From the IMG/VR virus record IMGVR_UViG_3300048110_000147, positions 1-64,000 of that record: a stretch of 64,000 bases of DNA. One strand, 5' to 3'. The DNA is from a virus. The notes under the pieces are model-generated. The model saw nothing but the letters and a program-made list of their open reading frames with translations. It had not been told where the DNA came from and did not search any database. Positions 1-64,000 of this stretch are shown here, piece by piece. Each line of letters begins with the position of its first letter. Within the stretch, counting starts at the first letter, position 1. A program made the position numbers and the translations under genes.

Positions 1-16
1 TATATAGCATTGTCTG

Positions 17-883
17 TCAAGTGATAAAATCAGATAGGTCGGACACAAAGGTTTGTTGATAGTGATCGCGACATAGGTCCATGACCCTGTTCCGACGTTT
101 CCAGTTGATCTGGGTATCGAGCAACAATGACTCGAACAGTTTGTCTATTTGAGAACCCAACTGTAAATTGATGTGAGGTTTTACATTACCAAAGAGTTTT
201 TCGATCTCGTACTCTTCGCGTATGATGTTCTTCTGGTGTGGCGTGTTCAGTTCTTGCCATGAGAACTGCATAAGATAGTCACGGACTCGTTGGTCACCCC
301 ACGGAGCAATATGGATCTTACCGTACATCTCCGCAACTTTGTTGTGGGTCGCAATACCAGCACAGTGTCCATTGAGATACGCTTCACGGAACTCATTCCA
401 GTTGACGCGTTTGTCTCCACTCTCTTTACACCACTTCACATAGTTACGCTTCTTTTTAAAAGAAGAGTACCGTTGGGTTGCTTTACGAGACGCACCAAAG
501 TATGCATCTGCGACCCATCCAGTGACCGAATACTTTTCGACCATGGCGTCATAAACATAAAGAAAAGGATATGCGGCTGCCTCGAACTCAGACTTTTTAC
601 GACAACCTAGTTCGACCAGTCGTTGGAAGTCTTGTTTGATGTTTGCGGTTGGTATGATGACCGGAGTGAATTCCCACCCCATAGTATCTGCTACGTCACG
701 TGCCTTGACAAAGTCATAGGACTCATGATTGTCCAGAGTGAAACTGTATGCGTGGACCTTGCGTCCAGCATCCTGTGCGCTGATACCTACAGATATAGAA
801 TCGACACCGCCGGACAGTAGTAGTCCGACAGTGTCGTCTGTTACGTGAGTATCGATGTGATCAGTAATAAAGTCTCGTATCAT
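17..883 (-). CDS. Asparagine-synthase-like PP-loop ATP pyrophosphatase
   Basis: The 288-residue protein carries a PP-loop SGGVDS at residues 24-29, the ATP-pyrophosphatase signature of asparagine synthetase C-terminal domains and related amidotransferases. There is no N-terminal glutaminase domain, so it would need free ammonia or a partner, or act as a dedicated ligase or adenylating enzyme. Stand-alone synthetase domains of this kind occur in large marine phages, often near glycan or cofactor genes. The substrate cannot be read from sequence. The TGA stop lies inside a TTGACA -35 box (15-20) of a promoter that runs off the left edge of the window. Confidence 0.75.
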   Translation of the reverse strand: MIRDFITDHIDTHVTDDTVGLLLSGGVDSISVGISAQDAGRKVHAYSFTLDNHESYDFVKARDVADTMGWEFTPVIIPTANIKQDFQRLVELGCRKKSEFEAAAYPFLYVYDAMVEKYSVTGWVADAYFGASRKATQRYSSFKKKRNYVKWCKESGDKRVNWNEFREAYLNGHCAGIATHNKVAEMYGKIHIAPWGDQRVRDYLMQFSWQELNTPHQKNIIREEYEIEKLFGNVKPHINLQLGSQIDKLFESLLLDTQINWKRRNRVMDLCRDHYQQTFVSDLSDFIT

Positions 884-891
884 GCATCTAC

Positions 892-2457
892 TTATGCGGC
901 GACTTCAAGTAACGTTTCACGTTCTGCGCGAAAGGACAGGTACTCATCAAAAGTGTACTTGTTAGACTTCTCATTGTTACATGAACCGCATAATATACGC
1001 AAGTTATCGGGAGTAGTAACACCACCCACATCGACTCCCCAAGAGTGAGGGATATCGTGGTCACCTTGAACTTCGTTTGCCTCTAAAGGAACTGAACAAG
1101 ATTCGCACTGACGATTGACTTCAACATAACGATTGTGGATATCTTGGTCACTGAACGTACGGAGACCATCTAATACCACAATACCGAACTCTTCGTAACG
1201 ACCAGCAAATCGTGTCATCATCTGAGAGATTGTGAATCGTGTCTTACTCAAGTGATTGTGCACACCCAAGTACTTACTGAATGCAGCAGAAATAGTCCAC
1301 TCATCGCTGCTGTCCTTGATCCACGCACCCAAGGTGTTGTCGCTCTTGATTTCCTCCAACATGTAAACCCACGCACGGGCGAATGCCTTTGGATCTCTCA
1401 CCACAAAGTTTTTTTGCTCTGATCGCAAAGCAGTGTCAATACTCATCAAGAATCGGGTGAGCGCAGTGAAGCTACCTTCGTTACGCTTTGCAGCCTTGAT
1501 CTTAGTCGATGGATACTCATCGTAAATACTTGCGATAATATCTAACATCTTTATACTCGACTTGAGTGCATTCTCAAACACGCGCTTCTCGCGGACGGTA
1601 TACTTACCTGAATCGATAATAGAACCTTGCTCAAACATTTCATCAAGCTCATCGTCGCCACACGCAGCTGCGGCATCACCGTTAATGTTCATCTTCAACA
1701 AGCGAGAGGTCACAATGTCATACTTCAAGCGACCCGGCGCGAAACCAATGAATTTCGAATCAAGAAACAATCGATGTGGAACAGTGTCTTGCTCATCGAT
1801 TAGGCGCGATGTGTTACGAACCGCCTCTGCGATAACATTCTCATCTAGTGTATTGCGATGCTCCGCACGTGAGTGGTTTGAACCAGCATTACGGTTACGC
1901 GTCTCAATCGCATCCATGTTTGGTGTAGAGTTGTGATAAACAGTGAATAGCAGTTCTTCCTCTAACCAACGGTTAAACGCAGCAGGATACGCCTCCAGAA
2001 TTTCTTCAGCAGTCATACTAGCGATAGTTGTCTCACCACCGTGGTCATTGACAAAGTATGCCTGATTAGACAACACGAACTGGTTACTCACGAACTCAGA
2101 GAAAGTTCGGCTGCGGTGACCACCGTCAGTAACACGTATTTGTAAACGCAGTTCACCGTCAGGTGTTGAGTAAACAGATACCGCAAGATTAGGTAAGTCA
2201 TTACCCGTGAAGAAGGTCTCTGTGATACCTTGCTTCTTAGTCACCTTGTTCACATCTGGGCGATTAGTCTTAATAGACTTTATCACATATCCAAAGTGAA
2301 TCAGTGCAAGGTACTCACGCACTGTAAGGATACGGCGTTCGCGAATACGGATACCGTTCTCATACTTGAATTGGTTGTTCGGTGAGATGTCGGTGAATTT
2401 TGTTAAAACCGCACCAACATCAACTTCTCTGACTAAACTATCAAATAAAATGGTCAT
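892..2457 (-). CDS. DUF262-like/HNH endonuclease fusion protein
   Basis: The 521-residue protein has a DGGHR motif at residues 111-115, resembling the DGxxR nucleotide-hydrolysis motif of DUF262/ParB-like proteins. Its C-terminal HNH nuclease motif has paired CxxC at 451/454 and 490/493 with D466-H467 between them. The architecture recalls GmrSD-type (DUF262 plus HNH) nucleases, which use a nucleotide-dependent switch to cut modified DNA; that function is an inference here. It is the first gene behind a strong sigma70-like promoter (2492-2521), so early expression is expected. This fits host-DNA attack or exclusion of competing phages better than a virion role. Confidence 0.7.
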   Translation of the reverse strand: MTILFDSLVREVDVGAVLTKFTDISPNNQFKYENGIRIRERRILTVREYLALIHFGYVIKSIKTNRPDVNKVTKKQGITETFFTGNDLPNLAVSVYSTPDGELRLQIRVTDGGHRSRTFSEFVSNQFVLSNQAYFVNDHGGETTIASMTAEEILEAYPAAFNRWLEEELLFTVYHNSTPNMDAIETRNRNAGSNHSRAEHRNTLDENVIAEAVRNTSRLIDEQDTVPHRLFLDSKFIGFAPGRLKYDIVTSRLLKMNINGDAAAACGDDELDEMFEQGSIIDSGKYTVREKRVFENALKSSIKMLDIIASIYDEYPSTKIKAAKRNEGSFTALTRFLMSIDTALRSEQKNFVVRDPKAFARAWVYMLEEIKSDNTLGAWIKDSSDEWTISAAFSKYLGVHNHLSKTRFTISQMMTRFAGRYEEFGIVVLDGLRTFSDQDIHNRYVEVNRQCESCSVPLEANEVQGDHDIPHSWGVDVGGVTTPDNLRILCGSCNNEKSNKYTFDEYLSFRAERETLLEVAA

Positions 2458-2491
2458 AATAAATAATCTCTTACTATTAATTTATGTAGCT

Positions 2492-2521
2492 ATAGTAACA
2501 CATGTTTCTATAACATGTCAA
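2492..2521 (-). promoter_or_regulatory. Sigma70-like promoter (DUF262/HNH gene)
   Basis: TTGACA at 2516-2521, TACTAT at 2492-2497, spacer 18, followed by the AGCTACATAAATTAAT downstream box of the early family. Confidence 0.8.
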
Positions 2522-2766
2522 GTGTTTTGCTCAATTATTTCCTTAATTTGTTTCTTGTTTAATTTCTTAAACTTACGTCCTTTAGTAGACCAAGATTTCT
2601 TAGGCGTATTAAAGAGCTGGAAAACTCCAGTACGACGTGGTACGTAACCGACAAGGTCTGTACCTTTACTCACGTAGATGTGGTTGGTGATATTCTCCTC
2701 ACCCCAATCGGTTATCTCTTCGCGCCACAGGAAACGACACGCTTCTTCAAGACTTATGATATTCAT
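2518..2766 (-). CDS. Hypothetical protein, 82 aa
   Basis: Small protein with a basic, Lys-rich C-terminal third (GRKFKKLNKKQ) and an acidic N-terminal half. The start is supported by GGAG about seven bases upstream, formed by the end of the preceding gene at 2768. Its stop lies just before the promoter of the DUF262/HNH gene. No family was recognised. It is the second gene of the early unit driven from 3182-3211. Confidence 0.65.
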   Translation of the reverse strand: MNIISLEEACRFLWREEITDWGEENITNHIYVSKGTDLVGYVPRRTGVFQLFNTPKKSWSTKGRKFKKLNKKQIKEIIEQNT

Positions 2767-2767
2767 A

Positions 2768-3148
2768 TTAAAACTCCATCGCGAGTTGTTGACCAGCAGA
2801 AATGTTGACGACCTTCATCATCTTCATCATGTTGCTGTTAAGATAGTGACGGTCCATTGGATTAGGACCAGTCGCAATGCTGTAGTAGTCAGCGTTACGT
2901 AGTGGATCGCCCGTAGGCAAGTCACGGTGAACAAACATCACCTCACCTTCTTGAACACCTTTACCATTTGTAAACTGGATGGTCTCGCCTACTTCAGCGT
3001 AGTCAGAACGATTAGTGAACTCACGCGCACTAGAAACATACAAAGCAGATGGGTTTGGATATGACTCCATATGGTCATATGCATCTTGGCGAGTCTCGAA
3101 CGGACCTGCCGCTCTCATGTTTTTGTAGTTTTTCATAACGTAGTACAT
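2768..3148 (-). CDS. Hypothetical early protein, 126 aa
   Basis: Product begins MYYVMKNYKNMRAAG and contains an ETRQDAYDHME stretch reminiscent of small phage proteins that align a tagged peptide segment. No function was recognised. The start at 3148 is chosen because it follows an AGAGAGAG purine run. Upstream in-frame ATGs (to 3211) would overlap the promoter at 3182-3211 and could not be translated from its transcript. Confidence 0.7.
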   Translation of the reverse strand: MYYVMKNYKNMRAAGPFETRQDAYDHMESYPNPSALYVSSAREFTNRSDYAEVGETIQFTNGKGVQEGEVMFVHRDLPTGDPLRNADYYSIATGPNPMDRHYLNSNMMKMMKVVNISAGQQLAMEF

Positions 3149-3181
3149 AATCAACTCTCTCTTTATCAATTCAATGTAAAC

Positions 3182-3211
3182 ATTATACCACATGTTTTTA
3201 CAACATGTCAA
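3182..3211 (-). promoter_or_regulatory. Sigma70-like promoter
   Basis: TTGACA at 3206-3211 and TATAAT at 3182-3187, spacer 18. The spacer carries an ACATGTT..ACATGT repeat also seen at 2492-2521. Confidence 0.85.
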
Positions 3212-3230
3212 GGCATTATGCTAAATTAAT

Positions 3231-3476
3231 TTACCAAACTTCATCGCCAGTGGTGCGGAATCGCAAAAGGGGGCGTAACTCTTGACCCAACTCACGAGTA
3301 GTCATGTTGTCTGCTTGACACAAACAAGTTTGGCTGCTGTGGAAGTCACGGAAAAACTGTTCATCGAGATCAGACTCGACGCAATCTTCAAGACTCCAGT
3401 CTGCGAACAAATCGTCTAGTAACATCTGGTTATCTTCGCTCATGTATCGTGTGTGGGAGTTGTATTCCAGTTCCAT
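3231..3476 (-). CDS. Hypothetical acidic early protein, 81 aa
   Basis: Strongly acidic small protein (DDLFADWSLEDCVESDLDE) with three cysteines. GGAGATAG precedes the ATG. It sits alone between promoter 3511-3538 and the next promoter 3182-3211, so it forms a one-gene early cassette. Small acidic early proteins of T4-like phages often bind host regulators, but nothing here identifies a target. Confidence 0.65.
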   Translation of the reverse strand: MELEYNSHTRYMSEDNQMLLDDLFADWSLEDCVESDLDEQFFRDFHSSQTCLCQADNMTTRELGQELRPLLRFRTTGDEVW

Positions 3477-3510
3477 CTCTATCTCCTTGTTAACTCGACT
3501 TTATGTAGCT

Positions 3511-3538
3511 ATTATACCAAATTTTAAAAGAAAGTCAA
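3511..3538 (-). promoter_or_regulatory. Sigma70-like promoter
   Basis: TTGACT at 3533-3538 and TATAAT at 3511-3516, spacer 16, followed by AGCTACATAAA. A hairpin (3548-3573) lies just upstream. Confidence 0.8.
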
Positions 3539-3547
3539 CACTTAATC

Positions 3548-3573
3548 GTGACTAATTTTAGGTAATAAGTCAC
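3548..3573. repeat. Stop-codon hairpin, copy 1
   Basis: GTGACT...AGTCAC hairpin containing the TGA of the 3570 gene, directly before promoter 3511-3538. Counterpart at 22248-22273. Confidence 0.7.
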
Positions 3574-4004
3574 ATTACCACTAGGGTGTCTACTAGGTTC
3601 ATTAGTACTGCTGTACCTGAGATAGCACTCCCTATCATGATTGCTTTGTCATTCCAACAATGACCAACATAAACCCATGCAGTAGCAGCAGACGCATAGC
3701 ATATCTGTCCCGCGATACTGAATCCTGCACTCATGGTGAACACTCCAACCACACCAAGTACAGTAGCACCCCACTTGACATAACTATCAATGGTACCCGT
3801 CGGTGTTGCTGGTTTCAGATCTTCGACTTCTAGTTGCAGTTCTTCCATCTCTTGTTTGAGACGTTTACGCTCGACATTAAGTTCCATAGCAAGTCTTCCT
3901 GCTTTGGACATCGTACTACCGGCAAACTCCTGTTTGACTTCCGGACTGATTTGACTTTCAACCTTTGCTACGCGCTGGTCTTCTTCAATAGAACTTTTAC
4001 TCAT
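3570..4004 (-). CDS. Coiled-coil protein with C-terminal membrane segments, 144 aa
   Basis: The N-terminal half is charged and likely coiled coil (about residues 40-65, rich in Glu, Leu, Lys). The C-terminal half has two to three hydrophobic segments (about 75-95, 100-112 and 120-143). This suggests an inner-membrane protein with a cytoplasmic coiled coil. No family was recognised. The ATG overlaps the neighbouring gene at 4004. Its TGA stop forms part of a hairpin (3548-3573) directly upstream of promoter 3511-3538. Confidence 0.65.
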   Translation of the reverse strand: MSKSSIEEDQRVAKVESQISPEVKQEFAGSTMSKAGRLAMELNVERKRLKQEMEELQLEVEDLKPATPTGTIDSYVKWGATVLGVVGVFTMSAGFSIAGQICYASAATAWVYVGHCWNDKAIMIGSAISGTAVLMNLVDTLVVM

Positions 4005-4300
4005 TATCTTCGCATACTCGCAAGGTCTTTCATCTGTTGTTCATCAATCACGGGGATTGCATTGGACTTGTGCATAGTGCCGATACCCTTGACTAGGGTT
4101 CCGGTGTAGTTCATTATTTCTTTCTTTTCGGTACTGAAAGTACCCGAATCGTGAGATTTATAAACTGGAGTCTCCCTTCGATAAGGTTCACTCTTTACTT
4201 CCATAGGCTGGAATGTGGGGGTAGGTTTCTTCTTGGTAGACCAAGCATTGTACGTCTTCTTTCTACCAGTAGTAGTATGTCGCATTGAACCGTGTATCAT
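4004..4300 (-). CDS. Conserved T4-like phage hypothetical protein, 98 aa
   Basis: Basic N-terminal region (residues about 6-30, many Lys/Thr/Pro) followed by a conserved-looking stretch (NYTGTLVKGIGTMHKSNA, then QQMKDLASMRR at the C terminus). From memory this type recurs in marine T4-like phages; no function is known. The ATG at 4300 overlaps the TGA of the upstream gene (ATGA), suggesting translational coupling. A second in-frame ATG at 4285 (MRHTTTG) is an alternative start. Confidence 0.65.
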   Translation of the reverse strand: MIHGSMRHTTTGRKKTYNAWSTKKKPTPTFQPMEVKSEPYRRETPVYKSHDSGTFSTEKKEIMNYTGTLVKGIGTMHKSNAIPVIDEQQMKDLASMRR

Positions 4301-4632
4301 AATAACTCTGCCGCTATTTCATTTTCTTTTAAAAAGTTATTCAACGCTCGTTTCGCTTTCTTATCACCATAGATGATGGAATCAGGGATGCGTACATTGT
4401 AACGATAGGAATATAACTTACAAGCACTTTCCCAAGGGGTTTTGCTAGTACGCAATATCTTCTCTTCATCAAGTAGAGAATCGAGCTTCTCCCAAGGAGA
4501 GTAAGAACTCTCTGGTAGACGATGTTTACTTACACTTTCTAAGATCGAGTTGATCACACCCTCATCATCATCGAAAGGGGTTTCTTTGGCAAAGGACAAA
4601 GCATATCCTAGTCCTTGTTCATAATCCATCAT
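4297..4632 (-). CDS. Hypothetical early protein, about 111 aa
   Basis: No family was recognised. The reading frame is open from 4686, but the -10 box of the promoter is at 4673-4678, so translation must begin downstream. ATG 4632 (MMDYEQGLGYAL) has a GAGAG run about nine bases upstream. ATG 4656 (MKQLESY) is an alternative. The protein is mixed alpha-helical in composition with a basic patch near the C terminus (YGDKKAKRAL). Confidence 0.6.
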   Translation of the reverse strand: MMDYEQGLGYALSFAKETPFDDDEGVINSILESVSKHRLPESSYSPWEKLDSLLDEEKILRTSKTPWESACKLYSYRYNVRIPDSIIYGDKKAKRALNNFLKENEIAAELL

Positions 4633-4672
4633 AATATAACTCTCAAGTTGTTTCATTAAATATACAATGTGT

Positions 4673-4702
4673 ATTATACGACACATTCTAGGGTGCTGTC
4701 AA
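4673..4702 (-). promoter_or_regulatory. Sigma70-like promoter
   Basis: TTGACA at 4697-4702 and TATAAT at 4673-4678, spacer 18; it decides the start of the 4297 gene. Confidence 0.8.
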
Positions 4703-4843
4703 GTGTACAATCCTTTTACATTCATCAAATCTTCGAATACTAGTAAGTACACCGAACAGGTCATCATCTGCCTTCTGGGCAAACCCTAACCAAAGTATCA
4801 ATAAGATACGTAGTACCCAAACACTTATCTCTCTAGGAACCAC
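4688..4843 (-). CDS. Possible small secreted or membrane-anchored protein, 51 aa
   Basis: A GTG-initiated frame overlaps the end of the 4825 gene by 19 bases, with GAGG about eight bases upstream. It encodes an N-terminal hydrophobic segment (VWVLRILLILWLGFA) that looks like a signal peptide or membrane anchor, followed by a charged 30-residue tail. The stop lies between the -35 and -10 boxes of promoter 4673-4702. Short length and GTG start make the call uncertain. Confidence 0.4.
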   Translation of the reverse strand: MVPREISVWVLRILLILWLGFAQKADDDLFGVLTSIRRFDECKRIVHLTAP

Positions 4844-5373
4844 TCAGGAACCTCGCGGTTAGTCCACTTGGCAAAGTACTTTTTCTCTTCACGGTAATAC
4901 TTGCGGTACCCTTCGGTAACGACAGTCTCCTTACAGTGGTCTGGCATACATTGTGGCATGACCGTCTCTGGTCCTACCTGATTGATATTACGTGGAGAGA
5001 ACCACAGAAGTCCAGACAACTTCTCATAGGTAGCATGGATGCGCCCGTATCGGTGAGTGTACTCTTTTGCACATGCGACAAAGTGATCGTACAACCATCG
5101 GTAATTCTTGTTGTTCTCACGACACCATATAGCAGATGGGTGGTTTTTGTGTGCAACTTTGTATAGCATATTCTCACGTGCTTCGCCATCGACTATATAA
5201 TGGTCTACCATACGTTTTCCGGACTTGGAAGGTCGACGTTCGACAGACCCGTCAAGAACCCGATGCGCAGTCGAGAGTAGCTGACCGTACTCGGTAACCA
5301 TCTTGACTACATGCTTGTCACACATCATCTGTGCAGATATCACTGGATCATCATCTAATCTAAAAATATTCAT
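4825..5373 (-). CDS. Conserved phage protein with DKH..KM motif, 182 aa
   Basis: The N terminus (MNIFRLDDDP, then MCDKHVVKMVTE) and the later HPSAIWCRENNKNYRWL segment match a widespread, uncharacterised family of marine phage proteins, recognised from memory. The many conserved His, Asp and Trp residues are compatible with a metal-dependent or nucleic-acid enzyme, but no activity is assigned. It has its own promoter (5401-5429) with a short leader, so early expression is expected. Confidence 0.7.
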   Translation of the reverse strand: MNIFRLDDDPVISAQMMCDKHVVKMVTEYGQLLSTAHRVLDGSVERRPSKSGKRMVDHYIVDGEARENMLYKVAHKNHPSAIWCRENNKNYRWLYDHFVACAKEYTHRYGRIHATYEKLSGLLWFSPRNINQVGPETVMPQCMPDHCKETVVTEGYRKYYREEKKYFAKWTNREVPEWFLER

Positions 5374-5400
5374 ATAGTATATCCCCTATTGAGTTAAGAT

Positions 5401-5429
5401 ATTATATACGAAAAAACGGCATCTGTCAA
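5401..5429 (-). promoter_or_regulatory. Sigma70-like promoter
   Basis: TTGACA at 5424-5429 and TATAAT at 5401-5406, spacer 17; drives the 4825 gene. Confidence 0.8.
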
Positions 5430-5872
5430 TCTTTTTTAGAAATTAATTGTTTTCTCTGTAGCAGTGATGATTTTGACATCTTCCAGATAACAAGTAGCGG
5501 GTCATACATCCACAGAAACTTCTTGTGTCCTGCTCTTTCCATAGTTTCCCACGGTACGAATGCCTTGGACCAATTGTCAATGTACAGGTTTCCTATCCGT
5601 AGAACAACGTGACCTTCGCCTTTCTTGGTGATGACTCTACGCAACTGTACTTGCATTGTGATGACATTGATCCAGAAGTTGATCATTGATTTACCACTCA
5701 TCAACCATAGTAGCGTAATGGCGTAGTCTTCACAGTCTCCCTCGTACGGTGGTTCCTTTAGGATGACCCATCGATCAAACCCATGTCTTTCACTATCGTA
5801 TACATACTTCCACGTCTCGTTCAAATGAGCGACGTGCTCTTCCTTGTTTAATAAGTCTAACATATTTTTCAT
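5426..5872 (-). CDS. Transglutaminase-like cysteine protease family protein
   Basis: A GDCEDYA motif (Cys about residue 47) followed by GHVVLRI and then IDNW gives the Cys-His-Asp order of bacterial transglutaminase-like cysteine proteinases. These small phage members probably act on peptides or cross-links; the substrate is unknown. The start ATG 5872 (MKNMLDLL) lies about 15 bases from the predicted +1 of a TATAAATA late promoter (5893-5900). Late expression suggests a virion or lysis-stage role. Confidence 0.65.
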   Translation of the reverse strand: MKNMLDLLNKEEHVAHLNETWKYVYDSERHGFDRWVILKEPPYEGDCEDYAITLLWLMSGKSMINFWINVITMQVQLRRVITKKGEGHVVLRIGNLYIDNWSKAFVPWETMERAGHKKFLWMYDPLLVIWKMSKSSLLQRKQLISKKD

Positions 5873-5892
5873 CCATTGAATAATACTTTTTT

Positions 5893-5900
5893 TATTTATA
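5893..5900 (-). promoter_or_regulatory. T4-type late promoter (leftward)
   Basis: TATAAATA on the minus strand, +1 expected near 5887, driving the transglutaminase-like gene. It lies back-to-back with the rightward box at 5917. Confidence 0.7.
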
Positions 5901-5916
5901 TGGAGAGTCAAAAGAG

Positions 5917-5924
5917 TATAAATA
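5917..5924 (+). promoter_or_regulatory. T4-type late promoter (rightward), leaderless
   Basis: TATAAATA with five bases to ATG 5930, so the usual +1 is the first base of the start codon. Confidence 0.75.
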
Positions 5925-5929
5925 ACTGT

Positions 5930-6181
5930 ATGAAAGAACTATTTGATTTCGGTTTCACCGCAGTAGACGAATCAGAACTCGATGCTGTTCAACAGCTAGA
6001 GAATGCATCTGATGCTGTGGATGACTACCTAACACGCCTTGATAATTTGTACAATGCGATACAACCACTCTTGACTAACCTCAAGATGAATCCTGAGAAG
6101 GAGTACATACTGTGGCCAAATCGTTTGGAGAAGATCGAGGAATTCGAAACACACATTCAAAACATCTATAAGGGATCCTAA
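5930..6181 (+). CDS. Conserved T4-like late protein, 83 aa (leaderless start)
   Basis: The product begins MKELFDFGFTAVDESEL and resembles a small protein conserved in T4-like marine phages that starts in the same way, which supports ATG 5930. Predicted coiled coil runs over the middle (ASDAVDDYLTRLDNLYNAI). The ATG begins five bases after the TATAAATA box (5917-5924), which places the usual late +1 on the A of the ATG. No Shine-Dalgarno can lie in a leader that does not exist. Function unknown; late expression suggests a virion or assembly role. Confidence 0.75.
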   Translation: MKELFDFGFTAVDESELDAVQQLENASDAVDDYLTRLDNLYNAIQPLLTNLKMNPEKEYILWPNRLEKIEEFETHIQNIYKGS

Positions 6182-6184
6182 CCA

Positions 6185-7027
6185 ATGTTTTTTAATCCAA
6201 AATTAGAAACCATCCTACTGAGTGATGGTACACAAACTCACGTTACTGCCGAAGAGAAAGAGGATTTTGCACGTTCGTTAAACGCTGTTTTCAATAGGGT
6301 AACTGTTGGAAGCGGTAAGTATCTACGACACAAGTCTTCAGAACTAAACGTATCCGAAGAGATGATCTCTCGCGGACCAATGTTCTGTAATGCTCTAATG
6401 TCACGTGGATATAAGAACATCCTATTTGTCGGTCATTTTAACTCTGGCCAGTCTAACTGGATGCTTGACGAATTCGCTGGTCGCATGATTGATTTGATGC
6501 CACCAGAACGTAATGGGATGAGTACTTTTCCAGACCTGAACATTGTAGCTCAGTCTATTCCGACTATGATGTCCATGTTTGACTATGATTGTGAATTCAC
6601 AGTCGCCCGACCACCAGAAAATAAGCATAAAGGCGCAATGCACCAGATGTATAATGTCTTTAATAGTCAGTTTGTTTCTTTATGCTCGCATCAATACAAG
6701 CACGGACAAACCTCTTGGACTCTAGAAGGTGAACACGAGAAATTCGACGCAGTCGTATTCCTTGGCGTACCTATGCAAGATCAAGAAGTTGGGTTCGAAG
6801 AAGATCAAGTCCGTGAGATATTTGCACCTATGTGCACCCCAGAATTTGATATGGTTGACATTTACTACGGTGCACCTTCCGCAGTTAAATGGTTTAATGG
6901 TGAAGAAAAAGACAGCAAGACAATGGTCGACACTGCGTTTGCTCTACGTTCAACGTGGGATAACCAAATGTCATCAGGCCGCCCGGAAGAATGCGACATC
7001 ATGCACAGCATGGTTAAAGTATTCTAA
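6185..7027 (+). CDS. Hypothetical late protein, 280 aa
   Basis: No family was recognised. The product has a central hydrophobic beta-like strand (NILFVGHFNSGQSNW) and a later DAVVFLGVPMQDQEVG segment, giving an alternating alpha/beta impression, but no Walker or other catalytic motif is complete. It follows the 5930 gene by three bases in the same rightward late unit and ends before a strong terminator at 7057-7081. Confidence 0.65.
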   Translation: MFFNPKLETILLSDGTQTHVTAEEKEDFARSLNAVFNRVTVGSGKYLRHKSSELNVSEEMISRGPMFCNALMSRGYKNILFVGHFNSGQSNWMLDEFAGRMIDLMPPERNGMSTFPDLNIVAQSIPTMMSMFDYDCEFTVARPPENKHKGAMHQMYNVFNSQFVSLCSHQYKHGQTSWTLEGEHEKFDAVVFLGVPMQDQEVGFEEDQVREIFAPMCTPEFDMVDIYYGAPSAVKWFNGEEKDSKTMVDTAFALRSTWDNQMSSGRPEECDIMHSMVKVF

Positions 7028-7056
7028 GGAACTTACCCGACAGTAAGAAAACGAAG

Positions 7057-7081
7057 AAGGGACCGAAAGGTCCCTTTTTTT
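7057..7081. terminator. Bidirectional terminator between convergent units
   Basis: AAGGGACC-GAAA-GGTCCCTT with a following T-run. It ends the rightward unit and lies directly past the stop of the leftward 48-residue gene. Confidence 0.85.
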
Positions 7082-7226
7082 ATATCCAGTAAAGTATCAA
7101 TCCGAAGATTGCACACCATATTAACACGTTGGGCCTATACCCCCATACGATTTTAAAATCAATTGCGGTGTCCGCTACGAACTCTTTTACTGTTTGTGCG
7201 CAATTCAATAGAAACTCTTTAATCAT
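7080..7226 (-). CDS. Small single-span membrane protein, 48 aa
   Basis: The ATG overlaps the end of the preceding gene (7219), suggesting coupling. The N-terminal 30 residues are soluble; the C terminus (VLIWCAIFGLILYWI) is a membrane segment ending at the stop codon, as in a tail-anchored protein. The stop overlaps the U-tract side of the convergent terminator at 7057-7081. Function unknown; a lysis accessory role is only a guess. Confidence 0.55.
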   Translation of the reverse strand: MIKEFLLNCAQTVKEFVADTAIDFKIVWGYRPNVLIWCAIFGLILYWI

Positions 7227-7860
7227 CAATTACCGATCCCACTTCGACAGATGCATTTTCAGGCAGGATGAACTTAATCCCTGCATGGTTGTGATGTATT
7301 ACAAATTTGGTATTACTGAACTCTCTAAAGAAGAATGACCAGATAGGTCTCCAGTTACTTGCCATGCGGTGTACGTTCAGAGCAGACCTGTTAGACTTTA
7401 TGAAGTTGTCTGTGAAACTGTCTATGGTCATATCGAACATCGCATCAAAACCATACATATGGATTTCAGTTGCTTTCATTACACGACATGCATAGTCCAC
7501 TGCCATGTGACCACAAGAATAGTTTGATGCTGCTTCCGATAGTTTATGGCCAGGTAGTTGTGCATATGGGGGAACGTGTGTATGGAACCCACGGATATTC
7601 GGAGAGTATTTTAGATAGAAGGTAGGACTCTTTTCCATCCATCGACGTGGTCGCGTACCTAGAATCCAGTCGTATTGGTCTAGTGAGACCTCCCCTTTCT
7701 CTAGTGCCTCCATCATTTTGAAGTCAACCATACATGAAGCATAGACTTCATTTTTAGGTAAATTCATGGGTGGCATGTTGCAGACGACAAGTTCGCCTGG
7801 CGTTCCTCTTTCAAAGAGGTCGGCATTCTCACCGTTACCCAATACATTAACTCTTCTCAT
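7219..7860 (-). CDS. Sialyltransferase-like (GT42/DUF115 type) protein
   Basis: Residues 6-14 (VLGNGENADLF) and a later SCGHMAVDYACRVMKATEI-HMYGFD region resemble the nucleotide-sugar pocket and GxD segment of GT42 sialyltransferases and DUF115 flagellin-glycosylation proteins (GNGxSL, then SG-hydrophobic-YL.G.D). This is a fold-level impression only. The start ATG 7860 overlaps the TGA of the lipoprotein gene (ATGA). It belongs to the late unit from 8256. A role in modifying a surface sugar is inferred. Confidence 0.5.
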   Translation of the reverse strand: MRRVNVLGNGENADLFERGTPGELVVCNMPPMNLPKNEVYASCMVDFKMMEALEKGEVSLDQYDWILGTRPRRWMEKSPTFYLKYSPNIRGFHTHVPPYAQLPGHKLSEAASNYSCGHMAVDYACRVMKATEIHMYGFDAMFDMTIDSFTDNFIKSNRSALNVHRMASNWRPIWSFFFREFSNTKFVIHHNHAGIKFILPENASVEVGSVIDD

Positions 7861-8234
7861 TTTACTTTTGCGCCAACTGGTTCTCTGTGGTATCTTCCAT
7901 ATACACAATGCGCAAGTTCATGACCCCAAGTATCCATATGATCATCATCGATACTATTAGGTACAACGACATAGATTTCGCATCTAGACATTTCACCCGA
8001 TTCTTTGCTTTTCCACCAGCGAGAATATCCTAGTGAAGGTTCGTTGTGAGTCTTGATGTCCTTTACCGCTTTGTCATATTCTCTTTGAGTCTGGAACGTA
8101 TACACCGTCACAGGGAATTGAACTCCGCTGTTATCCATTGTTCCTGATATTTTCTTATTAGGCGATGGTTCGCATGATACTAATAATAGTACCGTGAAAC
8201 CGATTATGATTTTAGCTAGGGTATCTCGTAGCAT
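7857..8234 (-). CDS. Lipoprotein with HExxH metallopeptidase-like motif
   Basis: An N-terminal signal peptide ends in a lipobox (LLLVSC, Cys at residue 21), predicting an outer or inner membrane lipoprotein. The C-terminal WGHELAHCVYGRYH carries a zinc-binding HExxH plus a further His six residues on. A second secreted protein at 44315-44674 shares this HE(L/V)AHC..GR(Y/F)H block, so the two are paralogues. GGAGGAAGG precedes the ATG and a TATAAATA late promoter (8256-8263) lies inside the upstream nuclease gene. Likely targets are envelope proteins or peptides. Confidence 0.65.
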   Translation of the reverse strand: MLRDTLAKIIIGFTVLLLVSCEPSPNKKISGTMDNSGVQFPVTVYTFQTQREYDKAVKDIKTHNEPSLGYSRWWKSKESGEMSRCEIYVVVPNSIDDDHMDTWGHELAHCVYGRYHREPVGAKVK

Positions 8235-8562
8235 GACCTTCCTCCGTTAGTAATGTATTTATACATTTCCACTCATTGTAACCAGTTTCAATAAATACTT
8301 CTGCGAGGATACGACCATACTTACCTTCTTTGTGGGTAATGACCGTTACCTTGGTACCTACCGGAGCCATCTTATTGACATAATCTGTTGCTGCAAGACC
8401 CTTTTTCTTTTCATCAAGGTCTCTAGTACGTGACTCGTAAGCATCAATACCAAAAAGGCGCAGGCGCTGGTTAGCGTAAATGAGACCAAAACCAAGGTCA
8501 ATATCAACGTCGACGGTATCGCCGTCCACCCATCTACGTATTGTTGCTTCATAGTTATACAT
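8212..8562 (-). CDS. Staphylococcal-nuclease-like (SNase) protein
   Basis: The 116-residue protein has the SNase beta-barrel signature: DGDTVDVDIDLGFG, then LRLFGIDAYE (catalytic Arg/Glu region) and KYGRILAEV (second catalytic Arg). SNase domains hydrolyse DNA or RNA with calcium. The start at 8562 (MYNYEATIRRW) is preferred because the upstream in-frame extension is basic and unlike the family. Its 3' end overlaps the lipoprotein start by 23 bases. Host nucleic acid degradation is the likely job. Confidence 0.8.
   Translation of the reverse strand: MYNYEATIRRWVDGDTVDVDIDLGFGLIYANQRLRLFGIDAYESRTRDLDEKKKGLAATDYVNKMAPVGTKVTVITHKEGKYGRILAEVFIETGYNEWKCINTLLTEEGHATRYPS
8256..8263 (-). promoter_or_regulatory. 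T4-type late promoter inside SNase gene
   Basis: TATAAATA on the minus strand, about 14 bases before the GGAGGAAGG site of the lipoprotein gene. Confidence 0.65.
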
Positions 8563-8572
8563 CACCCACCTT

Positions 8573-8779
8573 CTATCTAGGAATATTCTGCGCGACATCA
8601 AGAATGTCCTGATATTCCGCAATCTCTTTCATTTCAGAAACAAGCGACTCCATGACATCGGGGTGTTCTCCGATACCAGCTGGATTGGTTAAATAAATCT
8701 CAACATTCGCTTTATGGTAAGCAATCTTACCCTGCACGTGTGCGATGGTCGCATCAATCATTCTTTCTCGTAAATTCAT
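8573..8779 (-). CDS. Hypothetical helical protein, 68 aa
   Basis: Almost wholly helical, charged composition (MNLRERMIDATIAHVQGKIAYHK at the start, SEMKEIAEYQDILDVAQ near the end). No family was recognised. The ATG overlaps the stop of the holin candidate at 8776 (4 bases), suggesting coupled translation. Confidence 0.6.
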   Translation of the reverse strand: MNLRERMIDATIAHVQGKIAYHKANVEIYLTNPAGIGEHPDVMESLVSEMKEIAEYQDILDVAQNIPR

Positions 8780-9246
8780 CCTTTAGTTCCTACTCTTGCC
8801 TTTTCTACTGCACGAGAACCAAACCAGAATGCCATTATGGCTGCAAAGATTGCTTTGGTATCATCGTCCCACAATGTATTTAATGCCTCTGATAGAGGTG
8901 TACCATTACTTAGTGCATCCTGTAATAGAGAAAACTCTATCATCGCAAACAGGAAAAAGAAGCAATAGGTAATCACGGGCCTCACAGACTTTTGTAGTCC
9001 GGATATGAACCCTGTCCCTTGTGCTATTGTTGTATCATGTTCCAGTAGTGCCTTCTGTTCTTCATGAAGACCCATTTCCTGAAACCGTTTTATTTCATGG
9101 TCATAACCCGCCGAAGTGAGTTCTGCCATCTTTTCCATTTTCTTTAGTTCGAATTCTTGATTACGTTTGGACTGAAAGTGATCAGTGATTGCCGGTACAA
9201 CCGAACTACCAAACCCTAGAAGCGAACCTAATATCCCACTCAACAT
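8776..9246 (-). CDS. GTA-type 3TM holin candidate
   Basis: The 156-residue protein has a short hydrophobic N terminus (LSGILGSLLGFGSSVVPAI), a charged helical middle, then two membrane spans (about 87-107 and 130-146). The SVRPVITY segment and terminal FWFGSRAVEKAR match the pattern of the three-TM holin family of gene-transfer agents. Holins permeabilise the inner membrane at lysis. It lies just downstream of a terminator (9259-9294) and beside the nuclease, not beside the lysozyme at 17271. Confidence 0.6.
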   Translation of the reverse strand: MLSGILGSLLGFGSSVVPAITDHFQSKRNQEFELKKMEKMAELTSAGYDHEIKRFQEMGLHEEQKALLEHDTTIAQGTGFISGLQKSVRPVITYCFFFLFAMIEFSLLQDALSNGTPLSEALNTLWDDDTKAIFAAIMAFWFGSRAVEKARVGTKG

Positions 9247-9258
9247 ATCTCATCCTCC

Positions 9259-9294
9259 AAAAAAAAAGACGGGAAAGTTTCCTGTCCCGTCTTT
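9259..9294 (-). terminator. Rho-independent terminator of the 9319 late gene
   Basis: Ten-base stem (AAAGACGGGA with its complement) and a long T-run in the leftward direction, just past the 9319 stop and before the holin gene. Confidence 0.85.
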
Positions 9295-9318
9295 ATATAT
9301 CATTAAACTAAGTGCGTA

Positions 9319-10032
9319 TTACAAGCTTGCAATAAACTCGTTTACTTCTTCGATTTCTTCTGGCGCCAAGAATTGCTTGTGTACGCCAACAGAATCTAGA
9401 AGACCTTCGCTTACTCCGTCACGTAGACTACGGACTTCAGAATTATCTACAACCATATCGATACAACCTAGAGAAATTTCTCTCTTTGGCTCACCAAAAC
9501 TTTCTAGTTCTTGATTATCTTGACGTGGTAATAGGTGGTTAACTAATTCAGTCAATTGAGTGTGAGGTGATTGAACTAGCTCTTCGTATGACATTTCTAC
9601 ATCATATACGAACTTAGATGAATCTGCTTCGTATGCTGAAATCAATTCGAAACCTAGAGGACCGTCACGGAATTCATCCCATGATGATTCTGGTTCCCAA
9701 GTTTTCCATAGAGATACTAATACATCTTTGTAGTCTCTAGTAATTTTTAGAAGTTGGTTTGTTGCAACCGCCGCAGTCTCTTGACCTTCTATAATAAGAT
9801 CAGCAGTCAGTGTATCTCCGTCTGGTTTGTGACCCAGAGAAGTATGTATCAGTGGCTTGAAGATATGCTCATAGGCAGAGTTTGAAATTGAAAGGTTTGA
9901 GTCGTGGGTTTTTAGTTCTTGCTCATAACGAATGTACATACCGTACATATTTTGAACAAAGTCATGACCGGATGCAGCACTACCGACCATATAATGATCG
10001 TTTAGCGTTACAATACTAATTGGGTTTGGCAT
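9319..10032 (-). CDS. Monocistronic late protein, unknown function, 237 aa
   Basis: ATG 10032 (MPNPISIVTLNDHYMVGSAAS) has AAGGAA nine bases upstream. An in-frame extension to 10110 lacks a ribosome site. The gene has a TATAAATA promoter (10129-10136), a roughly 90-base leader and a strong terminator (9259-9294). Nothing else is in the unit, a layout typical of abundantly made proteins. The sequence is acidic and helical with no recognised domain. A structural or decoration protein is possible. Confidence 0.65.
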   Translation of the reverse strand: MPNPISIVTLNDHYMVGSAASGHDFVQNMYGMYIRYEQELKTHDSNLSISNSAYEHIFKPLIHTSLGHKPDGDTLTADLIIEGQETAAVATNQLLKITRDYKDVLVSLWKTWEPESSWDEFRDGPLGFELISAYEADSSKFVYDVEMSYEELVQSPHTQLTELVNHLLPRQDNQELESFGEPKREISLGCIDMVVDNSEVRSLRDGVSEGLLDSVGVHKQFLAPEEIEEVNEFIASL

Positions 10033-10128
10033 TTTATTATTCCTTATGGATTCTTTAGAATTATCCTTATCCGCACGTGCGAAGAGTAAATCGCTGGACT
10101 GGCCAGTCAAATACGGAATAAGTCCTAT

Positions 10129-10136
10129 TATTTATA
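10129..10136 (-). promoter_or_regulatory. T4-type late promoter for the 9319 gene
   Basis: TATAAATA on the minus strand, right after the hairpin of the upstream operon; leader about 90 bases. Confidence 0.75.
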
Positions 10137-10140
10137 AATT

Positions 10141-10160
10141 CCGACTCTCTAAAGAGTCGG
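10141..10160 (-). terminator. Terminator of the late carbamoyltransferase operon
   Basis: CCGACTCT-CTAA-AGAGTCGG perfect stem followed leftward by AATTTAT; weak U-tract. It follows the 10171 stop directly. Confidence 0.7.
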
Positions 10161-10170
10161 TTTATTTAAA

Positions 10171-10374
10171 TTATTTTTGTTGTTGCCACATTGTCCATAG
10201 GCCGTACAGAACACCAGCGTATGCACCTAGAGTAATGATTGAATCAAATAGAATATAACTGGCACAAAGTGCAACGATAATCACACCGTCGTACGTGGTT
10301 CTTTCGCCTAATCGCGCTTGCAACCAAGTCTTTGCCATCATTACATAAAAAGATAGTTTTGAGAAATTGAACAT
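10171..10374 (-). CDS. Small membrane protein, 67 aa
   Basis: One or two hydrophobic helices (VIIVALCASYILFDSIITLGA and GVLYGLWTMW) follow an amphipathic N terminus. Proteins of this form are common in marine T4-like phages; function unknown. It is the last gene of the late operon that starts with the carbamoyltransferase, and its stop is followed by a hairpin at 10141-10160. Confidence 0.65.
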   Translation of the reverse strand: MFNFSKLSFYVMMAKTWLQARLGERTTYDGVIIVALCASYILFDSIITLGAYAGVLYGLWTMWQQQK

Positions 10375-10376
10375 AG

Positions 10377-11360
10377 TTAGTCCCTATAATCGTTAAGTGT
10401 AAAATTAGTTCCGTGCATCTTCATAAGATCACGTTCGTGGTTTGTATATACTAATACTTCAGGATCATCTACCAAAAAGTCACAGCTCTTACAGAAATCT
10501 GGGTAGTCTTCGGTACGGTGTTGCTCACGTAAAGTCTCATACTCTTCTCCAAAGAATATATCTAGTATGTTGTTCTCTGAGGCGTGACCTAATACTGCTT
10601 CTTCGTCCCGTCCTAAAACTTGACAACATGGGTGCACTGCACCCGTTTTCTTGTCTAGACCACCAGCACGTATCACTACGTCTGGAGAGAACGGTCGTCC
10701 ACAAGTCTTTTTCTTACCTTCACGTACACCAGATTCGGTGATATCTTGAACACCGGACCAGTTGTGCATTTTCCATATTTCAGTCTTGACGCCTAACTCA
10801 TCAACCAATGTCTTATACTTGTCTAGTTCTTGGTCGATATTGTCGTTGTCTGTTATTAGGTGATAGGTTGATATCACGCATTCTGAACCAGACTCTTTTA
10901 CATACGCAACCATCTCTTCGATGTTACGTCTAATCTGTGCGTAGTGTCCACCCACAGCATTGTACATCCACTTGGTGTAGTCTTGTTCGTCTGCACCAAT
11001 GAATGAAAACCGATAGAAGTCCAGGCCAGCATCGACACAGTCGCGCATGTATTTGCCCTGCATCTTGAATCCGTTAGAGAAGATGAAACATTTTGCTCCA
11101 TACTTCTTCACTACCTTGATATATTCAGGTAGGTTTTTTGCCATCGTCGCCTCACCAGAACCGTCTAGGTTGACAACATTTAATCCGTACTGAGCACAGT
11201 CCGCAACGTATCCTTCGAACTCATCGAGTTTCATGATACGACGGAACCCTTTATGTCGCCCACCTTCTCGTAAGTCTTGTGGACACATGGAACACGAGTA
11301 GTTACATCCCCCCGCTACCTCAATTACTGCACGGTCAATTTGAAATGTTTCTCTAGTCAT
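10377..11360 (-). CDS. Radical SAM enzyme with SPASM-like C terminus
   Basis: CNYSCSMC (Cys 19, 23, 26) binds the radical SAM 4Fe-4S cluster, and DGSGEAT is the SAM-binding glycine motif. The C-terminal third has further cysteines (CGRPFSP, CCQVL, CKSC) as in SPASM domains that hold auxiliary clusters. Such enzymes modify peptides, sugars or cofactors. Neighbours are a glycosyltransferase-like protein, an ATP-grasp ligase and a carbamoyltransferase in the same late operon. That points to assembly of one small product, not nucleotide metabolism. The gene overlaps the previous one slightly. Confidence 0.8.
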   Translation of the reverse strand: MTRETFQIDRAVIEVAGGCNYSCSMCPQDLREGGRHKGFRRIMKLDEFEGYVADCAQYGLNVVNLDGSGEATMAKNLPEYIKVVKKYGAKCFIFSNGFKMQGKYMRDCVDAGLDFYRFSFIGADEQDYTKWMYNAVGGHYAQIRRNIEEMVAYVKESGSECVISTYHLITDNDNIDQELDKYKTLVDELGVKTEIWKMHNWSGVQDITESGVREGKKKTCGRPFSPDVVIRAGGLDKKTGAVHPCCQVLGRDEEAVLGHASENNILDIFFGEEYETLREQHRTEDYPDFCKSCDFLVDDPEVLVYTNHERDLMKMHGTNFTLNDYRD

Positions 11361-12234
11361 TTCCATAATAAGTCTTCATCCTCTCTTCATACTCTACTGA
11401 TTTTCGTTTAGTTTGATGTAGCAATTCTTCTATATTTTCTATCCACCACCAGACTCCCATTTCTTCTTTTGATACTTCTGGATTGAGTCTTAACGCATTC
11501 GGTGTATGGTATTTAGTCACGCCTTCACCACTGATTACTGCAAGTGGTCGGGCAAAGTTCTTCGCGACATAATGCCAAATACCGTCGTAACAAATCACCA
11601 TCCGTGATGTGGATATTAGATGCATTGCCTCAGACGCAGGCGTACGATATGATAACTCGTGCATGTTGAAACCAAGACTTCTGAAGTGGTTGATTAAATG
11701 GTCCCAGTCAGAGTTGTCAAAGATTCGTTTCCACGTCCTAGGTTTCTCTGCATTCCATGTAGGACGCCAGAATACGATTCGATCTGGGTCATAGTCTTGA
11801 AATGCGTCCTGTCGGAATATCCAATCATTACATGGAGCATCCCCTCCAACAGCATCGGTATAATGTCCCGACTCAAACTCAAAACGAGCCTTGTGTCCGT
11901 GTGCATTTATCGCTGCAATCCTACGTTCACCGTTTGATTCTAAAACAACATCATCATTAAACTTCCAGTGTTTGTATCGACCTTGAGCATTGAAGATGTG
12001 ATGTATTTCTACACGTTCTTTCTGGTGATAGAAGTTGTGTATATAGTCACATCGCTCGATGATCGTTTCTGGATCTTCGAAGTGATGAAGATATTTTGGT
12101 CCATGTTCCCAATGTAGTTCCAGATTAATCTTATCGATATCGTGGTCGGCTGCATATCTGTGACACGAATTAAGTGCCCACATAAAATCACCGACGCCTG
12201 GGGTACCGCGCCAGGTCACGAGTTCGGATGCCAT
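11353..12234 (-). CDS. GT9-like glycosyltransferase (GT-B fold candidate)
   Basis: The N terminus (TWRGTPGVGDFMWAL) resembles the GxGD loop of heptosyltransferase-like proteins. The segment ASEAMHLISTSRMVICYDGIWHYVAKNF followed by PLAVIS matches the donor-binding end of GT-B enzymes. Family 9 is a cautious guess. It lies between the ATP-grasp and radical SAM genes with one-base and eight-base overlaps, so the three are co-translated. The likely role is adding a sugar to a phage or host surface component. Confidence 0.55.
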   Translation of the reverse strand: MASELVTWRGTPGVGDFMWALNSCHRYAADHDIDKINLELHWEHGPKYLHHFEDPETIIERCDYIHNFYHQKERVEIHHIFNAQGRYKHWKFNDDVVLESNGERRIAAINAHGHKARFEFESGHYTDAVGGDAPCNDWIFRQDAFQDYDPDRIVFWRPTWNAEKPRTWKRIFDNSDWDHLINHFRSLGFNMHELSYRTPASEAMHLISTSRMVICYDGIWHYVAKNFARPLAVISGEGVTKYHTPNALRLNPEVSKEEMGVWWWIENIEELLHQTKRKSVEYEERMKTYYGND

Positions 12235-13169
12235 TACTTTATCTCAGGACCTTGGTAGTCTTCATTTAAGAATACCCAAAAGTTTTCGTCTGAGTTAGTG
12301 ACGAATGAGTTTAACCAATCATCAACATCACCTTGAAACGTTGAATACATACTTTGCCTTGAATTATGTTCGAACCAGTAAACCTCTGAGTCGCTGGTGA
12401 CGCCGGTACCGATATTTCCTTCGTAACTTCCACCTAAACTTGAGGCATATTCTAACCATTCACCACACACCTTTTCTATGGCGTCACGATGTTTTCGAGG
12501 GATATCAATAGTACACGTATCTTTTTTCCAATCGGAACAGTCTACGAGTTGTTTGTATCCGCCTCCGTCTCCGTAAATTCCTTGTATAGAATTGATGTCA
12601 TAAGTTCCGTTAGTTATCCTAAACTGACAATAACCCTCCACTTCAAAATCTACTGCCTTCTCGACAAATGCTGGACACTTAATACCTTCATCATGTTGTA
12701 ATGTGGCATTATGATATTTTAAGTCAGTGTCCGGTGTTACTTTCCAAGCTTGACAGAAAGTATCGTTTCCTTTTGATTTAAGGAATGTTTTATAAGGGAA
12801 GTAAACCATTTCATCTAGGTTACATTCCAAGACTACTGGTGGAAAAAGAAAATCAAAACCCAAGGCCTCTGCTTGTTGTCGGGTCTCCCACTTCTGCATC
12901 TCTAACCTTGAACTCGCAATCGTGTTTCCAAAATAAGTGTAACTATTAGACGGGGGTAGTAAAAGTCCAGCCATATTGTTTACCACTACGTCCGGTGCAA
13001 ATTTTCTTATTTCTTCTTGTACCCACCTTACTACTCCCTTTCCTCCATAATACACGTTGCGGTCAGGGCAACTGTGTTGAGTTATTAATTTATACTCATA
13101 GTTCTTTTCTTTTATCGCAGGCAAAAGAGTCTCATATGTCTCAGTTAATGCAATTAATAAAATTTTCAT
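12234..13169 (-). CDS. ATP-grasp ligase (PurD-like)
   Basis: Features fit the ATP-grasp superfamily: a Rossmann-like start (MKILLIALTETYE), ASSRLEMQKWETRQQAEALG, an FLKSKGND region for the phosphate-binding loop, and WFEHNSRQ near residue 270 as the Mg-binding E-x-N-x-R motif. These enzymes form C-N bonds through acyl phosphates. Related PurD-like proteins occur in marine T4-like phages, although purine synthesis is doubtful in this context. The operon setting suggests ligation of an amino acid or amine to a carboxylate. Confidence 0.7.
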   Translation of the reverse strand: MKILLIALTETYETLLPAIKEKNYEYKLITQHSCPDRNVYYGGKGVVRWVQEEIRKFAPDVVVNNMAGLLLPPSNSYTYFGNTIASSRLEMQKWETRQQAEALGFDFLFPPVVLECNLDEMVYFPYKTFLKSKGNDTFCQAWKVTPDTDLKYHNATLQHDEGIKCPAFVEKAVDFEVEGYCQFRITNGTYDINSIQGIYGDGGGYKQLVDCSDWKKDTCTIDIPRKHRDAIEKVCGEWLEYASSLGGSYEGNIGTGVTSDSEVYWFEHNSRQSMYSTFQGDVDDWLNSFVTNSDENFWVFLNEDYQGPEIK

Positions 13170-13522
13170 TAACTAGTCTTAATACTCTTGACTTTACGTG
13201 CCGAACCTGTAGATGTGTATAGACCGAACCATGCAGCACCCGCACCAACCACTACAGATATAAGACCTGCCTGTGATGCATTTGGTTCAGGTATCGTCAT
13301 GAACCACTGAGTGACTTCGATGAGTAGGTACAGATAGGTACCAATGAATGCTCGCGGGAAAAGTCGATATGCATCGATTACATCCGCGAACTGTAACAAC
13401 CCTTCAAACTTACTTGCTTTGACTTCTTTGTTCGACGTATCGAATTCTACTTCAAGCTCAATCTTCTGTTTGAATGGTTTTGCTTCTGGAGTTGGTGTGA
13501 CTACTGTTTGTTCTGAAAACAT
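13169..13522 (-). CDS. Membrane protein with two C-terminal spans, 117 aa
   Basis: A soluble acidic N terminus (about 50 residues) is followed by two hydrophobic segments (about 58-78 and 86-104; the second is GLISVVVGAGAAWFGLY). The C terminus is basic. This topology resembles small holin-like proteins of marine phages, but no family is certain. It lies in the late operon between ATP-grasp and another membrane protein. Confidence 0.6.
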   Translation of the reverse strand: MFSEQTVVTPTPEAKPFKQKIELEVEFDTSNKEVKASKFEGLLQFADVIDAYRLFPRAFIGTYLYLLIEVTQWFMTIPEPNASQAGLISVVVGAGAAWFGLYTSTGSARKVKSIKTS

Positions 13523-13527
13523 GTTAA

Positions 13528-13839
13528 TTACCTAAACCTCTTTTGTAACCATTTAAATATTGCATATATGGTCAATCCATAAAATGCTAATACGCTCATT
13601 GGTAATGCTATATATGCAAGTTCCCAAGGAGATAGAAATAGAACCTGCCATGTAAATTCGGCAACCGCCTGTGCATCACTTTGTCGTGCGACTGTGTTAT
13701 TTACGGAATCCCATGCTAACTGGTTTTCATCTACTAAACTTTCCCATGTTTCCATAGGAATGCATACAAGGTCGGGTGGACATATGTCGTCCTCATATAC
13801 TGTTCCAATAGGGTTACCATATATGTCTAGGTCTGCCAT
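13528..13839 (-). CDS. Membrane protein with one C-terminal span, 103 aa
   Basis: The N terminus (MADLDIYGNPIG) and CPPDLVCIP contain a possible disulphide pair. A long hydrophobic segment near residues 74-95 is followed by a basic end (KWLQKRFR), predicting the N terminus outside. The ATG shares one base with the TGA of the upstream 53-residue gene (TGATG). It could act with the adjacent membrane protein; function unknown. Confidence 0.6.
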   Translation of the reverse strand: MADLDIYGNPIGTVYEDDICPPDLVCIPMETWESLVDENQLAWDSVNNTVARQSDAQAVAEFTWQVLFLSPWELAYIALPMSVLAFYGLTIYAIFKWLQKRFR

Positions 13840-14000
13840 CACTTCACCTTGAAATCTTGCGGGTCACCATTTATTATATCTTTTGCCTTGTGTTCCCAAA
13901 TATTAGGAAATAGGCCATGAACTATGCAAACGAACGCAAGTGACCACGCTCTGTACAAATGTTCAAAATAATTCAGACCTATCTCCCGTAGATGTCCCAT
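13839..14000 (-). CDS. DUF6356-like small protein, 53 aa
   Basis: The NYFEHLYRAWSLAFVCIVHG stretch followed by LFPNIWE resembles the YFEH..-hydrophobic-HGF.P pattern of DUF6356 proteins, small membrane-associated proteins of bacteria and phages. Function is unknown. It begins two bases after the carbamoyltransferase stop and is coupled to the next gene by TGATG. Confidence 0.55.
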   Translation of the reverse strand: MGHLREIGLNYFEHLYRAWSLAFVCIVHGLFPNIWEHKAKDIINGDPQDFKVK

Positions 14001-14001
14001 A

Positions 14002-15507
14002 TCAGAACACTTTCACTTCGTACTTTTGCTCCCATAATTGGGCGTCTAGTTCGTCATTAACCATTGGCCGCCCTCTTATGTTGAGACTGGTATTTAGTAA
14101 CATCGGAACACCAGTTCTATCATGGTATTCTTCAATTACCTTTCGAAAGATTGATTCGCAATCCTTCTTCACGATTTGAACACGTGCAGTTCCGTCTACG
14201 TGTGTTACTGGGGCATAGTCATGCTTTGCCCATGAGGTGAACTGCATATGCTCATTCATTGGTCCGTCGAAGTATTCCTCCGCATATTCCTCTAGGATAG
14301 CAGGTGCGAACGGACGATACTTCTGTCGTCTTTTAATTGTGTTAACAGTGTCTTGTACGTCGTATCTTACATCAGCAATAAGGGAGCGGTTGCCAAGAGC
14401 ACGAGGACCGAACTCAGCCCGTCCACTAGCAATTCCACAATAGCGATGTTCAAGTAAATGATCGACGATACTGCTAGGATTAACATCCCTTTCGATATTA
14501 TGCCCCGCATAAGGACTCCATATTAATTTGTCTTTTCCGGTTGCCTTTGCCCATGATCGGGCTGCTGTCCCCAAACCAGACCCCGCGTCGGTCGGAGATA
14601 CTGCAATATGTACCTCATCAAACAGTTCAAATAATCTGGAGTTGATCACAACGTTTTGTGCACACCCGCCAGAATAACATAACTTATTACCGTATTTAGA
14701 CGCTTCGCGCATTATACCCATGATCGCATAATCAGCAAAGTCTTGGGTTGCTCGTGCAGCGACTTTATCTTCTACAGATAGAATACGTCGTTTGAATTCT
14801 CGCCGGAACTTTTTACGATCTTGTTCACGTTTAGATTCTGGGGCGCCTACTGCAATACCTAGAGAAACTTCCGGAGCGATGTCAGACAGGTTTTCGTACC
14901 ATCGAATCAACCAATCGGTGATTGCGCTTGACTTAGGACACGTTTCATGGTACGCAGACAACCCCATTACCACGTACTCATCTTCGAGTGGACGTAGACC
15001 TAGGAACTTAGTTGTGAGGGTATAGACTAGACCTACCGACTTAGGGTAGTGCCATTCTTTGATTAGATTGAACTTGTGATCCATGATGCAGGCGGTCTGC
15101 AACTCACCAACACCATCGATAGAGACTAGGACAGTATCTTCAGATGAATCCCACGGACGCGTGTAGAACGCAGAGGCGCAGTGTGACTCGTGGTGTAGAT
15201 GGTGTGCGTCGTAGACTGACGCTTCTGGATAAGGAAACTTCTCGAATGCCTCAGATTTTTGAATCGTCTCTGGAGTTCTACCCGTTGCATCAACTCCGCC
15301 ACGCATATCAAACTTGATACCGTGATCTTCATAAAAAGACACATGGTCATCATCATTTATCATGTCCCAGAGTACATCGGGAATATTCGGGTCGTTTTTC
15401 TTTTTGGAGTAACGTTCGCCATGAGTCGCGAACTCTACTGTACCATCTTCATTGATGATAGCAAATCCTGAGTCGTGATAAAATTCACTGTAACCTACAT
15501 ATCTCAT
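14002..15507 (-). CDS. NodU/TobZ-family carbamoyltransferase
   Basis: The 501-residue enzyme has the expected two parts: an HSP70/ASKHA-like N-terminal YrdC-type half (HHLHHESHCASAFY metal/carbamoyl-phosphate motif, SIDGVGE, YSGGCAQNV) and a C-terminal half (GRAEFGPRALGNRSL, RPFAPA). These enzymes move carbamoyl from carbamoyl phosphate via carbamoyl-AMP to a hydroxyl of a sugar or aminoglycoside. Known phage homologues are often linked to glycan decoration. It is the first gene after a TATAAATA promoter (15537-15544), so it is made late. Confidence 0.88.
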   Translation of the reverse strand: MRYVGYSEFYHDSGFAIINEDGTVEFATHGERYSKKKNDPNIPDVLWDMINDDDHVSFYEDHGIKFDMRGGVDATGRTPETIQKSEAFEKFPYPEASVYDAHHLHHESHCASAFYTRPWDSSEDTVLVSIDGVGELQTACIMDHKFNLIKEWHYPKSVGLVYTLTTKFLGLRPLEDEYVVMGLSAYHETCPKSSAITDWLIRWYENLSDIAPEVSLGIAVGAPESKREQDRKKFRREFKRRILSVEDKVAARATQDFADYAIMGIMREASKYGNKLCYSGGCAQNVVINSRLFELFDEVHIAVSPTDAGSGLGTAARSWAKATGKDKLIWSPYAGHNIERDVNPSSIVDHLLEHRYCGIASGRAEFGPRALGNRSLIADVRYDVQDTVNTIKRRQKYRPFAPAILEEYAEEYFDGPMNEHMQFTSWAKHDYAPVTHVDGTARVQIVKKDCESIFRKVIEEYHDRTGVPMLLNTSLNIRGRPMVNDELDAQLWEQKYEVKVF

Positions 15508-15536
15508 CATTCACCTGTATTGTCAGATTAAATAGT

Positions 15537-15544
15537 TATTTATA
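15537..15544 (-). promoter_or_regulatory. T4-type late promoter for the carbamoyltransferase operon
   Basis: TATAAATA, with +1 about 24 bases upstream of ATG 15507. Confidence 0.75.
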
Positions 15545-15546
15545 TA

Positions 15547-15571
15547 AAAAAAAGGGGGACCGAAGTCCCCC
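15547..15571 (-). terminator. Terminator of the HAD gene unit
   Basis: GGGGGAC-CGAA-GTCCCCC with seven Ts leftward; separates the early HAD unit from the late operon promoter. Confidence 0.88.
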
Positions 15572-15592
15572 GACATGCTACCTTGAGCGGGA

Positions 15593-16165
15593 TTAAATTC
15601 CTGTTATGTACTCGTATATATCTTTCCAGTTACGCATACGTGGGAAGTCACAATCGGTGTTATAGTCATGTTCGATCACAAGTGACTCAAGACCAACCTT
15701 TGCACCAGCGATGGCGTTCTCTACTTTATCTTCTATCCAGATACATCCAGTACCGTGATAGAATTCTAGCTCTTCGTCTTTGTCTGCGCCTGTATCGAGA
15801 TAGACGTACTTCTCAAACACAGTCGGACCAAACATCTCACACAGATTCTTGGTACGTAGGTGTTGTGCGTATTCATCGTTACTTAAAGAAGTGATTGCGT
15901 GGAATACGTAACCTTGTTCTTCGTGTAACTTTCGAACATACTTGATGGCATCTCGCAATGGAGGCAGTTTACGAATAGTTGCACTCTCATTGAACATGCG
16001 ACAGAGTCGTCGCTTCTCATTACGTTCTAGACCGTACATGACACCTACGTCGTATACGTCTGGATTCTTCATGATGTACCCGTGGCGTTTCATCCACTGC
16101 TTAAATCCGTACATCCAGTCTAGTAGAACACCATCACAATCTACTAGTATGACTTTATCTCTCAT
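15593..16165 (-). CDS. HAD-superfamily phosphatase (5'-nucleotidase-like)
   Basis: VDCDGVLLDW near the start is the HAD motif I (DxDG). Motif II is SLSND and a late IEDKVENA gives the acidic motif IV. The size (190 residues) fits small deoxyribonucleotidase-type or polynucleotide phosphatase HAD proteins. It follows a 64-residue gene with TGATG coupling, under a sigma70-like promoter, and ends before a clear terminator at 15547-15571, so it is an early unit distinct from the late operon downstream. Confidence 0.75.
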   Translation of the reverse strand: MRDKVILVDCDGVLLDWMYGFKQWMKRHGYIMKNPDVYDVGVMYGLERNEKRRLCRMFNESATIRKLPPLRDAIKYVRKLHEEQGYVFHAITSLSNDEYAQHLRTKNLCEMFGPTVFEKYVYLDTGADKDEELEFYHGTGCIWIEDKVENAIAGAKVGLESLVIEHDYNTDCDFPRMRNWKDIYEYITGI

Positions 16166-16359
16166 CACCCCTCCGTTAGAAACTGGACATCTCCAGTTCC
16201 ACCTTGCCTAATATCATTTAAAATCTCAAACACTTGACCTGAAGTAAACCCATAATCAGCAAGGGCGACTTGAATACCTCCCCAATCTGGATTGCCAGAA
16301 GGGTGTTGATAGATGTAATGATAAACTAAATCTTCTACTAACTGTTTACTTGCTCGCAT
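16165..16359 (-). CDS. Hypothetical early protein, 64 aa
   Basis: ATG 16359 (MRASKQLVEDLVYHYIYQ) has GGGAGG eight bases upstream. A GTG at 16374 overlaps that ribosome site and is less likely. Mostly helical, one domain, no recognised family. The promoter 16386-16414 lies immediately upstream. Confidence 0.65.
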   Translation of the reverse strand: MRASKQLVEDLVYHYIYQHPSGNPDWGGIQVALADYGFTSGQVFEILNDIRQGGTGDVQFLTEG

Positions 16360-16385
16360 AAAAAAACCTCCCACATTGAATAGAT

Positions 16386-16414
16386 ATTATAACAATATAT
16401 GAGAGGTCTGTCAA
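16386..16414 (-). promoter_or_regulatory. Sigma70-like promoter
   Basis: TTGACA at 16409-16414 and TATAAT at 16386-16391, spacer 17; drives the 64-residue gene and the HAD gene. Confidence 0.8.
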
Positions 16415-16432
16415 TACTTATTTTGAAAATAT

Positions 16433-17278
16433 TTACGGAAATAGTGCTCTTGTGAATTTGGAAGTCTTATAACGATTGTCATTCCAATGCTTTACCATAT
16501 CGACTTTCCACTCACCACCAGTGTAGTGACAGAACTTTGCGTTATCAAAGAACTCTTGTTCGGTCTCATAGTGAGGAGAATCATTCCAAGTGGTGTCGAT
16601 AGTCTCTACATCAAACTCATGTTTCATCAACTGTGCAGAGATGTAAGGCTGATCGTTCATGATAGACATATGGAAGTCACCAGTGTAGCACCAGTCTTCC
16701 CACGCCATGAACAGTTCACGTGCACGTAGACGCGCCTCCTTGGACCACAGGACCACCCCTGTATTCATAATGGTTAGTTTAGATGGTCGGTTAGGTGGCA
16801 TTACAGGGACGATAGGACAGTCATGCATCTCGAACTTGCGACAGAAGTCTCGATAGTTATCGTCTTTGTAATCCCATGAATTGTACCCACCACCATTGGC
16901 GGTAACGAAGTCTGACTCTAGGACACCGTAGACTTCGGCACCAGACTCCATCTGATCAAAGATATTTTCTTCAGTGTTGACTACAATGTCTGTGTCAACG
17001 AATAATAGGTTGTCGTATTGATCGAACATAGGATCTAGCCATACACGTGCGCATTCATGCAGCAACGATGTAGAACAACCATGACCTTTGGTTGCAACTC
17101 GTTCATCTGAGTAAACGTGTTCTGCACCAATCTTCTTTGCGTATTGTTCGAATGATGTACGGGATATATCCGCAACTTCTTTATAGAGGGAAGAACGCGA
17201 ACCGTCCCAGCCCGGAATATCACCGCGAGCATCTACTGCGTCACTCACGATCATATATTGAAAAATCACATTAGACAT
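16433..17278 (-). CDS. Glycosyltransferase, GT-A fold (GT8-like)
   Basis: LFVDTDIVVN supplies the DxD metal/nucleotide-sugar motif after a typical GT-A N-terminal region. Later MNTGVVLWS and SIMNDQPYIS are characteristic of family 8-like and capsular transferases (NTGV and DQ motifs). It should transfer a hexose from UDP-sugar to an unknown acceptor. It overlaps the lysozyme gene by 8 bases and is the last gene of the late unit from 19218. Confidence 0.75.
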   Translation of the reverse strand: MSNVIFQYMIVSDAVDARGDIPGWDGSRSSLYKEVADISRTSFEQYAKKIGAEHVYSDERVATKGHGCSTSLLHECARVWLDPMFDQYDNLLFVDTDIVVNTEENIFDQMESGAEVYGVLESDFVTANGGGYNSWDYKDDNYRDFCRKFEMHDCPIVPVMPPNRPSKLTIMNTGVVLWSKEARLRARELFMAWEDWCYTGDFHMSIMNDQPYISAQLMKHEFDVETIDTTWNDSPHYETEQEFFDNAKFCHYTGGEWKVDMVKHWNDNRYKTSKFTRALFP

Positions 17279-17765
17279 TCTCTAACCTTGTCATCAAGCG
17301 TTCTGCTCGATTTGTCACTTGTCGATACCATTTCGAATCACGGCCTTCAACTGCCGCGTTCACCCAATCCTCATTTTGTAAATGAAGATACATGTTCTTG
17401 AACTTACTTAGTCTTGGTCTACCTAGGTTAAACATCATGTTAACCAAGATTTGCTGTACCTCATCTGGCCAACAGTGGAACCCGTCTCCGTATAGTACAG
17501 CACATTCGTAGATTGCGACGTTGAGGTCGTGGTCGAATGCCTCGCTAACTCTTTCGGGGGAAATTTTCGTTCCGACTGAAGCGCCGTACTCGCCGTCACT
17601 TTCCTTGATGAGATGCCCAACACCGAACGTGGGATAGTTGAGATGGTCGAGGTAAATCTCATAGACGACTCCTTCGTCAATCTTTAATTGTTCGAATACT
17701 GCTTCTCTGTTCATAATCGGTTTCACTTTAGGTTTGCACCATAGTTTACGAATTAGTTCTATCAT
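17271..17765 (-). CDS. e: T4-type lysozyme (endolysin, GH24)
   Basis: IDEG (catalytic Glu), YLDHLNYPTFGVGHL (catalytic Asp and Thr) and the MFNLGRPRLSKFKNM helix match T4 lysozyme. It cleaves the MurNAc-GlcNAc bond of peptidoglycan. Start 17765 is supported by ATGA overlap with the membrane protein gene. It adds about 17 residues before the MNREAVFEQLK that aligns with the T4 N terminus, giving 164 residues. The adjacent 17762-17956 membrane protein may help its release. Confidence 0.9.
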   Translation of the reverse strand: MIELIRKLWCKPKVKPIMNREAVFEQLKIDEGVVYEIYLDHLNYPTFGVGHLIKESDGEYGASVGTKISPERVSEAFDHDLNVAIYECAVLYGDGFHCWPDEVQQILVNMMFNLGRPRLSKFKNMYLHLQNEDWVNAAVEGRDSKWYRQVTNRAERLMTRLENV

Positions 17766-17956
17766 AACTTGATGGCAAGTACCACCAAGATAGCTGCCAA
17801 CAAAATATTAGTTGTCAAAATTTCAATAGCAAGTATAGTATGATACCATACCCACCTTGTTTTATATGCATTTGCTACAGTTACTTCGTCAGGATTTGGG
17901 TCTCCAACTGGGTCGGCCGACGATGGACCTGAACCCAACCATTTAAAAAAATTCAT
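17762..17956 (-). CDS. Small C-terminally anchored membrane protein, holin candidate, 64 aa
   Basis: A soluble Pro/Asp-rich N terminus (SSADPVGDPNPDEV) is followed by a single long hydrophobic segment (about 40-62, ending LAAILVVLAIKL). It lies directly upstream of and coupled to the lysozyme gene, the classical place for a holin or similar pore protein. One span is unusual, so a pinholin or other lysis regulator remains open. Confidence 0.6.
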   Translation of the reverse strand: MNFFKWLGSGPSSADPVGDPNPDEVTVANAYKTRWVWYHTILAIEILTTNILLAAILVVLAIKL

Positions 17957-17960
17957 ACTA

Positions 17961-18203
17961 CTAAACCTTTATTGTGCTTTGTACCCCTGCATTCTTCTTG
18001 ATTGCAGTTAGTTTATTCTCCCATTCCTTTCCTGCTATTCGCATGGTTGACTTAACACCCGTCACCATTTTAGGTGCTGATGAAGGTGGAAAGTAACGCA
18101 CCCATTCGGGATTGTCAATTAACCATTGGTCGTACTCAGAAATCCGGAGAGACAATTCCTTGCACTCTCCGGTTTCCTTATTCTTGAAATCATACTGTGG
18201 CAT
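17961..18203 (-). CDS. FmdB-like small protein lacking zinc cysteines, 80 aa
   Basis: The N terminus (MPQYDFKNKETGECKELSLR) resembles the MP-x-Y-x-F/Y-x-N-x-x-T-G start of FmdB-type zinc-ribbon proteins common in phages. Only one Cys is present, so the zinc ribbon is degenerate. Function unknown. ATG 18203 is chosen over upstream in-frame ATG 18230 because of this match. Confidence 0.6.
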   Translation of the reverse strand: MPQYDFKNKETGECKELSLRISEYDQWLIDNPEWVRYFPPSSAPKMVTGVKSTMRIAGKEWENKLTAIKKNAGVQSTIKV

Positions 18204-18276
18204 AATATATCCATTCCAAATCTTTTTCAATCACTACGACAGGCATCTCACAAAATGCACCTGAAGAGATAATCAC
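18190..18276 (-). CDS. Possible tiny protein, 28 aa
   Basis: A GTG frame (MIISSGAFCEMPVVVIEKD) has AAGGGGG just upstream and overlaps the start of the FmdB-like gene by 14 bases. It might be a leader or coupling peptide. Length and start codon make it uncertain. Confidence 0.25.
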   Translation of the reverse strand: MIISSGAFCEMPVVVIEKDLEWIYYATV

Positions 18277-18280
18277 CCCC

Positions 18281-18448
18281 TTATCGAGAAAGTTGTTGAG
18301 TAGACGCATTTAGTATCGTATAATACTGATTAAGACTTTTCGTTTGATAATTCGAATTGCCTTGAGAATATATTGCTTGGCGTCTGGTATCGTGCACGAA
18401 CTTTTGTAATTCGTTAATTTGGTTCAACTGCTTTTCTTGACTCGACAT
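18281..18448 (-). CDS. Hypothetical protein, 55 aa
   Basis: ATG 18448 (MSSQEKQLNQINELQKFVHD) has AAGGAG at the right distance. The product is Gln/Asn-rich and helical with no membrane segment. No family was recognised. It fills the gap between the DUF6433-like gene and the FmdB-like gene. Confidence 0.6.
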   Translation of the reverse strand: MSSQEKQLNQINELQKFVHDTRRQAIYSQGNSNYQTKSLNQYYTILNASTQQLSR

Positions 18449-18489
18449 TGTGAATTCTCCTTAGAAGTTATAGTTAATTGTCGAAAAGA

Positions 18490-18921
18490 TTACTCGCTTA
18501 TCAGATTTGGAAATGCCTCCTGTACTAGTTTTTTGGTTATGTAACGACAAGGTGGTTTCTTTGCCACCATTTTCAGAACGTACTCAGCATCCTCCGGATG
18601 AACGGATTCTAGAAGCTGGACGAATTGATTCTCGCGTTTAAACGCTGGGGTATTTTCACCCTTACCTCCCTTCACGAAGTTTCCAAATTGCTTGTGCTGC
18701 TTCGTTAGGGTAGAGGGTGCCGACTCCGGTCTGTTCGGAGTGAAAGGTGGGCGTCCTGCTGGAAGTAAAAATTCCAAAGAATCGTCGAAGGAACCCCGAA
18801 GGATATCTTTGAACGCCCAGTTGTCTTCATATTTTTTCAAAACATCTAATCGGGCTTCACGGGAATCTGCTTCTTTGTATTCCTCGAACACCTCAAAGAC
18901 TTCTTTACGAAACGTAATCAT
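18490..18921 (-). CDS. DUF6433-like conserved phage protein, 143 aa
   Basis: The pattern of an N-terminal helical region with FDDSLEFLLPAGRPPFTPN, then RENQFVQLLESVHPEDAE, matches a family conserved in T4-like marine phages (DUF6433). Its function is not established; in related genomes it lies among late genes. Here it is the second gene after the late promoter at 19218-19225. Confidence 0.7.
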   Translation of the reverse strand: MITFRKEVFEVFEEYKEADSREARLDVLKKYEDNWAFKDILRGSFDDSLEFLLPAGRPPFTPNRPESAPSTLTKQHKQFGNFVKGGKGENTPAFKRENQFVQLLESVHPEDAEYVLKMVAKKPPCRYITKKLVQEAFPNLISE

Positions 18922-18924
18922 TAC

Positions 18925-19194
18925 TTACACCTTATCAATTTTGTAACACACATAAGTTTTTTTCATTATGATGATGTCTTCTTTGAACTGACATCTCCAA
19001 ACAAGATCTCTTAATACTTGCTCATGGTTGTTTATCTTAATTCTACTTCTTCTGAGCTCGTTATCTTTCTGACTGATTTGGAACTCTTTTATTTGTACTA
19101 CCTTTATATATTCATCAATTATAACTGCTGTGCTGCCAATCCAGAGTAAAGAGCACAGCAGGGCGGTTATCGCCACTGAGTGAAAGGTACTCAT
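18925..19194 (-). CDS. Membrane-anchored coiled-coil protein, 89 aa
   Basis: The N-terminal hydrophobic segment (about residues 7-28) acts as signal anchor and is followed by a charged helical region (EFQISQKDNELRRSRIKIN). This resembles inner-membrane spanin subunits, but no partner outer-membrane lipoprotein overlaps it. GGGAGAA precedes the ATG. It is the first gene after the TATAAATA promoter 19218-19225. Confidence 0.6.
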   Translation of the reverse strand: MSTFHSVAITALLCSLLWIGSTAVIIDEYIKVVQIKEFQISQKDNELRRSRIKINNHEQVLRDLVWRCQFKEDIIIMKKTYVCYKIDKV

Positions 19195-19217
19195 TAGATT
19201 CTCCCTTATGTCAAGGG

Positions 19218-19225
19218 TATTTATA
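19218..19225 (-). promoter_or_regulatory. T4-type late promoter
   Basis: TATAAATA upstream of the 18925 gene; the unit runs through lysozyme to the glycosyltransferase. Confidence 0.75.
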
Positions 19226-19249
19226 AATGGGGAGAACCCAATGAGTAAA

Positions 19250-19552
19250 TTATCTTAAACTATTCCACTCTTCTGGAGTAACGTCGTTTAATCTGCCGCG
19301 TTGGTCATTTGGTAGGTTTGGTTCTGGGGGAGTGAGTTCTTCGATACAATCACCAAATGTATCAAACAACCTATTAAATTTCATGCCATACACATGGCAG
19401 AGACCCATGAGAATATTAGCAAGGTCATCGGTATCACTGGGAGACAATGAATCATATTTCCCTTCATCGACTAATCTTAACAACAACTGGAGATCGTCCG
19501 TGATCCCCCAGCAGTTCATGATGTCTTGTTCTAGATCAAATCGATCTTTCAT
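19250..19552 (-). CDS. Hypothetical early protein, 100 aa
   Basis: Acidic helical protein with a Pro/Glu-rich linker (ELTPPEPNLPNDQ) and C-terminal TPEEWNSLR. No family was recognised. The ATG overlaps the DUF932 stop (4 bases), placing it in the early unit from promoter 20539-20568. Confidence 0.6.
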   Translation of the reverse strand: MKDRFDLEQDIMNCWGITDDLQLLLRLVDEGKYDSLSPSDTDDLANILMGLCHVYGMKFNRLFDTFGDCIEELTPPEPNLPNDQRGRLNDVTPEEWNSLR

Positions 19553-20508
19553 GCCGCCACCGCCATTTCGACGGCAAGTTCAGCAGCTTTCTTCTTCTTG
19601 ACTTGGTTTGCACCGTACCATGCAGAAGTCATTCGACCGTCGGCAGTACGACCCAACTGGTGATCAGTAAGGTAAGTCACAGAGTTGAATGCCTGCCACC
19701 ATGAACCACGACCGAAGTTTGCGCCTGGTTGAGTCTCTAACAACTCGTATGCTTTCTTTGCATTAGGTGCGAGGTCTTTGTAACCACGTACTTCTGCGGC
19801 AGGTGCCTGTGAAGGGAACAGAGAGTTGTAGTACTGAATCAGAGTGTCAGCAGTGAACTGTCGCTTAGACAACAACTGTGCCATCTCTTTATACTGGTCA
19901 AACTTCTCGTGTGCAAGACCTAGGTGCTCTTTAACCATCTGTGGGTCAAACGCACGTCGGTGGTTTACTTTGATACCGTTGGTTGCAGAACCTTTTAGAG
20001 CGAGGGACAGAGTGTTCATGCAAGTCACACGAACTGGAGTGAATCGAATGTCGATCGACTTACCATACTCGTGTGGGTTAGAGAACAGAAGGTATGAATC
20101 GACTTGATCACCCTTCAGGATGTCGAACGACTCTTTGATGCGAGCCATTGCGTATACGATCTTACCGTCTTTGAGTGAACCCGCAGAGTTCATCTCCATG
20201 TCACCCGCAGAGCAGTAGTCATTGAAGAAAGTAAATGCCTCTTCATTCTGGCATGGTGACCATGCACCACCCACCTGAGTAAGTACAGAGTTGTCGGATG
20301 AACGCACAAGTGCCTCCATACCAGTGGCGATTTTCTCACCGTTGTAATCAGCGTAAGTAGGAACTTTCTCGACCGACCAGTCGACACCAGCTTTCTGCAT
20401 CATCTGTACGGGAGTTAGGTCATTGTTGACTTCGGTACCAATACCCCAAGGGCATTTACCGACAGTCGCAGAAGTTTCGATTTGTAGTACATTGTTCATG
20501 GAAGACAT
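19549..20508 (-). CDS. DUF932 family phage/plasmid protein
   Basis: The 319-residue protein fits DUF932 (TIGR03299): GKCPWGIGTEV near the start, GGAWSPCQNEEAF, then RFTPVRVTCMNTLSLAL in the middle, and the RGSWWQAFNSVTYLTDH end. DUF932 proteins are widespread in phages and plasmids and their biochemical role is unknown. It is driven by its own sigma70-like promoter and so is probably made early and strongly. Confidence 0.85.
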   Translation of the reverse strand: MSSMNNVLQIETSATVGKCPWGIGTEVNNDLTPVQMMQKAGVDWSVEKVPTYADYNGEKIATGMEALVRSSDNSVLTQVGGAWSPCQNEEAFTFFNDYCSAGDMEMNSAGSLKDGKIVYAMARIKESFDILKGDQVDSYLLFSNPHEYGKSIDIRFTPVRVTCMNTLSLALKGSATNGIKVNHRRAFDPQMVKEHLGLAHEKFDQYKEMAQLLSKRQFTADTLIQYYNSLFPSQAPAAEVRGYKDLAPNAKKAYELLETQPGANFGRGSWWQAFNSVTYLTDHQLGRTADGRMTSAWYGANQVKKKKAAELAVEMAVAA

Positions 20509-20538
20509 AATATAGATTCCTTATTCAATTGAGTAGCC

Positions 20539-20568
20539 ATTGTATCATATGTTTTGATTACTTGTCAA
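20539..20568 (-). promoter_or_regulatory. Sigma70-like promoter (DUF932 gene)
   Basis: TTGACA at 20563-20568 and TACAAT at 20539-20544, spacer 18, then GGCTACTCAATT. Confidence 0.8.
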
Positions 20569-20585
20569 GGCGTTTTTAAAATAAA

Positions 20586-20786
20586 TTACAAATGATCTGG
20601 GCGGTATTTATTTTGCAGTTCTAACGACTCATCTTCGAGCCCCATCTTTTTGAGACGACCCATCATGACGCGAATCTTTTGAGCCTCATCGCGCCCTCTA
20701 ACATATGCACGATGGTCATCACTGAAGTGATAGGTCCAATCATGACTTTGAAGCATATGTTCTAGCAATTCCATTTCTGGTCTCAT
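20586..20786 (-). CDS. Hypothetical early protein, 66 aa
   Basis: Basic, helical product (MRPEMELLEHMLQSHDW, then RDEAQKIRVMMGRLKKMG). No family was recognised. The ATG overlaps the preceding gene (20783) by 4 bases. Its stop is followed by an AT-rich stretch and promoter 20539-20568. Confidence 0.6.
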   Translation of the reverse strand: MRPEMELLEHMLQSHDWTYHFSDDHRAYVRGRDEAQKIRVMMGRLKKMGLEDESLELQNKYRPDHL

Positions 20787-21085
20787 GCTACAAACTCCGA
20801 CTTGGGTGAGAATCTAGGGTAGAGTCGGAAGTGTGCCAACTCAGTAAGAGTCTGAGTGTACATGATGGGTTCTTGTAAGAACTTCGCATCAAGGGCATCA
20901 TAGAACAGAGAAGCATCATTGTTCATCTCTAACCAGAAGAAGTCATCATTGAAGAATGAATTCTCAGAGATTTTATTGATCTCTACGTTCAGATTGTTGA
21001 TAACACGAACGGGAACCTTCAGGAATGACGCTGAAGGATCAGTGATGTACGTAACTGCGTTGGCAGGGTTAGTATTGAAGCTCAT
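20783..21085 (-). CDS. Hypothetical early protein, 100 aa
   Basis: Neutral protein rich in Asn and Phe (SENSFFNDDFFWLEMNNDAS). No family was recognised. It shares a one-base TAATG-type junction with the gene starting at 21357, in the early operon driven from 21392-21420. Confidence 0.6.
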   Translation of the reverse strand: MSFNTNPANAVTYITDPSASFLKVPVRVINNLNVEINKISENSFFNDDFFWLEMNNDASLFYDALDAKFLQEPIMYTQTLTELAHFRLYPRFSPKSEFVA

Positions 21086-21357
21086 TACACTGACTCCTTT
21101 ACTTTGAGGTTTTGAGAAGACGTATCGATGATAAGGTCACGAACACGTTCACGATCGAGAGAGTCGCCTTGACCCCAAGTTTCATGACGGATAGTACTAG
21201 AGCAGATTTCTAGGTACTGCATAATTGCACGTTCTACAACGGAGACTGACAAACCTTCTACAGGGTAGAGGCCGTCGTAGGCATAAAAGGATAACACGTA
21301 GTTTCGGAATCGAACTAGGTCGGGGTTAGAACGTAATGCAATATAGTTAGTAGTCAT
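21085..21357 (-). CDS. Hypothetical early protein, 90 aa
   Basis: ATG 21357 (MTTNYIALRSNPDLV) is chosen because AGAGAG lies upstream within the 66-bp promoter/leader repeat; the TTG in frame at 21363 falls in that leader. The product is helical; the end (RDLIIDTSSQNLKVKESV) is basic. Function unknown. Confidence 0.65.
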   Translation of the reverse strand: MTTNYIALRSNPDLVRFRNYVLSFYAYDGLYPVEGLSVSVVERAIMQYLEICSSTIRHETWGQGDSLDRERVRDLIIDTSSQNLKVKESV

Positions 21358-21420
21358 AATCAAATCTCTCTTTTCATTAATTTATGTAGCCATTATACAT
21401 CTTTTGGAAACATCTGTCAA
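21355..21420 (-). repeat. 66-bp promoter/leader repeat, copy 1
   Basis: Identical to 22173-22238: it contains -35, -10 (21392-21397), the GGCTACATAAATTAAT box, AGAGAG and the ATG of the 21085 gene. Confidence 0.9.
21392..21420 (-). promoter_or_regulatory. Sigma70-like promoter
   Basis: TTGACA at 21415-21420, TATAAT at 21392-21397, spacer 17. Confidence 0.85.
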
Positions 21421-21438
21421 GGCATTTAGCTAAATAAT

Positions 21439-21654
21439 TTAGCTTATTTCTTCTACCGTGATTCGGTACTGTTTACCATTGAAGTCAACAACTTCTAATC
21501 GCTTGGCGGTAGATAACATATAACCTTCTTTAGGTTCCAAGTCCATCTTCACGTGACCGACTTGTCGAATGATGCCACCATCATCTTTACCATCCGCAAC
21601 CATTGCGGGTCTAACGATTGTGTGTGCGATATAATCGCAGTATGCCATACTCAT
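21439..21654 (-). CDS. Hypothetical early protein, 71 aa
   Basis: Small beta-rich protein (HVKMDLEPKEGYMLSTAKR, then FNGKQYRITVEEIS) of the kind that folds as an SH3-like barrel, but no family is clear. The ATG overlaps the TAA of the upstream gene. The stop codon (TAA) is part of the GCTAAAT..ATTTAGC hairpin that precedes promoter 21392-21420. Confidence 0.6.
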   Translation of the reverse strand: MSMAYCDYIAHTIVRPAMVADGKDDGGIIRQVGHVKMDLEPKEGYMLSTAKRLEVVDFNGKQYRITVEEIS

Positions 21655-22175
21655 TATACAACTCCTAATAGTGATTCTAATTCATCGAACTGTTCTTCGA
21701 TACCATACATACCCGCCTCTTTCTGGACACGCCAGTCCTCACTGACAGCCTCGTCAAGGTTGGTAAGCGAACATGCGTCTTTACCCATAGAGTCCTGCTC
21801 CCAGCGACGGACACCGACAACCTCGTTTTCGAAATTGAGAACTTTGTTCTCACAGTACAACTTACCGGAGTCTACCGACGCGTAGATCGCGGACTCCCAG
21901 AAATCGATGTGGTCTTCCTCACGGAAGTCAATCATGTCGATAATCGACTCAGAGATGATGTACTCTTCAGCGTACGCAGATGAGTGCTCAATAGATTGCT
22001 TAACATCGGCCCACCACTTAGTGCTGGCGATATCCGCCGCAGAGGCGTTGATGAAATAGGTGTCACCCCCTTTAGGCTTCCAGGCCTGAGGACAGTAACC
22101 CGTGCCGTCCCAATCGTGGGCACCATAGTTCTCACGAAACTGAGTGGAAACAACAACAATAATTGAATTAGACAT
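21654..22175 (-). CDS. Hypothetical early protein, 173 aa
   Basis: Acidic protein with many Trp residues (HDWDGTGYCPQAWKPKGGD, STKWWADV). No family was recognised. ATG 22175 is chosen as for 21357: the same 66-bp leader with AGAGAG precedes it. The shared leader suggests that the two genes are co-regulated or that their promoters were duplicated. Confidence 0.65.
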   Translation of the reverse strand: MSNSIIVVVSTQFRENYGAHDWDGTGYCPQAWKPKGGDTYFINASAADIASTKWWADVKQSIEHSSAYAEEYIISESIIDMIDFREEDHIDFWESAIYASVDSGKLYCENKVLNFENEVVGVRRWEQDSMGKDACSLTNLDEAVSEDWRVQKEAGMYGIEEQFDELESLLGVV

Positions 22176-22238
22176 AATCAAATCTCTCTTTTCATTAATT
22201 TATGTAGCCATTATACATCTTTTGGAAACATCTGTCAA
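22173..22238 (-). repeat. 66-bp promoter/leader repeat, copy 2
   Basis: Same 66 bases as 21355-21420, in front of the 21654 gene. A five-codon frame (MKREI) ends just before the real ATG in both copies. Confidence 0.9.
22210..22238 (-). promoter_or_regulatory. Sigma70-like promoter
   Basis: TTGACA at 22233-22238, TATAAT at 22210-22215, spacer 17; hairpin 22248-22273 lies upstream. Confidence 0.85.
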
Positions 22239-22247
22239 CGACTAAGC

Positions 22248-22273
22248 GTGACTTATTTTTGGTAATTAGTCAC
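22248..22273. repeat. Stop-codon hairpin, copy 2
   Basis: GTGACT...AGTCAC with a TTACC/GGTAA core, nearly the same as 3548-3573. The TGA stop of the 56-residue gene is inside the 5' arm. Confidence 0.7.
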
Positions 22274-22440
22274 ACCTCTCGAACCTTACAGTACGAGTCT
22301 GTGAGGCGGATTACCTCAAGTGTTGCGGTACCACCTGAGTTACTTGATGCGGGAACGTCCCGCACTACGACAGCGGTGCCCACTGCCATGCCAGCACATG
22401 TAGGAAAGTTTTGTAAAACGCATTCGTAAGATAAAGTCAT
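22270..22440 (-). CDS. Small early protein, 56 aa
   Basis: The product begins MTLSYECVLQNFPTCAGMAV and is beta-rich. GAGG upstream of ATG 22440 supports the start. It is the only gene behind promoter 22468-22495. Its TGA stop sits in the 5' arm of a hairpin (22248-22273) that precedes the next promoter. No family was recognised. Confidence 0.6.
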   Translation of the reverse strand: MTLSYECVLQNFPTCAGMAVGTAVVVRDVPASSNSGGTATLEVIRLTDSYCKVREV

Positions 22441-22467
22441 TAGGTAACCTCATTAATTTATGTAGCT

Positions 22468-22495
22468 ATTATACCTGTTTTTAAAATAAAGTCAA
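22468..22495 (-). promoter_or_regulatory. Sigma70-like promoter
   Basis: TTGACT at 22490-22495 and TATAAT at 22468-22473, spacer 16, followed by AGCTACATAAATTAAT. Divergent from 22561-22589. Confidence 0.85.
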
Positions 22496-22560
22496 CACTT
22501 TTCTTAGAACATTTTGGCATAAGAACTTTTTGTATATGCTAAAATAATCTAACCATGCCC

Positions 22561-22589
22561 TTTACATCTGTTTCAAAAACATGTACAAT
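22561..22589 (+). promoter_or_regulatory. Sigma70-like promoter, rightward
   Basis: TTTACA at 22561-22566 and TACAAT at 22584-22589, spacer 17, with the shared GGCTACATAAATTAAT box. Confidence 0.85.
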
Positions 22590-22619
22590 GGCTACATAAA
22601 TTAATAAAGGTATCAATAT

Positions 22620-22928
22620 ATGAAAGTTGCTGTTATCCACACCGCGTTTGAAGATTCGCCTCGAACTGTTGCCTTTGTTGCCGTCGGCAATCGTACTGGT
22701 GATGAAGCCCTTGAGTATGCATATCACCGCACCCAGAACCTTGGTGGTTCATGGAGTCGTGATGACATCGAAAATAACCCAGACTATTCAGAAGATGTGA
22801 CTGTGATGGCAGACCTTCCGGTTCACGAAGGTGTGACGTATGGTTTGCGGTCTACCTCGATGGGTGACCAGATGCTTCTTGGTAATGAGAAGTACAAAGT
22901 TGCAATGTGCGGTTTCGACCGCATCTAA
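22620..22928 (+). CDS. Hypothetical early protein on the plus strand, 102 aa
   Basis: The product starts MKVAVIHTAFEDSPRTVAFVA and looks alpha/beta, with an acidic middle. AAAGG lies upstream of the ATG. It is driven by a plus-strand copy of the same promoter/leader family (22561-22589), divergent from promoter 22468-22495. Its last 4 bases overlap the end of the convergent GIY-YIG-like gene. No family was recognised. Confidence 0.65.
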   Translation: MKVAVIHTAFEDSPRTVAFVAVGNRTGDEALEYAYHRTQNLGGSWSRDDIENNPDYSEDVTVMADLPVHEGVTYGLRSTSMGDQMLLGNEKYKVAMCGFDRI

Positions 22929-23341
22929 TCTTTGGGTAGATGCTTCGCGTGGATCTTGCATCCAATGAACGCGTTGTAGAAATCATCCCTGAGTAGAACG
23001 TCGTACTCGAACTGTAGTTTTGCTTCGTAGTACGAACACTCCCCTTTGGTGCGGCAGAGTTTCAGAATCTCTCTTTTGAAATTCTCTGCACCTTTCTCTT
23101 CAACTAGGGATTTTACTTCCTGACTTGAACCAAAATATTTCTTCCAGTCTGACACTACTCGCGTCTTAACTTTGCGCTTTCGTGTCTTGGTCACTGGCAG
23201 TGTTTTAGGCTTCCAAAAGAACTTCTTACCGATATACTTTTTACCAGTACTAAGTTCAGTGATGAGGTAGACGAACCCTTGATAGTCTTCTAAAAAGGAT
23301 TCTTCGGGATCGAACAATGTGTCTTCAAATAGCCATTCCAT
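22925..23341 (-). CDS. GIY-YIG-like endonuclease
   Basis: FVYLITELSTGKKYIGKKFF gives the GIY-YIG-type paired strands (VYL...KYIG), followed by a basic stretch, DWKKYFGSS and a later EAKLQFEYDVL with the metal-binding Glu region. This resembles Seg-type or stand-alone GIY-YIG nucleases of T4-like phages. It may be a homing endonuclease or a host-genome nuclease. No intron or insertion boundary is visible beside it. Confidence 0.7.
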   Translation of the reverse strand: MEWLFEDTLFDPEESFLEDYQGFVYLITELSTGKKYIGKKFFWKPKTLPVTKTRKRKVKTRVVSDWKKYFGSSQEVKSLVEEKGAENFKREILKLCRTKGECSYYEAKLQFEYDVLLRDDFYNAFIGCKIHAKHLPKD

Positions 23342-23345
23342 GCAC

Positions 23346-23903
23346 CTACTTATAGGTCATGTAAGTCCGTATGAAATATGGTTCACCTTGGGATACTGTC
23401 TTGGACCATTCTTGTGCTGCTTCATCATCCGCTTGGTCACTGACATATTTGTAACAATGAAATTCTACATCTGCATCCTGACAGACTTTTGCGATAGCAT
23501 ATGCTTCCATCTCTACTAGGTCAGCAGGAATCTCAAGATTTGGATCTGCAACAAAGTTGTCTCCCGTACTGCAAATCTTTCCGGTTTCCCACTCTATATC
23601 ATGAACGTGACCTAAGATGACTCCGTCCTCGAATGGTGTCTGGCCAGGACTGTATCCTAGACCCGCACATGACATATCGCGTTGCACGAACTTGTCTACT
23701 CTATGCAGACCACCGTCTATTGTGATACCTCCGGCAGTACCGAAGTTGAATACCCTCTCTGGTTTATGTCTCTCGATTAGTTTTGCAGCAGTCATCGCTG
23801 CATTTACTTTACCGACTCCAGTGAAGAATACATTGTTCCACTTAGACATCCTAGGTGCTTCTAGTTCTAGGGCGATGAGAATAAGGTCCTTAATTTCAGT
23901 CAT
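23346..23903 (-). CDS. MTA/SAH nucleosidase-like (PNP_UDP family) enzyme
   Basis: The 185-residue protein has LIALELEAP, FNFGTAGGI (phosphate/ribose loop) and VEMEAYAIAKVC followed by YVSDQADDEA. This is the conserved E-M-E and S-D-x-A(D) ending of 5'-methylthioadenosine/S-adenosylhomocysteine nucleosidases, which release adenine. It is somewhat shorter than E. coli Mtn. The adenine phosphoribosyltransferase gene overlaps it directly, so the pair can release and re-use adenine. Confidence 0.75.
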   Translation of the reverse strand: MTEIKDLILIALELEAPRMSKWNNVFFTGVGKVNAAMTAAKLIERHKPERVFNFGTAGGITIDGGLHRVDKFVQRDMSCAGLGYSPGQTPFEDGVILGHVHDIEWETGKICSTGDNFVADPNLEIPADLVEMEAYAIAKVCQDADVEFHCYKYVSDQADDEAAQEWSKTVSQGEPYFIRTYMTYK

Positions 23904-24411
23904 AGGTTACTACACTAAAAGTGTCCATATCTAATTTTGATGACCCACCAAGAAAGGCAAGGTCGATAACAGACGCATAACACATGTTTTCAACACCAAA
24001 GGTTTTCAACAACTCAGAGACTGCAAGTGCTGTACCTCCGGTCGCATTGACATCATCGATGATACATACGTTACTATTAGAGTTGAGTTTTGCGTCAGCT
24101 TTAATTTGTAACACCCCGCTAGCGTACTCGTAGTCGTACGACTTAGACTTTCGTGGGGGTGGTAGTTTGTTTGGTTTGCGTATCATATGGAGCGGTACCC
24201 CCAGTAGAAACGCTATAGGAGAACTCCAAAGGAATCCCCTGGCGTCCGGTGACACTATATCGGTGATACCTCGTGTAGTACAGAATTTCATCAGACTTTC
24301 TATACTATATTCAAACGCACGAGGGTTCACCAATATACCGCTTATATCTTTATACTGAACACCCTTGATAGGATAGTCCGGTACATTTCTAATCACATCT
24401 TTAAGATCCAT
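23896..24411 (-). CDS. apt: Adenine phosphoribosyltransferase
   Basis: The 171-residue enzyme carries the PRPP-binding loop CIIDDVNATGGTA near residues 115-127, SPDARGFLWSSPIA (pyrophosphate-loop region of APRT) and the N-terminal PDYPIKGVQYKDI typical of Apt. It converts adenine and PRPP to AMP. Together with the nucleosidase gene that overlaps its end by 8 bases it can salvage adenine from methylthioadenosine or S-adenosylhomocysteine. Confidence 0.85.
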   Translation of the reverse strand: MDLKDVIRNVPDYPIKGVQYKDISGILVNPRAFEYSIESLMKFCTTRGITDIVSPDARGFLWSSPIAFLLGVPLHMIRKPNKLPPPRKSKSYDYEYASGVLQIKADAKLNSNSNVCIIDDVNATGGTALAVSELLKTFGVENMCYASVIDLAFLGGSSKLDMDTFSVVTYD

Positions 24412-24413
24412 AA

Positions 24414-24551
24414 TTAATATTCATCTTCCTGTACTGCGTCTGCATCTGCGCCACACATAGGACAATGACGGGGCACCTCATCTTCATAAGGTACCCGTAT
24501 CACAGTTTCAATATCGCAGATAGGACACTCAATGGTGTACTCTTTATCCAC
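24414..24551 (-). CDS. Small zinc-ribbon protein, 45 aa
   Basis: A GTG-initiated frame starts directly after the TAG of NrdB. It encodes CPIC and HCPMCG, two CxxC knuckles about 22 residues apart, followed by an acidic tail. This is a rubredoxin- or zinc-ribbon-like fold. It is the only product of its frame and is tightly packed between NrdB and Apt, which supports translation. Function unknown. Confidence 0.6.
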   Translation of the reverse strand: MDKEYTIECPICDIETVIRVPYEDEVPRHCPMCGADADAVQEDEY

Positions 24552-25526
24552 CTATGCTACCTCTGCTTCCAACTCTTCCCATCCGTAGTCTTCACCTTCC
24601 ATACCGGCTACTGAATATTCGGTTACACGTTTCTCAAAGAAGTTGTCGTGTGATGCTCCATTCAGTACCCAATCCAACCACGGTAGAGGATTTGTTTTTT
24701 GTTTGAACAATGGCTTCAGACCTAACTGAAGTAGTCGACGGTCAGCAATGTGACGTATGTAGTCGCGTACTTCCTTCTTGGTTAGACCCTGTACATTGTT
24801 ACCTTTAAACGCAAGTTGAATGAACTTGTCTTCTAGTGCGACAGCATTCTCTGCCATCTGATATATCTTTGACTTGAGTTCATCATTGATGATACGTGGG
24901 TGTTCATCCGTAAACTCACGGAACAACTTTGCGTTACCCTGTACGTGGATAGTTTCATCACGGATGGACCATTCCACGATTGTCGCCATACCCTTCATCT
25001 TTCCAAAACGTTGGAAGTTTAGTAGCATGACAAACGATGCGAATACTGACATACCTTCGTTGAACACAGACTGTGCCAACGCAAGTGCAAGACCCATATG
25101 ACTAGAGACGTTACCGTCTTTCATGAAATTGATCTTGTCTGCCATCTCAGTATATTCTAAGAATGCATGGTACTCTTCATCTGGTAGACCTAGAGTATCA
25201 TTAAGAAGAGCATACGCACGTTGGTGTACCCCTTCACGGTTTGCGAACGAGGACAGCATGTTACGCACCTCGTTATTCTTGAACTTTGGTATTAATAGTT
25301 CGTGGTAGTTCTCACCTACCTGTACGTCTGACTGCGTGAACAATCGTAGTACATGTGTGATGAATACTTTCTCATCTTCAGACAGTTTGGTTTTCCAATC
25401 CTGTACGTCTTCGGACAATTCTGCTTCATCTTCGATCCAATGGATCTCTTCGTGTTTCTTTGTTAGTTCAACCGCCCAAGGATATAGGAACGGTTTATAT
25501 GTTTCTGAAAATTTAAGTAACGACAT
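24552..25526 (-). CDS. nrdB: Ribonucleotide reductase class Ia small subunit
   Basis: The 324-residue protein has REGVHQRAY, which supplies the metal-ligand Glu and His and, four residues after the His, the Tyr expected to form the radical (Glu-x-x-His-x-x-x-Tyr as in E. coli E115/H118/Y122). Further ligands lie in QSVFNEGM and WSIRDETIH. It delivers the radical to NrdA for deoxynucleotide synthesis. It follows nrdA by about 40 bases in one operon. Confidence 0.93.
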   Translation of the reverse strand: MSLLKFSETYKPFLYPWAVELTKKHEEIHWIEDEAELSEDVQDWKTKLSEDEKVFITHVLRLFTQSDVQVGENYHELLIPKFKNNEVRNMLSSFANREGVHQRAYALLNDTLGLPDEEYHAFLEYTEMADKINFMKDGNVSSHMGLALALAQSVFNEGMSVFASFVMLLNFQRFGKMKGMATIVEWSIRDETIHVQGNAKLFREFTDEHPRIINDELKSKIYQMAENAVALEDKFIQLAFKGNNVQGLTKKEVRDYIRHIADRRLLQLGLKPLFKQKTNPLPWLDWVLNGASHDNFFEKRVTEYSVAGMEGEDYGWEELEAEVA

Positions 25527-25566
25527 AATAGACCTGTATTATAAGTTGTATGTAAGGCATCTGCCC

Positions 25567-27561
25567 CTATCCTTCACAAGCTCGACATTCGTCTCCATCA
25601 TCTACAGACAGTGTGATGTCCGTTTTCAATTGGAGCATAAGATCTTCATAACCACCAATGTATCTTCCTTCTATGTAAATCTGAGGGACCGTCGTAACAT
25701 CTTTTCGACCAGTGACCTCTGAGGCCGTCTTCTTGATGACCTCAAGGTCTATGTAATCGAATGGTACTCCCTGTAAGAGTAACTCTTCTTTGGCTTTGGT
25801 ACACCAAGGACAGTTAGCCTTTCCATAGATTATCGTCCGGTTGTCATCCATTAATGCAACCCGTTCGACTTTGTCTGATACCGTCTCCGCACGAGAACTT
25901 GCCTCTGTGCGCAAATAGTATAGACCTTTCAACCCTTTTCTCCACGCGTTAAAATGCACCTTATTGACGTATCGCTTAGGGGCACCGGAAGGGAAAAAGA
26001 GATTGACTGACTGACCCTGACAAATAAATGGTTGTCGGTCTGCCGCGTGTGTCACCACCCAATTCTGGTCTAGTTCTTGTGCGGTCTTGTAGATTGCCTT
26101 CTCACCTTCGTTAAGGAAAGGTAGGTGTTGCACCGACCCTTTCTTGGTGATAATGCTGGACCACGTAGATTCGTTATCATGACCCTTCTCTTTGAGGAGT
26201 TGGGTCAGATAAACATTCTTCACTAGGAAAGAACCAGCACGAGTTCTATGCGTATAAGCACATGCCTTCAGTGGTTCAATCGATGGTGACGTTGATAAAA
26301 TGACTCCCGACGACGCGTTTGGTGCTATTGCTATTAGATGCGCATTACGCATTCCTGAACCTAAACCGTCTGAGTATTCACCTCGCTCTTTCGCAAGGAG
26401 CCGTGACTCTTCTGTTGCTTGTTTGTTGATATTCTGAAAGACAACCTTATTTATCTCTCGTGCTTTATCAGACTCCCAAGCGACAGAGTGTTTCTGTAAG
26501 AGTGAATGGAATCCCATTGCACCCAATCCAATCGAGCGTTCACGAGCAGCAGAGTATCTTGCACGTGAAATGCTGTCTGGTGCGTTCTCGATAAAGTACT
26601 CAAGAACATTATCCAACATGCGAATAAGGTCTCGCACGATGTTGGTATCTTTCCACTCATCATAGTATTCTAGATTGAGTGATGAGAGACAACATACCGC
26701 AGTCCTGTCTGGACCTGTCGGCAAGTGAATCTCGTTACATAAGTTTGACCCGTGAATCTTGAGACCCTTTTCCTTCAGTGGCATCGGGAGTGCACGATTC
26801 GCAGTGTCAATGAAATTCAAGTACGGTTCACCCGTACGGAAACGTACCTCAAGGATTCGTTCCCACAACTTACGTGCATTGATGGATTCTTTTACTATGC
26901 CATCTTTCGGATCACGCAAGTCAAAATTTGTGTTGTTTAAGACCGCAGCCATAAACTCATCTGTGATATTTATAGCATTGTGAATGTTCAGAGCTTTCCG
27001 TTGAACGTCACCTGTCGGTATACGGATATTTAGGAATTCTACAATGTCTGGATGATGCACATCTAAGTATGCCGCATAAGACCCCTTACGTGTCTTACCC
27101 TGACGATACGCAATCATGTCCGCATCTACAGTGTGCATGAATGGAATGGGTCCAGGCGCGATGTCAGAGACCGTACGCACGTCTCCCCAGTGTCCACCGA
27201 CACCACCACCCATCACAGATAACCATCTTAGTTCGGATGAATGCTCAATGAGTCCTTCTAGAGTATCTGGTACATAGGTAAGAAAACATGAGATGGGTAG
27301 TCCCTTCGATTTACCTTCATCGGAAGGAGCATTAGACAGTACAGGAGAAGCAAACATAAACCACTTCTTAGAAACATAATCATAAAGTCGTCGTGCAAGT
27401 ACTTCGTCTAGTTGCCCTTTGTACATTGACCATGCGGTTGATGCTCTCGCATATGCATCTTGTGGTGAGTCTTCACCATCGGTCATGTAAAAATCTTTTA
27501 ACATTCCTACTGCATAGTCAGTAAGCAGTTCGTCTCTATCATAATCTACATCAACTGTCAT
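25567..27561 (-). CDS. nrdA: Ribonucleotide reductase large subunit with inserted glutaredoxin domain
   Basis: The catalytic barrel carries PISCFLTYV (first redox Cys), GSNLCNEIHLP (N-x-C-x-E active site), AVCCLSSLN (second redox Cys) and GLYYLRTEAS (radical-transfer Tyr pair). The N terminus starts at the helical domain, so the ATP-cone is missing. After residue about 575 there is a complete glutaredoxin domain (CPWC at 584-587, TTVPQIYIEGRYIGGYEDL), and then the usual acidic C-terminal tail ending in C659-x-x-C662. The reductant domain is thus placed between barrel and swinging tail, which may make turnover self-sufficient. Confidence 0.93.
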   Translation of the reverse strand: MTVDVDYDRDELLTDYAVGMLKDFYMTDGEDSPQDAYARASTAWSMYKGQLDEVLARRLYDYVSKKWFMFASPVLSNAPSDEGKSKGLPISCFLTYVPDTLEGLIEHSSELRWLSVMGGGVGGHWGDVRTVSDIAPGPIPFMHTVDADMIAYRQGKTRKGSYAAYLDVHHPDIVEFLNIRIPTGDVQRKALNIHNAINITDEFMAAVLNNTNFDLRDPKDGIVKESINARKLWERILEVRFRTGEPYLNFIDTANRALPMPLKEKGLKIHGSNLCNEIHLPTGPDRTAVCCLSSLNLEYYDEWKDTNIVRDLIRMLDNVLEYFIENAPDSISRARYSAARERSIGLGAMGFHSLLQKHSVAWESDKAREINKVVFQNINKQATEESRLLAKERGEYSDGLGSGMRNAHLIAIAPNASSGVILSTSPSIEPLKACAYTHRTRAGSFLVKNVYLTQLLKEKGHDNESTWSSIITKKGSVQHLPFLNEGEKAIYKTAQELDQNWVVTHAADRQPFICQGQSVNLFFPSGAPKRYVNKVHFNAWRKGLKGLYYLRTEASSRAETVSDKVERVALMDDNRTIIYGKANCPWCTKAKEELLLQGVPFDYIDLEVIKKTASEVTGRKDVTTVPQIYIEGRYIGGYEDLMLQLKTDITLSVDDGDECRACEG

Positions 27562-27896
27562 TAGTATTCCAAAAGTTTGGGCCCATCCTCGTTCAGGGAG
27601 AAGAAACCGCTTTCAAGTAATTTATGTTCTGGGAAAAAATCATGGACCCAGTTATTATATTCATCTTCAGTAAAGATAGAAAACTCTAAGACGACACCCT
27701 TATCTATACAATGTTCTTTTGCAAGATTCCAGTCATTTCTTGTCTTTTCGCTATCACCTATAATGATGAAGAAAACTATATTGCTTTCATATGTGCAATA
27801 CGGTACATTATACTCTGTATAGACCCTTTTGTCAATACCTGACAGAGCATCATACAAAACTTTATTGTTCTTTAAGTGAGAAGGAAGAGTGTTCAC
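27561..27896 (-). CDS. Hypothetical protein, 111 aa
   Basis: Mixed alpha/beta composition with SNIVFFIIIGDSEK and a Trp-rich C-terminal half. No family was recognised. The ATG overlaps the 27893 gene and the stop shares a base with nrdA, so it belongs to the nucleotide-metabolism operon from promoter 28258-28286. Confidence 0.65.
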   Translation of the reverse strand: MNTLPSHLKNNKVLYDALSGIDKRVYTEYNVPYCTYESNIVFFIIIGDSEKTRNDWNLAKEHCIDKGVVLEFSIFTEDEYNNWVHDFFPEHKLLESGFFSLNEDGPKLLEY

Positions 27897-28231
27897 TTGC
27901 TATAGTCGTAGAACGGTTCGTCTTCCTGATAGTCGTAATCTTCTATTATCATCTGCTTTCCGGTCTCCCAGAACTTCTTACAGCACCTTTCAAGGTACAG
28001 TGACTGTTCTTCGGGGTCAAAGAGACCCTCCCATAATAGATGATTTCTAAATGAGCTCTGAGGATTTTTTACTAGGAATCTTTCGGGATTAAGTTGGGAT
28101 GTAGACTCACCGTCCATTGGGACGTAGATGCACTTGTCCTCATCAAACATGCTTTGCAGCCTGTCGTAATCAGTGTCAAGAAGGTCTTCTAGCAAGACTA
28201 TGAAATAGTCAACTTGGTCTATTACCAACAT
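27893..28231 (-). CDS. Hypothetical protein, 112 aa
   Basis: Acidic protein with a hydrophobic N-terminal helix (DYFIVLLEDLLD) and a strongly acidic, Tyr-rich end (IEDYDYQEDEPFYDY). No family was recognised. AAGGA precedes the ATG. It is the first gene behind promoter 28258-28286 and leads the nrdA-nrdB-apt-nucleosidase operon. Confidence 0.65.
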   Translation of the reverse strand: MLVIDQVDYFIVLLEDLLDTDYDRLQSMFDEDKCIYVPMDGESTSQLNPERFLVKNPQSSFRNHLLWEGLFDPEEQSLYLERCCKKFWETGKQMIIEDYDYQEDEPFYDYSK

Positions 28232-28257
28232 AATACAATCCTTAATTTAAGTGTAGA

Positions 28258-28286
28258 ATTATATAGTATTATGTTGGGTTTGTAAA
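28258..28286 (-). promoter_or_regulatory. Sigma70-like promoter (nrdA operon)
   Basis: TTTACA at 28281-28286 and TATAAT at 28258-28263, spacer 17; drives the 27893 gene through nrdA, nrdB, apt and the nucleosidase. Confidence 0.75.
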
Positions 28287-28305
28287 GGGGTAAATCGAAC
28301 TTTTT

Positions 28306-28485
28306 TTAAAATTTATTTGGAAACACTCGTTTCAATACTGCGGCGGCATCCTTGCGCTTCTTTTTGCGGTCATGCTTTTTTCGTACGATTACAGTATCGG
28401 AATCTTCCCCTGTGCCTGCGACACCAGAAGTGTTGTTCGTTATCTCTTCTTGGAACTGCTTCATGAATTCTTTATATGTTTTCAT
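28306..28485 (-). CDS. Small basic protein with capsid-targeting-like N terminus, 59 aa
   Basis: The N terminus MKTYKEFMKQFQEE is close to the T4 internal-protein capsid-targeting start (MKTYQEF). The middle is Gly/Ser/Asp-rich and the end is very basic (RKKHDRKKKRKDAAAVLKR), as expected for a DNA-associated internal head protein. It is the last gene of the late operon beginning at 31867. Being under 60 residues, it is easily missed. Confidence 0.65.
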   Translation of the reverse strand: MKTYKEFMKQFQEEITNNTSGVAGTGEDSDTVIVRKKHDRKKKRKDAAAVLKRVFPNKF

Positions 28486-29075
28486 TTTCGTATCTCGTTT
28501 GATGAGAATAATATGCGTTTACCTGTGCGTAGGTGAGTACCCTCGAATACAGGTATACCTAGAATATCGTGACATAAATTGTCTTCGGTGACCCGTACTT
28601 GATCCCCTTTACGTACCATATCTTCTCCACCCGATAGTACAGAGTTTTCTGCCATACGGTACATACCTTGACCTAAGTTACCATTGTCCAGTACATACCA
28701 CTGAGAGTTTTCAAGTAGCACATCCATGATATCGACACCAGTCTCTTCATGAATCTTTTGAATCTGTTTATCAGACAGATCACCGTCTTCTTTGATTAGT
28801 GCAAGTGCAGCACCATACCGTGCGACAATAGAGGAACCGCCTGGGACCTTAGCCATAAGTTTCTTTAGATTAAACACGAGACGATGGAACGAGGTGTAGT
28901 GAGTACGGTATGCATCGCGCTTATCCATATCCCCCATGTCATAATCTTTGACTTTATTTCCGTCTGCATCGATGATCCCTGCCTTGAATGCACCAGTATC
29001 TTCTATCTTGGTGACCAGCAGTTTCAGAAAACGAATTGTATAGACTACATCTGCAGCCGACTTTAGGATGCCCAT
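28482..29075 (-). CDS. Conserved T4-like marine phage protein, probable virion component, 197 aa
   Basis: The start MGILKSAADVVYTIRFLKLLVT, the FHRLVFNLKKLMAKVPGGS segment and the terminal VTEDNLCHDILGIPVFEGTH recur, from memory, in a protein family of T4-like cyanophages. Its precise function is not established; late position suggests virion or assembly. The ATG overlaps the 29063 gene by 13 bases. Confidence 0.65.
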   Translation of the reverse strand: MGILKSAADVVYTIRFLKLLVTKIEDTGAFKAGIIDADGNKVKDYDMGDMDKRDAYRTHYTSFHRLVFNLKKLMAKVPGGSSIVARYGAALALIKEDGDLSDKQIQKIHEETGVDIMDVLLENSQWYVLDNGNLGQGMYRMAENSVLSGGEDMVRKGDQVRVTEDNLCHDILGIPVFEGTHLRTGKRILFSSNEIRK

Positions 29076-29431
29076 CTTATTTCTCTCAATTTATCTATTA
29101 CGTATTTATCCATTTCGATACCTGTAATGTCATCATTTCTTATTGCTTGGAGAAAAACAAGGAAGGGTTTGATAGTCGGCCACTGTTCTAACGGTATTTT
29201 TACTGCCAACATCTCCACACCTGCTTCATTTCCAAACACATTAAAGATGACGATCAAATGGTTTAGGATAAGTCTTTCTGCAAGGTCTCCGTTCTGGTGG
29301 TATCGATTCACCAATCTCTTCACATACTTGAACCTCTTCAGATCGTCGAAGAATTCTTCTCCGTCGATGTGGGTGGGATTATAGTAGTGCTTTGCAGCAT
29401 AGACGACAAGATTATTTTTATTCAACTTCAT
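29063..29431 (-). CDS. Conserved helical phage protein, 122 aa
   Basis: All-helical composition with LVVYAAKHYYNPTHIDGEEFFDD at the start and a basic middle. A small protein of this type recurs in marine T4-like phages next to the preceding gene. Function unknown. It overlaps the glycosyltransferase-like gene by 14 bases. Confidence 0.65.
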   Translation of the reverse strand: MKLNKNNLVVYAAKHYYNPTHIDGEEFFDDLKRFKYVKRLVNRYHQNGDLAERLILNHLIVIFNVFGNEAGVEMLAVKIPLEQWPTIKPFLVFLQAIRNDDITGIEMDKYVIDKLREIRWAS

Positions 29432-30371
29432 AATATGGATCTTTGAATCTCCTTAACCTGTATCCGCTTGGATACATTTCAATCTTATTTAGGTGGTCAA
29501 TAAGATCTGCTATCCAGTATAGGTCAAGGTTACCACTCCGTGTTGTACTGGCAGAATCTTGCATATACAGATAGGAGTACTTGGGCCTCTCGTCGCGCAC
29601 TTGCATATCCAGAACCCCATCATATGAGAGTTTCTTTAACTTGTAGTACTGTAGAACATCCTCACCTATCCTGTGGTCGGGGTCAAATCTAGTATGCTGT
29701 GCACCCTTACGTGAGTAAAACACCAGTCTATTCAGAGTGTTCATCATATCGCCATAGTCCACAGTATATTCCTCCAAAACCTTTCGGTTCGACATCCACT
29801 CTCTTGCGATGTCTTCGGGAATATTGTGTCTCATAAGTTTACGTATTTCCTGCTCATTGACTTTAGGAACATGGGTATTACGAGTTCTTTTATTTAAATC
29901 ATGGGTCCAGTGAGCAGTATGTTTTACGGGTATAAAGAAATGATCTTTCTTCACGCTCCTGCTATCTACCTGTTTTGAAAACAGATCAAAGAACCCGTCT
30001 TGAGGAGTCTGGACTGAGAGTTGATTTGCGAGACATATGATGTCTGGGGGAGAGTCGCCTAGCGCAACTGTGCGGTAAAGGTTTCTACCGTAGGGAGTGA
30101 TATAATCATCACCGTCGACTTGGACCATATACTCGTTATCGCTTTCTAAGAACTTATCGAGTAACGAGTTTTTACCTGTCGATGGTGTGCCGTCTGATTC
30201 TGTGACGTAGTGCTCTATATCATTGGACACACAAAAACGCGTGGCGATTTCAGAGTACTCTTCATTTAGAGTATTGATAACAACCACGGTCTCATTAGGT
30301 TTCAGAGCAATAAACTGACGTTCTAGTGTCTTTATATTACCACTAGTTAATACGTAGTATTTGAAAGACAT
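29418..30371 (-). CDS. GT2-like glycosyltransferase
   Basis: The start (YVLTSGNIKTLERQFIAL) and MVQVDGDDYITPYGR give the GT-A fold with a DGDD metal motif. The C-terminal part is long and helical. It is predicted to transfer a sugar from a nucleotide donor. It lies inside a late cluster of head-related genes, which suggests that the acceptor may be a virion protein, but that is inference. Confidence 0.7.
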   Translation of the reverse strand: MSFKYYVLTSGNIKTLERQFIALKPNETVVVINTLNEEYSEIATRFCVSNDIEHYVTESDGTPSTGKNSLLDKFLESDNEYMVQVDGDDYITPYGRNLYRTVALGDSPPDIICLANQLSVQTPQDGFFDLFSKQVDSRSVKKDHFFIPVKHTAHWTHDLNKRTRNTHVPKVNEQEIRKLMRHNIPEDIAREWMSNRKVLEEYTVDYGDMMNTLNRLVFYSRKGAQHTRFDPDHRIGEDVLQYYKLKKLSYDGVLDMQVRDERPKYSYLYMQDSASTTRSGNLDLYWIADLIDHLNKIEMYPSGYRLRRFKDPYYEVE

Positions 30372-30374
30372 AAT

Positions 30375-30596
30375 CTATCCGTGATAGATTCCTGCTTCCT
30401 TTAATTTTGCAATCAGAACTTCTTTCTTACGTCTACGGTCCAATCTAACGCCGTTCTCTCGACCTAATGTATCCAACTCTTTCTTCGACATATCTTCGAT
30501 CATACGAGAAGATGTGCGAGGGTCTCCACAGACCACCCTATCTGGACGGTCCTGGCGAAAGAGATTTAGAATGTAATGAAATATATCCGAAAACAT
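30375..30596 (-). CDS. Small SAP/HeH-like protein, 73 aa
   Basis: An amphipathic N terminus is followed by MSKKELDTLGRENG and RRKKEVLIAKLKEAG, the helix-extended loop-helix pattern of SAP/HeH-type nucleic-acid-binding domains. DNA binding inside the head or at the membrane is possible. It precedes the glycosyltransferase gene by three bases. Confidence 0.6.
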   Translation of the reverse strand: MFSDIFHYILNLFRQDRPDRVVCGDPRTSSRMIEDMSKKELDTLGRENGVRLDRRRKKEVLIAKLKEAGIYHG

Positions 30597-30613
30597 AATA
30601 TATCCTGTTTCAT

Positions 30614-31537
30614 TTATTTTGGAGACTTGTCTCCGTTCTTCAGATTATCAGCGCCACCACGAGCAGGAGACTGTTTCATATCCTTACCACCCGCTTTAAA
30701 AGTAACATCATGACTTTCTTCTTCAGCATCTTCAATCTTTTTATCAGACTTCTTATGCATTGCAATGACTTTCTTGTCATGTTCAGATGAATGGTCATCG
30801 TGTTTCTCACCAGAAGCTGCATCTTTCTTAGGTTCTACTGCTTCAACGATGTCTGACCACATCTTCTCAAATGCAGAACGTGTGTCTACACTTTCAATCT
30901 TAGAAATCTCTGCTTTCTTATCAGCAGTCTTAGGATTCTTTTTAATATCCGAATCTCCGTCTGCCTCTGGTTCTTCCCCATCGTCTTTCTTAGGCGGGAA
31001 AGGTTTCTTCTTCTTGTCCTTTGGTTCTTCGTCGGACTCTTCTTCGTCTTTCTCTTCCTTAACAGCAGGTTTCTTACCACCATCAATAGCGTCATCTGTA
31101 GCTTTACGCTTCTTGTGTAAGAACTCATCCGAAGAATCTACATCGCCATCATTATCGATGTCTTTGTCTTTACGATTCTTGAACTTCTTGTCGTTCTCTG
31201 CGTCGTCTACTGGGTCTAAACCTTCTTCAACTTCATTCTCGCAGTAGTCGCAACCTTTGTTTTCGCACTTAGGACAGTCTTCGCCTTCTTTGACTTTCTT
31301 GTACCCACATGCTTCTTCAAGGTCAGCCTCTTCGAACATCTTTGCTGCTTGCTTAAAACTAACTGTTTTGAAATCACCAAATTCGTTAGTTAATTTGAAA
31401 GATACCTTACCTTTATCTTGGTTCATCTGGACAGTATATCGCTTACCGTCCTTACCTTGAATACCTTTCTTATCACGAATTTTCGCTTCGGAGACCATTC
31501 CCAAATACGCCTCCATAATTTTATTGATATCTGACAT
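30614..31537 (-). CDS. Acidic/Lys-rich internal head protein candidate with EF-hand-like loop
   Basis: The 307-residue protein is dominated by Asp, Glu and Lys (for example EEKDEEESDEEPKDKKKK), like T4 scaffold-core and internal proteins. The start MSDINKIMEAYLGMVSEAK carries a targeting-like segment ending in a possible protease site (MVSE). A short Cys cluster (CPKCENKGCDYC) may bind zinc, and DKDIDNDGDVDSSDE matches an EF-hand calcium loop. GGAG is spaced six bases from ATG 31537. It is probably processed in the prohead. Confidence 0.65.
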   Translation of the reverse strand: MSDINKIMEAYLGMVSEAKIRDKKGIQGKDGKRYTVQMNQDKGKVSFKLTNEFGDFKTVSFKQAAKMFEEADLEEACGYKKVKEGEDCPKCENKGCDYCENEVEEGLDPVDDAENDKKFKNRKDKDIDNDGDVDSSDEFLHKKRKATDDAIDGGKKPAVKEEKDEEESDEEPKDKKKKPFPPKKDDGEEPEADGDSDIKKNPKTADKKAEISKIESVDTRSAFEKMWSDIVEAVEPKKDAASGEKHDDHSSEHDKKVIAMHKKSDKKIEDAEEESHDVTFKAGGKDMKQSPARGGADNLKNGDKSPK

Positions 31538-31555
31538 CATAGTCTCCGTTAAATA

Positions 31556-31867
31556 TTATGCGTCAAAGAATACTTTGACAACTAAACCAGCAAAGATAGT
31601 AGCAGTTAGAGTAATGATGTACTGCATTACCTTGACGGTTTTACCTTGCTCTTGAACAACATCATCGATATCATCCATACGCATGGAGAATCGATTCATT
31701 CTTTCGAAATGTTGTGAATTCGCTTTTTCTATGTTAATGAGTTTTTCTTCTGCCCTGGCCAAATCGATCATTGCATCGGAAAGCTTGTCTATCTTGTCCT
31801 CGATTCTTGCGAGGCGTTGTTCTTCACGTTGCACATGATCTGTAATTATTTGGTTATTATCTGGCAT
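31556..31867 (-). CDS. XhlA-like coiled-coil membrane protein, 103 aa
   Basis: ATG 31867 starts MPDNNQIITDHVQREEQR. The protein is a long coiled coil (about residues 20-65) ending in one membrane span (about 80-100, YIITLTATIFAGLVVKVFF). This matches hemolysin XhlA-like phage proteins, often lysis-related. An in-frame ATG at 31882 is an alternative. It is the first gene after the TATAAATA promoter 31973-31980, with a leader of about 100 bases. Confidence 0.6.
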   Translation of the reverse strand: MPDNNQIITDHVQREEQRLARIEDKIDKLSDAMIDLARAEEKLINIEKANSQHFERMNRFSMRMDDIDDVVQEQGKTVKVMQYIITLTATIFAGLVVKVFFDA

Positions 31868-31972
31868 TTTCGAGTAGCCCATAAATGTTTATAATATAAG
31901 TCGTATTTGATATAATTAATATAAGTTGATATAATTATTCTGTGTTGACTTATTAATTGAGTTTACGTGGTC

Positions 31973-31980
31973 TATTTATA
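31973..31980 (-). promoter_or_regulatory. T4-type late promoter
   Basis: TATAAATA followed by a roughly 100-base AT-rich leader with a repeated TTGATATAATTA; drives the 31867-to-28306 unit. Confidence 0.7.
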
Positions 31981-31988
31981 ATTTTAAA

Positions 31989-32306
31989 TTACCACGCCCT
32001 ACATGACCAATAACGTGCTTTCCATTTAGGGCCAGGATTTGCACAATTATGCCTTGCCCTAAAACTTTTACGACGAGCCGGGTTGTCTTTCTTGATTTCC
32101 ATATTCGGATCACCGAATGAAACCTTGACTACATTACCCGATTCGTTCTTTGTATATACGTAAAACTTCTTAGAACCACCACGTACAGGTTTGTTCAAAG
32201 TAACTTTTCTACCTTGATGTTCTGCTTCGGTGATCTCTAATTCTTCGTCGAGAGACTTACACGCCTCACAACAACCTTCTTCTATGTACTGTTTAAACTT
32301 TTTCAT
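31989..32306 (-). CDS. Basic phage protein with capsid-targeting-like N terminus, 105 aa
   Basis: The start MKKFKQYIEE fits the M-x-x-F-x-x-[FY]-x-x-E pattern. The rest (HQGRKVTLNKPVRGGSKKF, FGDPNMEIKKDNPARRKSF, RARHNC and a Trp-rich end) matches a small basic family common in phages; function unknown. The two Cys pairs may bind metal. It overlaps the 32303 gene by 4 bases in the same late operon. Confidence 0.65.
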   Translation of the reverse strand: MKKFKQYIEEGCCEACKSLDEELEITEAEHQGRKVTLNKPVRGGSKKFYVYTKNESGNVVKVSFGDPNMEIKKDNPARRKSFRARHNCANPGPKWKARYWSCRAW

Positions 32307-33181
32307 TTTGCAAGTAATGCTTTTGCCTTGGCGCTATCGTGGAAAGAGAATGTATAAGACTTACCGTCTTTTTCGTCCTTGACCACATAACCAGATTTGG
32401 TCATCTTAGTGATCTTGCCCATTCTCTTATCGCCATTCTTAGGTTCGTAGAAATCAACACCTCTTCCAACGTTGATTGAGTTCTTTGTCTCTGCGCCCAT
32501 GCCTTTAGTTGCAAGAGTTCGGTAATTTTCATCAAGCGATTCTACTGAGTCCTCTAACCCTTCACGCATAAGTTTACCACCTTTTACCCTGAATCCGTTA
32601 TCTTTTAGGATTTTAGTAATAGTGGTTCTCTTTACCAAGTCGTCCATATCCTTGAGCAACTTAGTTAAACCCATGAATGCTTTGTCCTGTACCCTTAAAG
32701 AAGAATTCATAAACATAACACGTGCGAATGCCGCGGCCTTCTCGAACTCAATACCCTTACTCTTATGTTTCAAGAGTTCATTAGATATCTTTTCAAAATC
32801 TGCGGCTTCGTCAAGTTCGACCGACTCATTAGTACCTAAAATCTTATATGATTTGATACTCGCAGCCATATTACCTAGTGCAAGAGTCGCGTCCTTACCA
32901 TTACGACTGTATAGATGGTACTTACCTTTACCATCAATGGTCATATTAATCTTGTCGACATTGTACTTTGCACTACGGGATGTACTCTTTACAGTGAAAA
33001 CTCGCTTCTGACTAGAACTAATAGAAGAACCGAAATCAATCTCAATTCGCATTCCCTTCTTTAACTTCTCAAAGTCAGACCGTGATACTGTTGCCTCTGT
33101 TAGACCAAGCTGTACCGACTCTTCGACAGACTCAAGCGCAGCAGTGACCTTACCTTCTCTTAATTCCTGAAATGTTTTCAC
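32303..33181 (-). CDS. Virion-associated protein with capsid-targeting-like N terminus, 292 aa
   Basis: The start MKTFQELREG is close to the T4 internal-protein tag. Repeated L-x-E sites (LTEA, LDEA, LDEN) could be prohead-protease sites. The middle has a basic segment (DDLVKRTTITKILKDNGF) and the C-terminal domain (GKITKMTKSGYVVKDEKDG) looks like a small beta-barrel. Function unknown, but late position and tag suggest a packaged internal head protein. Confidence 0.65.
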   Translation of the reverse strand: MKTFQELREGKVTAALESVEESVQLGLTEATVSRSDFEKLKKGMRIEIDFGSSISSSQKRVFTVKSTSRSAKYNVDKINMTIDGKGKYHLYSRNGKDATLALGNMAASIKSYKILGTNESVELDEAADFEKISNELLKHKSKGIEFEKAAAFARVMFMNSSLRVQDKAFMGLTKLLKDMDDLVKRTTITKILKDNGFRVKGGKLMREGLEDSVESLDENYRTLATKGMGAETKNSINVGRGVDFYEPKNGDKRMGKITKMTKSGYVVKDEKDGKSYTFSFHDSAKAKALLAK

Positions 33182-33182
33182 T

Positions 33183-33365
33183 TTAACTTCCTCTGGATGC
33201 GCCTCGAAATACCTTAGACGGAGCGCGGTTTGTATTATTTAATTTGAGACTGGGGCCTTGCGACCCCGTCATGTTAAACTTATTATTTTCAGAACTAGTA
33301 GACTGCAACCTTTCTCGTTTCTCTTGAGACATCTTTTTGTTGCGAGGTTTCTTAGTCTTACTCAT
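33183..33365 (-). CDS. Small very basic Ser/Asn-rich protein, 60 aa
   Basis: The product (MSKTKKPRNKKMSQEKRERL and a Ser/Asn/Arg-rich tail) is disordered and basic. It is likely a DNA- or core-associated head protein or an unstructured tail linker. It lies between the adhesin and the tagged 33181 gene. No family was recognised. Confidence 0.6.
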   Translation of the reverse strand: MSKTKKPRNKKMSQEKRERLQSTSSENNKFNMTGSQGPSLKLNNTNRAPSKVFRGASRGS

Positions 33366-33388
33366 ATTTATTCCTTATGATACCTTAG

Positions 33389-35359
33389 TTAGAATGGATG
33401 ATCACTGTCTGGTGTAATATTGACTGGTGTTGCCGTAGTTAACGTTTCTTTGTTCAGAGTTAACAGTTCAGTGTCAGCGTCTGATATGAAAGCTGCAGCT
33501 GGCGGAGTAAAGTCTGCACTATAACGCGCAGCAGAACTTATACGGAAGTCAAACAACATTCCACCGAAGAATGCACCAATCTTGTGAGTTCCGGTAGTGC
33601 CGTAGTTCCTATCGTGTCCGTAACTTCCACCATATCCGCCTTGCTTAACACCATTCAGGTATAAGTCTACGGAAGCTGTTGGGTTTCCATTGACCGTAAT
33701 CGCTGGAGACTTAACGATAGCCCAGTGGTTCCACCCTGCTTCTTGCCATATTTGTCCGTCCCACGTCATGTTGACGTCTCCACTGCCGCCATCACGGAAC
33801 ATTATTTCAGTTCCGCCATCCCAACCACTTATAGCGATAGTGTGTCCGTTAGAGAATTCTATCAGATTATCGTTGCCTGGGTTAACACCATCGGTGTTCG
33901 CCCAGAATTCAATCGTCCATCCAGCATCACCGTTGCTGTGAGATAGAGAACCACCTTCATAAGTTGCATATGAAGATCCATTATCACCGAACTGCCATGC
34001 GAAAGATGGAGCTGGTGGAGCTGGCGGTGGTGGGAATGGGAATTGAACCATATGTAATCTAGTGCTGAATTGTTGAACGTGTTCTGATCGGTCAACATTA
34101 GGTTCGTCAATTCTGTAAGGTGTCGCAGATAGGTCACTTAGGTCATATTTCCATATGTATGATCCTGCAGCATTCCATACCTGATAAACAGATCCTGCAC
34201 CTGCACTTCCTCTATCCGAAACATATAGATAATCTCCATCTGAGACCATCGATGCACCAAATCGATCGGAACCTTGATCAGTATTATTAGATAACGGTGC
34301 TGTTATTATCTGACTAGGGGAAGACAAGTTTGACTTATCATATACATAAACCCTACCCTGTTGATTGTCACTCCCTACTTTTTCAAGCATAGCACTTATG
34401 ATAAACTTATCATTAGTTTCTACTACTTGAGAGGCAAATGCAGACCAGTCATTATTTGGAGATGGATAGTTTATAGTAGATACAAGGTTTCCGGTTGTTA
34501 TATCTCGTATCTGCATCTGACCATAATGATTAGTCGAATTATCAGGATTGTACGACGCATTTACGCCCACATAGATCTGACTTCCATCATTTGAAATACG
34601 TAGACCCATATAATCACAATTTCCTTGAAGATCTTGATCAGTTAGGTGTATTGGTGATGATAGGTCGGATAAATCATATATAGAAACATTTCCATAATTA
34701 GAATTAGGACTGGAATTATCATTGTAGGCTTCGTCACCTATAACTAGATGATTGTCATTGGCAGACATATATCTACCAAAATCGTATTGTGTGTTGACTG
34801 TAGGCCTGGTGTCCGTAATAATTGTTGGTGCCGCAGATAAATCACTAACGTCATAAACATAAATTTGACGACGACCTCTTGCAGAAACAAACAGGTGTGT
34901 ATCATTGGCCGCTATAGAATTACCAAAATAACCATACTCTTGAGGTGATGGTTCTGTTAATGTTGCGACAGGAGTGGTTAAGTCGGACTTATCGTAAGCA
35001 TATACTACACCTTGATTGATAAATCCACCAAGATCCTCATAATCAGCTGAAATAAATAATTGAGTATGGTTGGATGCTACGACACTCTCCCCGAACCGAT
35101 CACTATATCCACCCCACGGGTCAGTATCGCTGCCGTTAGGGTTATGGATTATGATAGGGTCCGCATCGATGTCATATACGTCAAACAAGTACAGTCTTTC
35201 CAGATATTTGTTAGTACCAGAAGTTCTGTTACCTTCAGCCACTCGTGCCATCAAATAGGTCGGAATTGGTGGTCCTACGTATGGTGGGTTGTCTGCGTCT
35301 ACACCGGCAATTACTTGACCGGCATTAAACACCGCACCCGCTAAAATTTGATTTGCCAT
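33389..35359 (-). CDS. Beta-propeller plus LamG-like adhesin / fibre protein
   Basis: The 656-residue protein has at least six tandem propeller-like blades (repeats of about 50 residues with xFGxSVxxNDxHLFVS and VYVYDxSDLS motifs), a proline-rich hinge (FPPPPAPPAPS), then a C-terminal LamG/concanavalin-like domain (WTIEFWANTD, WNHWAIVKSP, VDLYLNGVKQ). This is the composition of receptor-binding or decoration proteins. It sits inside the head-gene operon. The N terminus (MANQILAGAVFNAGQVIAG) resembles a fibre attachment peptide. Head decoration or tail fibre are both possible. Confidence 0.7.
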   Translation of the reverse strand: MANQILAGAVFNAGQVIAGVDADNPPYVGPPIPTYLMARVAEGNRTSGTNKYLERLYLFDVYDIDADPIIIHNPNGSDTDPWGGYSDRFGESVVASNHTQLFISADYEDLGGFINQGVVYAYDKSDLTTPVATLTEPSPQEYGYFGNSIAANDTHLFVSARGRRQIYVYDVSDLSAAPTIITDTRPTVNTQYDFGRYMSANDNHLVIGDEAYNDNSSPNSNYGNVSIYDLSDLSSPIHLTDQDLQGNCDYMGLRISNDGSQIYVGVNASYNPDNSTNHYGQMQIRDITTGNLVSTINYPSPNNDWSAFASQVVETNDKFIISAMLEKVGSDNQQGRVYVYDKSNLSSPSQIITAPLSNNTDQGSDRFGASMVSDGDYLYVSDRGSAGAGSVYQVWNAAGSYIWKYDLSDLSATPYRIDEPNVDRSEHVQQFSTRLHMVQFPFPPPPAPPAPSFAWQFGDNGSSYATYEGGSLSHSNGDAGWTIEFWANTDGVNPGNDNLIEFSNGHTIAISGWDGGTEIMFRDGGSGDVNMTWDGQIWQEAGWNHWAIVKSPAITVNGNPTASVDLYLNGVKQGGYGGSYGHDRNYGTTGTHKIGAFFGGMLFDFRISSAARYSADFTPPAAAFISDADTELLTLNKETLTTATPVNITPDSDHPF

Positions 35360-35381
35360 TTGTTCTAAATTCCTTTAAGTT

Positions 35382-35654
35382 TTATGCTAAGTCTTTGTCA
35401 TGGTTGAGGCCGCCTTTCTTCTTCTTGACGATGAAAGCGTTAACCCTTGCCATTCCCCATTGTTGTGGTGTGGTGCCTGGGCGGTGACCCGTTTTCCATG
35501 CAGCAACCCCTCTATTATATACTTTACGCAAAGTGTCCGATGATATACCAGACTTCTTTGACTTCGCTGCGATACCATCTGGACCTTCATCAAGATCTAG
35601 GGTATCATACATTCCATATCTCTTTTCACTGAGATATTGTTTAAATTTTATCAT
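35382..35654 (-). CDS. DUF5824-like protein with capsid-targeting-like N terminus, 90 aa
   Basis: MIKFKQYLSE gives the targeting-like start. The body (GIAAKSKKSGISSDTLRKVYNRGVAAW, then HRPGTTPQQWGMARVNAF) matches a small family very common in large phages (DUF5824 or similar), of unknown biochemical role. The ATG overlaps the 35651 gene (4 bases). Confidence 0.7.
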   Translation of the reverse strand: MIKFKQYLSEKRYGMYDTLDLDEGPDGIAAKSKKSGISSDTLRKVYNRGVAAWKTGHRPGTTPQQWGMARVNAFIVKKKKGGLNHDKDLA

Positions 35655-37351
35655 GCCAAATCTCCGATCATTTGTGCAAGTGCTTTGCGATCCATATCCA
35701 GTCCAAATTTACGAATTGCATTCGCGGCATGGAATTCATGAGACCTTCCGTCACCAGACTTCTTCAATTCTTTTTTGATATACTGTGCAACTTTAGTGTA
35801 TTTATTCTTATTAACAGTCTTGGCTCCGATCTTATGCATTAAATCAGTTACCCAGTTTTCTAGTATATCGTTTTCTTCTGCAACACAATTAGGGACCATC
35901 TTGTTCCCTTTCTTCTTCATACCAACTTCTTTGTACCCATCCCAACAATCTTCATCGTACATGTCTTTAAATGACTTGGTGTACTTGGATGGTTTAGTCT
36001 TAGCGGTCTTATCTCCAGGCGCTGGTTTATATGCAGATGAATCGTCGTCTGCTTTCTTACCATGTTTCTTGAAGTGTGCATCACGCTTTACCTTAGTAGA
36101 CTTTTCAAGTCCCTTGTGGTAGCGAGATGGTTGAGTACCCTCACGGTCTTTGATATCTGGATCCTGTGACTCATACCTGATTATAGGACCATCTGTCCTA
36201 TAATCTTTTTTACGCATGATACTTTTACCATATACTTGAAACTTACCGTCATCATATTTCACAACAACGGGGATGTTTATATCAGACTGTATATCTTTCA
36301 ATACTGGCTGGATATCGGTATCTCCATATTGCTTAATGCCTTTGCCCTTATTCTTTACAATTTTCTTAAGCAGACGTTGGAGTTCTGTTACCTTGATAGC
36401 AGGGTCATTTCTCTTATCGTTCATACGGTCTGCAAAGTGTGGTGTAAATTTAATGTCAATGTTGAACTTCTTCAACATACGATCACTGAACTTTTTTAAA
36501 TCGTTAAGTTGCGCTTGGGACACATTTTCGGAGATCAACTCCACAGCCTCTAGCCACTTGCGCATCTTCTTACCATCGTTGGTTTCAACGATAACGTAGT
36601 TTGCACCTAGGACGGATATAGTAGCAACCTCATCACTTTCTTTGATTACTACCATATCCCCTACCTCGAACAATTCACCTTGCACGAACTTCTCTCGTGT
36701 TTCGGATACTGTCTCTAGTTCTAGGTGATTACGGAATTCACTGGCTTCCTTTAATCCCATACCTCTACGCACGTCGTTGAATAGCTTACGTGTGTCTGGA
36801 TTGGACATGGATTTAGGAACACCCTGTGAGAAAGAAACGAAATCATTATTAGATGCGTTCTCTCTTTGTTTTGAAGCTGACATACCTTCAATACCAATAG
36901 AATCTGGATCTCTCTTACCGGCAGATACTATTCTGATATTCTTGAAATTATAAAAACCATGTCTTGCTTTCTGTCCGTTGTACTTGTTCAACAGGACTTC
37001 GAATTCTGTAATTCTGTCGTCACCGACAACCATAGTTACTGACTTATAACCTTGGTCATACAGTGCGACCATGGCGTTGATAGCGGTCTTAACAGACTTA
37101 TCTACCATGATATTCCGTGCATGTTTCGGAAACATCTTACGAGTGTGTTTGATTTTATCGGAGTACGATAGCGGATTCTTCTTTGCGTCCTGTGATTGTG
37201 ACGCAAATACTTTATAGTCTGATTTCCCAGACTTCATCGCTAACGCATCCATTACCTTGCCGTGTCCCACCGTAGGTGGATTCATACGACCAAACGTGAA
37301 ATATACTTCGCGTTCCTCTTCAACAAGGTATTGACTGAAATTTTTAATCAC
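35651..37351 (-). CDS. Multi-domain HIGH-motif nucleotidyltransferase with capsid-targeting-like N terminus
   Basis: The start MIKNFSQYLVEE gives the tag and a possible prohead cleavage site. FTFGRMNPPTVGHGK (residues 18-32) is the nucleotidyltransferase T/HxGH signature found in cytidylyltransferase and NMN adenylyltransferase-like enzymes; VVGDDRITEF and SASKQRENAS complete the core to about residue 200. A central domain (KFTPHFADRMNDKRNDP) and two basic tails follow (RYHKGLEKSTKVKRDAHF and KTKPSKYTKSFKDMY). The protein probably enters the head and acts on nucleotides or RNA ends after injection; that role is inferred. Confidence 0.7.
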   Translation of the reverse strand: MIKNFSQYLVEEEREVYFTFGRMNPPTVGHGKVMDALAMKSGKSDYKVFASQSQDAKKNPLSYSDKIKHTRKMFPKHARNIMVDKSVKTAINAMVALYDQGYKSVTMVVGDDRITEFEVLLNKYNGQKARHGFYNFKNIRIVSAGKRDPDSIGIEGMSASKQRENASNNDFVSFSQGVPKSMSNPDTRKLFNDVRRGMGLKEASEFRNHLELETVSETREKFVQGELFEVGDMVVIKESDEVATISVLGANYVIVETNDGKKMRKWLEAVELISENVSQAQLNDLKKFSDRMLKKFNIDIKFTPHFADRMNDKRNDPAIKVTELQRLLKKIVKNKGKGIKQYGDTDIQPVLKDIQSDINIPVVVKYDDGKFQVYGKSIMRKKDYRTDGPIIRYESQDPDIKDREGTQPSRYHKGLEKSTKVKRDAHFKKHGKKADDDSSAYKPAPGDKTAKTKPSKYTKSFKDMYDEDCWDGYKEVGMKKKGNKMVPNCVAEENDILENWVTDLMHKIGAKTVNKNKYTKVAQYIKKELKKSGDGRSHEFHAANAIRKFGLDMDRKALAQMIGDLA

Positions 37352-37716
37352 TTTTTATCGCCTTTGCCTCGGTTGCGTTTACGTTCCATCTCTTGCTTTC
37401 GAACGACTTTTATAAGCTTACGAGCATTACGATCTATTCTTGCTTGTATGGCAGGCTTCTCCATTCTCTTCTCGATATCTTTCTTACGAGAGAATGACAT
37501 CTCACCCTTATCTTGACCTTTAGTAATCTTTGAGACTACTGCCTTACGTGCTTGTTTACGTGCACGTTTCTTCAAGGTGTCCATAGATGCAGTTTTTCTT
37601 TCTGCACGTTTTCGCGCCATGGCGATTCGTGCCTTATTCTTTTTCATTCGCATCGCGAGTTTTCGACGTTGTGCCATGTCGAGTACTTCCGATACCATAT
37701 CTTTAAATGACAACAT
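37348..37716 (-). CDS. Highly basic internal head protein candidate, about 122 aa
   Basis: MLSFKDMVSEVLD at ATG 37716 fits the targeting pattern; ATG 37722 is an alternative. The rest is extremely Lys/Arg-rich (AQRRKLAMRMKKNKARIAM, RKRAERKTASMDTLKKRARK), as in histone-like proteins or T4 internal proteins packed with DNA. No recognised enzyme domain. Confidence 0.65.
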   Translation of the reverse strand: MLSFKDMVSEVLDMAQRRKLAMRMKKNKARIAMARKRAERKTASMDTLKKRARKQARKAVVSKITKGQDKGEMSFSRKKDIEKRMEKPAIQARIDRNARKLIKVVRKQEMERKRNRGKGDKK

Positions 37717-37748
37717 AGTCATCTATTCCTCTATTGGTTTATTCCATA

Positions 37749-38969
37749 TTATCTACGGGCTGAATCCCAACCCTTTAATATATCGGATGAAAAGTTGTTG
37801 TATGAAAATTCCATACGGTCAACCAATTTCACCGCGTCACCACCAAGCGTATCAATTGCAACGTATCCTTCTTCACCAGTCACTTTGTAACCATTAGAAG
37901 TTTTCACGAAAGTATCAATCGATTTAAGTTTGTCTAAACTATTTATAAGTTTTAATTTGACTAAAACAATTAATTTTTGCAATTCAAACATCTTAACTAG
38001 ATTAGCCTTGTTTGTATCGGAGAAAAACTCCATCTCATCCTTCATTTTGGCAATCCAATTGTCCTTACCACGTTGAGATTTCTTGCTTGCAATCTCTTTT
38101 TTGTAGTAAGCTTGTCTATTACTTATCAATCCCTTAACATGCTTTTTTGAGTCTGGGAGTAAGGACCCTGCACGAACGAACGAATTATTGTATGTTTCAA
38201 TCGCCTGTGCGATATCAGGATTATCTGCGAGGGTCTTAATAGTGGTAGCAGAAGTCTGCTTGAACAAACGACCTATCTGGGTTAGTAGATCATTGACCGC
38301 TTTGGTTTCACGTTCAGACATCGTAGCATTAGTTGCGTCTTTCAACATTGCATCCTGTGACCATACGTTTACAGAATTGCGAAATTTCGACACGTCAACC
38401 CCATATGTCGCTCGCATCGACTCAAACGTATCGCCAGTGTATGTTGTGTGCCATACGATACCGATCTTAGCAGCACGTACTTCTTTCGCCTGATCATAGG
38501 GAACTGCGTATGCGATTGTGTTCGGGTGGAACACACTATACTTCTGACCATCGATGGTCTTAGTAGTGACATCTCCGTCACCAAATAAAAAGTCGCCTTG
38601 CACAACACCATCGATTCCTAGTGACGGTAAATACTTGAGTGCGTCTTTCAACTTAGAGTTCAGATCACCTGACGTGTCCGCGTCGATGTCTGCGTCGGTC
38701 TTGTAGACCTTTGGGTTCTTGTTGAAGATACCTTTCTTAGCAACGAAGAACTTACCGTCGGATGGATCAATACCACAGAATACCGCAGGCGCACCGTCCC
38801 ATTTCACTGACACACGACCACTACCAGATCCAGCTAACAAATCCCGCAAACTACGCAGGGCATTGATCGCCTGACGTGTGCCGTCAACTCCACCGTAAAG
38901 AACTTTGTCCTCAATGTGAGTCATGTGAGTGTTCTTCTGTTCGGTGATAAACTCTGCAAACTTTTCCAT
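37749..38969 (-). CDS. DUF6267-like, ligase-family (KxDG) nucleotidyltransferase with capsid-targeting-like N terminus
   Basis: MEKFAEFITE at ATG 38969 fits the tag. VSVKWDGAPAVF (Lys 56) is the K-x-D-G motif I of covalent nucleotidyltransferases (DNA/RNA ligases, capping enzymes). GDFLF is a plausible motif III and EEGYVAI and VKLVDR plausible motifs IV and V near residues 370-390. The body matches DUF6267, conserved in T4-like marine phages. A nick-sealing or RNA-joining activity after delivery with the DNA is inferred. Confidence 0.7.
   Translation of the reverse strand: MEKFAEFITEQKNTHMTHIEDKVLYGGVDGTRQAINALRSLRDLLAGSGSGRVSVKWDGAPAVFCGIDPSDGKFFVAKKGIFNKNPKVYKTDADIDADTSGDLNSKLKDALKYLPSLGIDGVVQGDFLFGDGDVTTKTIDGQKYSVFHPNTIAYAVPYDQAKEVRAAKIGIVWHTTYTGDTFESMRATYGVDVSKFRNSVNVWSQDAMLKDATNATMSERETKAVNDLLTQIGRLFKQTSATTIKTLADNPDIAQAIETYNNSFVRAGSLLPDSKKHVKGLISNRQAYYKKEIASKKSQRGKDNWIAKMKDEMEFFSDTNKANLVKMFELQKLIVLVKLKLINSLDKLKSIDTFVKTSNGYKVTGEEGYVAIDTLGGDAVKLVDRMEFSYNNFSSDILKGWDSARR
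37940..37947 (-). promoter_or_regulatory. Possible late promoter inside the ligase-like gene
   Basis: TATAAATA in coding sequence about 220 bases before the 37716 gene; could add late expression of the basic protein or be chance. Confidence 0.35.
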
Positions 38970-39448
38970 TACCATGCGCCTGGCGCTCCTTTCCTCTTAA
39001 TGTACCAGATAGTACCGGACGAATCGGTGTCGGAATGTACTCTGTACTTGTTACCTACTGCTTTCTTAACAAGACGACCATACAGTCTTTCACGACCTTG
39101 CAGTCCGGTCTTCTTGACATTCTTGTCCTTGGCAGCGGATAAGTGCATATACTTGGGATTTTCCATTTTAATGAACTGAGTAATCATTTTCATAACAGTC
39201 GCCATGATACGTAATGCATCACCTTCACCCGTCACTTTTTGTTCACCGTTACGTTCGAAACTAATCTCCCAATCTATGTAATCATCGTCATCGATATGTT
39301 CATCACCTTCGATGTTTATATTTAATTTGCCACCATCATCAAGTTCAACTGTAGAACGATACCCTTGTCTTCCGTCCTTCTTTAATACAGCCGGATATGG
39401 GTTGTTGAGTGTTTCTTGAAGTTCTGTAAATTCTGTAAATTTTTTCAT
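38969..39448 (-). CDS. Conserved phage protein with capsid-targeting-like N terminus, 159 aa
   Basis: MKKFTEFTELQETL begins like the tag. The body (FERNGEQKVTGEGDALRIM, then PKYMHLSAAKD and GRERLYGRL) is a family frequently seen in large phages, with no assigned function. Its TAA overlaps the ligase-like gene start by one base (TAATG). Confidence 0.65.
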   Translation of the reverse strand: MKKFTEFTELQETLNNPYPAVLKKDGRQGYRSTVELDDGGKLNINIEGDEHIDDDDYIDWEISFERNGEQKVTGEGDALRIMATVMKMITQFIKMENPKYMHLSAAKDKNVKKTGLQGRERLYGRLVKKAVGNKYRVHSDTDSSGTIWYIKRKGAPGAW

Positions 39449-39456
39449 TATTATTC

Positions 39457-40833
39457 CTAACTATACTTTAAAAAGACCGAACTTTTCGGGGTCGAAGATG
39501 ATGCTATACTTATCACTTGGGACATTACTTCATCCGATTTTCTTTTGGTCAACATAGTGTATATGAATTGCATACCTAAGAATTTACTGTATAACCACTC
39601 ATTGCTATAATCCGCTAAGAATAATGCCATGTCTTCTTCAGTCATGTCCACATCACCTAAGTAATTGTACATCTTGGTGAATTCAGTAATAGTCGTGTTA
39701 TTAGTAATTCTAGATTTTATCTTAAATTCGCTTTGATTGTGATACTCTCTATCGGCAATACCAGAGAACTGTAATGCTGTCTGCAAGTTACCACCACCAA
39801 TCTTACCGCCTGCGGCAGTCGTACCTTTAATCTCTCCCTGCCAACCAGACATTACCGAACTAAATGTTCGAATTTGCATATTATACTCTTTACTGCCAAG
39901 TTTATAGGTGACATACACGTCCTTACTCGCAGTCCCTGCACGAGGGTATGAAGTCGACCAATCTACGTTCTTACCCATACCAGAAATCGCATACTTAACA
40001 AACTTGGCTTCTGGTCTTGGAGTACCTCCGTTGAACTCTTCCTCGTAGCACGTCTTCGCATTACTTGCAAGTTTCTTCAGAGAGACTCCAATTAAATTCT
40101 TGTTCTTGTATTCCTGTAACAGTAGTTGGTTAAAATCGTCTAGATTATCTTGATCGGTGTTAAGAGAAAATCCTATTCTCATTGCCCACATGTCAGACGG
40201 GTTCCACTTGTTGACGTTAAGTGTTATACCAGCAGCTCTCTTCAACGTCTTATAGTTATTCTCTATACTAGTGACTACTGTACCACCTCGCAAAAACTTA
40301 TAGTTACCTGTCCCCAACTTACCTGACAATTTATTACTGATAACTACTGCTGAATTCTTCCATGCCTCATCTAATCCATCGAGACATTGCTTCAGAGTTC
40401 TATCACAATCGGTAAATCTGGATATAGTAGAAGCGTCCAATAAATCGATTGCCTCTAACCAACTGTTTAAACTACTTCCTTTCTTTTGACGGGCGGCAGA
40501 TACGTATGCGTGAAAACATTCACCTAGTGCGGTAATCTCATCACCGGCACCTGAACCACCTTGTCCACTGAATGGTGCCTTATCTATCTTGGTCCAAGAA
40601 TAACCATTAAATATAGGAAGAAACCTACTACCCATCTTAAAAGCACTATTGACTTTACTGATATCTCTTTTTTTAACAGCAGATATCCAAGAAACAACTT
40701 CGTCAGTCATGTTAACTACTTGCTTATTGGTTACACCTGCGAACTTGATCTCTTTACCGTTTTCGATCTCGATTGCTACCTTCTCTAGGTAACCTTTATC
40801 GAATTTAGCATCTGATCCAGTAAAATTTGCCAT
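39457..40833 (-). CDS. Conserved phage protein of unknown function, PD-(D/E)xK-like motif possible, 458 aa
   Basis: The 458-residue protein has a WNPSDMWAMRI segment and, about 40 residues later, LIGVSLKK. The D...S-x-K spacing is compatible with PD-(D/E)XK nucleases but is only suggestive. The N terminus (MANFTGSDAKFDKGYLEKV) is not tag-like. It is the first gene of the long late operon behind the overlapping early/late promoter (40869-40896). GAGG lies before ATG 40833. Confidence 0.55.
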   Translation of the reverse strand: MANFTGSDAKFDKGYLEKVAIEIENGKEIKFAGVTNKQVVNMTDEVVSWISAVKKRDISKVNSAFKMGSRFLPIFNGYSWTKIDKAPFSGQGGSGAGDEITALGECFHAYVSAARQKKGSSLNSWLEAIDLLDASTISRFTDCDRTLKQCLDGLDEAWKNSAVVISNKLSGKLGTGNYKFLRGGTVVTSIENNYKTLKRAAGITLNVNKWNPSDMWAMRIGFSLNTDQDNLDDFNQLLLQEYKNKNLIGVSLKKLASNAKTCYEEEFNGGTPRPEAKFVKYAISGMGKNVDWSTSYPRAGTASKDVYVTYKLGSKEYNMQIRTFSSVMSGWQGEIKGTTAAGGKIGGGNLQTALQFSGIADREYHNQSEFKIKSRITNNTTITEFTKMYNYLGDVDMTEEDMALFLADYSNEWLYSKFLGMQFIYTMLTKRKSDEVMSQVISIASSSTPKSSVFLKYS

Positions 40834-40868
40834 CTCTAGAATCCTCTTTACTCTAAGTTAGTCCCTAG

Positions 40869-40896
40869 AGTATAACAGATACTATTTATATGTCAA
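40869..40896 (-). promoter_or_regulatory. Overlapping early and late promoter
   Basis: TTGACA (40891-40896) and TATACT (40869-40874), spacer 16. A TATAAATA (40883-40890) lies inside the spacer. It heads the long late operon starting at the 40833 gene. Confidence 0.7.
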
Positions 40897-41605
40897 GAGC
40901 ATTTGTACTATTTTCTTCGTTATATTGGGCGATAGTATCTCGTAATGGACGCACCCAGTTGTCACGATGTTCGATAAACACCTGTGGTTCATGGTTGTCG
41001 ACAGAGATAATAGTCACAAGTTGGGTGATAGGCATACCCGTGCGTTCTTCCCACATAATAGAATATGCAGACTCTTGCATGAAGTAGTTCTTGATCCAGT
41101 CAAGACGTTTGGGTTTCATGGATGTCTTGTAGTCAATGATGGAAGGTTTGCCATCAAAGATGCCCACACAATCCACACGACCAGCGACACCTAGGTGCGT
41201 AGAGTAGAGTGGTGCTTCTTGAGCGTAGACTGTACCAAGACGTTCATCAAGGATGGGTTTGAGTTTCAGGAAAGACTCGATTAAATCGGGAGTACGTTTG
41301 GTCAACGTTTGTTCACCAGTGTCGATATTCATCGCCATGTACTTGTCATAGTCGGGGTCGTTGTTTACGTACTGTTCACAAATTTCGTGAACCGCAGTAC
41401 CACGCGTAGATGCGCGATAGGAGATACGGTTTGCTTCTTTCTCACCGACACGAGCACGCCACTTTGCAATGGAGTCACGGGACAGTATAGAAAGGACCGT
41501 AGTGATAGAAGGTAGTTGAATACCTTCGGGAGTTTTGTATTGACGGCCCATGTCTGTAGTAACAGCAGTCATTTCGGTCAAAGGGATAGGTTCGTGTGTA
41601 AACAT
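40886..41605 (-). CDS. PD-(D/E)XK (RecB/Cas4-like) nuclease
   Basis: SIIDYKTSMKP with upstream GVAGRVDCVGIFDG gives the D-(x)n-D-x-K catalytic set of RecB-family nucleases, and HEICEQYV supplies the usual upstream His. Size (239 residues) fits the exonuclease/Cas4-like proteins found in marine phages. It probably helps recombination or host DNA degradation. It has its own sigma70-like promoter (41637-41666). Confidence 0.75.
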   Translation of the reverse strand: MFTHEPIPLTEMTAVTTDMGRQYKTPEGIQLPSITTVLSILSRDSIAKWRARVGEKEANRISYRASTRGTAVHEICEQYVNNDPDYDKYMAMNIDTGEQTLTKRTPDLIESFLKLKPILDERLGTVYAQEAPLYSTHLGVAGRVDCVGIFDGKPSIIDYKTSMKPKRLDWIKNYFMQESAYSIMWEERTGMPITQLVTIISVDNHEPQVFIEHRDNWVRPLRDTIAQYNEENSTNALDI

Positions 41606-41636
41606 AATATAGTCCAGTTCAATTCAATATACCAGT

Positions 41637-41666
41637 ATTATAACATCTTTTAGAAACGTTTGTCAA
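41637..41666 (-). promoter_or_regulatory. Sigma70-like promoter (RecB-like nuclease)
   Basis: TTGACA at 41661-41666 and TATAAT at 41637-41642, spacer 18. Confidence 0.8.
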
Positions 41667-41699
41667 GGGCAAACGGTGACTATTTTTACGGTATTGGTC

Positions 41700-41905
41700 A
41701 AATAAGAATCCCCACGAATACAGGGGCTCAAGTGAATGGTACTTCATGTGTCGGAGAACCGTAACTTGTGGGATTGAGGTCTCCCATCTGCTCTGGCATT
41801 TTTAACATGCACGTTGTGAGAGATCGCAGTTATCAAGTTAGTGCGCTTGGTGCGCATCGTTCTTCTCTAGTACCGAGCCCCCGTATTGTGGGGAAATTCG
41901 TGAAA
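41700..41905. other. Gene-free structured intergenic region, candidate non-coding RNA
   Basis: This roughly 200-base gap between promoter 41637-41666 and the tRNA-Ala gene has no open frame of gene length. It contains several perfect or near-perfect hairpins: CCCC..GGGG around 41711-41727 and 41878-41893, TGCGC-TTGGT-GCGCA around 41840, and TGAA-TGGTAC-TTCA around 41734. Such density suggests a structured transcript, but strand and function cannot be fixed by eye. Confidence 0.35.
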
Positions 41906-41907
41906 AG

Positions 41908-41983
41908 TGGTGGAGCCGATAGGGATCGAACCTACGACCTATTCCGTGCAAGGGAATCGCTCTCCCAACTGAGCTACGGCCCC
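41908..41983 (-). tRNA. tRNA-Ala (anticodon TGC), CCA encoded
   Basis: A full cloverleaf reads leftward from GGGGCCG, with D-arm GCTCAGTTGGGAGAGC, anticodon loop CTTGCAC and T-arm GGTTCGATCCC. The acceptor stem pairs with CGGCTCC and the gene ends with ACCA. It is the most downstream of the ten tRNAs. Confidence 0.93.
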
Positions 41984-41998
41984 ACAATTCTTACTAAA

Positions 41999-42148
41999 CT
42001 ACTTTTCCTTATTTATACTCTTTTCTTTCTTGACAGATTCCTCTGTCTTTTTGTCTTTACCGAAGATTTTATCCCAGTTATCTCTACCTTGTTTTGATAA
42101 CGTCTTAGACTGTATTGCGTCTCCGGTTATGTCGTTTCTACTTACCAT
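41999..42148 (-). CDS. Small conserved phage protein, 49 aa
   Basis: ATG 42148 (MVSRNDITGDAIQSKTLSKQ) matches the start of a small family in T4-like phages, where NDITGD is followed by an Arg/Asn-WDKIFGKK end. The in-frame upstream extension is foreign. The charged tail ends in KEKSINKEK. Function unknown. A TATAAATA box (42010-42017) lies in its 3' end. Confidence 0.65.
   Translation of the reverse strand: MVSRNDITGDAIQSKTLSKQGRDNWDKIFGKDKKTEESVKKEKSINKEK
42010..42017 (-). promoter_or_regulatory. Possible late promoter before tRNA-Ala
   Basis: TATAAATA in the 3' end of the 49-residue gene, +1 about 20 bases before tRNA-Ala. Confidence 0.45.
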
Positions 42149-42281
42149 CTTCTTTCGCTTTGCTCCACCAATCTTTGGTAACTTTATCGGTGTACTTGTG
42201 TGAGTATATGAGAGTGATGCCACCAAAAACCATCGGACATAACATCACTCCAAGTATTCCTATTAAACCAAAATCAAACAT
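42138..42281 (-). CDS. Small single-span membrane protein, 47 aa
   Basis: The N-terminal span (FGLIGILGVMLCPMVFGGITLIY) is followed by a cationic/aromatic tail (KDWWSKAKEDGK). It overlaps both neighbours (42274 and 42148) by a few bases, which supports coupled translation. Function unknown; common form in marine phages. Confidence 0.6.
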   Translation of the reverse strand: MFDFGLIGILGVMLCPMVFGGITLIYSHKYTDKVTKDWWSKAKEDGK

Positions 42282-42498
42282 TTTCAATCTGGCTCTTTAC
42301 CCAATCTAGTTCTTGAATGATTCTGTTATACCATGCGACATCAATTTCAGAATTGTTAGGATTGTTTGCTTCCATCCTAAGTTGTTCCATTCGTATGTCT
42401 ATGTAGTCACACCTTATAAATTCTTTTTTAGACACTCTATCTAAGAATGCTTTTTTCGCTAAGGTCAAGCATTCTACATTACTATTACTATTACTCAT
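42274..42498 (-). CDS. Hypothetical protein, 74 aa
   Basis: ATG 42498 (MSNSNSNVECLTLAKKAF) overlaps the TGA of the cytochrome gene (ATGA). The product is helical and charged; the middle has IRCDYIDIRMEQLRMEAN. No family was recognised. Confidence 0.6.
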   Translation of the reverse strand: MSNSNSNVECLTLAKKAFLDRVSKKEFIRCDYIDIRMEQLRMEANNPNNSEIDVAWYNRIIQELDWVKSQIENV

Positions 42499-43913
42499 TG
42501 GACACACCCTAATTCTCTGCGCGAATCTTCGTCGTTGTTAGTTACACAGAGACCAGTAGGCAACTCTGTAGGTACATATCTCATCAAGTCTGGGTCATAT
42601 AAACTATTTTCTAAGAATGATACCAGATTAGATATCTCTTCCTCAGACAGATCTAGGGGAGTGAATCTATAGTCTATATCTATAAGATCTACATCTGGGT
42701 GTTGTGGTGTTGCCGCAACTTTGTATCGTACCACTTCTTCAACACTAGTGAATGATGCACCGTGACCGAATACTTCTGTGTCTGTCAGATTATATAGAGG
42801 CGGTACCTTAAATGCATACTTCTCCATATCGTCACCAGTAAAACCAGCGCGGCCTTCTCTAACACCTTCACCGACTTCACCGATGATATCGTCCCACATG
42901 TCTAGATCGTGGAATCCAAGTGTCATAAACACTTCACTTGCAAGAGAACCGACAGGAGATGAAAGAGCGGGACCGTTGTGACACGAGTGACAGTTACCTT
43001 TACCGAAGAACACTTTCGCGCCTTCGACTTCTTCTAAAGTCATCGCGTCTTCGTCACCACGTAAGAAGTCTTGAAATGGTGCTTGGTTTGCGAGAATGGT
43101 TCTCTCGTATGCGGCAATCGCAAAAGATGCTGCTTCTAACATATCATTAGGTTGTGAGGTACCGTATGCCGCTTCGAACATCATCCGATACTTCTCATTA
43201 GTAGTGAGCACAGAACCTTCTTCTACATTCATGCGATGTACACCTAGACCAGCAACTGCTTGAGTCTCTAGACCAGCAAGATTACGTAGGTTAGCCTCTT
43301 TAGGAGTGCCTTCAGTGAAGTGCCTTTCAGGGTCAATACCAATGTTAACTATACCTCCGATCACATTGCCGAACTGTCCGTTCCACAACATGACTTCTTG
43401 ATATGCAGTATTAAGTACTGTGGGTGATGTCACAGGTTGTACATCAACTGTTGAAGGGTCAACTCCAGCAGCAACTGTACGATGGTCAAACCCTACACCG
43501 CCTTCACCAATACCTTGACGAATACCGGACTTGAAACCATTCTGTCCGTTGTGACATGAAGCACAGGACCACGTGTTATCCATATCTGTCTGGTTGGTTT
43601 CAGTAGACGTGATTCCCGTCTCGTGATAAATGAACTTACCCAACTCTACTTTTTCAGCAGTAATAGGGTTACTTGGATCTTGAGGGATGTTTAGAAAGTC
43701 ATCACTCTCAGGTAAGATATACCCTTCGTAAGAACCTGTCGGGGATGTAGTACTCATCACAGTTTTTAGTTCTTCAACGGCAATCTCAAGTGCTGTTAAG
43801 GTAGGTGCTGGGGGTGGTGCGATGGTAACAGGTTCTGGTGCAGATTCTGAACCACCTCCAGAACATGCGCTAAGAACAGTAGTACATAATACTACGGATA
43901 ATAGTTGTTTCAT
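42495..43913 (-). CDS. Di-haem cytochrome c peroxidase/MauG-like lipoprotein
   Basis: The 472-residue protein has a signal peptide with lipobox (VLSAC, Cys 17) and a Pro-rich linker. Two c-type haem motifs (CASCH at 117-121 and CHSCH at 308-312) are spaced as in bacterial di-haem cytochrome c peroxidases, which reduce H2O2 in the periplasm using electrons from small cytochromes. The C terminus has two extra Cys. A haem lipoprotein of this type is rare in phages. It lies between tRNA genes and is transcribed from the promoter upstream of tRNA-Ser. Confidence 0.88.
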   Translation of the reverse strand: MKQLLSVVLCTTVLSACSGGGSESAPEPVTIAPPPAPTLTALEIAVEELKTVMSTTSPTGSYEGYILPESDDFLNIPQDPSNPITAEKVELGKFIYHETGITSTETNQTDMDNTWSCASCHNGQNGFKSGIRQGIGEGGVGFDHRTVAAGVDPSTVDVQPVTSPTVLNTAYQEVMLWNGQFGNVIGGIVNIGIDPERHFTEGTPKEANLRNLAGLETQAVAGLGVHRMNVEEGSVLTTNEKYRMMFEAAYGTSQPNDMLEAASFAIAAYERTILANQAPFQDFLRGDEDAMTLEEVEGAKVFFGKGNCHSCHNGPALSSPVGSLASEVFMTLGFHDLDMWDDIIGEVGEGVREGRAGFTGDDMEKYAFKVPPLYNLTDTEVFGHGASFTSVEEVVRYKVAATPQHPDVDLIDIDYRFTPLDLSEEEISNLVSFLENSLYDPDLMRYVPTELPTGLCVTNNDEDSRRELGCVQ

Positions 43914-43943
43914 TGTTTCGATCTCTCACTTCTAATAATAAAA

Positions 43944-44034
43944 TGGCCGAGGGATAGGGATTCGAACCCTAGATACGCTATTAACGTATGCCAGTTTTCA
44001 AGACTGGTGCATTCAACCGCTCTGCCATCCCTCG
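43944..44034 (-). tRNA. tRNA-Ser (anticodon TGA), CCA encoded
   Basis: Leftward cloverleaf of 91 bases with a long variable arm, acceptor CGAGGGA/TCCCTCG, anticodon loop CTTGAAA, T-arm GGGTTCGAATCCC and terminal GCCA. It lies about 13 bases downstream of the -10 box at 44047-44052. Confidence 0.93.
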
Positions 44035-44046
44035 ATTTATTTAAAC

Positions 44047-44075
44047 ATGATACACTAATTGACAGGAGTTGTCAA
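44047..44075 (-). promoter_or_regulatory. Sigma70-like promoter for tRNA-Ser and the cytochrome peroxidase
   Basis: TTGACA at 44070-44075 and TATCAT at 44047-44052, spacer 17. The transcript starts just before tRNA-Ser and reads into the peroxidase gene. Confidence 0.7.
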
Positions 44076-44093
44076 CCCCACTTTCATATTTTC

Positions 44094-44170
<77 letters not shown>

Positions 44171-44180
44171 GTAGAAAAGT

Positions 44181-44255
44181 TGGCTGGGGTGGAAGGATTC
44201 GAACCTACGAATGACGGGATCAAAACCCGTTGCCTTACCACTTGGCGACACCCCA
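44181..44255 (-). tRNA. tRNA-Gln (anticodon TTG), CCA encoded
   Basis: Acceptor TGGGGTG/CACCCCA, anticodon loop TTTTGAT and T-arm AGGTTCGAATCCT, ending GCCA. It lies about ten bases upstream of the tRNA-Arg gene in transcription. Confidence 0.92.
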
Positions 44256-44314
44256 AACCTGTTTGCTCTACTGGGCACCACTGATTCAGTTATTTTAAAA
44301 GGGGAATCAGACCC

Positions 44315-44674
44315 TTAGTTTTTTCTCAATCCTTCTTTGCCTTTGTGAAATCTTCCCCAGATACAGTGTGCCACTTCATGACCAATAAGTTCCGGTTCGT
44401 ATTTCCATTCAGGGTCCTTTATGTATATCTTACAAGTTCCCTTAGATTCGTTCCAAAGAGTGAAGGCGCTAATATTGTTCCACTTAACGCCTAAGTACTG
44501 TTTACGTACAGAATCATATTCCATTTGGTTCTTTAGTAAAACAAACTCGACCTTTGGTGTAAGATTTTCTCCTTCCTTAACAAGGAATTTAAAATTATCT
44601 TTAGCATACCTTCCCAGTCTCTGAGCATCTGCTGAAACCGATAAGACTAATAGGAATATTAATAGTTTTCGCAT
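44315..44674 (-). CDS. Secreted HExxH metallopeptidase-like protein
   Basis: The N-terminal hydrophobic segment (LLIFLLVLSVSADA) is a signal peptide with a cleavage site after SADA, so the product is periplasmic. The end (LIGHEVAHCIWGRFHKG) carries HExxH with a third His and matches the lipoprotein at 7857-8234. It sits among tRNA genes, between Pro and Gln, and not beside the lysozyme. It may cut envelope proteins or peptides at lysis or entry. Confidence 0.65.
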   Translation of the reverse strand: MRKLLIFLLVLSVSADAQRLGRYAKDNFKFLVKEGENLTPKVEFVLLKNQMEYDSVRKQYLGVKWNNISAFTLWNESKGTCKIYIKDPEWKYEPELIGHEVAHCIWGRFHKGKEGLRKN

Positions 44675-44692
44675 AATTGTAAACAGTAAAAA

Positions 44693-44769
44693 TGGTCGGA
44701 GATGTAGGATTTGAACCTACGACCCCTGCACCCCAAATGCAGTGCACTACCAGACTGTGCTAATCTCCG
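44693..44769 (-). tRNA. tRNA-Pro (anticodon TGG), CCA encoded
   Basis: Acceptor CGGAGAT/ATCTCCG, anticodon loop TTTGGGG and T-arm AGGTTCAAATCCT, ending ACCA. Its 5' end abuts the stop codon of the small gene at 44770, so it must be released by processing from that mRNA. Confidence 0.92.
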
Positions 44770-44982
44770 TTAATTGTTTGAAACAAATTCGTTGATGACT
44801 TTTACCCTTTCCATGATATCTTGCATATTAGGGTATGTCGGAAACTCTGGGATGGTATCAACGCCACCAGTTTCAATCAAGACTTCTCGGCGATTTACTT
44901 GAGCCCAGTACTCATCTGTTAGGACATTTCTTGCTTCGTTAAAGATTTGGAACCGAAGTTCGTATGGGTTTGGATTAGACAT
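44770..44982 (-). CDS. Conserved small phage protein, 70 aa
   Basis: ATG 44982 (MSNPNPYELRFQIFNEARNVL) matches the start of a small helical family conserved in T4-like marine phages, and AAGGAG is nearby. The stop lies one base from the tRNA-Pro gene. Function unknown. Confidence 0.7.
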   Translation of the reverse strand: MSNPNPYELRFQIFNEARNVLTDEYWAQVNRREVLIETGGVDTIPEFPTYPNMQDIMERVKVINEFVSNN

Positions 44983-45084
44983 AATTGTCTCCTTTTGTGT
45001 GTGTTTGTGTGTTGAGCAGTTTTCCACATACTCAGGTGACGGGCGTAACGACCAGTGCAAGTTTAAAGTCATTCCGAGACTAAT

Positions 45085-45168
45085 TGGTGGGGAGAGGTGG
45101 ATTCGAACCACCGAAGCTCTCGCGTCAGATTTACAGTCTGATCCCTTTGGCCGCTCGGGAACCTCCCC
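45085..45168 (-). tRNA. tRNA-Tyr (anticodon GTA), CCA encoded
   Basis: 84-base class II tRNA with acceptor GGGGAGG/TCTCCCC, anticodon loop CTGTAAA, long variable arm and T-arm TGGTTCGAATCCA, ending ACCA. Confidence 0.92.
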
Positions 45169-45174
45169 TAGTGG

Positions 45175-45327
45175 TTATTTGAGTTGATCTTTTGAACTGG
45201 ATGAACTATTTGATCCAGTCCCTGTACCACTACTTTTACCGTGACCTAGTCCACGCTTACCTTGTCGGAACCGATTGACAAAGTAAATGACCACTGCTAC
45301 TAGAAAAACTACCGCTAATACTTCCAT
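45175..45327 (-). CDS. Small N-terminally anchored membrane protein, 50 aa
   Basis: ATG 45327 (MEVLAVVFLVAVVIYFVNRFR) has AAGGAG upstream. One membrane span is followed by a basic Gly/Ser-rich tail (GTGTGSNSSSSSKDQ). Function unknown. Its stop is seven bases before tRNA-Tyr. Confidence 0.6.
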   Translation of the reverse strand: MEVLAVVFLVAVVIYFVNRFRQGKRGLGHGKSSGTGTGSNSSSSSKDQLK

Positions 45328-45337
45328 ATCTTTCTCC

Positions 45338-45550
45338 TTAGTCGAGGATAATTTCCTCGCGCTTCTTCTTAGCAGGTTGGCGAATTCCAAGGTAAGTTTC
45401 GAGAATCTCGATCTCCTTGTCCTTACGCTTCTGCCACTGTTGCTCCGTTCGAGCAACCCCTTTCTTGCTGTTCTTCTCAAAGAACTTTGACTCTGTGAGT
45501 CTCTCTAATGCACCTTCACGGCGACGACGATCTTCTAACTTACCTCTCAT
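45338..45550 (-). CDS. Hypothetical very charged helical protein, 70 aa
   Basis: ATG 45550 (MRGKLEDRRRREGALERL) follows GGAG by seven bases. The product is Lys/Arg/Glu-rich and helical throughout, with an end KKKREEIILD. Possible nucleic-acid binding, no family recognised. It overlaps the upstream gene by 11 bases. Confidence 0.55.
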   Translation of the reverse strand: MRGKLEDRRRREGALERLTESKFFEKNSKKGVARTEQQWQKRKDKEIEILETYLGIRQPAKKKREEIILD

Positions 45551-45893
45551 AAACGCTCCTAGTTTCTTTATTAAGATCAATGGAATCTATATAAACTGAC
45601 TCGTTGACATAATCGCCTTTGGGTATGGTTCCTTGTTCAAAAGGTTTATCATCATACCTGTTAACCCAAAAACGTACGACCTTACCTTTATCATTAAGGG
45701 TATACCCACAAAGTTTTTCATTGGGATATGCATAATATGAACCATTAAAATTACCCTCTTTATCAAAGGGATTGCGCAGTCCATTTGACTCATGTTCCCT
45801 AGCAGTAATATAGGGGGATACCGAAATAAATTCTTTCTCTACCATACTTGGTCTAGTAGACACTTTTGATGGCATTCCAAGTGCATCTCTCAT
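45540..45893 (-). CDS. Hypothetical protein, 117 aa
   Basis: No family was recognised. Beta-rich composition with many Tyr and Asn residues (GNFNGSYYAYPNEKLCGYTL). It follows tRNA-Asp (45923-45999), so it is read from the same leftward transcript. Confidence 0.6.
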   Translation of the reverse strand: MRDALGMPSKVSTRPSMVEKEFISVSPYITAREHESNGLRNPFDKEGNFNGSYYAYPNEKLCGYTLNDKGKVVRFWVNRYDDKPFEQGTIPKGDYVNESVYIDSIDLNKETRSVYER

Positions 45894-45922
45894 AAACTAT
45901 CCTCATTTCCTCATTATAAAAT

Positions 45923-45999
45923 TGGCGGAGCGGACGGGACTCGAACCCGCGACCCCCGGCGTGACAGGCCGGTATTCTAACCAACTGAACTACCGCTCC
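45923..45999 (-). tRNA. tRNA-Asp (anticodon GTC), CCA encoded
   Basis: Acceptor GGAGCGG/CCGCTCC, D-arm GTTCAGTTGGTTAGAAT, anticodon loop CTGTCAC and T-arm CGGGTTCGAGTCCCG, ending GCCA. Confidence 0.93.
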
Positions 46000-46159
46000 A
46001 GATTCTTCTTAAATATGTATGCTCGGTATCCGATGACTCCAAAACAAAAATGTCGCCTTCCTTGAATGAGGATATAGATAAATCTAATTTCTCCTCATCT
46101 TTGTTCAACAACTTGACCCCATTGATGTCTTCTTCGAATTTATAACCTAAGTAAAACAT
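45977..46159 (-). CDS. Hypothetical protein overlapping tRNA-Asp, about 60 aa
   Basis: ATG 46159 (MFYLGYKFEEDING) or an in-frame GTG at 46168 could start it. The frame is acidic with a plausible domain (SFKEGDIFVLESSDTEH). Its last 23 bases run into the 5' end of tRNA-Asp, so tRNA processing would destroy the mRNA. That overlap lowers confidence that the annotated stop is the natural end. Confidence 0.5.
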   Translation of the reverse strand: MFYLGYKFEEDINGVKLLNKDEEKLDLSISSFKEGDIFVLESSDTEHTYLRRIWSGSSVG

Positions 46160-46164
46160 TGAAC

Positions 46165-46545
46165 TCACGAGTTCTCCAAATCATGTACATGTAACTGGAT
46201 CAATGCATAATGGAGAACCTTCATTAGGTCTTTACGAGCATCATCCTCAGTACCTTTCTTACCATACCGTTGTGCATACTTCAACACGTTTCCAATACAA
46301 AACCCTGTACCATGACCACCGTCAACAATAAATTCAGTCGCCTGAAACTTGTCTTTGGCATAATGCTGATTGTATGTCGCATCGATATATTGTTTGAACT
46401 CATCAATCAACTTACCTTCACTAAACTTATAGTCCACAGTACTAATATCAGCAGCTTCTCGCATTGTTACACCGTTCGAGTATCTCTCAAACTCTACCGT
46501 CTCATTAGTATAAGGTGGAGTGTGTGCATAAATCGTTTTACTCAT
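46165..46545 (-). CDS. DUF3310-like protein
   Basis: FCIGNVLKYAQRYGKKGTEDDA with DLMKVLHYAL matches the GN..KY..R.g.K...ED..K...Y pattern of DUF3310 (SaV-like; some members, such as T7 gp1.7, are nucleotide kinases). The N-terminal 60 residues differ from short family members. Likely early or middle gene. Confidence 0.7.
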   Translation of the reverse strand: MSKTIYAHTPPYTNETVEFERYSNGVTMREAADISTVDYKFSEGKLIDEFKQYIDATYNQHYAKDKFQATEFIVDGGHGTGFCIGNVLKYAQRYGKKGTEDDARKDLMKVLHYALIQLHVHDLENS

Positions 46546-46546
46546 A

Positions 46547-46834
46547 TTACCATTCTCTCAATATAGTTGTGCCTAACATAAACAATGAAACCGTGTTCAA
46601 CATAATCAACGCACGGTCTTTCCATATAACAGATACCCAAGTCCATAGTATAATGCCTGCGAACCCGATTGTCAAGTCATACATGCGATAGTCTGGTCCG
46701 GCAGATCGCATCGCCATTGAAATTAAAATCAAAATAGAAGCGACCCACTTGAGATACCAATCGAAGTCATCGGGGTACCACGAACGATCCGGTTTAGTTC
46801 GACCATCTGCTCTTACTTGAGGGTCTCCGTTCAC
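46547..46834 (-). CDS. Membrane protein with two to three spans, 95 aa
   Basis: A charged N terminus (about 28 residues) is followed by three hydrophobic segments (about 30-43, 52-68 and 75-90). From memory, similar small membrane proteins lie in other marine T4-like phages. Function unknown. Confidence 0.6.
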   Translation of the reverse strand: MNGDPQVRADGRTKPDRSWYPDDFDWYLKWVASILILISMAMRSAGPDYRMYDLTIGFAGIILWTWVSVIWKDRALIMLNTVSLFMLGTTILREW

Positions 46835-47178
46835 GATTTACTTCCGATAGTACGACGAACGATATCGTTGTGATTGAACTCTGCCCAATACAACTCAAAT
46901 GCAACTCCGTCTTTGAGACCTTCGAACTGGTGAATCTTTCCTGGCTTGACTTGAGTGAACTCTCCCGCACGTAGAATGGTCTCATCGACAAGACCGTCTT
47001 GGTCATCTTGCCATACGCGCACGATCATCTCACCAGATTCTACGAAGAACCCGTTCCACTTATATTCATGGAGATGTTCGGAGCACTTGAAACCTTTCTT
47101 GTATTCGATACGATGAAACTCTAGAACGCCATTCGCATGAATGAGTTCTGTCTGTCCCCAAATCTTTCCTGCCTTCAT
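46831..47178 (-). CDS. Cupin-fold protein
   Basis: CSEHLHEYKWNGFFVESGEM (cupin motif 1, H-x-H and Glu) and PGKIHQF (motif 2 His) define a single-domain cupin that may bind a metal ion. The substrate is not deducible. ATG 47178 starts MKAGKIWGQTE; ATG 47184 is an alternative. It precedes tRNA-Leu. Confidence 0.7.
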   Translation of the reverse strand: MKAGKIWGQTELIHANGVLEFHRIEYKKGFKCSEHLHEYKWNGFFVESGEMIVRVWQDDQDGLVDETILRAGEFTQVKPGKIHQFEGLKDGVAFELYWAEFNHNDIVRRTIGSKS

Positions 47179-47209
47179 AGTCATACTACTCTCACTGGAT
47201 CATAATTAT

Positions 47210-47294
47210 TGGTGCGAAAGGAGAGACTCGAACTCTCACGCCGTGAAGCACTGGTACCTAAAACCAGCGTGTCTACCAATTCCACCACTCTCGC
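47210..47294 (-). tRNA. tRNA-Leu (anticodon TAG), CCA encoded
   Basis: 85-base class II tRNA with acceptor GCGAGAG, anticodon loop TTTAGGT, a variable arm and T-arm GAGTTCGAGTCTC, ending ACCA. It lies four bases from tRNA-Asn. Confidence 0.92.
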
Positions 47295-47298
47295 ATAT

Positions 47299-47374
47299 TG
47301 GCTGGCAAGGCAGGGCTCGAACCTGCGACCAGATGATTAACAGTCATCGGCTCTACCAACTGAGCTACTTGCCA
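47299..47374 (-). tRNA. tRNA-Asn (anticodon GTT), CCA encoded
   Basis: Acceptor TGGCAAG/CTTGCCA, D-arm GCTCAGTTGGTAGAGC, anticodon loop CTGTTAA and T-arm AGGTTCGAGCCCT, ending GCCA. A sigma70-like promoter lies just upstream (47400-47428). Confidence 0.93.
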
Positions 47375-47399
47375 ATAAAAACTTCACTATTTGATAAAC

Positions 47400-47428
47400 A
47401 TTGTATCATAGTAATACCTGTCTGTCAA
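47400..47428 (-). promoter_or_regulatory. Sigma70-like promoter for tRNA-Asn/Leu
   Basis: TTGACA at 47423-47428 and TACAAT at 47400-47405, spacer 17. Confidence 0.75.
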
Positions 47429-47443
47429 TAGCGAATGAAATAT

Positions 47444-47662
47444 TTATTCTCCTACCGCTGCTCTTGCAACTAATTCTTCTTGTGTCACCTTACGACTCAC
47501 AAGTTCGTTACGAAACTTTTGCTTCAACTTTGGGGTGCGACACGACAAGAACTCTTTCCACAGATTGTCTGAAGACAAATTCTTTACGTAGAACCTTTGG
47601 GTTGTTGTCTTTCCAGTCATCCGATCTTTGTTGACTGTATCTTCTTTATACTTAATTGGCAT
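47444..47662 (-). CDS. Conserved small phage protein, 72 aa
   Basis: ATG 47662 (MPIKYKEDTVNKDRMTGKTT) followed by QRFYVKNLSSDNLW and KQKFRNELVSRK matches a small family common in T4-like marine phages. Function unknown. It lies between the promoter of tRNA-Asn and the zinc-knuckle gene. Confidence 0.7.
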   Translation of the reverse strand: MPIKYKEDTVNKDRMTGKTTTQRFYVKNLSSDNLWKEFLSCRTPKLKQKFRNELVSRKVTQEELVARAAVGE

Positions 47663-47669
47663 TCTTACC

Positions 47670-47894
47670 TCACATTTTAAAATAGGGTAACGCAACATTT
47701 TCTACGTTAACTTCGCTTTCTTCTTCAGCGCCACACCAAGAACATTCCTGTCCTCTGGCAACGTAGATATGACCATCGTGCATACAATGATGACTCCACA
47801 TGACCGTGCGCATGTTCATATAGAAGCATTCGTTGAACACTTCGTCCCACACTTTATTGCCTGTTTTGGAAATAGGTGACTGTGCAATATCCAT
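47670..47894 (-). CDS. Small Cys/His-rich protein, 74 aa
   Basis: ATG 47894 (MDIAQSPISKTG) is preceded by GGAGAG. Potential zinc ligands are HHCMHDGH in the middle and CSWCG. The end is acidic. No family recognised; it may be a zinc ribbon-like regulator. Confidence 0.55.
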   Translation of the reverse strand: MDIAQSPISKTGNKVWDEVFNECFYMNMRTVMWSHHCMHDGHIYVARGQECSWCGAEEESEVNVENVALPYFKM

Positions 47895-47910
47895 TTCTCT
47901 CTCCAACTAA

Positions 47911-47985
47911 TGGTATCCCGTAGGGGACTCGAACCCCTGTTACCGCCGTGAAAGGGCGGTGTCCTAACCTCTAGACGAACGGGAC
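47911..47985 (-). tRNA. tRNA-Glu (anticodon TTC), CCA encoded
   Basis: Acceptor GTCCCGT/ACGGGAT (G-U at the end), D-arm GTCTAGAGGTTAGGAC, anticodon loop CTTTCAC and T-arm GGGTTCGAGTCCC, ending ACCA. Strong tRNA call. Confidence 0.93.
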
Positions 47986-47990
47986 ACTGT

Positions 47991-48248
47991 TCACTGTATC
48001 CTTTCTATTAGAATCGTGACTTCTCCTAGAAGCCCTCTTACTGTAATTACCCAATCAAAGACATCAACGTGTACTGTATCATATTGATAGTCTTTAGTCA
48101 CTTCATCAGCAGCGCGGTCTATTGCTCTTTCTGCGTCACCGTACACACATATAAGTCCACCTGTGTGATCGTACAATATATATGCATTATTTACCTCTAC
48201 TTCTTCCGGAAACAATCCTGTTGGAAGAGATGCATAATCGATTGACAT
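47991..48248 (-). CDS. Hypothetical protein, 85 aa
   Basis: Beta-rich C-terminal region (DVFDWVITVRGLLGEVTILI). The middle (GGLICVYGDAERAIDRAAD) looks like an alpha/beta mini-domain. No family was recognised. It lies between the SleB-like gene and tRNA-Glu. Confidence 0.6.
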   Translation of the reverse strand: MSIDYASLPTGLFPEEVEVNNAYILYDHTGGLICVYGDAERAIDRAADEVTKDYQYDTVHVDVFDWVITVRGLLGEVTILIERIQ

Positions 48249-48250
48249 TT

Positions 48251-48772
48251 TTATCCCTCTTTGTAGAAAATATGGTCTCCTATTCTACCTACTAATCGCA
48301 TCCTTTCATGAGTGCTCCACGAAGGATTTACATAATTGGCATGATAATGAGTAGACCCCTCTGTTATACCATTGTACTTACGGAAGAAAATCATATCTCT
48401 TGCTACATCTTTTGCACGTAACCACGAGTATGTTTCTAACGGTTCATCTGCAAGACCGTCACAATACCAACTAAACTGACACATATTGCGCCTTGGTATC
48501 TCTAGTCCTCTATCAAGTCCCCATTGACTCAGTACTGCCTGTTTAACTACTCCACAGATAGTCGATGGGTAACGTCGGTCTTGTACACGGTTTAGAGTAA
48601 CATCCGCAACTGCGTACTGTCCCGCAACACTTTCACTTCTTGCCTCATGGTATATATTCAAAGCTAAACACTCAACTTCGTCATTATCTTGCATCCGTGG
48701 TGTTTCGGCATGTGCAAGTGTAATATATCCTATAAAACCAAGAATAGATAGTGCTATTGACAAACGTATCAT
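48251..48772 (-). CDS. SleB/CwlJ-type cell wall hydrolase, secreted
   Basis: Signal peptide (LSIALSILGFIGYITLAHA) then CLALNIYHEARSES and GQYAVADVTLNRVQ with YPSTICGVV and MCQFSWYCDG; this is the Hydrolase_2 (SleB) domain, which attacks the peptidoglycan. ATG 48772 has GGAG at good spacing. The catalytic Glu of the EAR motif is present. It is a second wall hydrolase besides the T4-type lysozyme and would act from the periplasm. Confidence 0.85.
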   Translation of the reverse strand: MIRLSIALSILGFIGYITLAHAETPRMQDNDEVECLALNIYHEARSESVAGQYAVADVTLNRVQDRRYPSTICGVVKQAVLSQWGLDRGLEIPRRNMCQFSWYCDGLADEPLETYSWLRAKDVARDMIFFRKYNGITEGSTHYHANYVNPSWSTHERMRLVGRIGDHIFYKEG

Positions 48773-48800
48773 AAACATCTCCAGCTGAATTTATAGAACC

Positions 48801-48829
48801 ATTATACACTTCTTTTGAGAAGATGTCAA
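48801..48829 (-). promoter_or_regulatory. Sigma70-like promoter for the SleB-like gene
   Basis: TTGACA at 48824-48829 and TATAAT at 48801-48806, spacer 17. Confidence 0.8.
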
Positions 48830-48951
48830 ACAGTTTTCCGTAAAAGTTTTAGATATTTTGCTAACTGCTTCTTCTGTTTAGGACTAGGGTTATCTCCCGC
48901 CTTCGCCAAAAGAACAGCATACTCTCTTGCAATGTTTGATTGATAACTCAA
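48826..48951 (-). CDS. Possible small basic protein, 41 aa (TTG start)
   Basis: A TTG-started frame overlaps the stop of the preceding gene (TTGA) with GGAAGG eight bases upstream. It encodes LSYQSNIAREYAVLLAKAGD and a Lys-rich tail (KQKKQLAKYLKLLRK). Its end overlaps the -35 of promoter 48801-48829. Confidence 0.45.
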   Translation of the reverse strand: MSYQSNIAREYAVLLAKAGDNPSPKQKKQLAKYLKLLRKTV

Positions 48952-49106
48952 GATACACCTTCCACGCTAAAGTAACCACATACCGTCTTGATAGCAGATA
49001 TGATTTCTTCATCTTCTTTGGGGCACAAATGGGGGATTGTATCTGATAAATTTCTGACCATCAATCGATCAAGACTTTCATCATCAACTTCTAACTGAAC
49101 TAGCAT
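48948..49106 (-). CDS. Small acidic early protein, 52 aa
   Basis: ATG 49106 begins MLVQLEVDDESLDRLMVRN. Helical with several acidic residues; end CGYFSVEGVS. It is the first gene behind promoter 49141-49169. No family was recognised. Confidence 0.55.
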   Translation of the reverse strand: MLVQLEVDDESLDRLMVRNLSDTIPHLCPKEDEEIISAIKTVCGYFSVEGVS

Positions 49107-49140
49107 AAACACCTCAGTGGTTCTTTGTAATGTGAGAGTA

Positions 49141-49169
49141 ATTATACTATATTATGATGGGTGTGTCAA
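49141..49169 (-). promoter_or_regulatory. Sigma70-like promoter
   Basis: TTGACA at 49164-49169 and TATAAT at 49141-49146, spacer 17; drives the small acidic gene at 48948. Confidence 0.75.
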
Positions 49170-49843
49170 CTACCTTTTAGATTTTTTCGTTCTGCTGCTA
49201 TCCACTTTTCTGCTTTCTTAGAGACAGGTTTGTCAGTGAATTTCTTTGCATCGCGGTATGCAGTCAAAGTTTCTTTCTCGTAGTTCTTACCTTGAGAGTT
49301 ATCGACCACCAAGAAGTTAGGTTTACCGAACATGCGCTGGAATTTACCAATGTTACGTTGCACTAACTTCCAATATTCAGTTACACCCTTCTCTCCTAGA
49401 GTACGTGGTCGCATTGCGTCACGAGCGATAGCAGTTTCGAGATCGGTGTTAACGAAAATCATTGCGACATCATAACCCATCTCTTTTAGTTTCTTTGCTT
49501 GAGTTGCGACCTTGTCTGGATCTTTACCAGTACCATCGATCACTAATCCAAGACGACCTTTTAAGTATCTTGCTTCTTTGGTACCAGTAAGTTTTTTAGC
49601 CTTACCACGAACCTCTTGTCCCTTTGGTGAGAAGATGTTGTCTGGAGTCATGTCCATACCAATCTTCTTCATTCCAGCCTCGAACGCATCGTCGGAGTTT
49701 ACAACCTTATAACCAAAGGACTGTAATCCAGTTTTACCGACAATGAAAGATTTACCAGAGCCAGGACCACCCGCAAGGAAGATCGCCTTGAAGATTGCTG
49801 GATCATTTACACCTTCGTCGAGAAAGGACTTAAAAGATATCAT
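49166..49843 (-). CDS. P-loop kinase (zeta-toxin/PNK-like) with capsid-targeting-like N terminus
   Basis: MISFKSFLDE fits the tag, followed by IFLAGGPGSGKS (Walker A at 25-32), DGTGKDPDK and an Arg-rich lid (ARDAMRPRTLG). This is the zeta-toxin/polynucleotide-kinase-like family seen in T4-like phages. It probably phosphorylates a nucleotide or RNA/DNA 5' end. It follows the small SAP-like protein in a late unit (50157-50164). Confidence 0.75.
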   Translation of the reverse strand: MISFKSFLDEGVNDPAIFKAIFLAGGPGSGKSFIVGKTGLQSFGYKVVNSDDAFEAGMKKIGMDMTPDNIFSPKGQEVRGKAKKLTGTKEARYLKGRLGLVIDGTGKDPDKVATQAKKLKEMGYDVAMIFVNTDLETAIARDAMRPRTLGEKGVTEYWKLVQRNIGKFQRMFGKPNFLVVDNSQGKNYEKETLTAYRDAKKFTDKPVSKKAEKWIAAERKNLKGS

Positions 49844-49844
49844 C

Positions 49845-50120
49845 TTACTTATTCCAGATTTCCATTGAAGCTTCGATTAGGTCAGCCTTTCTTGTAGGGA
49901 TACGACCTTTCGAATCTTTTAATTTGGTTTTGTTTTCTTTGACATATGTCTTTAGTTTAGGCACTGTCATTCTTGAAAACTCTTCTCTTTGCTCTTCTAC
50001 AGTAGGACCGCTTGTATTTTTTACTGGTTTAGAAGGTTCTATATCCTTCTTTCTAGCAACATAAAAAAATGATGCGATTACTACTAAAAAAATAATTCCA
50101 ACTATTGCATTATTATCCAT
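49845..50120 (-). CDS. Membrane-anchored SAP/HeH-like protein, 91 aa
   Basis: One N-terminal span (IVGIIFLVVIASFFYVA) is followed by a basic domain with MTVPKLKTYVKENKTKL and RKADLIEAS, a SAP/HeH-like pattern. DNA binding at the membrane is possible. GGAG precedes ATG 50120, and the TATAAATA box is at 50157-50164. Confidence 0.6.
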   Translation of the reverse strand: MDNNAIVGIIFLVVIASFFYVARKKDIEPSKPVKNTSGPTVEEQREEFSRMTVPKLKTYVKENKTKLKDSKGRIPTRKADLIEASMEIWNK

Positions 50121-50156
50121 TTCTTACTCCAAATATTTCAGTTGATTTTACAATGT

Positions 50157-50164
50157 TATTTATA
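50157..50164 (-). promoter_or_regulatory. T4-type late promoter
   Basis: TATAAATA upstream of the 49845 gene and the tagged kinase. Confidence 0.7.
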
Positions 50165-50168
50165 TAAT

Positions 50169-50963
50169 TTATTGACTAGACTTAGCGAAGATTTCGTGTA
50201 ACTGGTTTGCGAACACTTTTTGTGTTCTTTCGCCTGGATGTCCATGCTCTTTAATATTATTTAAAGAGATACCTATACTGTACAGATCCTCACCGTGACC
50301 CATACCAATACGACTAGTCTTTTTCAGATTAGTTATAGATTGTGTCAACCACTCTTTGTAGTCTGGAATAGATTCTATACGTCTTTCTTTATTTTGTATT
50401 TTGCCTGAAGCATCATCTGGACATTTATCTGACAATATAGACATTATGTTAGACCAGTTTCGTTTATGGAAAACTCCCTGAACTAGAGTTATTCCTTTAG
50501 CCTCACATATAACCTCTAGAGCTTTCATTTTGCTGAGAGTATGCATGATGTCGGTCTTAGAGTCATATGCCTCATCAAACATATATTTGTAAGCACGTCT
50601 CCATTCTTTATCATAAATGGTTTCAGTACGAAGCTGTGAAAACTGCGTGACATTATTCTGACGACCAATATCCTTATCACGTTCCTTCGGCATATACTCT
50701 ACAACTTCTTTGCGTTGCCATGCGGACCATATTACAACTACATGAGTGACCTCATCTTTGTAAGGGTGAGAATGCAAAAAGTCCGTAATTTCACGAAATA
50801 TTTTATCGTTACATGCACCGCAAAAACCACGGTTAGAATACTCGATACCAAGTTTCTTAGCAAGCAGGTGAGTAAAAGTATATTCCCAATGGGTAGGTGG
50901 AGACTCATCCCAACCTTTAAGTTCGTCTCCCCAGACGAAACTACATCCAGCTGTTACCAACAT
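50169..50963 (-). CDS. SGNH/GDSL hydrolase-like protein
   Basis: AGCSFVWGDE (catalytic Ser region, residues 5-14) then NRGFCGACND and a late HGHPGERTQKVFA (D/G-H-P Gly-x-x block with the catalytic His) match SGNH esterases. It may deacylate a glycan or lipid. It is the last gene of the long unit read from the DNA-replication genes. The ATG overlaps the IscU stop by one base. Confidence 0.7.
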   Translation of the reverse strand: MLVTAGCSFVWGDELKGWDESPPTHWEYTFTHLLAKKLGIEYSNRGFCGACNDKIFREITDFLHSHPYKDEVTHVVVIWSAWQRKEVVEYMPKERDKDIGRQNNVTQFSQLRTETIYDKEWRRAYKYMFDEAYDSKTDIMHTLSKMKALEVICEAKGITLVQGVFHKRNWSNIMSILSDKCPDDASGKIQNKERRIESIPDYKEWLTQSITNLKKTSRIGMGHGEDLYSIGISLNNIKEHGHPGERTQKVFANQLHEIFAKSSQ

Positions 50964-51337
50964 TAATTCTTCTCTTTATAGTCTTTGATAGCAGCTTTAA
51001 TCGCATCTTCTGCGAGTACACTGCAATGAATTTTTACGGGCGGAAGTGCGAGTTCTTTGGCGATGTCTGTATTACGGATATTCCCGGCGTCTTCAATATC
51101 TTTGCCTTTGACCCACTCTGTGAGTAGAGAACTAGAAGCAATAGCACTACCACAACCATAAGTTTTGAATTTAGCATCTTGAATAATTCCATCATCACCG
51201 ACAAGGATCTGGAGTTGCATAACGTCACCACACGCGGGTGCACCGACCATGCCAGTACCGACGTTGTCGTCTTCTTTATCCATCTTCCCCACGTTGCGTG
51301 GGTTCTCGTAATGGTCTAGAACCTTGTCGGAATACAT
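50963..51337 (-). CDS. iscU: IscU-type iron-sulfur cluster scaffold
   Basis: The 124-residue protein conserves the three cluster-binding Cys and helpers of IscU: Cys 36 with Asp 38 (PACGDVM), Cys 62 (YGCGSAIASSS) and His 104-Cys 105 (VKIHCSV). It also has LPPVK at 98-102, the motif bound by the host chaperone HscA. It builds 2Fe-2S clusters for transfer to apoproteins. No IscS or ferredoxin gene is near, so it must rely on host partners. A phage IscU is unusual. The ATG shares a base with the preceding gene. Confidence 0.9.
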   Translation of the reverse strand: MYSDKVLDHYENPRNVGKMDKEDDNVGTGMVGAPACGDVMQLQILVGDDGIIQDAKFKTYGCGSAIASSSLLTEWVKGKDIEDAGNIRNTDIAKELALPPVKIHCSVLAEDAIKAAIKDYKEKN

Positions 51338-51579
51338 TACTGAAATAGTTCCTCATACAACTCATAAACTTCATTAGCCTCTGTGCGAGACTCTTCCATG
51401 TTTTGTTTATGGTAGATAGTCGCAAGTTTACGGAAGTGCTTCTTATCAACACCGTACTTCTCGTTAGTGACATCTACGATATCTTTCATCAATTCTTTCT
51501 CAGCATCGATACGCAACATGCTGTCAGACATCTCTCTAATCGCGTCTGCGACTTTCTTTTTATCTTCCGGACCTATCAT
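51337..51579 (-). CDS. dsbA: DsbA-like double-stranded DNA-binding protein
   Basis: The 80-residue protein from ATG 51579 (MIGPEDKKKVADAIRE) matches T4 DsbA in KELMKDIVDVTNEKYGVDK and RKLATIYHKQN, with the acidic end EVYELYEELF. T4 DsbA binds dsDNA and aids late transcription. The ATG overlaps the TGA of the preceding gene (ATGA), which fixes this start. Confidence 0.85.
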   Translation of the reverse strand: MIGPEDKKKVADAIREMSDSMLRIDAEKELMKDIVDVTNEKYGVDKKHFRKLATIYHKQNMEESRTEANEVYELYEELFQ

Positions 51580-51860
51580 ATTAATCTTACTCCACTTGTT
51601 GCTTCCGTCCATGCGGCGGAAAAATCATCATTAGTTAGTGTGCATAGAACATACTGTTGGAAACAAACCTTCTCAGGATTTTCCTTACTTGTCATACACA
51701 CACCACGTGCAAAACCGATACCTTGATCACCATGAATCAACATACGAGGATCTTTGAGCGTAACTGTACCATCACTATTCATGCCGCCCAAATTACTTTC
51801 CAAACGACCTACGTATTCTCCACTTACTGTGACAACCGTCACCACATCATTATTCTTCAT
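51576..51860 (-). CDS. Conserved T4-like phage protein, 94 aa
   Basis: ATG 51860 starts MKNNDVVTVVTVSGEYVGRL, followed by TLKDPRMLIHGDQ and GFARGVCMTSKENP, a form seen in marine T4-like phages. Sm-like beta-barrel is possible from the alternating pattern. Function unknown; next to DsbA. Confidence 0.65.
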   Translation of the reverse strand: MKNNDVVTVVTVSGEYVGRLESNLGGMNSDGTVTLKDPRMLIHGDQGIGFARGVCMTSKENPEKVCFQQYVLCTLTNDDFSAAWTEATSGVRLI

Positions 51861-52533
51861 TTTCAATCTCTTCAATTAACATATCACGCATTTGTTGTGC
51901 TTTCGCATCTTCGGGATTATCCACACTACCATTATTCACAAATTTATATGCGAGAGTAATGCGCTGACAGCCTGCATACGCAGCGTGCCAACAGTGTAGG
52001 TCTTCTTCATGACCCGCACCGAAATAATAGTGACGACACTGCCAGCCAGGTACATCCTGAATCTTTACAATCTCATCTGTCTTCTTATCGTAGTACTCAA
52101 AGAAACCTTCTCCGGTCTCTGACCACGTGAATAAGACTTGGTATGCATTGGCATCATAGTTAGTGTGCCATCCTACAAAACCGCCTGGCGGGTAATAGGA
52201 GAGTAAAGCGGACGTATGCGCACCTAGGTGAGAAGCAAAATCATACTTCACCTTCTGCATAAATCCACCCCACATCTCCTTGTCTTCACGCACCATTTTG
52301 GAGATTGGTTGTGCGAAGTATCTATCGGGCGGGCCAACCAGACCATCACGACCACGAGACAAACAGTCTTCTAGATATTCACGAGAAGTGTAATAATCCC
52401 CTTTGTGAACATCTTCTGGTTCGTGATAGGTCCAATACTTTTCGTCGTTGTACGACGGTTTAGACAGCATCTCATCTGAGAAACTGTTTAGAGTCTCTAA
52501 CAACTCTTTATTACGAATAACTACCTCAGTCAT
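51850..52533 (-). CDS. 2-oxoglutarate/Fe(II) oxygenase-like protein
   Basis: GGFVGWHTNYDANAYQV gives the first His of the double-stranded beta helix (H-T-N in place of H-x-D), and DLHCWHAAYAGCQRITLAY gives the second His and the 2-oxoglutarate Arg. This is a jelly-roll dioxygenase-like fold found in marine T4-like phages. The missing Asp may mean altered chemistry or a non-catalytic role. It overlaps the next gene by 11 bases. Confidence 0.65.
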   Translation of the reverse strand: MTEVVIRNKELLETLNSFSDEMLSKPSYNDEKYWTYHEPEDVHKGDYYTSREYLEDCLSRGRDGLVGPPDRYFAQPISKMVREDKEMWGGFMQKVKYDFASHLGAHTSALLSYYPPGGFVGWHTNYDANAYQVLFTWSETGEGFFEYYDKKTDEIVKIQDVPGWQCRHYYFGAGHEEDLHCWHAAYAGCQRITLAYKFVNNGSVDNPEDAKAQQMRDMLIEEIENEE

Positions 52534-52535
52534 TA

Positions 52536-52733
52536 TTAAAAATCATCCTCATCATCAAGTACATTTTTAAATCTTTCATTCGCTTTCTTTAAGTCGTTCT
52601 CAGTGACAGCTCCCATCTCAAGTAAGTATGAGACTGCGGCATTAATACCCTCTTGTCTGCCAGCTCTCTTGGCGAACCAAGTGGCGGCCGCCATAAGCAT
52701 TATCGTGAAAACGGTTTGCGTAATCGGATCCAT
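52536..52733 (-). CDS. Small membrane protein, 65 aa
   Basis: N-terminal span (ITQTVFTIMLMAAATWFA) followed by a helical acidic tail (AVTENDLKKANERFKNVLD). It follows gp41 in the same order seen in T4-like marine phages. Function unknown. Confidence 0.65.
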   Translation of the reverse strand: MDPITQTVFTIMLMAAATWFAKRAGRQEGINAAVSYLLEMGAVTENDLKKANERFKNVLDDEDDF

Positions 52734-52742
52734 AGTGATTCC

Positions 52743-54137
52743 CTAAAATTTAAAGTTTTCGAATTTCTCTGAGTCAATTCTCTGACCAGAGTTTGAGTTA
52801 TCAAAGGCTGGACCATTATCTACTTCTTTATTTAGGGGCGAATCGTTTTGATCTACATCAAATAAACGCATTTTACTTCTATCAATACCAACGACAAATC
52901 TTTGGTTTACACCTAGGTCGTTGTACCTATTCTTCAATTGTTTAACTAATATTTGACCATTTGCATTCAACTCATCATTACTGATCAGAGCAAACATCAA
53001 ATCTGCTGTGGCAGGGAGACCGAACGATTCAGAGGTGTCCTCAAGACTCACATCATCGTTGCTGTAACCCGAGCGAGTAGTCTGGGTTGCAGATACTACC
53101 GGAACGTCAAACTCAACAGCAAGTCCACGCAGTTCTTCAGCAATGGATTTGATATATGTATAAGAGTTGATAGCACCACCCATCGACTTCATTCTAGCAG
53201 AAGAACATATGTTAAGATAATCGATGAAGATGATATCGGGTAGGAACTTCTTCTTCAGTTTCAACTCATTAAGAAGTGCACGGAAGTGATTTGCATGTGC
53301 ACTGCCAGTCGGGTATTCTTTAATGATCAGTTTACCAGTAGTCTTGTCTGCGACAGTCTTAACACGATTTGTAAACATGTCTTTACTAAGATGTTCCAAT
53401 TGGTCAATAGGCACGTTCAGTAAATTAGCATCGATACGTTCTGCAATACGTTCTTCGGACATCTCCATAGTGACATACAAAACGTTCTTGTTCTGACTGA
53501 GTGCTGCAGCTGCAGCATGACACATAAACAGAGACTTACCTACACCAGTACCAGCAAGAGCGATATTGAGAGTTTTGTTAGGTAACCCGCCTTTGGTTAT
53601 ACGGTTGAAGTAGTCTAGATCCCAAGGGAGACGTTCTTCGTCCATATGGTAGAAGTCCCACCGAGCATCGATATTTTCTAAGTAGTCGTGACCGATGTTA
53701 GTGTCAAATGACACAGACAGTGCCTTAGACAATACGTCAGGTATCGCATTCTTAGATAACTCTTGGTGCTTACCATCAATGATGGAAATAGACTCCATCA
53801 CTGCATTGAATACTGCACGGTCTTGACACCACTTCTCAGTGCGTTCTACCAACCACGATAAGTCTTCCTCAGCATACTTGAAGATGTCTGGAAGGATATC
53901 CATAGTGTGACGATAATGTTCGTCAGACATACGGTCCTCAGAATCAATCTCAATCTTGAGTGCTTCCTTAGATGGGAGATTGTTGTACTTTGCGATGTAG
54001 GCAGTGAACTCTTTGAAGACACTTTTATAAGTACCTTCAAAGTATTCGGGAGAGAGGAAGGGGGCGACCTTCCTCATGTAGGAATCGTTAGTCAGTAGAT
54101 TCCGGAGAATCGTCTGCTGTAGATTGATGTCCGTCAT
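52743..54137 (-). CDS. 41: Replicative DNA helicase (gp41-like, DnaB family)
   Basis: LAGTGVGKSLFM (Walker A), DIIFIDYLNI (Walker B), VVSATQTTRSGYS (DnaB motif III) and MEMSEERIAERIDA place it with T4 gp41. It unwinds DNA 5' to 3' at the fork. The N-terminal part (about 150 residues) is the collar domain. Its start overlaps the previous gene by 50 bases (54088-54137). Confidence 0.92.
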   Translation of the reverse strand: MTDINLQQTILRNLLTNDSYMRKVAPFLSPEYFEGTYKSVFKEFTAYIAKYNNLPSKEALKIEIDSEDRMSDEHYRHTMDILPDIFKYAEEDLSWLVERTEKWCQDRAVFNAVMESISIIDGKHQELSKNAIPDVLSKALSVSFDTNIGHDYLENIDARWDFYHMDEERLPWDLDYFNRITKGGLPNKTLNIALAGTGVGKSLFMCHAAAAALSQNKNVLYVTMEMSEERIAERIDANLLNVPIDQLEHLSKDMFTNRVKTVADKTTGKLIIKEYPTGSAHANHFRALLNELKLKKKFLPDIIFIDYLNICSSARMKSMGGAINSYTYIKSIAEELRGLAVEFDVPVVSATQTTRSGYSNDDVSLEDTSESFGLPATADLMFALISNDELNANGQILVKQLKNRYNDLGVNQRFVVGIDRSKMRLFDVDQNDSPLNKEVDNGPAFDNSNSGQRIDSEKFENFKF

Positions 54138-54450
54138 TTGAGTCCTTCTTCTGTAGTGAACCAGTTTCGATTGCCGATTCTAGAATGTCTCCTAGTACCT
54201 CACCGGCAAACCCTTGTAGCTGTGTATTGTCTGTATTATACACGCTTGGGTCTAATGTGTCAACCACGTCGAAGGTAAAACTAATATTTTGCTCTTCCCC
54301 ATTAATACGAACGTTATTAAAACGAATTGTAACATCTTCGTACGGTTCTCGTTTGAGATTCACATTCCATGTTTCTGCACCATCAACTACAGCTGGTTCT
54401 AATGTATAGTCGATGTTTTCAGACGGTTTATCTAGATCTAGGTCTTTCAC
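54088..54450 (-). CDS. Conserved T4-like phage protein between uvsX and gp41, 120 aa
   Basis: Beta-rich, acidic protein (FNNVRINGEEQNISFTFDVVD, then DPSVYNTDN). The same position and size recur in T4-like marine phages; function unknown. Its last 50 bases overlap the helicase start in another frame. Confidence 0.7.
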   Translation of the reverse strand: MKDLDLDKPSENIDYTLEPAVVDGAETWNVNLKREPYEDVTIRFNNVRINGEEQNISFTFDVVDTLDPSVYNTDNTQLQGFAGEVLGDILESAIETGSLQKKDSNDGHQSTADDSPESTD

Positions 54451-55502
54451 ACCAGTTCCTCTTCAATCAATGTTTCAGGGTTAATCTCGCTCTTGTATCC
54501 TATCTGATACGTCTTCTTCAAGAACTCTGCAAAGTCAGTTGACTCAAAAATAGGTTCCCAGAAGTCAGCGGTCATGGTTTCTTTCAATCGCAATTTAGAA
54601 CCAAGTACTTCACCTGTAGTCAAGTCAACACGTTGATACCAACCATTGGATGGTTTGTCGACATACCCACCCGCAAGGGCAACATCAAGAAGACCAGAGT
54701 ACTTCTGCACCCCACCTTCCCAAGATACGCCAATCGGAATCTTAGATTGTTCTTTCACGAATCGAGACTTCTCGACTTTAATAACAAAGTCATAACCAAC
54801 AATTTCAGTACCCTGCTTCTCTTGACGACGACCGATGATCCAGATGTTGTCGGCAGAGTAATAGATACCAGTACCACCACTCACGATATCTTTTGGAAAC
54901 AAACCAATCTCTTTATAAGTGTGATTGATTGCAAGCATCGGAATGTTCTTCATCGCAAGGTATGGTGTTGACATACGGAACAGACCTTTCAGTGCCTTCG
55001 CACGTGACATGTCTGCAACACCCTTTTCAGCCAACGCATCTTCTAGTTCTTTCTTAGACGCAAGGTTACCGATAGAGTCAATCACGATAATGACATCGTC
55101 GTTGCGGTCCAACTCTTCTAGTTGGCTGATCAAGTCAAACTTTAACTCTTCGACGTTTGCAATAGGTGTGTGCAATACTCGACTAGTATCAATACCAAAT
55201 TGTTCAAAGTAAGACTGTGGCGAACCAAACTCTGAGTCATAGAACAACATGACCGCATCTGGTTTCGCGTTAAGGTATGCACCTGCCATGAGTAAGGCAA
55301 ATGATGTCTTAAAGTGTTTCGATGGTCCAGCGAGGACAGTAAGTCCTGGCGAGATACCACCGTCGACTGACCCCGACAACGCAACGTTCACCATCGGAAC
55401 GTCGGTCGGAACCATATCTTTTTCAGTGAAGAACTTACTAGTGGAGAGTGTCGCCGTCTCCTTTATCTTCGAGTTCTTCTTCAGTTTGTCCATTATCGAC
55501 AT
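54447..55502 (-). CDS. uvsX: UvsX recombinase
   Basis: The 351-residue RecA-like protein has GPSKHFKTSFALL (Walker A), DVIIVIDSIGN (Walker B) and INHTYKEIGLFPKD with SGGTGIYYSADN as in T4 UvsX. It drives strand exchange for recombination-dependent replication. ATG 55502 (MSIMDKLKKNSK) follows GGAGG; in-frame TTG 55514 is in that site. Its start overlaps the UDP-sugar dehydrogenase end by 65 bases. Confidence 0.92.
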   Translation of the reverse strand: MSIMDKLKKNSKIKETATLSTSKFFTEKDMVPTDVPMVNVALSGSVDGGISPGLTVLAGPSKHFKTSFALLMAGAYLNAKPDAVMLFYDSEFGSPQSYFEQFGIDTSRVLHTPIANVEELKFDLISQLEELDRNDDVIIVIDSIGNLASKKELEDALAEKGVADMSRAKALKGLFRMSTPYLAMKNIPMLAINHTYKEIGLFPKDIVSGGTGIYYSADNIWIIGRRQEKQGTEIVGYDFVIKVEKSRFVKEQSKIPIGVSWEGGVQKYSGLLDVALAGGYVDKPSNGWYQRVDLTTGEVLGSKLRLKETMTADFWEPIFESTDFAEFLKKTYQIGYKSEINPETLIEEELV

Positions 55503-56427
55503 TTTTGCCTCCAAAATCTACAAATGTAATGTTGTTTACTTTTTCACGTTCATCGAGGTCATATTGTACACGATAAGCACTATTGATGTCAAGTACTTTC
55601 TCCAATAAATCGAAACTAGTTCCAGTTCCGTCCTCAAACTCATGTGTAGAGAAATCCAGAAAAGCACGTGTGTCTTTAGGGAGACATGCACCACCGAATC
55701 CACGTTTACCATCGAAGCCAGGAACACGAGTGTGACCTAGTCCTACACGGTCATCTGCACCCACGGCGCGGACGATAGTGTTGAAGTTACACCCATATAA
55801 ATTTACTAGATCATACAATTGATTAAAGAATGTAATCTTAGTAGATAAGAATGAGTTGATTGAATACTTGACAAAGGATGCCTCGTACGCAGTCATACGA
55901 TGATAATTGTTAGACTCACATGATCCGAAGATTTCATAAATGTCAATAAGGTCTTGACATGCTTCTGGCATACCACCCATGACATGAAACTTCGCAGTAA
56001 CGAAGTCTGCCTTTGCATTCTTCTCTGTGAGAAATTCTGGATTATAACAAAATCGATTCACCTGTTCTCTGTTCATCGCAGAGTATAGACGGTCGACAGA
56101 CTCCGGAGTGATGGTCGATTTAACAACTACTAGTGCATCGGTATAAACCAGACAGTTAGCAACTGCCGCTTCAACTATAGTAGAGTCAACTGAACCATCG
56201 TCATTCGACGGAGTAGGAGCGCACACGAAGAAACACTGTGGATGATTCTCTCGCGGTATGTGTTGTAAATTTTCAACAGCAGTATCATACTTTGGATCAT
56301 AGAAATTAAAGTCTACGAGAGGATGCGTGAATGCATACTCGACCGCTTGACCTACAAACCCATGACCAACAATTCCAATTCTGAATCGTGATACTTCACC
56401 ATCAGGCATTGTTCTATCTTCAGACAT
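55438..56427 (-). CDS. UDP-glucose/GDP-mannose dehydrogenase family (short)
   Basis: The 329-residue protein has a Rossmann start (GIVGHGFVGQAVEYAF), APTPSNDDGSVD and GFGGACLPKDTRAF with the catalytic Cys and the Lys. It lacks much of the C-terminal UDP-binding domain of full-length enzymes (about 390-450 residues), so it may be a reduced version. It should oxidise the sugar to a uronate. It is coupled to an epimerase gene by one shared base, suggesting UDP-GlcA then UDP-GalA. Confidence 0.85.
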   Translation of the reverse strand: MSEDRTMPDGEVSRFRIGIVGHGFVGQAVEYAFTHPLVDFNFYDPKYDTAVENLQHIPRENHPQCFFVCAPTPSNDDGSVDSTIVEAAVANCLVYTDALVVVKSTITPESVDRLYSAMNREQVNRFCYNPEFLTEKNAKADFVTAKFHVMGGMPEACQDLIDIYEIFGSCESNNYHRMTAYEASFVKYSINSFLSTKITFFNQLYDLVNLYGCNFNTIVRAVGADDRVGLGHTRVPGFDGKRGFGGACLPKDTRAFLDFSTHEFEDGTGTSFDLLEKVLDINSAYRVQYDLDEREKVNNITFVDFGGKNVDNGQTEEELEDKGDGDTLH

Positions 56428-57368
56428 TATTCAATCCCATTGTAGTCTTTATACCATTCATAAAACCGTTCAACACCTTCTGCAATACTTACTTTTGGTT
56501 CGTATCCCAGTGCTTCTAACTTGGTGGTATCAGACCAAGTCTCTAGTGTGTCTGCTGGATGTTTTGGAGCAAGATTCTTGATAGCATCTTTCCCCGTATT
56601 CTTTTCAATCTCGCTGATGAAGTCCATCAATGCGACCTGTTCACCACGACCAATGTTAAATATCTCACCTGCCTCGATGTCGGTATTACCTAAAACGATT
56701 TCAATACCATCTAGGATATCATCCACGTAGGTAAAATCCCGTTTCATATCACCATAATTATACACGGTAATTTCCTTTTCGTCAAGTATGTTCTTGGTAA
56801 AATCAAACAATGCCATGTCTGGTCGTCCCCAAGGACCATATACTGTAAAGAATCGTAGACCGACTGTGTTCAGACTAGATGACTGCATCTGACATTCGTT
56901 GGCCCACTTGGTGTAACCATACGCGTTCAACTGCTTGCCATGTTCTTTACCTTCCACCCACGGTACCGGAGAACCAGCATAAACGCAAGATGTTGACGCA
57001 TAGACAATACGAGTGTCTGGAAGATGTGTCTTACACACGTCGATTATGTTCTGAGTTGCGTCGATGTTGTTCTGGTGATAACTCTTCTCTTTACCTAGAG
57101 AGTCTCGCACACCTGCCATTGCAGCAAGGTGAACGATAGTATCTGGTTGAAAGTCTCGAAGTAGTGCCTCGACCTTTAATTCGTCGCGAAGGTCACATCC
57201 CCAGATATCAATATCGAAATGAACCATTCGGTCTCTTTTCAGTGATGGGGTGTACAGATGATTATTAAAGTTGTCCAGACCCTTAACCTCTAGACCCTGT
57301 CTTTGTAATCTGTCACATAATTGCGAACCGATAAATCCGGCCGCACCTGTTACTAAAACTTTTTTCAT
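56427..57368 (-). CDS. NAD-dependent epimerase (UDP-glucuronate 4-epimerase-like)
   Basis: GAAGFIGSQL (NAD-binding), YGYTKWANE (Y-x-x-x-K catalytic pair) and FFTVYGPWGRPDMALF are typical of UDP-glucuronate 4-epimerases. It fits directly with the dehydrogenase downstream. Together they could make UDP-galacturonate for phage-directed glycans. The neighbourhood of replication genes suggests early or middle expression. Confidence 0.88.
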   Translation of the reverse strand: MKKVLVTGAAGFIGSQLCDRLQRQGLEVKGLDNFNNHLYTPSLKRDRMVHFDIDIWGCDLRDELKVEALLRDFQPDTIVHLAAMAGVRDSLGKEKSYHQNNIDATQNIIDVCKTHLPDTRIVYASTSCVYAGSPVPWVEGKEHGKQLNAYGYTKWANECQMQSSSLNTVGLRFFTVYGPWGRPDMALFDFTKNILDEKEITVYNYGDMKRDFTYVDDILDGIEIVLGNTDIEAGEIFNIGRGEQVALMDFISEIEKNTGKDAIKNLAPKHPADTLETWSDTTKLEALGYEPKVSIAEGVERFYEWYKDYNGIE

Positions 57369-57369
57369 A

Positions 57370-58311
57370 TCAACTATTCCTGTAAATAAATTCTAATGCC
57401 CTGTCCGCCTCTACGGTCAATGGACGGTTCTCATACCAGTTACCTGTTTCACTATCAAACTCACGACACATGTCTGCAATCTGGGATGCGGTGATAGGAT
57501 AACCTTTGGCATATGCATTGCCTGCAATAGAAATCATTATCTTATACATCTTAGAATACCAACCAGTTTCACTAATAGTTTGATACTCCACCGCCAGACG
57601 TTTGGGCCAGAACGGACAGTCGCGGTATGACGACCATCTGTAGTCGGTGTTATTTAGACTATCTTTACGGTGTTGTATTATCGCCTGTTGCATCGCTGTA
57701 GGTAATCGGTCAAGAAAAGAGTTACCTGTTCTCTCATGGTATGGGTGTCTTGCCATTAACTCAGATGTGTTTAGAGAGATCCCATCGTTGTGAAAGAAGA
57801 AAGATTCTGCATCCGGATATACTGCTGGGACATAATACATGCGAGCAAGGTCTTTGGTCTGAGGGTCACCCATCTCACCAAGTTCGGTATTGAGTGCATA
57901 CCAGAATGACTTGATGCGTTCGTTTTCGATATGTTCATCGAGTTCAAACACGATACGAAACTTGAGGTGGTTCTTACGAGAGCTTGCAGTGCTGTAAACG
58001 ATATAATTATACTGACCGAATCGTTCATATAGGTTTTGTTTTATTTCATCAATTCCCACGCCAACCATAAAATCATCCACATCGACAGCACACCAACCAC
58101 CCCAATGTAAAGTAGATTTATTACTGCGTGTACTGCTTTCCTGAAAACAAGCAGGAGTAATAAGAGGAGAACTATTTCCACCGCCTTTCTGTCCTTTCTG
58201 TTTGCTTAGTTGAAATAATAAATCACGAAAAGACTCCCAAGATTGTAATACTACTTTCCTGTGAGTCTTATTATCGAACTGATTTTTGAATATAGTAATT
58301 TCATAATTCAT
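57370..58311 (-). CDS. Primase-polymerase (AEP)-like protein, leaderless start
   Basis: AVDVDDFMVG (D-x-D), IVYSTASSRKNHLKFRIVF and DPQTKDLARMYYVPAVYP resemble the catalytic regions of archaeo-eukaryotic-primase-type PrimPol proteins (D-x-D, S-x-H/K-x-R and late Asp). T4 uses a DnaG-type primase, so this may be an alternative or accessory primase. ATG 58311 starts MNYEITIFKNQFD. It lies six bases after the TATAAT box (58318-58323), which puts +1 on the A. Confidence 0.65.
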   Translation of the reverse strand: MNYEITIFKNQFDNKTHRKVVLQSWESFRDLLFQLSKQKGQKGGGNSSPLITPACFQESSTRSNKSTLHWGGWCAVDVDDFMVGVGIDEIKQNLYERFGQYNYIVYSTASSRKNHLKFRIVFELDEHIENERIKSFWYALNTELGEMGDPQTKDLARMYYVPAVYPDAESFFFHNDGISLNTSELMARHPYHERTGNSFLDRLPTAMQQAIIQHRKDSLNNTDYRWSSYRDCPFWPKRLAVEYQTISETGWYSKMYKIMISIAGNAYAKGYPITASQIADMCREFDSETGNWYENRPLTVEADRALEFIYRNS

Positions 58312-58317
58312 GCAAGC

Positions 58318-58346
58318 ATTATACCATAATATAGGGGACGTGTCAA
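58318..58346 (-). promoter_or_regulatory. Sigma70-like promoter, leaderless (primase-like gene)
   Basis: TTGACA at 58341-58346 and TATAAT at 58318-58323, spacer 17; the following GCTTGC puts +1 on the A of ATG 58311. Confidence 0.85.
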
Positions 58347-60817
58347 CCGAAGAAATCCTCAAGTGATGCCTGTGGTTCTGCCACCCAACCGACTGCGTCA
58401 AGAATTGGTTCCAGTGGGTCTAGGAAAGTCTTCTCAAACATGAGGTCATAATCCACATACTTATGGAGACCCAGTTCTTCGGGTAAATTAAGTGGATAAG
58501 AAACGACATTCTGTCCCAGACGATTAGGCATCTTGAGGTAAATGAACTTTATCTTCTCACCCTGTTTGACAAACTCATATCGTCGGGAGATGTCGTTCTC
58601 GATAATCGCATTGTTATAACATAGGGCGCCACGCACATGGATGGGAGTTCCCTTCTTGAAGATGGTTTTGCGGTCTTCCCACTTGGATAGATTAGATATG
58701 CCACGGGGAAATGAAACCTCTTCGGGAGGCAGAGACTTGAACAATATCTTGAAGTCACGGATGAAGCCCTGAGTAGTGTCTTCAGTCCCCTCAATCAGAA
58801 CACGGAAGATCTCTTTCATCTTGTCACGGACGACCGAAGGAGTCGACGACTTGATTGCCTCGATACCCATCATCTTGAGTTTAGGTTCTGCGTACTGGAC
58901 ACCCTCGTTGTTGTGCACGTTCAGGATGTATCGTTTCTTCGCCATCCAGATACCACGGTCTGCGATGACCTCACGTCCCATCTCCATACGGTTTTCGTAT
59001 GCGCCAGTAACATCTGCCATAATTTTATAAGAGTCAGACAGAACTTTCTCGAAGTGGTCTGCGCAAATCTTATCTAGGAACTTGACGGGATTGTTTGGCG
59101 CAAACTTCTCGACCAGATCACCCATGCGAATATACACGGAGTCAGTATCGATTGCGACGACGTAGTCCTCATCTGTTTTGAGAACATCTTGCATCGCACT
59201 ATTGACCGCACGTTCTGCCCACTTGATTGCAAGTTGACCAGCAAGAGTAATAGACTCTGCGACACGTTGGTCAAAGTAACGAAAGTATCGATTACCCAGC
59301 GCACCATAGAGAGAGTTCATAAGAATCTTGATCGCCATCTGTTGGTTATCTAGAGATGATATCCGATAAGCAAGAGAGTTAGACGGAGTCTTCTGGTATT
59401 CTTGCTGGAGTTTAATCATCTCACTCTTTATGATACGCCGTTCGGTATAGTATTGTTTAATCACCGTAGGAATAACACCCTCACGATCATGAGAGAATCG
59501 AACACCAGTGGGAGCAAGAGAGAATTCAGAATCGTTGATAGTTGTCCCATTCAAGAAACTGTCGACCGAAACATTAGGAGTAATACCATCAATCACAGTC
59601 TCAGGCGACATGTTATATTGAACAATCAAGTTTGGATATAGAGAGTTCAAGTCAAAAGAAGTGACCCAGTCATGCGCACCGACCTGTGGGTCTTTCACAT
59701 AACCGCCTGGGTATGAAGTCTTAGGTTTCTCAGTCTTAGGAGGCACCACGACCTTCATCTTGTTCAACATGCGATAGATGATGCTGTCCCAAATATTAGT
59801 GGTCCCCAGAGTGTCACCGTAATTCACACCACCACGATACGCCATAGTGAGAACCAAGGTAATGAGGTCTAGTTTCTCATCGATCTTGTGGACCAACTCC
59901 ACGTCTTTGATGTTGTAGTCAATAAACTTCTGGAAGTCATTCTCGTACAGAGAGTGAAGATTACCGTGTTCCTCATACGAAAGTTTACGTTCTTCTAAGA
60001 CGACGTGAGCGATATGGTCTAGTCGATAAGATTCTTGTTGACCAAGAGTGTTAAGGGTAAACTTCTTGAAGATTTCAATGTAGTCTAAATGTTCAATGCC
60101 TTCGATGATGTACTCTTGATTAGAGCGACCTTGAATATTGATATTGCGTTCACGCACAGCACCCCAAGGAGAGAGACGTTTTAGTAACGTGTCGTCGCCA
60201 AACAGTTTGTGACATCGGTTGACAATATATGGGATATCGAAGAAACGAGTGTTCCACCCAGTGATAATGTCAGGAGAGTAGTGAGACCAATGTTCGACAA
60301 ACTTACGGAGAAGATCCATCTCATTGTCGCACTTTATATAGAGCACGTCCTCACGAGTGACTTCATAGTCACCACAAGACCAGACCCAGTAGTTACCGTC
60401 GTTCTTGCGTATTGCAATAGAAGTAACTGGATATGCCGCCTCGCCTGGTTCTGGGAATCCGTCGGCAGAGTAAACCTCAATATCGATATTCATCACGCGG
60501 ACTAGGTCGCGGTCAAAGGGTATCTTGTTGGGGAATTCGTCAGCGAGGTACTGTGCAACATAGTTATTGTTACCGTACACCTTGAAGTTTGCTACGTCAG
60601 AGTATCTCTTGAGGAAGTCTGTCGCATCGGACATAGAATCCAAGACGCACTCAGCCACAGGAAGACCTTCCAGAGTTTTCCACTCTGACTCGTTTTCACT
60701 GGAGACGTATAGTTTAGGTTGATACGGAATACGTTTTTTGACCTGTTGGCCATTTTCGTAACCGCGATAAAGTATGTGTCTACCCATACGGATAGCAGAA
60801 GAGTAAAATTTTGTCAT
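58343..60817 (-). CDS. 43: DNA polymerase, family B (gp43-like), leaderless start
   Basis: The 824-residue protein has 3'-5' exonuclease motifs ([31 protein letters not shown]) and polymerase motifs A ([10 protein letters not shown]), B ([14 protein letters not shown]) and C (IDTDSVYI). The C-terminal LEDFFG could be the clamp-binding peptide. It is the replicative polymerase. ATG 60817 ([14 protein letters not shown]) matches the gp43 N terminus and lies six bases past TATAAT (60824-60829). The in-frame upstream extension would be untranscribed. Confidence 0.95.
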
Positions 60818-60823
60818 GCAGCC

Positions 60824-60852
60824 ATTATACAAAATTACGAGGGAGTTGTCAA
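60824..60852 (-). promoter_or_regulatory. Sigma70-like promoter, leaderless (DNA polymerase)
   Basis: TTGACA at 60847-60852 and TATAAT at 60824-60829, spacer 17; the following GGCTGC puts +1 on the A of ATG 60817. Confidence 0.85.
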
Positions 60853-61649
60853 TCAATTACCTTAAAAAATTTGTGTCGAGTCCACGGTTGTTCTTGCTTC
60901 TTATCTGAGTACCCATGATGGTCCTGAGTTACCGCAAGACGTTTTGAAATCACCTGAGTAGTTGGCGTAGGTATCCCAGTGCGATGTCTATCTCTCTGAT
61001 TAAAGTATATCCCGATGTCACGACCAACACCTATTGTATCACATTCAGTCCAAGGATGCAAGGCAGTATTGCGAATTCCGTAATAATTTATATCTGGACG
61101 ATTTAGGAAGTCCGTCGTGTAAGTTCTGAAAAGACGCTGGAGAACACAGTAAGGTCCACAGTTGATAGGAAATTCATTGGTGGTCATCATATGATGCGCC
61201 CAGTGTGCGAACCCTCTGTCCATGCAGTACATACCCATGAACAATCCTATATTCGCATAGAGCGTATTATCTGCGTACTCAGCAAGTAGTTTGAATGCTT
61301 CGTAACGTTCTTCGATCAACCATGTGTCGTGTTCCATAATCCAGAACTTTTCGTCTGACTGTCCTTGCAGACGCATTAGTTCCCAGTGAGAACACATCCC
61401 TGCCTTTTCTGTGGGAGAGTGATCCTCTTTACCGTTACCAGACAATGTGTCTAGAGTCATGAGACTTTTAGACCAGTTATAACTAGACGCATGTTCTTCA
61501 AAGTTTGCAGAGGCCGGGGTAATTGCATCGAAGGTTTCGATAGAATCTATGAAACCCTCGTCGATGGCACGTTGGAAGGAATAACGGGAGAGCGAAGCAT
61601 ACTCTTCAGACCGTTCATCGCCCTTCATTACAATCTGTATTGCTTTCAT
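60849..61649 (-). CDS. GT25-like glycosyltransferase
   Basis: [14 protein letters not shown] and [10 protein letters not shown] resemble the S-H..L and E-D-D (here E-H-D) of family 25 LPS transferases. The body is helical and tyrosine-rich, with [10 protein letters not shown] and an acidic/basic end. It lies next to a dioxygenase-like gene. Surface-glycan modification is likely but the acceptor is unknown. Confidence 0.6.
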
Positions 61650-62236
61650 CGTGTAAACGGTTCTCTATAAAACCCATCTAAACTTATGGGTTTGTCTGCA
61701 TACACACAAGCGTATAGGCCTCTTGCATGTGGACTTTTGTTTGGGTAACTGCGATGCATAGTGTTTCCGTTAATCACTAATACATCACCTCTTTTCAAAA
61801 CAGGTGTGGACCATTTCCTGTTATCAATATTCTGTACTTCTAATGACCCGTTCGTTGCTGTTATGTCGTCTAGTATCCATGCAACGTTTATAGTATGAAT
61901 ACCAGAATTTTTATTAGGACCATACTGATTATCATAATGTGCTGGGAACTCTAAACTATCTCTAGGCATTTTCATAACCATTTGATCGTTGAACAAGTAT
62001 ACCACATCACCCAGTATCTGTCTAGTCAAATCATACATGACCTCTGAGGTATAAATGTTGAATAGCTCCTCACTGAATTTACCAGCACAGGATATACCTT
62101 TCCAGTCCGAATACTTAGGATAGTCCTTGCGGAGTTCAATACCGATCTTCTTGACCTTACTTATAATGTCATCATCTATCAAAGAAGGTAAATGCATCCA
62201 CCCCTTTGCCTCGTAATGTTCTATATCGTAGTTCAA
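61646..62236 (-). CDS. Phytanoyl-CoA dioxygenase-like (PhyH) 2-oxoglutarate oxygenase
   Basis: FPAHYDNQYG supplies H-x-D, and GNTMHRSYPNKSPHARG supplies the second His and the 2-oxoglutarate Arg, in the PhyH order. Such enzymes hydroxylate sugars, lipids or small molecules. The gene overlaps the GT25-like gene by four bases, so a hydroxylated or modified sugar is a reasonable idea. Confidence 0.75.
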   Translation of the reverse strand: MNYDIEHYEAKGWMHLPSLIDDDIISKVKKIGIELRKDYPKYSDWKGISCAGKFSEELFNIYTSEVMYDLTRQILGDVVYLFNDQMVMKMPRDSLEFPAHYDNQYGPNKNSGIHTINVAWILDDITATNGSLEVQNIDNRKWSTPVLKRGDVLVINGNTMHRSYPNKSPHARGLYACVYADKPISLDGFYREPFTR

Positions 62237-62254
62237 TTGATTTCCTTAGGGCAT

Positions 62255-62279
62255 AAAAAAAGGGAGAATTAATCTCCCT
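62255..62279 (-). terminator. Terminator of the hsp20 unit
   Basis: AGGGAGA-attaa-TCTCCCT stem with six Ts leftward, after the tiny membrane protein gene. Confidence 0.8.
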
Positions 62280-62285
62280 TCCATC

Positions 62286-62387
62286 CTACATTATTGATGC
62301 TAAACACAGCATCACAGTCCATATACATGCAAGATTAATTCCGATTAGACCTAATACTTCTAGATCTGCGGCATCTCTCTTAGCCAT
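62286..62387 (-). CDS. Tiny single-span membrane protein, 33 aa
   Basis: ATG 62387 overlaps the end of the hsp20 gene by eight bases. It encodes MAKRDAADLEVLGLIGINLA and a hydrophobic end (CIWTVMLCLASIM). A strong terminator (62255-62279) follows. Function unknown. Confidence 0.5.
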   Translation of the reverse strand: MAKRDAADLEVLGLIGINLACIWTVMLCLASIM

Positions 62388-62865
62388 GTAACGTTTTATC
62401 TGTTGCATTGATTGTCTCCTCGTTTAGAAGTTGTGGGTCATTGATAGTGTTAGACCCGTTAATTTCTACTTTACGAGGCCGCTGGTTTTCAGGTATTATG
62501 ACTTCCAATTTAATGGCAAGTAGTCCTTGTCTGAAATCAGCTCCCATTACTTCAACATACTCCGACAGCCTAAATTGCCGCTCGAACTTTTTCGTTGAAA
62601 TACCCTTATGGATATAGTCTCTTCCCGTATCGTTATGCTGCCCTCGAATGGTCAGTGTTCGGTTCTTTACTTCGATTTCTAATTCAGCCTCGCTGAAACC
62701 AGCGGTGGCGAGTTCGATTAGGTATTGATCCTCACCCGTCTTTAATATATTATGCGGAGGGAATGTGTCACCCGAATGCCGCGAGATACGGTCTAGTTCG
62801 TCGATCATTGTATCAAAACCGACAAACGCTGAGCGTGGAAATAGTTGTTTTGCTGTTAACGTCAT
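62380..62865 (-). CDS. Small heat shock protein, Hsp20/IbpA-like
   Basis: The alpha-crystallin domain is clear: YLIELATAGFSEAELEIEV, GRDYIHKGISTKKFERQF and GLLAIKLEVIIPE, followed by a short C-terminal extension. It is a holdase chaperone, common in marine T4-like phages, and may protect virion proteins during assembly. GGAG precedes the ATG. Confidence 0.93.
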   Translation of the reverse strand: MTLTAKQLFPRSAFVGFDTMIDELDRISRHSGDTFPPHNILKTGEDQYLIELATAGFSEAELEIEVKNRTLTIRGQHNDTGRDYIHKGISTKKFERQFRLSEYVEVMGADFRQGLLAIKLEVIIPENQRPRKVEINGSNTINDPQLLNEETINATDKTLHG

Positions 62866-62950
62866 GTTGTGACTCCTAAATAATTAGCAAGTTTATTATG
62901 GATACCCGACCATTCGGCATATCCGGTACTATATATACAAATTATGAGAA

Positions 62951-62971
62951 TAAAAGTAACGAAATGTTACT
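62951..62971 (-). terminator. Weak terminator-like hairpin
   Basis: AGTAAC-ATTTC-GTTACT followed leftward by TTTATT; it overlaps the stop of the 62970 gene. Short stem, so uncertain. Confidence 0.4.
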
Positions 62972-63212
62972 ATTCTGGACTATCTTCGTCATCAATATTA
63001 ATTATAGGCAACGAAGCATCAACCAACACAACCTTCTCATTTTCAATCATGTTGATTATTTCTAACGTAAGATTTATGTCCATCTGAATATAGGACATTT
63101 TTCTCTCGCACATTTCGAGATGCTTACGATAAAATTCTAATTCTTGTTCTTTTTCTACTTTTCTTGCACTTATGTCGGCAAGAGAAATTATATTGTTCTT
63201 TTTGCCAGACAT
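62970..63212 (-). CDS. Coiled-coil hypothetical protein, 80 aa
   Basis: Charged N terminus (ADISARKVEKEQELEFYRKH) with a coiled-coil run through the middle and an acidic end. Similar small proteins occur near hsp20 in marine T4-like phages. Its TAG stop borders a hairpin (62951-62971). Confidence 0.6.
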   Translation of the reverse strand: MSGKKNNIISLADISARKVEKEQELEFYRKHLEMCERKMSYIQMDINLTLEIINMIENEKVVLVDASLPIINIDDEDSPE

Positions 63213-63221
63213 ACTTCGTCC

Positions 63222-63764
63222 TTAATAGTACATTGATGGGTCCGGAATTCCTTCTATTCCAAATGAAAAAGATACACGAGATTCTCTAGGGAATACTTGA
63301 TGATGAGTTTGTCTTGGTAAATAAACATACATACCAGGCTCAAAATCAAATTGCTCTTCGTTATTAATGCCTTCTACCTTTAGACCGACAGTACTTATAA
63401 CCTGAACTAAGAACACGTCCATAGCATCTTTGTGCCAAGGGTATGACCCACTTGCACGACCAAAACCACTAAACGCAATGTTAGTGATTTTGTTTTCATG
63501 CAGCGTGAACACATCCTGTAGTTCTGTATATATGTTCTTCGCAAACTCTGGTGAACTACCACGAGTATGGAAGTTGTTCAAACCTATACGCATCTTATCT
63601 GAATTTCTGTCGTATAGGTCATTTGGATGCGAGTCCATCATTTGCATGAACTCGTTCCAATTGTAAGTCTCTTTCATATCAAACGGAAGTTTGCCTACGA
63701 ACGGAGTCTTGGTGCGAATATTCTCTTCGCGATCTTCAAATATATCATAACAAGTATTTGACAT
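63222..63764 (-). CDS. Cupin/JmjC-like iron oxygenase candidate
   Basis: YPWHKDAMDVFLVQV gives an H-x-D pair, and QTHHQVFPRESRVSFSF a distal His followed by Arg/Ser. GMYVYLPRQ is typical of the cupin strand. It resembles JmjC-like or aspartyl-hydroxylase-type oxygenases. Substrate unknown. It shares one base with the next gene at 63764. Confidence 0.6.
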   Translation of the reverse strand: MSNTCYDIFEDREENIRTKTPFVGKLPFDMKETYNWNEFMQMMDSHPNDLYDRNSDKMRIGLNNFHTRGSSPEFAKNIYTELQDVFTLHENKITNIAFSGFGRASGSYPWHKDAMDVFLVQVISTVGLKVEGINNEEQFDFEPGMYVYLPRQTHHQVFPRESRVSFSFGIEGIPDPSMYY

Positions 63765-64000
63765 CAGCTATTCCCAATGTTATATTTTGGTTGCAGTGTC
63801 CATTGTGACTTATCCTTGTATGAGATTATTTTAATCTGTCTCATAGGAGCACAGTCTCGTGCAACTTCTTTATTGACTATGGCTACTAGACCCCAGTCTG
63901 CTAACAATGTAGCTATTGTGTTACGTCTCTCCATATCAGAGATTTCTAGGTTAGACTTTTTTCCGTCTAATAGAAACAACTCTTTGAAGTGGACGATGAA
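63764..64000 (-). CDS. Conserved T4-like phage protein, truncated by the window edge
   Basis: The frame is open to the right edge (the first visible codons read FIVHFKELFLLDGKK), so the 5' end is missing. The visible part (NLEISDMERRNTIATLLADW and ARDCAPMRQIKIISYKDKSQ) is mixed and helical, and resembles a small conserved phage protein. Function unknown. Confidence 0.55.
   Translation of the reverse strand, partial: FIVHFKELFLLDGKKSNLEISDMERRNTIATLLADWGLVAIVNKEVARDCAPMRQIKIISYKDKSQWTLQPKYNIGNS

Follow-up and report, generated by a model that had tools for sequence, protein, structure and literature searches.

In all class I ribonucleotide reductases (RNRs) a cysteine pair at the C-terminus of the catalytic subunit NrdA re-reduces the active site, and this pair is reduced in turn by thioredoxin, glutaredoxin (Grx) or NrdH (PMC6187632). 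Covalent attachment of a Grx to a class I RNR is already known. The Grx::NrdB proteins of Facklamia ignava, Francisella and phages carry a GrxC-like dithiol Grx at the N-terminus of the radical-generating subunit, from where it has to act on the other polypeptide, and the F. ignava Grx (CPWC) was shown to reduce its RNR efficiently with glutathione (GSH) through a dithiol mechanism and, with lower efficiency, a monothiol one (PMC6187632). The same 2018 survey (Rozman Grinberg et al., PMC6187632) mentions "grx::nrdA in two viruses", its main text giving no position, spread, origin or function for these; our guess is that the two were, plausibly, Delftia phage PhiW-14 and cyanophage S-TIM5. The class II enzyme NrdJ also possesses an extra C-terminal domain with electron-delivering cysteines, for which electron transfer between subunits was shown, but that domain binds zinc and is unrelated to Grx, and neither Grx nor thioredoxin worked with it (Loderer et al. 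2017, PMC5704485). In a full-text search of the openly readable literature no paper was found on an internal placement of Grx in NrdA, on its spread among marine phages or on its repeated origin, and these aspects appear to be new.

The window (the whole stretch of 64,000 nucleotides that was analysed, positions 1 to 64,000 of the IMG/VR virus record IMGVR_UViG_3300048110_000147) codes for an NrdA in which a Grx with the same CPWC motif as in F. ignava is built into the catalytic subunit itself, with the barrel before it and the C-terminal tail behind it. The domain order put forward in the original prediction, i.e. barrel, Grx and CxxC tail, could be confirmed in one 664-residue frame with significant NrdA and Grx domains. 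The features are the following, in window coordinates:

25567..27561, minus strand: nrdA ORF, large subunit of class I ribonucleotide reductase with internal glutaredoxin; 664 amino acids, ATG start, no internal stop
27322..27525, minus strand: all-alpha N-terminal domain, residues 13-80 (Pfam PF00317, Ribonuc_red_lgN)
25897..27291, minus strand: ten-stranded barrel, residues about 91-555 (Pfam Ribonuc_red_lgC, best stretch 91-397 and a second stretch)
25840..25914, minus strand: linker 1, residues 550-574, LRTEASSRAETVSDKVERVALMDDNR; conserved in Grx-less relatives too, low model confidence at 554-572
25624..25839, minus strand: glutaredoxin domain, residues about 575-646 (Pfam PF00462 at 577-635; AlphaFold2 block with pLDDT of about 72-91)
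25801..25812, minus strand: Grx redox motif C584-P-W-C587; both cysteines in 131 of 131 loci with the layout
25570..25623, minus strand: acidic flexible tail, residues 647-664, ending DECRACEG; pLDDT < 50 over 648-664
25576..25587, minus strand: tail redox pair C659-R-A-C662; CxxC in 131 of 131 loci
24552..25526, minus strand: nrdB ORF, radical-generating subunit, 324 amino acids (PF00268, E=1.3e-72), starting 40 bp after nrdA; plain, without a Grx domain

The NrdA matched the NCBIfam model NF006577/PRK09102 (ribonucleoside-diphosphate reductase subunit alpha) with 765 bits, the cut-off being 620. We take PRK09102 to correspond to the RNRdb subclass NrdAk, which would make the window NrdA NrdAk-like. 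On the basis of motifs and alignment, C92 and C290 were assigned as the putative active-site disulfide pair, N273-x-C275-x-E277 as the probable radical cysteine loop and Y548-Y549 as the probable radical path; C92, N273, C275, E277, C290, Y548 and Y549 are invariant in a 50-row alignment of relatives. The AlphaFold2 model of the whole protein (50 relatives in the alignment) had a mean pLDDT of 86 and its best structural matches were the class Id alpha subunits 6dqw and 6dqx of the PDB. The window enzyme thus resembles NrdAk-type (PRK09102) and class Id NrdA (6dqw, 6dqx) in its barrel, catalytic residues, terminal CxxC and lack of an ATP-cone, but in those proteins there is no Grx insert and the linker runs straight into the tail. 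The missing ATP-cone had been pointed out before, as a hint that dATP shut-off through it is lacking. Its absence was verified, since no Pfam match to PF03477 was found in the window NrdA or anywhere in the 96.9-kb virus record, and it is a fair assumption that dATP shut-off through that domain does not occur here. However, the NrdAi and NrdAk clades are generally devoid of the cone (PMC6370689), therefore its lack is inherited and is no special trait of the window enzyme.

Several further genes were observed around the RNR genes. Downstream of nrdB (window 23346-24411, minus strand) a phosphoribosyltransferase (PF00156) and a purine-nucleoside-phosphorylase/nucleosidase-like ORF (PF01048) overlap by 8 bp; their homologues in phage C48C1 are 57% and 69% identical, respectively, and the two may be a pair for base salvage next to the RNR genes. 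A SegE-type GIY-YIG endonuclease (PF19835, E=5.6e-37) is located nearby at 22925-23341 (minus strand), and a DUF7207 protein (E=9e-40) at 29063-29431 (minus strand) belongs to a conserved cluster upstream of nrdA that is common to C48C1.

The insert itself was recognized by PF00462 with E=4.1e-12 and 46.6 bits, about twice the gathering cut-off of 22.9, and its scores lay under the curated cut-offs of the narrower NCBIfam Grx models. The Grx motifs named in the original prediction are all present: CPWC at 584-587, TVPQIY with the cis-Pro TVP, and GGYED, the GG motif for GSH; the stretch TVPQIYIEGRYIGGYEDL starts at residue 624. The top redoxin models were those of the Grx3, GrxA and GlrX families, and NrdH was absent among the best 25 of the 36 matches. 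In the AlphaFold2 model the insert is predicted to adopt a beta-alpha-beta-alpha-beta-beta-alpha topology as a domain of its own between two segments with pLDDT below 50 (554-572 and 648-664), both of which are presumably flexible. The same plan was predicted, at lower confidence than for the window protein, for an S-TIM5-like protein (L091), with low-confidence segments at 540-557 and 625-636 and Grx-like strands and helices from residue 559.

The Grx had been proposed to begin right after YYLRTEAS. The order is correct, but a conserved NrdA linker at about 557-572 (SSRAETVSDKVERVAL; YYLRTEAS is followed by some 17 residues of linker) precedes the Grx. Since Grx-less relatives have this stretch too, as in the plain NrdA of Melnitz (YYLRTETSQRAENVSQKVARDALKDF...EECVACQG), it has to be regarded as part of NrdA and not of the Grx. 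The median spacing from the YY pair to the CPxC of the Grx is 36 residues, and in the Grx-less relatives the tail CxxC follows YY at the same median distance; thus the Grx fills the former place of the tail pair, and the tail is carried beyond it.

The search for this domain order in phage NrdA proteins, which had been suggested along with the prediction, yielded at least 131 loci with 94 distinct sequences, collected by an IMG/VR scan with the window protein, in which all of the best 80 loci had the barrel-Grx-tail order, and by further scans. The CPxC, the cis-Pro motif and the terminal CxxC are present in 131 of 131 loci, so the tail is indeed kept beyond the insert, as had been claimed; in none of the 131 does the linker ahead of the Grx contain a cysteine. 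A Lys at -3 was found in 127 of the 131, T/S-V/L-P in all of them, and GG occurs as such or in a close variant, which features suggest a GSH-type dithiol glutaredoxin. Rough Nei-Gojobori estimates from 51 non-independent pairs put dN/dS at 0.094 in the Grx, as compared with 0.067 in the barrel and 0.063 in the linker, while the tail reached 0.23. The value for the Grx indicates purifying selection, and the tail is the most variable segment, its cysteines excepted.

Among the isolates the barrel-Grx-CxxC layout was found in phage C48C1 (Kyanoviridae; NrdA 86.8% identical to that of the window), Delftia phage PhiW-14, the Acinetobacter phages nACB2 and SH-Ab 15599 and the cyanophages S-TIM5, S-TIM54, S-TIM61, S-TIM66 and S-CBWM1. 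Since at least 131 loci (94 distinct sequences), complete phage genomes among them, keep both cysteine pairs, the layout is far beyond chance. In the phage collection, where duplicates between GenBank and RefSeq were counted, the C-terminal query aligned over at least 80% in only 12 records, as compared with 4,034 records having an NrdA match; an IMG/VR scan with the PhiW-14 NrdA returned no match besides PhiW-14 itself. Fusions at an end of the protein had been thought to be more usual. This applies to NrdB, where the Grx is N-terminal, but the NrdA fusions found in this analysis are all internal. A cellular bearer was also considered. Among the best 80 GTDB-based loci only L237 (JAAXIF010000028.1) has the layout, a 142-kb contig filed as a Sphingobacteriales MAG, whose nrd region is collinear with C48C1 and whose NrdB is 88% identical; since its flanks are collinear with this phage, the contig is phage and a cellular bearer was rejected in its case, while rarer cellular cases may exist. 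As a separate observation, the NrdA of the Acinetobacter phages SH-Ab 15599 and nACB2 (L084, L086, L088) contains an intein-like stretch in the radical-cysteine loop (SNLC...NCTEI), and S-CBWM1 has an annotated intein at the same place.

In the barrel tree the sister group comprises Melnitz, Francisella and many marine contigs, and there the Grx is fused to the N-terminus of NrdB while NrdA is plain. When NrdB was typed by tblastn, 131 loci combined Grx-NrdA with plain NrdB, 100 had plain NrdA with Grx-NrdB, 49 had Grx on neither and in 16 NrdB was not found; no locus among those typed had Grx on both. The mutual exclusion of the two attachments is suggestive and falls short of being statistically established, since near-copies inflate the counts and the independent evolutionary events are few. 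Apart from the NrdA insert, no Grx above the family cut-off was found in the window record or in seven complete phage genomes with the layout (C48C1, PhiW-14, nACB2, SH-Ab 15599, S-TIM5, S-TIM54 and S-CBWM1), and the sole above-cut-off Grx of the Melnitz genome sits on NrdB. No thioredoxin match was obtained in the window record or in 10 of the 12 records tested; thioredoxin is present in the other two, S-TIM5 and S-TIM54. Two annotations in these genomes are misleading: NrdB of PhiW-14 (gene 26, L085) is labelled bifunctional glutaredoxin/RNR beta, yet the Grx of this phage is in NrdA, and the Melnitz NrdA (L083) is labelled vitamin B12-dependent, with the Grx-NrdB gene just downstream and one short ORF between.

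Taken together, we consider it probable (about 0.8) that the window NrdA is a functional class I enzyme from a T4-like marine phage, a relative of the Kyanoviridae phage C48C1, in which a dedicated dithiol Grx, tethered to the barrel on one side and to the redox tail on the other, runs the route from GSH through Grx and tail to the active site. From the domain order, conservation, selection and predicted fold we infer the following redox steps. Each turnover would form the C92-C290 disulfide, which the swinging tail would reduce through C659-C662; the oxidised tail would be reduced by C584-C587 of the Grx, either within its own chain or across the alpha2 dimer; host glutathione would then reduce the oxidised Grx, and host glutathione reductase would regenerate the glutathione with NADPH. 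In the simplest reading the chemistry of the window enzyme would be that of F. ignava, with the Grx relocated from NrdB to NrdA, and the earlier suggestion of a glutathione-driven reduction is plausible by analogy with the CPWC Grx fused to NrdB, for which such a reduction was shown biochemically (PMC6187632). The tether would raise the local concentration of the reductant. It was also suggested that the phage is thereby freed from host thioredoxin, which seems to hold in part and was overstated: reliance on diffusing host thioredoxin or glutaredoxin would end, but the freedom would be only partial, because host glutathione and glutathione reductase would remain necessary. The necessity of the tail to stay terminal in order to enter the active site would explain why the insertions land just before the tail and not after it.

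Other roles of the insert have to be weighed against this mechanism. The equal spacing of 36 residues would also be expected if the Grx had replaced the tail, its CPxC entering the active site and reducing C92-C290 directly, the terminal CxxC being a relic. This is very improbable, since that CxxC persists in all 131 loci although the tail around it varies most, and, as RNR structures generally show a narrow active-site cleft, a folded domain of some 70 residues such as the Grx would hardly fit into it. Alternatively, the Grx might serve elsewhere, in deglutathionylation of NrdA or of other phage or host proteins, in iron-sulfur handling, or as a spacer tuning NrdB assembly, with host redoxins driving turnover. 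Such roles are textbook knowledge for glutaredoxins in general, and as often the phage's only Grx it might therefore have other clients too. However, the domain invariably neighbours the tail of the RNR or, in the sister group, is attached to NrdB, and both dithiol cysteines are conserved, which a pure spacer would not retain, so that this explanation, slightly less remote than the former, also seems improbable. As regards an artefact, i.e. a frameshift, a chimeric assembly or two separately translated proteins, start-like internal codons with SD-like sequences do occur in some loci (e.g. TTG at -34 in 19 of 88) without being conserved, and the single frame is intact in 131 loci from independent assemblies and complete isolate genomes. 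The frameshift and two-protein readings were rejected on these grounds, as the original prediction of one protein would have it, and the probability of any such artefact is negligible.

The dedicated reductant in the NrdA chain might have been acquired once, in an NrdA ancestor from which the plain forms derived by many losses, or repeatedly. The layout requires at least four changes of state on the 48-barrel tree. A single clade of all carriers was rejected for the barrels (AU p=7.7e-5), also without the S-TIM5 lineage (p=0.0014), and was not rejected without S-TIM5 and contig L357 (p=0.119), all p-values here being guides, since the groups were named after the alignments had been seen and the Grx tree has few columns. 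On the Grx tree one clade of all NrdA-borne Grx was disfavoured (p=0.022), the Grx of S-TIM5/S-CBWM1, which occupies the same slot in a more distantly related NrdA, being of a different lineage, while a grouping that left out the S-TIM5 type alone was disfavoured only marginally (p=0.062). A single ancient fusion would fit this last value, the p=0.119 of the barrels and the TAAEVTG signature common to the Grx of the window clade, L349/L352, PhiW-14 and the Acinetobacter phages. On the other hand, the rejected barrel clades, the separate Grx of S-TIM5/S-CBWM1 and the plain NrdA of the S-TIM5 relatives Mx1, immuto, RcXuper, Atu_ph04 and Ceto, the nearest plain ones to the S-TIM5/S-CBWM1 type, speak against it, and we regard one ancient fusion as unlikely. 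The derivation of the insert from the neighbouring NrdB-fused Grx was considered as well and found unsupported: the NrdB-borne Grx form a separate group, and joining them with the NrdA-borne type gave p=0.029, or p=0.051 with its main group. Judged from these trees, at least two captures are likely to have occurred, one of the window type with the TAAEVTG-type Grx and one of the S-TIM5/S-CBWM1 type; L357 may have received the module by transfer, or may stand for a third capture.

The broader reading, towards which we lean with some reserve, is that unrelated Grx domains were captured at least twice by phage NrdA into one fixed slot between barrel and tail, making the route from GSH through Grx and tail to the active site self-contained in one subunit. 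On the same joint reading the single Grx of phage RNRs would be on NrdA (internal) or on NrdB (N-terminal) but not on both, so that the attachment itself would be under selection and its place interchangeable.

The alternation of the RNR tail between the active site and an external reductant depends on an encounter of two proteins, which makes it difficult to investigate. In NrdA of the window type a single chain holds both redox partners in a fixed order, and a natural comparison set is provided by relatives that have the Grx on NrdB or lack it. One slot of an enzyme has probably been filled by different redoxins, and the layout would serve as a marker for marine phages running their DNA-precursor synthesis on host glutathione.
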